Source of the DNA: Myxococcaceae bacterium
GTDB taxonomy: Bacteria; Myxococcota; Myxococcia; Myxococcales; Myxococcaceae
NCBI GenBank assembly: GCA_018262385.1
Contig: JAGSPQ010000015.1
Location: 1-12,279 of the forward strand
Direction of reading: 5' to 3'
DNA: 12,279 bases
Positions 1 through 12,279 of this stretch are shown here, piece by piece. Position 1 is the first letter of the stretch; each line of letters opens with the position of its first letter. The notes below the pieces were generated by a model. That model was not told the DNA's origin. It ran no database searches and saw nothing but the letters and a program-made list of their open reading frames with translations. The translations under genes and the position numbers were made by a program.

Positions 1-843
1 CTGGCCCGCAGCGCGGCGCTCCACAACCAGCACGGGGTGCCGACCCAGATCCTCACCCCCGACGCCGCGCAGCAGATCGTGCCCCAGCTGTCGATGAAGG
101 GCGTGCAGCTGGCGGCCTTCAACAAGGACGACGGGGTGATCTTCCCCTGGCCCTTCCTCTGGGGCTACGCGCAGAGCTGCCTGAAGAAGGGGATCAAGGT
201 CGAGACCTTCACCAAGGTGGTCGGCTTCGAGCAGAGCGAAGGCCGGGTGCGCAAGGTGATCACCGATCGCGGGGAGATCGCCTGCGACACGGTGGTGGTC
301 GCCGCCGGCGCCTGGAGCCCGCAGATCTGCGCGCTGGCCGGAGTGAAGCTGCCCAACCAGCCCCACCGCCACGAGATCTGCTCTTCCGAGCCGCTCAAGC
401 CGTTCATGGGTCCGCTGGTCTCGGTGCTCGACAGCGGGCTCTACTTCTCGCAGTCGATGCGCGGAGAGATCGTCGGCGGCATGGGCGACCCCGCCGAGCC
501 CGCCCAGATGCAGCTGGGCTCGACGATGCGCTTCCTCACCCGCTACGCCCAGGCGCTCACCGAGCAGATGCCGATCACCGGGCGGCTGAAGATCCTCCGC
601 CAGTGGGCCGGGCCGTACGACGTGACGCCCGACAACTCCCCGATCCTCGGGCGGACCCCGGGGCTGCCCAACCTGCTGCAGCTGTCGGGCTTCGTCGGGC
701 ACGGCTTCATGATGGCGCCCGCGGTGGCCGAGCGGATGGCGAAGTGGATGGCCACCGGCCAGTCGGACGAGCTGTTCGAGAAGTTCACCCTCCAGCGCTT
801 CGCGGACGGCAACCTGATCCGCGAGGACATGATCATCGGCTGA
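1..843 (+). CDS. FAD-dependent oxidoreductase of the DAO / sarcosine oxidase beta-like family, 5'-truncated by the window edge
   Basis: Probably a flavoenzyme that oxidises a secondary or D-amino acid, or a related amine. The frame is open from base 1, so the N-terminus with the GxGxxG FAD-binding motif lies outside the window. The visible 280 residues are the C-terminal part of the fold. CDTVVVAAGAWSP is the usual second FAD-contact strand ending in an AAG. Near the C-terminus, a TPDNSPILG motif followed by GFVGHGFMMAPAVAE is the typical isoalloxazine-contacting end of sarcosine oxidase beta and glycine oxidase relatives. The GTG at 37 is only the first internal start-like codon and is unlikely to be the real start. 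The gene converges with the DUF4142 gene, leaving 33 bases between stops. That gap holds short GC-rich inverted repeats (CCGGG at 849-853 against CCCGG at 871-875) but no T-run. The family is clear; the substrate cannot be read from this fragment. Confidence 0.88.
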   Translation: MARSAALHNQHGVPTQILTPDAAQQIVPQLSMKGVQLAAFNKDDGVIFPWPFLWGYAQSCLKKGIKVETFTKVVGFEQSEGRVRKVITDRGEIACDTVVVAAGAWSPQICALAGVKLPNQPHRHEICSSEPLKPFMGPLVSVLDSGLYFSQSMRGEIVGGMGDPAEPAQMQLGSTMRFLTRYAQALTEQMPITGRLKILRQWAGPYDVTPDNSPILGRTPGLPNLLQLSGFVGHGFMMAPAVAERMAKWMATGQSDELFEKFTLQRFADGNLIREDMIIG

Positions 844-876
844 ACCTGCCGGGTTGGCGCGTGGGGGAAGCCCGGA

Positions 877-1515
877 CTACAGCGAGGTGGTCTTCGCCTT
901 GGCCTTCGCGAGGTCCCTGGCGATCTTCAGGTGCTCCTCGAGCACGGGGATGGTGCGGGTGGCGTACTCCTTCAGTTCCTTCGCTTCCCCGGACTTCGCC
1001 TGCTTCTTGAAGAGCTTGATCGTCTTCTCGTGGTCTTTGACGATGTGCCTGGCGAAGGCGTTGTCGAAGTCGGCGCCCTTCATCGCCTTCAGCTTGTCGT
1101 AGTCGCGCTGGTGCTCGGAATCCATGCGGGTGGGGAGCATCACGTCGTAGGGGGCCACCGCCGCCTCCAGCTCGCGATTGGCCTTCTCGTGCTCTTTGAG
1201 GAGCCGCTCGCCGAGATCCTTCACGTCCTGGCTCTGGCCCTGCTCCTGGGCCAGCTTGCCGAGCTCGACTTCGGCCAGCCCGCCGATCGCGGCGTCGATG
1301 ACGAACTCCTTGTCGCGGCGGCTGAGCTTCTTCTGCTCTTCCGCCTTCCCCGCCTCGCCGCGGGCGTCGTCCCTGGGCTTGAGCTCGGGCTCACTCTTCT
1401 GGGGGTCGCTCTGTTTGCTCGGGGGGTCCTGCCGGGGCGCGTCGTCCTGCGCCCATCCGGTGAGGCTGAGCATGAACACCGATGCGACTGCTGCTTTGAA
1501 GACTCTGGATTTCAC
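877..1515 (-). CDS. Exported DUF4142 domain protein (ferritin-like four-helix type)
   Basis: A 212-residue protein of unknown molecular function. Residues 1-22 form a signal peptide (basic start, hydrophobic stretch, AQ junction after GWA), so it should be periplasmic or outer-membrane associated. Residues 23-66 are a charged, Pro/Lys/Asp-rich linker. Residues 68-205 match the DUF4142 pattern: FVIDAAIGGLAEVELGKLA, then LLKEHEKANREL, then VKDHEKTIKLFKKQAKSG, and a final HL-containing helix. The domain is helical, with repeated His/Glu-bearing helices as in DUF305/DUF4142 relatives. The start is GTG, supported by CAGGAGC about six bases upstream. It is the last gene of the leftward set. The 224-base gap before it suggests its own promoter; a perfect 12-base palindrome at 1639-1650 lies in that gap. 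In the literature the family is loosely linked to stress and envelope functions; nothing here narrows the role. Confidence 0.85.
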   Translation of the reverse strand: MKSRVFKAAVASVFMLSLTGWAQDDAPRQDPPSKQSDPQKSEPELKPRDDARGEAGKAEEQKKLSRRDKEFVIDAAIGGLAEVELGKLAQEQGQSQDVKDLGERLLKEHEKANRELEAAVAPYDVMLPTRMDSEHQRDYDKLKAMKGADFDNAFARHIVKDHEKTIKLFKKQAKSGEAKELKEYATRTIPVLEEHLKIARDLAKAKAKTTSL

Positions 1516-1638
1516 GGTTCGCTCCTGGAAGCTCGCTTTAAATCAGCGCCGCCTCGAGTGCCGCGTGCGAGCAAGCCGCAGCAAGGACGGCACTGAGCAG
1601 CAGATGCAATTCGAGCGCCCAGCGCAGGGCGGAAGTTT

Positions 1639-1650
1639 TGCGCCGGCGCA
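1639..1650. repeat. Perfect 12-base palindrome TGCGCCGGCGCA
   Basis: A self-complementary GC-rich site in the gap between the STAS-like gene and the DUF4142 gene, about 125 bases upstream of the latter's start. No T-run follows on either strand, so it does not look like an intrinsic terminator. It could be an operator or a chance palindrome in GC-rich DNA. The rest of the gap (1516-1739) shows no convincing promoter or small gene. Confidence 0.35.
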
Positions 1651-1739
1651 CAATTGCCCGCGAGGAGCCGCAAAAACCGCGCTTCAACCTTCGAGTGAGC
1701 CGCGCCTGGCGCCGGTCGGCTCGGCGGGAGCGCGCATGG

Positions 1740-2003
1740 TTAGCGCGTGACGCGCAAACTTGTCTTGCCCCAGGCCGAGCCGCGAAAGCTCACCGGGCCC
1801 GGGCGCTGGGCCAGCTCGTACGCCAGCCGGCGCAGGCTGTGCTCGGCCAGCTTCTCCGCTCGCGACAGGTCAATGACTATCGGGGCTTCCTCCGGGGTGA
1901 GCGCGATCGCCCGCAGCAGCGCCTCCACCGACACCTCGTCCAGCACCCCGGTGCTCGTCAGCACGATCAATCCACTGCCCTTCTCCCGCGTGACTGAAAG
2001 CAT
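1740..2003 (-). CDS. Small STAS-like domain protein (anti-sigma factor antagonist type)
   Basis: An 87-residue single-domain protein. It begins with a strand-rich segment (SVTREKGSGLIVLTSTGVLDE), continues with a helix (VEALLRAIAL), then the strand-turn APIVIDLSRAEKLAEHSLRRLAYEL and a final strand GPVSFRGSA. That order and the IDLS motif fit the STAS fold of SpoIIAA-like phospho-switch proteins. The Ser in the LAEHSLRRL segment sits roughly where the phosphorylated Ser of antagonists lies, but without an alignment this is only a suggestion. The ATG is well supported by GGGGGAGGAGC a few bases upstream. It follows the universal stress gene by 55 bases on the same strand and is probably cotranscribed. 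No kinase or anti-sigma partner lies in the window. Confidence 0.6.
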   Translation of the reverse strand: MLSVTREKGSGLIVLTSTGVLDEVSVEALLRAIALTPEEAPIVIDLSRAEKLAEHSLRRLAYELAQRPGPVSFRGSAWGKTSLRVTR

Positions 2004-2058
2004 GCGCTCCTCCCCCGGTGAATGGGTTCGGGGGGCAGCAGCAACAAGCGCGCCACCG

Positions 2059-2940
2059 CTACCGGAGATCGGGGAAGTCGGTCACCAGCCGCACCGGCGA
2101 CGGGCGGCCGAGCAGGTTCAGCCGGCCGGGGATGCAGGCGACCGACATCGGCGCGTCCCTCAGCACCTCGTGCGACACCGAGCGCAGCAGGCTCATCGGG
2201 GCGTGCAGCGGGTTGGCCCCGAGCACCAGCACCTCGACCTGCTCGACCGCCGCCAGCGCCAGCAGCTGCTCGCCGAGGTGGCCCACGCCGATCTCGATCT
2301 GAACCCGGTGGCTCACCCCGGAGGGCAGCCCGGCCAGCGCGGCCCTGGTCTCGTCGTGCATCGTCTTCACCAGCGACGCATGACCTTCGCCGTCCGCCGG
2401 CACCGGGAGGCCACGGCGGGCGTACTCGTCGCGCGGCCACCAGATGCGCGCGGCGATCAGCTCGATCGGGCCGTACTCCGACAGCCGGCGGATCCAGTCG
2501 CGCGCGACCGCCGCGCTCCAGGTGTGATCGAGCGCGAGCATCACCTGCAGCGGGCCGCTGCCGCGGGTCCAGGCCTCGAACGGCTTGAAGTCCCGCACCA
2601 CCAGCAGCGGCAGCTCGAGCCCGTAGGCGAAGGTGTCGAGCGAGCGGGTGTCTCCCACCACCAGCAGCAGCGCCTGCTTCGCGGTGCAGAACTGCGCCAC
2701 CGCGTGCTCGAGCGGGCCATGGAGCACCGCGGTCTGGACGTCGACTCCGCTGCTCGCCAGCGCCGCCGCCTCGAGCAGCAGCGCCTCGTCGACCGCCGAC
2801 TCGATCTCGTCGTCGGTGTTGCGGTTGGGCAACACGCTCACCAGCCAGAGCGGCTGGCCGTGCCGGTGCGCCAGGCCGGCGGCGACCTTGACCGCCGCGA
2901 ACGAGGAGTCGGTGAAGTGGGTCGCGCAGACGATCGTCAT
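2059..2940 (-). CDS. Universal stress protein with two tandem UspA-type domains
   Basis: A 293-residue cytoplasmic protein. The first domain (about 1-117) opens with TIVCATHFTDSSFAAVKVAAGLA and ends with LLLVVGDTRSLDTFAYGLELPLLVV. The second (about 130-270) starts with LQVMLALDHTWSAAVARDWI and ends with VEVLVLGANPLHAPMSLLRSVSHEVLRDAPMSV. The second domain's end clearly mirrors the usual Usp ATP loop, but the G-2X-G-9X-G(S/T) pattern is broken: P replaces the second G and R replaces the third. The first domain also lacks it. ATP binding is therefore doubtful. I chose the ATG at 2940 because the conserved domain begins right there. The frame stays open upstream to 3348, but that part overlaps the GGST-repeat gene in another frame. 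The ribosome binding site is weak. It lies 80 bases after the preceding gene on the same strand. Confidence 0.82.
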   Translation of the reverse strand: MTIVCATHFTDSSFAAVKVAAGLAHRHGQPLWLVSVLPNRNTDDEIESAVDEALLLEAAALASSGVDVQTAVLHGPLEHAVAQFCTAKQALLLVVGDTRSLDTFAYGLELPLLVVRDFKPFEAWTRGSGPLQVMLALDHTWSAAVARDWIRRLSEYGPIELIAARIWWPRDEYARRGLPVPADGEGHASLVKTMHDETRAALAGLPSGVSHRVQIEIGVGHLGEQLLALAAVEQVEVLVLGANPLHAPMSLLRSVSHEVLRDAPMSVACIPGRLNLLGRPSPVRLVTDFPDLR

Positions 2941-3020
2941 GTGGCGGCAGCGAAGCAACGCGTGCGCCAAGGCGCGCCGCGCTGCTTTCGCGTTTCCGCC
3001 CAGCCACCTGGGGTGCTGCT

Positions 3021-3380
3021 CTAGAGGTTGCCGTTCTTGCTCAGCACCCAGAGGGTGGCGGCGACATCGCCCCCGCAGTCGAACATCCGCTGCGCGTCGC
3101 TGACCGTCGCCCAGCTGCTGCCGCCCTTCTCGATCTTGCCGTTCTCGAACGTCGCGACCGTGCTGCCGCCGACCTCGACGGCGTACTTGCTGCCGCGCTT
3201 GACCGCCTTGCCCTTGGTGCTGCCGCCCTTCTCGATCGTGATGTCGCTGCCCGAGGTGCGCACCGTGTACTGGGTGCTGCCCCCCTTCTCGACCCGATCG
3301 CCGTTGCACTTGTAGTCGGCGGCCAGCGCCGGAGCAGACAGCAGACACACCACGGCCATCGCCTTGAGGATCGAACGCAT
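3021..3380 (-). CDS. Small exported protein with GGST repeats
   Basis: A 119-residue protein I do not recognise. Residues 1-21 are a clear signal peptide (MRS start, hydrophobic core, ALAA junction), so it should be periplasmic or secreted. The mature part has a regular pattern. GGST occurs at 33-36, 52-55 and 71-74, GGSS at 86-89, with SGS (43-45) and RGS (62-64) about midway between. The flanks alternate polar and hydrophobic residues (VEKGGSTQYTVR, ITIEKGGSTKGKAV, VEVGGSTVATF, IEKGGSSWATV). This looks like strand-turn-strand repeats with a step of about 19 residues. Only two Cys remain after export, at 25 and 102, and they could form a disulphide closing the repeat domain. GGAG about ten bases upstream supports the ATG. 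It starts 75 bases after the end of the 702-residue gene and is probably in the same transcript. Function unknown. Confidence 0.75.
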   Translation of the reverse strand: MRSILKAMAVVCLLSAPALAADYKCNGDRVEKGGSTQYTVRTSGSDITIEKGGSTKGKAVKRGSKYAVEVGGSTVATFENGKIEKGGSSWATVSDAQRMFDCGGDVAATLWVLSKNGNL

Positions 3381-3455
3381 TTTTCGTGACTCCGGTTTTG
3401 CGAGAAGACTGCTGCCCCGCCTGACCCGAGGGCCAGGCGGCAGGTGCAGCTTCTT

Positions 3456-5564
3456 TCAGCCGACGATGCTGATCGGCACGCCGGCCTCGGGCTTCTTGAG
3501 CGCCTCGAGGGTGGCGGGAGACAGCGCCGCCTTCAGCGCGTTGATCACCGCCTGATCGCCCGCGTAGTTGTGCCCGGTGTGGCTGCCGAGCGCGGACATC
3601 ACCTTGCCCTGGTCGATGTCGGCCGGGAGGTTGAAGCGGGTCAGCATCTGCGACCAGACCTCGCGATCGCGGTAGCCGTCGTCGACGTCCAGCGACTGGG
3701 CGAAGGCGACCACCGCGGCGAGCTTGCCGTCGACCGGAGCCAGCCGCAGGTGCCCCTTGTCCTGGAGGAAGCGGGTGAACTCGTAGACGCCGACGCCGCG
3801 CAGCGCTTCCTCGCTCATGTGCGAGTAGCGCGAGTTGACCTGCATCACGAACTCCGGCTTGCCGGTCTTGCTCTTCTGCTCGGTGAAGCGAATCAGATCC
3901 TTCTCGCCCATCTTCGGGTCGAAGAAGCCGCCGCCGATCACCTTCGAGTCGGGGTTGACGTGATCGAGGATCCCGCTGAACTCCGAGAGGGTGTTGATCA
4001 TGTTCGCGCTGACCAGCACCTTGGTGCCGTCGAGGATCCCGGCCGGGCGATCCTGCTTCACCGGCTTGAACTCGCGCGCGGTGTCTTCGGCCACCTTGAA
4101 GGTGTTGAAGTTGAAGTGCTTGTCCAGGTAGTCGGCCTGGCCGTCATTGTCGCGGTCGAGCACCTTCTCGCGATCGCGGGTCGAGATCGGGGTGACGTAG
4201 TTGTCCCAGGTGCGGCCCCAGCCGATGTCGGCCGCGTCGTTCATCCCCTTGTGGATCTTGGTCCAGTCGTCCCGGCCGGCGACGCCGTCGACCAGCGCCA
4301 GCAGCGCCTGCACGCCCTCGCCGCGGGTCATCTGCCCGTTGCTGTCGGTGTAGAAGTTCGAGGCAGCGTAGGTGGTGACCACCTGGGCGTTGCCGTACTT
4401 CTCCTTCACGCCGTCGAGCACGCCCTTGCCGACGCAGAGGTTGTAGAAGAGCAGCTTGCCGTCGGCGCCGTCGTCGGTCTGCGGCCCGTTCTTGATCGAG
4501 GCCGTCATGTTGCGGCCCCAGTTGCTGTGCCCGTCGTAGCCGACGATCTGAACGTTCTTGTCGTTCATCGGCTTGAGGATGTCGGTGCCGCCCTGGTGCA
4601 CCTGGATCTGGAACTTCGTCTCGCCGACGCCCGGCTTGTTGATGATGCGCTCGTAGGTCGAGACGCCGTGCTCGCTCTCGGGGCCGACCGGCTTGAAGCC
4701 CGCGTCTTTGAGGTTCTTGACGAACCCGCCCCAGAACTCGCCCTGGCCCACCGTCCACGAGAGGTTGACCTTGTTGTTCCCGCCCGCGAACCACTTGTCG
4801 TACGGGGGCTGGGTCGGCGCGAGCGTCTTCATCAGCACGTCGCTGATCGCCTTCACCGCCGGGTTCTTCGCCGCCGCGTCGGTGTTGCCGAGGTGGAAGA
4901 CCATCGACTCCTGCAGCCGGGGGTTGGTCTCGTTCTTGATCAACGCCTCGTAGGTCTTCGCCATCGTCCCCTGCAGCGCGGCCTCGGGCGAGGCCTCCAT
5001 CAGCTCGAGCAGGGTGGTCGCCGCCGAGGCGCGCATCTGCAGCGCCTGGTTCTTGTCCATCCCCGCCGGCGCCTGGCCGTCGGCCGGCACCCGCGCCAGC
5101 ACCGCCTTGAGGTTCTCGAACACCTTGCCCCGCAGCTCGGCGCTGGCGGTGGCGAACGGGCTCTTGGTGCCCGGCGCGTCGTCGACCAGCTCGGCCGCGC
5201 GGTAGATCGCATCGCCCAGCTCGACGTCGTTGGCGGGCGGCTTGCCGTCGGCGTTGGCGGTGAAGACGCCGTTGGCGTTGAGGAACACCGGGCGGTGCGC
5301 GCCCGACGGGTCGAGGTTGATCACCTGCCCGCCCGGAGGAGGAGGCGGCGGCAGCTGGGGATCGATCAGCGACTTGAGCAGCTCGGCGGCGCCGGGCTGG
5401 AAGATGTCCTTGTGCTTGAGCAGCAGCGCCTTGATCTGCGTCTTCTCGTACGAGCTGACGATGCCGTTCGACTTCACCTGATCGACGAGCGCCTTCGCTT
5501 CGTCCGGCGTGAACTTGCGGTCGGTCGCGAACTGCTCCCCTCTGCGAGTAATGCTCATCACCAT
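3456..5564 (-). CDS. Large hypothetical protein with a possible caspase/gingipain-like His/Cys pair and calcium-binding-like loops
   Basis: A 702-residue protein I cannot assign to a named family. The frame extends 18 codons further upstream, but GGGGAG eight bases before the ATG at 5564 supports that start; the ATG at 5558 is an alternative. No signal peptide is visible. Residues 1-70 are helical and charged, followed by a proline run and Gly-Gly (about 72-79). Residues 115-255 look like stacked helices. Residues 328-385 carry VQIVGYDGHSNWG (His346) and then KLLFYNLCVGKG (Cys377). A strand ending in Gly-His, followed 31 residues later by a strand ending in Cys, resembles the catalytic dyad of clan CD peptidases. 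A DxDxDGxxD loop at about 470-478 resembles EF-hand or dockerin calcium loops, with a second Asp-rich segment (DVDDGYRDRE) near 626. It is the first gene of the leftward set and is divergent from the TetR-type gene. Peptidase activity is inference only. Confidence 0.8.
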   Translation of the reverse strand: MVMSITRRGEQFATDRKFTPDEAKALVDQVKSNGIVSSYEKTQIKALLLKHKDIFQPGAAELLKSLIDPQLPPPPPPGGQVINLDPSGAHRPVFLNANGVFTANADGKPPANDVELGDAIYRAAELVDDAPGTKSPFATASAELRGKVFENLKAVLARVPADGQAPAGMDKNQALQMRASAATTLLELMEASPEAALQGTMAKTYEALIKNETNPRLQESMVFHLGNTDAAAKNPAVKAISDVLMKTLAPTQPPYDKWFAGGNNKVNLSWTVGQGEFWGGFVKNLKDAGFKPVGPESEHGVSTYERIINKPGVGETKFQIQVHQGGTDILKPMNDKNVQIVGYDGHSNWGRNMTASIKNGPQTDDGADGKLLFYNLCVGKGVLDGVKEKYGNAQVVTTYAASNFYTDSNGQMTRGEGVQALLALVDGVAGRDDWTKIHKGMNDAADIGWGRTWDNYVTPISTRDREKVLDRDNDGQADYLDKHFNFNTFKVAEDTAREFKPVKQDRPAGILDGTKVLVSANMINTLSEFSGILDHVNPDSKVIGGGFFDPKMGEKDLIRFTEQKSKTGKPEFVMQVNSRYSHMSEEALRGVGVYEFTRFLQDKGHLRLAPVDGKLAAVVAFAQSLDVDDGYRDREVWSQMLTRFNLPADIDQGKVMSALGSHTGHNYAGDQAVINALKAALSPATLEALKKPEAGVPISIVG

Positions 5565-5673
5565 GTGCGGACTCCCCGGTTTGAACGCCTGGTCGAAACG
5601 GCGCGGAAAGTAGCACACGCGTCCGGGGGTCCTTGCGCAACACCCGCAATGTTAGTTATTCAGCACTCACCAA
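5565..5673. promoter_or_regulatory. Divergent intergenic region with palindrome TTGCGCAA (5633-5640)
   Basis: These 109 bases separate two genes that start away from each other, so promoters for both should lie here. The eight-base perfect palindrome TTGCGCAA lies 33 bases before the TetR-type start, and the AT-rich stretch GTTAGTTATT (5651-5660) follows it. TTGCGC with part of that AT-rich stretch could serve as -35 and -10 elements for the regulator, in which case the palindrome would overlap the promoter. TetR proteins commonly bind palindromes in their own divergent promoters, so it is a reasonable but unproven operator candidate. The palindrome is short for a full TetR operator. Confidence 0.35.
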
Positions 5674-6270
5674 ATGGGACGACCGCGACGGATTTCGGAC
5701 GACGACATTGCGAGGGAAGCGCGCGCAGTCTTTCTCAGCCAGGGGCCGGGCGCCTCGACGGAGAAGATCGCGCGCAAGCTGGGGGTCTCGCAGGCGGCGC
5801 TGTTCAAGCGGGTGCCGACCAAGGACGAGCTGCTGGTGCTGGCGCTCTGTCCGCGCGACACCCCGCTGGTGCTCCAGCAGCTGCCGATGGGGCCGGACCT
5901 CGATCGCCCGGTGCCGCAGCAGCTGACCGAGCTGGTGCGCTCGCTGCTCGGGTTCTTTCGCGACCTGATGCCGGCGCTGCTGACGTTGAAGGCCAGCGGC
6001 GTGGCGCTCGAGCGGGCGTTTCCAGATGGGAAGGTCGCTCCGCCGATCAAGGTGCGGGAGGACCTCACCCTGTGGCTGAAGCTGGCGCACCGCCAGCGCA
6101 AGGTGGGGGGCGCGGATCTGAAGCCGATGGCCGAGCTGATCCTCGGAGCGATCGAGTCGCGCTGCCTGCTCGAGCACCTCGCCGGAGCGAAGGCCTCGGC
6201 CGCGGATGACCGGACCTTCGCGACCGAGATCGTCCGCGCGGCGTGGCACGGGCTGGCGCCGTCGACCTGA
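5674..6270 (+). CDS. TetR/AcrR family transcriptional regulator
   Basis: A 198-residue DNA-binding regulator. The N-terminus is the usual TetR domain: GRPRRISDDDIAREARAVFLSQG, then the helix-turn-helix STEKIARKLGVSQAALFKRVPTKDELL (about 29-54). In the last motif the usual Tyr-x-His/Tyr before F is replaced by LFKRVPTKDEL, a common variant. The rest is the helical ligand-binding and dimer domain, too divergent to suggest a ligand. The length is typical. The ATG has no strong ribosome binding site, so expression may be low. It is divergent from the 702-residue protein gene and lies 114 bases upstream of the repeat-peptide gene on the same strand, so it could control either set. The context does not decide between them. 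Confidence 0.9.
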   Translation: MGRPRRISDDDIAREARAVFLSQGPGASTEKIARKLGVSQAALFKRVPTKDELLVLALCPRDTPLVLQQLPMGPDLDRPVPQQLTELVRSLLGFFRDLMPALLTLKASGVALERAFPDGKVAPPIKVREDLTLWLKLAHRQRKVGGADLKPMAELILGAIESRCLLEHLAGAKASAADDRTFATEIVRAAWHGLAPST

Positions 6271-6384
6271 TTTTCGTGACTGCGGACTCACCAATAAAGT
6301 GACGCCAGCCGCGGTGGGTGGTGTCGTTGGCCGAAGAAGATCCGGTACAGTCGCGCATCGTTTTTTTTCACCGGAGCCGCGCCA

Positions 6385-6915
6385 ATGAAGAAGATCCAGG
6401 GCCCGAAGATCGCGTCCACCCGGGTTTCGACGCCGAAGGCCGCCGAGAAGGCCGCCGCCGCCGCGAAGCCCACCGCGGCCAAGACGGCCAGGCCGGCCGC
6501 CGGCTTCCCCCGCACCGCCTGGGCGGATCCGGCGAAGCTGGCGAAGTCGATCGAGACCGCGCACGCGCGGGAGAGCCACCCCCGGCTGGTCCACGCCAAG
6601 CCGGTGGCCCACGATCCGATCGGCGGTGAGCCGACCCGCCCGCCGATCGCGATGCGCTACGGCCTGCGACCGCCGGTGAATCCGCCGCCGATCGCGATGC
6701 GGTACGGCCTGCGCCCGCCTTCTCCCGGCCAGCCGCCCGCGCCGCCCGCGCCCCGCCCGCCGATCGCGATGCGCTACGGCCTGCGACCGCCTTCTCCCGG
6801 CCGCCCGACCGATCCCCCGGTGAAGCCGCCGCCGATCGCGATGCGCTACGGGCTGCGTCCTCCTGAGCGCCCGGGGATCCCGACCACGCCGCGCCGCGGC
6901 CACTCGGTCGACTGA
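6385..6915 (+). CDS. Candidate multi-core ribosomal peptide precursor with four PPIAMRYGLRPP repeats
   Basis: A 176-residue protein I read as the substrate of the next gene's radical SAM enzyme. Residues 1-80 are a possible leader: basic start, Ala/Lys-rich stretch (17-36), then FPRTAWADPAKLAKSIETA. No hydrophobic signal sequence is visible, and nothing resembles the nitrile-hydratase or Nif11 leaders. Residues 86-97, 101-112, 125-136 and 149-160 are four identical copies of PPIAMRYGLRPP, separated by short Pro-rich spacers. Each holds an Arg-Tyr-Gly (91-93, 106-108, 130-132, 154-156). Tyramine-excising spliceases act at X-Tyr-Gly, so each copy could be a modification site; this is inference. 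The protein has no Cys, Asn or Gln in the repeats, so lanthionine or cyanobactin-type heterocycles are unlikely. GGAG eight bases before the ATG supports the start. The stop is 11 bases from the maturase start, indicating one transcript. An unmodified Pro-rich structural protein is the main alternative. Confidence 0.72.
   Translation: MKKIQGPKIASTRVSTPKAAEKAAAAAKPTAAKTARPAAGFPRTAWADPAKLAKSIETAHARESHPRLVHAKPVAHDPIGGEPTRPPIAMRYGLRPPVNPPPIAMRYGLRPPSPGQPPAPPAPRPPIAMRYGLRPPSPGRPTDPPVKPPPIAMRYGLRPPERPGIPTTPRRGHSVD
6640..6864 (+). repeat. Four in-frame 36-base repeats encoding PPIAMRYGLRPP
   Basis: Copies lie at 6640-6675, 6685-6720, 6757-6792 and 6829-6864, with spacers of 9, 36 and 36 bases. By eye only 5 of the 36 positions vary among copies, and all five are third codon positions that leave the amino acid unchanged. 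The similarity between copies 2 and 3 continues past the unit (both are followed by codons for Ser-Pro-Gly), which suggests tandem duplication of a longer piece. Confidence 0.95.
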
Positions 6916-6926
6916 CGGAAGAAGGA

Positions 6927-8225
6927 GTGCCGAAGGTTCCGCAAACGATCCCCGCCGCGAAGCCCGCGAGCGGGCTGGATCGGCTCGTCGACTACAAGCG
7001 GTCGGCGTACGCGGTCTGGGAGATCACCCTCAAGTGCAACCTCGCCTGCCAGCACTGCGGCTCGCGCGCCGGCGAGGAGCGGGTCAACGAGCTGTCGACG
7101 GAAGAAGCGTTCGACCTGATCCGGCAGATGAAGGAAGCGCAGATCACCGAGGTCACCCTGATCGGCGGCGAGGCGTACCTGCGCCCCGACTGGCTGCAGC
7201 TGATCAAGGCGATCAACGACGCGGGGATGATGGCCACGATGGTCACCGGCGGCTACGGGATCTCGAAGCCCACCGCGAAGAAGATGAAGGACTCGGGGCT
7301 GGCCAGCATCTCGGTCTCGATCGACGGCCTGGAGGAGACCCACGACCGCCTGCGCGGCCGCAAGGGCTCGTGGAAGAACTGCTTCACCTCGATGAAGAAC
7401 TTCAAAGAGGTGGGGCTCGACTTCGGCTTCAACACCCAGGTCAACCGGCTGTCGGCGCCCGAGCTGCCGGCGCTCTACCCGCTGGTGCGCGACGCGGGCG
7501 CGACCGGCTGGCAGTTTTCGCTCACCGTGCCGATGGGCAACGCCGCCGATCATCCCGAGCTGCTGATTCAGCCGGCCGAGCTGATTGATCTGTACGCGAT
7601 GCTCGCGCGGGTGGTGAACCGGGCGAACTCCGAGGGCGTCTCGGTGCTGCCCGGCAACGACATCGGCTACTTCGGCCCCTACGAGTCGATCTTGCGGGCC
7701 AGGCACCAGCAGATGGGGATGTACTGGCAGGGCTGCCAGGCGGGCCTCGCCGGCCTGGGGATCGAGGCCGACGGGAAGATCAAGGGCTGCCCTTCCCTGC
7801 CGACCGATTCCTACGTGGGCGGCAACATCCGCGATCTGCCGCTGGCCGAGATCCTCCAGAGCAAGGAGCTGACCTTCAACACCCACGGCGGCACCCCCGA
7901 AGGGGTCGAGCACCTGTGGGGCCACTGCAAGAGCTGCGAGTACGCCGAGCTGTGCCGGGGCGGCTGCACCTGGACGGCGCACGTCTTCTTCGACAAGTCG
8001 GGCAACAACCCCCACTGCCACAGCCGGGCGCTCAAGCTGGCCGCTGCCGACGTGCGCGAGCGGGTGGTGCTGAAGCAGAAGGCGCCCGGGCTGCCGTTCG
8101 ACAACGGGGTGTTCGATCTGATCGAGGAACCGGCCAGCAACCCCTGGCCGCACAACGACCCGCTGCATTTCACCTCGGAAAAAGTAGTATGGCCGCCCGG
8201 CTGGGAGCTCTGGCCGTCGTTCTGA
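6927..8225 (+). CDS. Radical SAM/SPASM peptide maturase
   Basis: A 432-residue enzyme that should cleave S-adenosylmethionine at a 4Fe-4S cluster and use the radical to modify a peptide, most likely the repeat protein just upstream. The cluster motif CNLACQHC gives Cys37, Cys41 and Cys44. GGEAYLRPDW (from 80) is the SAM-contacting GGE motif, and SISVSIDGLEETHDRLRG (about 127-144) is a typical core strand. The C-terminal half has a SPASM-type cysteine set for auxiliary clusters: Cys270, Cys288 (KGCPSLP), Cys334, Cys337, Cys343, Cys347 and Cys364. The last 30 residues form a Pro/Trp-rich tail (Trp407, 422, 426, 429) not usual for the family. No PqqD-like recognition domain is visible at the N-terminus. 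The GTG start has GGAAG five bases upstream. The 11-base gap to the precursor suggests coupling. It could be a splicease, a cyclase or another SPASM maturase; the family is sure, the chemistry is not. Confidence 0.93.
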   Translation: MPKVPQTIPAAKPASGLDRLVDYKRSAYAVWEITLKCNLACQHCGSRAGEERVNELSTEEAFDLIRQMKEAQITEVTLIGGEAYLRPDWLQLIKAINDAGMMATMVTGGYGISKPTAKKMKDSGLASISVSIDGLEETHDRLRGRKGSWKNCFTSMKNFKEVGLDFGFNTQVNRLSAPELPALYPLVRDAGATGWQFSLTVPMGNAADHPELLIQPAELIDLYAMLARVVNRANSEGVSVLPGNDIGYFGPYESILRARHQQMGMYWQGCQAGLAGLGIEADGKIKGCPSLPTDSYVGGNIRDLPLAEILQSKELTFNTHGGTPEGVEHLWGHCKSCEYAELCRGGCTWTAHVFFDKSGNNPHCHSRALKLAAADVRERVVLKQKAPGLPFDNGVFDLIEEPASNPWPHNDPLHFTSEKVVWPPGWELWPSF

Positions 8226-8245
8226 CGAAAACCTGGGGAGAGCAC

Positions 8246-8539
8246 ATGCAGGAGTACATGCTGAAGGTGAGTAAGAGCGCCGAGAAAGACGTGGCGCGCT
8301 ACCTCGCACTCGATGCCGCGCCGTCGCACATTCGGTTGTCGACGCTCGCTCCGCTGTCCAACTGGGGCTACCCGCCAGAGTCACAGGCGGCGGTCTTGAA
8401 GATCCTCGAGCACGGACTGGTGATGGGCCAGGACGGCGGCAAGGACGAGGCTCCGCACGACTTCGTCCCCTGGCAGAACATCGCCTACCTTTCCGACGGC
8501 TCGGGGCTGTTCCGGGAAATGGGCAGCGGCAAGCGGTAG
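8246..8539 (+). CDS. Small conserved-looking protein downstream of the maturase, possible accessory or recognition partner
   Basis: A 97-residue protein I do not recognise. The start is supported by GGGGAGAG five bases before the ATG; the same frame is open upstream but overlaps the maturase. It has no signal peptide, membrane segment or Cys. Residues 1-30 are mixed helix and charge (EYMLKVSKSAEKDVARYLA). Residues 48-83 (AAVLKILEHGLVMGQ, then HDFVPWQNIAYLSD) alternate hydrophobic residues like a small beta-barrel. Being third in a precursor-maturase-small protein set, 20 bases after the maturase stop, it could be a recognition or partner protein. The PlpX splicease needs a small partner (PlpY) of roughly this size; whether this one is related cannot be told by eye. 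Its stop lies three bases from that of the convergent TIGR02996-type gene. Confidence 0.75.
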   Translation: MQEYMLKVSKSAEKDVARYLALDAAPSHIRLSTLAPLSNWGYPPESQAAVLKILEHGLVMGQDGGKDEAPHDFVPWQNIAYLSDGSGLFREMGSGKR

Positions 8540-8547
8540 CCGCTACC
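8535..8547. repeat. Inverted repeat GGTAGC-C-GCTACC across two convergent stop codons
   Basis: The six-base arms are perfect. The left arm contains the TAG of the rightward 97-residue gene and the right arm the TAG of the leftward TIGR02996-type gene. As RNA it could form a five-base stem with a three-base loop from either side. No T-run follows, so it is at best a weak two-way terminator, or simply the result of two similar gene ends meeting. Confidence 0.4.
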
Positions 8548-9469
8548 ACCGCTCATCTTTCAGGAGCCGCTGCCGGGACATCGCGTTCCGCAGCGGCTTC
8601 ATCTTTGCGGGCGGGAAGCGCTTGCCCTCGGTGGTGAAGGCAAACGCGGTGAGCGCGTCGTCCGGCAGCGCGCGCAAGGGGGTGCTCAGCTGCGGCAGGT
8701 AGCTGGCGTTCTGGGTCACCGCCGAGAAGTGCAGGTGCAGCGCGGAGAGCCGCCCGTCGAGGCCGCGGGTCAGCTCGAAGTAGAAGAACGAGTGGCCCAC
8801 CACCAGCCGCTGCAGCCCCGGCAGCTGGGCGGCGGCGTGGAGACAGCCCGCCACGTCGAGCGGCAGGTTGAGATCGAGCTCGAGCGAGTGGAGCTGCCGG
8901 GCGAGCGCGCTGCCCCACAGCCACTGCAGCTGCCGCGCTTCCCACGGCCACAGCGCGGGCGAGAGCTTGAGGCGGGTGAGCGTCGGGTAGGCGGTCATCT
9001 TCAGCAGCGCCGCCAGCTGCTGCCTGTTCCACCCCGACTGGCTGCCCGGCCCCGACAGCTCGAGCTCCTCCAGCGGCGGGCGGTGCTCGGTCTTCAGCAG
9101 CACCTCGAGCCCGAGCCGGAAGGCGCCGTGGAGGGTGTGGAGGGCGCGGAAGTTTCCCCCGCCCAGCTCGCTCGGGGTGGTGCTGTCGGCGACGGAGAGG
9201 TTGATCTTCTCGACCGTGTTCCAGCGGGGATCTCCGGCGGTCGCGCCGTTGAGCTTGACCCAGGCCTCGCTCAGGAAGCCCCGGGCCCACTTCTCTTCCC
9301 CGACCAGCATCTTCTGCAGCGGGCCGAGCCAGGCGGCGCGGTGGGTGTGGAGCAGCTGCTTCTCGCGCCGGGCGCCGGTGCTGGACAGCGGGCGGCGCTG
9401 CTTCTCGAGCTGCAGCGCGATGAACTCGCCGCGCGGATCGCCCCGCTCGAGCAGGTGATCGGCCAGCAC
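8543..9469 (-). CDS. TIGR02996-type repeat-companion domain protein, second paralogue; true start uncertain
   Basis: A protein of unknown function. The GTG at 9469 is the first usual start codon, giving 308 residues that begin VLADHLLERGDPRGEFIALQL. However, the frame is open to 9541, and those codons read DTEALFAAVYAHPRADGPRA, matching the start of the paralogue (TDALFAAVYAAPNSDPPRA) and the normal N-terminus of this domain. No ATG, GTG, TTG or CTG occurs there, and a TAG ending the monooxygenase gene lies at 9542-9544 in the same frame. Translation may begin at the ATC at 9530-9532 (with TAGGGA before it), arise by read-through, or be absent. The rest is a Leu-rich region with loosely repeated L-x-x-L segments (PPLEELELSG, LTRLKLSP, LHSLELDLNLPLDVAG, LQRLVVG, LSALHLHF), like leucine-rich repeat proteins that often follow this domain in myxobacteria and Planctomycetes. 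Such domains may mediate protein binding. Confidence 0.75.
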   Translation of the reverse strand: MLADHLLERGDPRGEFIALQLEKQRRPLSSTGARREKQLLHTHRAAWLGPLQKMLVGEEKWARGFLSEAWVKLNGATAGDPRWNTVEKINLSVADSTTPSELGGGNFRALHTLHGAFRLGLEVLLKTEHRPPLEELELSGPGSQSGWNRQQLAALLKMTAYPTLTRLKLSPALWPWEARQLQWLWGSALARQLHSLELDLNLPLDVAGCLHAAAQLPGLQRLVVGHSFFYFELTRGLDGRLSALHLHFSAVTQNASYLPQLSTPLRALPDDALTAFAFTTEGKRFPPAKMKPLRNAMSRQRLLKDERW

Positions 9470-9541
9470 CGCCCGCGGCCCGTCGGCGCGGGGGTGGGCG
9501 TAGACCGCGGCGAAGAGGGCTTCGGTGTCGATGGCGCGTCC

Positions 9542-10828
9542 CTACTGCGAGATGAAGAAACCGCCGACGCACATCTCGTCTTCCGTGCGCGCTCCCCAGT
9601 TGATCTCTTTGGACGCCTGCCGGACCCCGTTGATCACCGGCTGGTTGGCCTCCGAGTTGTCCCAGTGGCACTCGACCGAGAGCTTGTCGCCGGGGTTGAG
9701 CACTTTGTAGTCCTTGAGCGAGTACGGCAGCTGCCAGTGGAACTGCCACTTCGGAATGTCGACCAGGCAGTCCTTGCTGCCGTCGGCGCGCTCGATCTCC
9801 ATCCGCGCGCTCTTGCCCCAGGCGTGCATGTGGGCGGTCGCCATGTAGAGCTTGATCGGCTGGCCGTCGAGGAAGCTGCGGTTGGCGAGCGAGAGGTAGG
9901 GAGTGGGATCCATCGAGAAGCGGTGGGTGACGTCGGCAGCGCCTTTGGGGATTCGCATCGCTCCGGCGGTGCTCATCCACTTCGGGTCGGCCCACGCCTG
10001 CACCGAGCCTTCGCGGCGCACCTTGTCCTCGAGCTTCAGCTCGATGCTGGTGCGGTCGGGCTTCGGGCCGCCGTTGACGATGTTGTAGTGGACCTGGATG
10101 AAGAGCTTGCTGCCGGGGAGGATCTTCAGCCCGGTCTGAGGCGGGAAGTCGGCGCCGAGGCTGCCGGGGACGAAGGTGCCGATCCACCCGCCTTCGCCGA
10201 TCGGGCTGGGAAAGTTGTAGCACTCGTACCCCGCCCCGGGCGCCGCGTCGTCCTTCGCCTGGTAGGCGGCGACCGAGTCGGGGTGGATGAAGAACAGGTT
10301 GGCGTGGTGCACCAGCTGCGGCTGGCCGGGGACGACGTTGAAGCCGGTGATGAACTTCGGCGCGGTCTCCGGCCAGTCGAGGACGAAGCAGCGGTACTCG
10401 TCGGGAGACTTCTGGGGGAAGAACGGCTCGCTCATGGTGACGGTGCGATCGACCCGGCTCAGGCCGGTGGCGAGCAGCGACTGCGGCGCGGCGGTCTTCG
10501 GATCTCCCTCGGGCGCGGCCGAGTCGTACCAGAGCTCGAGCAGGGCCAGCTGATCGTCGGTGAGCGCGCCGTTGGGCGCGTACTCGGCGCAGGAATTCGA
10601 GGCGGGCCAGGGCGGCATCCGGCGCGAGGTGACCGCCGGGCGCACCCTGCCCTCTTCCGCCCGCATCATCGCCAGGCTGTCGAGCTCGAACGGGCCGATG
10701 CCGCCCGGGTGGTGGCACTGGCCGCACTTCTCCTTCACCAGCGGCTGGATGTCGCGGTGCCAGGTGGGCGGGCCGGCGACGGGGGCGCAGGCAGAGACGG
10801 CGAGGGCGAGGAGGATGATGGGACGCAT
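9542..10828 (-). CDS. Lipoprotein with c-type haem motif and PHM/DBH-like copper type II monooxygenase domains
   Basis: A 428-residue predicted outer-envelope enzyme. MRPIILLALAVSAC is a lipoprotein signal with lipobox VSAC, so the mature protein is lipid-anchored at Cys14. IQPLVKEKCGQCHHPGGIGPF carries CxxCH (Cys35, Cys38, His39), a likely c-type haem site. The rest follows the peptidylglycine monooxygenase / dopamine beta-hydroxylase fold. All six copper ligands have candidates: His174-His175 (VHHANLFF) and His247 (QVHYN) for the first copper, His333 and His335 (AHMHAWG) and Met420 (EDEMCVGGF) for the second. This supports a working two-copper centre that hydroxylates a C-H bond using oxygen and two electrons; the haem may deliver electrons (inference). 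The ATG at 10828 was chosen over a start 18 codons upstream because the signal sequence begins there. It starts 43 bases after the first paralogue's stop. Substrate unknown. Confidence 0.88.
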   Translation of the reverse strand: MRPIILLALAVSACAPVAGPPTWHRDIQPLVKEKCGQCHHPGGIGPFELDSLAMMRAEEGRVRPAVTSRRMPPWPASNSCAEYAPNGALTDDQLALLELWYDSAAPEGDPKTAAPQSLLATGLSRVDRTVTMSEPFFPQKSPDEYRCFVLDWPETAPKFITGFNVVPGQPQLVHHANLFFIHPDSVAAYQAKDDAAPGAGYECYNFPSPIGEGGWIGTFVPGSLGADFPPQTGLKILPGSKLFIQVHYNIVNGGPKPDRTSIELKLEDKVRREGSVQAWADPKWMSTAGAMRIPKGAADVTHRFSMDPTPYLSLANRSFLDGQPIKLYMATAHMHAWGKSARMEIERADGSKDCLVDIPKWQFHWQLPYSLKDYKVLNPGDKLSVECHWDNSEANQPVINGVRQASKEINWGARTEDEMCVGGFFISQ

Positions 10829-10871
10829 CGGCGCCGCTTCTAGCAGAGCCGGGCAAACCGTGACCACCTGG

Positions 10872-11906
10872 TCACCACTCAATCGGCCGGAGCCGGGGGA
10901 AGCGGAGGGCGGCGGTCCGCAGCAGCCCCCGCTTGCGGACCCGCGCTCCGGCGGGGGCCTGCAGCTCGAACCGGGTCAGCGCGTCGGGCGGCAGGGCGGA
11001 GAGCGGCTGGAGGAGGATCCGATCGATGATCGGCTCGGCGCCGAGCAGCTGCAGGTGGAGCTCGCTCAGCTCGCCGTTCGGATCGCGGCGGAAGTGGAAG
11101 GCGGCCGAGCGGTGGGCGACGGTGAGGGTGTGGAGCGAGCTGAGCGTCCGCGCCCGCACCAGGGTGCCGGCGACGTCGAGCGGAGGGGCGCCGCCGAGGG
11201 TCAGGTTCTGCAGCCGGCGGGCGAGCCGGCTCTTCCACAGCCACTCGAGCTCGAGCGCGTTCCAGTAGGGAGCGAGGTCGAGCCAGAGCGAGCGCAGCTG
11301 GGGCAGCTCGGCGAGCCGAAGCAGCCAGTCGACGTGCTTCTTCGAGATCCCGCGCAGGGTGCGCTCGAGCCGGCAGCCGAGGTGCTCGAGCGGGGGCCGG
11401 TGGGGGCCGCCCGGGTCGGCGAAGCCCTTGAGCGCGCGCTGCCGGGTGGGCCGGCCCTTGAGCAGCACGTCGAGGCAGCTGGGGGTGGCGTCCGCCAGCT
11501 CGAGCAGCGAAGTCATCGTGCCGCCGGTGAGCTCGAGCGGCCGGGCGTGATCCGGCGCGAGCAGCCGCAGCTTCACCACCGTCGCCCAGCGCGGGTCGCC
11601 CACCGTCTCGCCGTGCAGCCGGGCCTGGGCCGAGGTGAGGAAGCCGCGCTCCCAGTGGGTGGTGAGCGGGAGGACCACGTGGGCCAGCGGCCCCAGCCAG
11701 GCCGACTCGTGCGCTTCGAGCAGCTGCTGCTCGCGCCGGGTGGTGGCGTGGGTCAAAGGCCCGCGGAGCTTCGCCAGCTGGAGGGTGATGAACTCGCCCC
11801 GCGGATCGCCCTGCTCGAGCAGGTGGTCGGCGAGCACCGCGCGGGGGGGATCGGAGTTGGGCGCTGCGTAGACGGCGGCGAAGAGCGCGTCGGTGGTGAA
11901 CGACAC
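10872..11906 (-). CDS. TIGR02996-type repeat-companion domain protein, first paralogue
   Basis: A 344-residue protein of unknown function. It opens with SFTTDALFAAVYAAPNSD, then PPRAVLADHLLEQGDPRGEF, the usual form of this N-terminal domain (about 1-55) seen in myxobacteria and Planctomycetes. Leu-rich segments follow (PPLEHLGCRLERTLRG, LPQLRSLWLDLAP, LQNLTLGGAPPLDVAG, LSSLHTLTVAH, LSELHLQLLG), consistent with degenerate leucine-rich repeats. The GTG at 11906 was chosen because the conserved domain begins there. A longer frame to an ATG at 12140 reads as Pro/Arg-rich, non-conserved sequence. No good ribosome binding site precedes the GTG. The protein aligns throughout with the second paralogue on the other side of the monooxygenase gene, sharing AWLGPL, RGFL, GDPRW, EVLLK/DVLLK-like, WLW and PLDVAG landmarks. 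No export signal is seen, while the protein encoded between the two paralogues is exported, so a direct partnership is not obvious. Confidence 0.82.
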   Translation of the reverse strand: MSFTTDALFAAVYAAPNSDPPRAVLADHLLEQGDPRGEFITLQLAKLRGPLTHATTRREQQLLEAHESAWLGPLAHVVLPLTTHWERGFLTSAQARLHGETVGDPRWATVVKLRLLAPDHARPLELTGGTMTSLLELADATPSCLDVLLKGRPTRQRALKGFADPGGPHRPPLEHLGCRLERTLRGISKKHVDWLLRLAELPQLRSLWLDLAPYWNALELEWLWKSRLARRLQNLTLGGAPPLDVAGTLVRARTLSSLHTLTVAHRSAAFHFRRDPNGELSELHLQLLGAEPIIDRILLQPLSALPPDALTRFELQAPAGARVRKRGLLRTAALRFPRLRPIEW

Positions 11907-12279
11907 GGGTTGGGCGTAGCACGCGCGGGGAAGATCGAGGTGGAGGTTGGGACCCCCGCTGGGCGGGGGCGGAGCACTCCGCCTTGGGCGGGCGGGTCGA
12001 TGCGGGGGGGGTGCGAACGACGGCTGTAGGTCGCGGGCGACGCCGATCGGTGGGACCTGAAGCGCCTCAGCGCCCCCCGGGTTCTCCTCGCGAGTCCGTT
12101 GAGGCGGGACGGAAACGAAACCGGGCGCCGGAGCGGCCACTGAGCATCATCGGAGGGAGCGGTGACGAACCACCTCGCGAGGCCCAGCGCCCCGAGGTTC
12201 TCGTGGCGACGGCGTCGCGGGCGTCGGACGCTTCGAGAATCGATGGACCGCGGCCGGTCGTCAGGACGAAGACGAAACC
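11907..12279. other. 373-base stretch without a supportable gene
   Basis: This is the upstream region of the first TIGR02996-type paralogue. Its left part holds overlapping GC-rich inverted repeats (11953-11991). CTCGCGAG occurs twice, at 12087-12094 and 12174-12181, the second inside the ten-base palindrome CCTCGCGAGG (12173-12182). A GTG at 12162 preceded by GGAGGGAGC opens a frame to the window end, but its product is an Arg-rich string of 39 residues with no recognisable feature. No tRNA, terminator with a T-run or convincing promoter was seen. Confidence 0.5.
11953..11991 (-). repeat. Overlapping GC-rich inverted repeats upstream of the first TIGR02996-type paralogue
   Basis: Three perfect stems overlap. 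CCCCCGC-TGG-GCGGGGG (11953-11969) and GGCGGAG-CA-CTCCGCC (11968-11983) share two bases, and CCGCC-TTG-GGCGG (11979-11991) overlaps the end of the second. They lie 47-85 bases before the GTG start and cannot all form at once, so the leader RNA could switch between structures. No T-run follows on either strand, so they are not plain intrinsic terminators. Chance is a real alternative in such G/C-rich sequence. Confidence 0.4.

Follow-up and report, generated by a model that had tools for sequence, protein, structure and literature searches.

What does a bacterium make from a protein that repeats one Arg-Tyr-Gly (RYG) core four times and is encoded just ahead of a radical SAM/SPASM enzyme? The question is raised by a stretch of 12,279 nucleotides from a Myxococcaceae bacterium (the whole of which is called the window here), in which three open reading frames (ORFs) lie in order on the plus strand. 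They encode a protein with repeats of PPIAMRYGLRPP (6385-6915, ATG start, 176 aa), the radical SAM/SPASM enzyme (6927-8225, GTG start, 432 aa, 11 bases 3' of the precursor) and a 97-aa protein (8246-8539, 20 bases 3' of the enzyme ORF). Our reading of the ORFs agrees with the initial annotation on this one-strand layout, on both gaps and on the four exact copies of the repeat.

Spliceases make backbones with reactive keto-beta-residues and serve in protein labelling. The PlpX/PlpY splicease of Pleurocapsa sp. PCC 7319 is described as making spliceotides (PMC10533398, PMC11002830, PMC10373908, PMC12710340), and the cassette in the window is very probably a spliceotide system, a variant of this known kind. 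The explanation that we favour, and consider fairly probable as a whole, combines splicing of the RYG sites to keto-Arg, a PlpY-like element fused into the precursor leader, an accessory barrel protein, and inhibition of trypsin-like proteases. Gene architecture, enzyme kinship, the restriction of X in XYG to Arg and Lys in the readable precursors of the enzyme's clade, and the lineages with fused or separate PlpY elements were computed here; the chemistry is a proposal from homology.

Kinship of the radical SAM/SPASM enzyme

The enzyme contains the Pfam domains Radical_SAM and SPASM, with CX3CX2C cysteines at residues 37, 41 and 44. Seven more cysteines (270, 288, 334, 337, 343, 347, and 364) have SPASM-like spacing. 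Homology, family scores and a tree all point to a PlpX-like splicease. The closest comparison is with L163, a plp-like cluster recovered here, whose enzyme was taken as PlpX from its precursors; the two enzymes are homologous along their whole length, with 62% identity over 407 aa (551 bits), tail included. The best NCBIfam family is TIGR04103 (nif11-class peptide radical SAM maturase 3), for which a literature search found no paper; the window enzyme scores 660.2 bits, below the curated cut-off of 725, and the PlpX of L163 scores 824.4 bits. The second family, TIGR03913 (GDL motif peptide-associated rSAM maturase), gives 386 bits, far below its cut-off of 592, and the L097 enzyme, which has TIGR03913 as its best family, falls among the outgroup rows of a quick tree. 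In that tree, with SH-aLRT as the sole support measure, the window enzyme lies in a 32-row clade (support 99) nested among enzymes with XYG precursors, and XYG arrays adjoin relatives of the enzyme from varied taxa.

The initial annotation regarded the Trp-rich tail of the enzyme as unusual. An alignment of 29 sequences rules this out: relatives have the tail as well, W422 and W426 are invariant, and the WPPGWE of the window enzyme corresponds to WPENWQ in the PlpX of L163.

By sequence, then, the window enzyme is closely related to PlpX, the tyramine splicease, and it likely excises tyramine at the RYG sites. A PlpX-type splicease acting on these sites, as first proposed, is by far the best fit to the identity with L163, the family scores and the XYG arrays beside relatives. 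Radical SAM/SPASM enzymes are chemically versatile, and the product here is a predicted one; together with a score under the TIGR04103 cut-off, this gives some room for the RYG sites to undergo another SPASM-type reaction, for example crosslinking centred on Tyr or Arg, with no tyramine excision. Such chemistry is nevertheless very improbable, given the whole-length identity to PlpX, the nested position of the clade, and the scores of only 65 and 82 bits with DynA and WgkB, two other NCBIfam peptide maturases.

Precursor repeats and the residue X

The precursor (6385..6915, plus strand) is predicted to be mostly disordered, with a mean pLDDT of 59.3 (low confidence) in its AlphaFold model. Its four RYG cores, each with the sequence PPIAMRYGLRPP, lie on the plus strand at 6640..6675 (from residue 86; RYG codons 6655-6663), 6685..6720 (residue 101; 6700-6708), 6757..6792 (residue 125; 6772-6780) and 6829..6864 (residue 149; 6844-6852). 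The DNA of the copies varies at five positions, all of them third-codon and silent, and in 2000 shuffles of the precursor the count of any one 6-mer never exceeded 3. The precursor has no match in Pfam or NCBIfam, Nif11 leader included, in keeping with the initial view that the leader lacks a Nif11 form. Relatives of the precursor (n = 21) are 113-208 aa long, apart from two of 211 and 244 aa. The initial annotation named repeat proteins occurring apart from the maturase as evidence that would count against it; among 189 genomes of the window's phylum, relatives were found at 5 loci in 4 genomes, and the maturase adjoins all 5. The multi-core form, which it considered possibly new, is not new as such, since splicease precursors with several XYG sites are already described (PMC10373908).

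In readable precursors of the window enzyme's clade, X is Arg (82) or Lys (7) at 89/89 counted sites, a tally that is biased because 17 of the 21 site-bearing rows came from similarity to the window's precursor. Four other enzymes of the 32-row clade have a readable precursor, again with X always Arg or Lys. Sites were counted only as YG past residue 60 with Pro at -7 to -3; seven YG fall outside this rule (one, a DYG, in the P0152 leader and the other six close to N-termini), and P0159, identical to the paralogue L119 with three RYG, was left out. Among individual precursors, P0163 has one YG upstream of its probable start, and P0165 has five RYG and lacks the FPRxxW motif described below.

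Kinship with PlpX and the restriction of X to Arg and Lys together indicate that an alpha-keto homologue of Arg is the most likely outcome at each RYG. In the proposed mechanism, the enzyme would cut tyramine (C8H9NO, 135.07 Da) out of all four sites and link Arg to what had been the Tyr carbonyl; a chain could then hold up to four alpha-keto-beta-homoarginine residues, with a mass change of up to -540.27 Da when fully spliced. Homology is the basis for these splicing steps.

The window and L163 share XYG sites and adjoining precursor and enzyme genes as well as the enzyme itself, and they differ in their substrates. L163 has two precursors, each with a Nif11 leader and a single site whose X is Met or Leu, whereas the window has one chain with four identical cores and X as Arg. 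The L163 precursors carry AVAAMYGVVFP and PLFPIRPLYGLPI, and both match TIGR03798. These core sequences match printed splice tags except at X, which is Gly in most tags; one tag keeps LYG (PMC10533398).

The PlpY-like element and the 97-residue protein

The PlpY signature is Phe/Leu-Pro-Arg-x-x-Trp followed by a helix. Among ORFs of 30 aa or more in the window, only the precursor has the strict motif, in its leader, so that no separate PlpY is seen there; the candidate element (6505..6561, plus strand) consists of FPRTAW (residues 41-46) and a helix (44-59). The block after FPRTAW is helical and the best part of the precursor's AlphaFold model (71). At the family level, FPRxxW leaders aligned to the profile of trans PlpY with hhalign at probability 71, E 3.7e-5 and score 31.9, from rows picked among precursors with the motif and YG sites, a choice that favours a match. 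In 100 column-shuffled controls the probability was at most 0.8 and the score at most 13.7, and pairings with three unrelated families gave at most 0.4 and 14.8. The family leaders omitted P0153, P0163, and P0164, which lack a core YG, and P0165, which lacks the motif; the 'other' leaders omitted L060, L076, L079, and single-core precursors. The PlpY profile on the window precursor alone gives a weak domain score that is not significant (3.4 bits, E 0.077; the best of 6000 shuffled precursors reached 5.0 bits), and the claim of a fused PlpY therefore rests on the profile-profile comparison. Across 30 single precursors, a PlpY-core HMM gave E <0.002 only for L132, L095, L073, L059, and L074. 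In three relatives of the precursor that have lost the core YG sites, the motif has also lost its P, its R or both (FARTGW, FPATGW, FLATGW). The profile comparison and these decayed relatives support a PlpY-like element that is likely fused into the precursor's own leader.

The form of the element follows lineage. In PlpX-like cyanobacterial loci, a separate PlpY-like peptide occurs in 74/76 and a fused one in 0/76; in L163 it is a 56-aa ORF, and at L048 the longest ORF of the peptide overlaps the enzyme. The 39 other loci, which include the window itself (L081) and L143 (the same locus as L059), have the strict fused form in 13, a looser form ([FLYVIM]PR) in 13, and a separate peptide in none, although a distant one could be missed because 17 of them hold <2 kb on one side. 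The looser loci are L056, L059, L063, L065, L072, L076, L077 (strict in motif form, with one YG only), L086, L088, L090, L091, L124, and L126. Four have neither form (L060, L078, L080, and L079, titled Cyanobacteria bacterium RYN_339), and the remaining nine are L143, as a duplicate, and eight for which no precursor was read (L061, L069, L070, L089, L092, L093, L125, and L127). The scan for a separate peptide covered the enzyme's strand between 60 bases ahead of the end of the enzyme match and 1200 bases past it, the locus sequence of L075 ending just after the enzyme; the other motif scan reached 3.5 kb either way. In a motif shuffle test, in which shuffles ignore kinship, L132, whose motif is LPRSGW, was assigned an incorrect first core, and a stray upstream PR matched first in L064, L082, L083, and L124.

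The third gene (8246..8539, plus strand) is an addition relative to the PlpX/PlpY system. It encodes a predicted small beta-barrel, usually adjoins the splicease, and lies directly 3' of the enzyme in seven distinct loci (the window, G148, G153, G146 = L003, G103, L059, and L060). The initial annotation compared the cassette with PlpX and its small partner, PlpY; the 97-aa protein has no similarity to PlpY by sequence or profile, which rules out that identity for it, and the PlpY-like element appears in the precursor leader instead. A RiPP recognition element (RRE) is likewise ruled out: the model (pLDDT 91) has the order beta-alpha-5beta-alpha, and the strict definition is given as beta-beta-beta then alpha-alpha-alpha (PMC12710340). 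The model was also compared with solved structures, with Sm/Hfq and SH3-like barrels as candidate folds, and neither Foldseek nor VIA yielded a relative that could be trusted.

Position directly after the enzyme, as for PlpY, could suggest that the barrel is the true functional counterpart of PlpY and that FPRxxW is a leader recognition sequence only; because PlpY is short, the shared six-residue motif could be convergent docking. We think this improbable, as the protein is unlike PlpY and the PlpY profile matches leaders instead. Moreover, whole genomes holding L063, L071, L076, and L079, which may be incomplete, gave no match to the 97-aa protein, and none lies beside the paralogue L119, whose genome also carries the window's copy. 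Our preferred reading keeps the leader element as the PlpY equivalent: from sequence profiles, the FPRxxW-helix would recruit or activate the enzyme in place of the separate cyanobacterial PlpY, and the 97-aa barrel would probably act as a further accessory partner.

Possible role and meaning of the product

Trypsin-like enzymes prefer Arg or Lys at P1. The cyclotheonamides of sponges are non-ribosomal macrocycles with a keto-homoarginine residue, whereas the window product is ribosomal with four predicted sites. Cyclotheonamide, an alpha-ketoamide, is described as binding trypsin, with the ketoamide trapping the catalytic serine (PMC8154582). By this analogy it is plausible that the product inhibits trypsin-like proteases. 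A basic keto residue in the PPIAM-R context could yield a multi-headed inhibitor of trypsin-like serine proteases, which is the most speculative step of the mechanism. The role rests on analogy, because the neighbouring genes examined beside the cassette show no domain recognised as that of a protease, a transporter or an inhibitor target.

The keto-Arg product may instead stay in the cell as a structural, signalling or crosslinking protein, a reading that we hold to be possible but doubtful. The precursor has no hydrophobic stretch resembling a signal peptide (maximum 15-aa hydropathy <0), the neighbours examined show no exporter or protease domain, and precursor relatives of the lengths found could act uncleaved. 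On the other side, X at all counted sites matches the P1 preference of trypsin-like enzymes. Spliced beta-residues are also said to give potent protease inhibition, a reported activity of spliceotides (PMC10373908, citing Scott 2022).

What appears new is the PlpY signature inside a precursor leader, judged by sequence profiles, beside a 97-aa protein that is not PlpY-like; the splicing chemistry itself is known. A literature search of titles and the starts of abstracts found no fused PlpY and no Arg-only clade, and a fused PlpY may be in print. We put forward, tentatively, a broader scheme that seems quite possible: the activating element would normally lie inside the substrate, and the cyanobacterial PlpX/PlpY would have arisen by splitting, with the activator freed to permit unrelated Nif11 leaders. 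The window's lineage would have gone on to keto-Arg/keto-Lys arrays, as ribosomal multi-headed inhibitors of trypsin-like proteases. If the substrate carries its own activator, this would explain the role of PlpY and would offer a one-piece design of tag plus activator with Arg/Lys-specific sites. If the products do inhibit trypsin-like proteases, these bacteria would possess genetically encoded, multivalent ketoarginine inhibitors.

Cassette, genomic setting and enzyme kinship

The cassette comprises three open reading frames (ORFs) on the plus strand, encoding a precursor of 176 residues (6385-6915), a radical SAM/SPASM enzyme of 432 residues (6927-8225) and a protein of 97 residues (8246-8539), and the intergenic gaps of 11 and 20 bases agree with the initial annotation. 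The four exact repeats that it described are also present: the precursor holds four PPIAMRYGLRPP copies, and DNA variation among them is confined to five positions, all third-codon, so that the amino acids of the repeat appear, from this sequence pattern, to be under selection. Some of the named relatives of the cassette genes belong to Myxococcaceae, and the source assembly is 79% complete. A TetR-type regulator gene (5674-6270, plus strand) ends 114 bases before the precursor. Two minus-strand genes alike in appearance (8546-9469 and 10875-12140) have a Cu2_monoox_C protein (9545-10882) between them; the second contains a TIGR02996 domain (38 bits), and the first lacks an NCBIfam match, yet carries a similar LADHLLERGDPRGEFI stretch.

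The enzyme has the Pfam domains Radical_SAM and SPASM, and scores 660 bits against TIGR04103, the model for nif11-class peptide radical SAM maturase 3 (below its cut-off of 725), and 386 bits against TIGR03913. For comparison with a proven splicease the plp cluster was sought, and locus L163 was used. It encodes two Nif11-leader precursors bearing AVAAMYGVVFP and PLFPIRPLYGLPI, and because these cores match the splice tags of PMC10533398 except at X (Gly in most tags; one is LYG), we take it to be plp or a near copy. According to the same source, PlpXY of Pleurocapsa sp. PCC 7319 acts on MYG and LYG. The L163 and window enzymes are 62% identical across 407 residues, tail included. A quick 93-row tree, with nine enzymes of greater distance as its root, places the window in a 32-row clade (SH-aLRT 99) inside the TIGR04103-type enzymes.

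The same genome contains a second cassette (L119, contig C882, 110-550 and 563-1867), with an FPRASW leader in its precursor, an enzyme 67% identical to that of the window, and an RNase R-like gene downstream. A third, more distant radical SAM enzyme (L120, contig C384) has relatives at L103, L104, L128 and L129. Upstream of enzymes of this type are small paired-Cys proteins, zinc-ribbon-like by eye, in which an unpaired Cys precedes a single XYG, as in ALYGIP and AAYGVP; an XYG-P protein adjoins the enzyme in 6 of 17 distant loci checked.

Separate and fused PlpY-like elements

According to PMC10373908, PlpX acts together with PlpY as its partner protein, and PMC12710340 describes PlpY as too small for an RRE. 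The ORF after the L163 PlpX encodes 56 residues and contains VLPRQGW; from its place and size, we infer that it is PlpY. Of 76 distinct PlpX-like enzymes (identity to PlpX of 70% or more, with L066 included), 74 have a separate LPRxxW peptide after them, the exceptions being L048, where the peptide overlaps, and L075, where the sequence ends too early. Those with a name are titled as cyanobacteria. The strict motif, Phe/Leu-Pro-Arg-x-x-Trp, was found inside a multi-XYG precursor at none of these 76 loci. Among the 39 other TIGR04103-type enzymes, none has a separate peptide within the sequence stretch covered per locus, and at 13 the strict motif lies inside the XYG-array precursor. The other 26 divide into 13 with the looser [FLYVIM]PR, 4 with none, and 9 unread or duplicate; L077, within the looser group, has the strict form but one YG, and L079, a cyanobacterium by title, has neither form. 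In the window, no ORF besides the precursor carries the strict motif.

Outside the PlpX-like group, 24 of 29 precursors contain the looser motif (shuffle mean 3.7, maximum 10, 2000 rounds) and 12 the strict one (shuffle mean 0.08, maximum 2), with shuffles that ignore kinship among precursors. Profile-profile comparison of 53 separate peptides gave a probability of 71 (E 3.7e-5) against 21 window-family leaders and 92 (E 5.5e-7) against 12 others, all leaders being picked from those having the motif; 100 column shuffles reached at most 0.8, and three unrelated families at most 0.4. The window's own precursor alone matched the PlpY profile weakly. Three precursor relatives (P0153, P0163 and P0164) keep the leader but have lost the core YG sites, along with the P, the R or both of the motif, a natural experiment that agrees with a fused element. 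With looser forms scored as fused, the tree requires two changes, with separate nested among fused, and gives no polarity at the root.

Precursor sites and the 97-residue protein

XYG arrays lie beside related enzymes at many loci, such as five VYG in L060, ten M/LYG in L064, five KYG in L076 and ten L/MYG in L095. In readable precursors of the window's clade, X is Arg or Lys only, with three RYG in L119, five in each of L082 and L083, and four KYG in L003. The tally of 89 sites (82 Arg, 7 Lys; 21 of 24 precursor sequences, 7 further YG falling outside the counting rule) partly reflects ascertainment, since 17 of the 21 rows were retrieved with the window's precursor; the remainder comprises the window's own row and three rows that enzyme searches supplied (L003, L082 and L083). 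In a neighbouring 12-row clade, of Archangium violaceum (L056) and genomes from the same family as the window, the precursors are short and have one core, preceded by an FPR element and a LDEKALEQIRGG-like double-glycine end; the seven that were read (L056, L086, L088, L090, L091, L124, L126) have D, K, R or I at X. The expected pairing of repeat protein and maturase held: precursor relatives occur in 4 of 189 genomes of the phylum, at five loci, all with the enzyme alongside.

The 97-residue protein has 24 relatives in the protein collection, and matches in 8 of 195 genomes, seven convincing, of which five directly follow the enzyme and one is 7 kb away (G182). Further copies follow the enzyme at L059 (two) and L060, or lie on the opposite strand at L064, L068 and L176. 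It is probably an accessory, because it was found neither beside L119 nor in the whole genomes of L063, L071, L076 and L079. Structure prediction (pLDDT 91) gives it a small-barrel fold of order beta-alpha-5beta-alpha, for which structure comparison gave no trustworthy relative. In genome G108 the contig that carries it has no TIGR04103-type enzyme; there (L121, contig C79, 2200-2941) it follows a 145-residue ORF without YG, possibly a decayed cassette. Just upstream is an oxidoreductase ORF similar to a gene of sarcosine-oxidase-like type at the left end of the window.

Proposed mechanism and product

Splicease chemistry, multi-site precursors and their wide occurrence are already known, as PMC10373908 and PMC10533398 attest; the latter mentions 27 further systems that are characterised and 939 that are predicted. 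Literature coverage that excluded Scott 2022 turned up neither a fused PlpY element, nor a clade restricted to Arg/Lys, nor the barrel partner; their novelty is provisional, since that work would be decisive. Domain searches with five neighbours in the window and with ten ORFs adjoining L130, L132 and L134, one of them without a Pfam match, recognised neither an exporter nor a protease.

The precursor chain is predicted to be disordered, and probably presents FPRTAW and its helix to the enzyme, which would then work along the four RYG sites. Each would lose tyramine (135.068 Da by formula), converting Arg to an alpha-keto-beta-residue followed by Gly. That PlpY is a detached leader, and that fused, self-activating substrates yield arrays of keto-Arg/Lys inhibitors, is a reading we hold tentatively, at slightly less than even chances; this estimate is a little lower because half of the remaining loci, and not most of them, show the looser motif. 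Spliced beta-residues inhibit proteases potently according to PMC10373908, which cites Scott 2022, and Arg or Lys at the spliced place would steer the ketoamide of the predicted product towards trypsin-like enzymes, in the manner of cyclotheonamide, a ketoamide that binds trypsin (PMC8154582).
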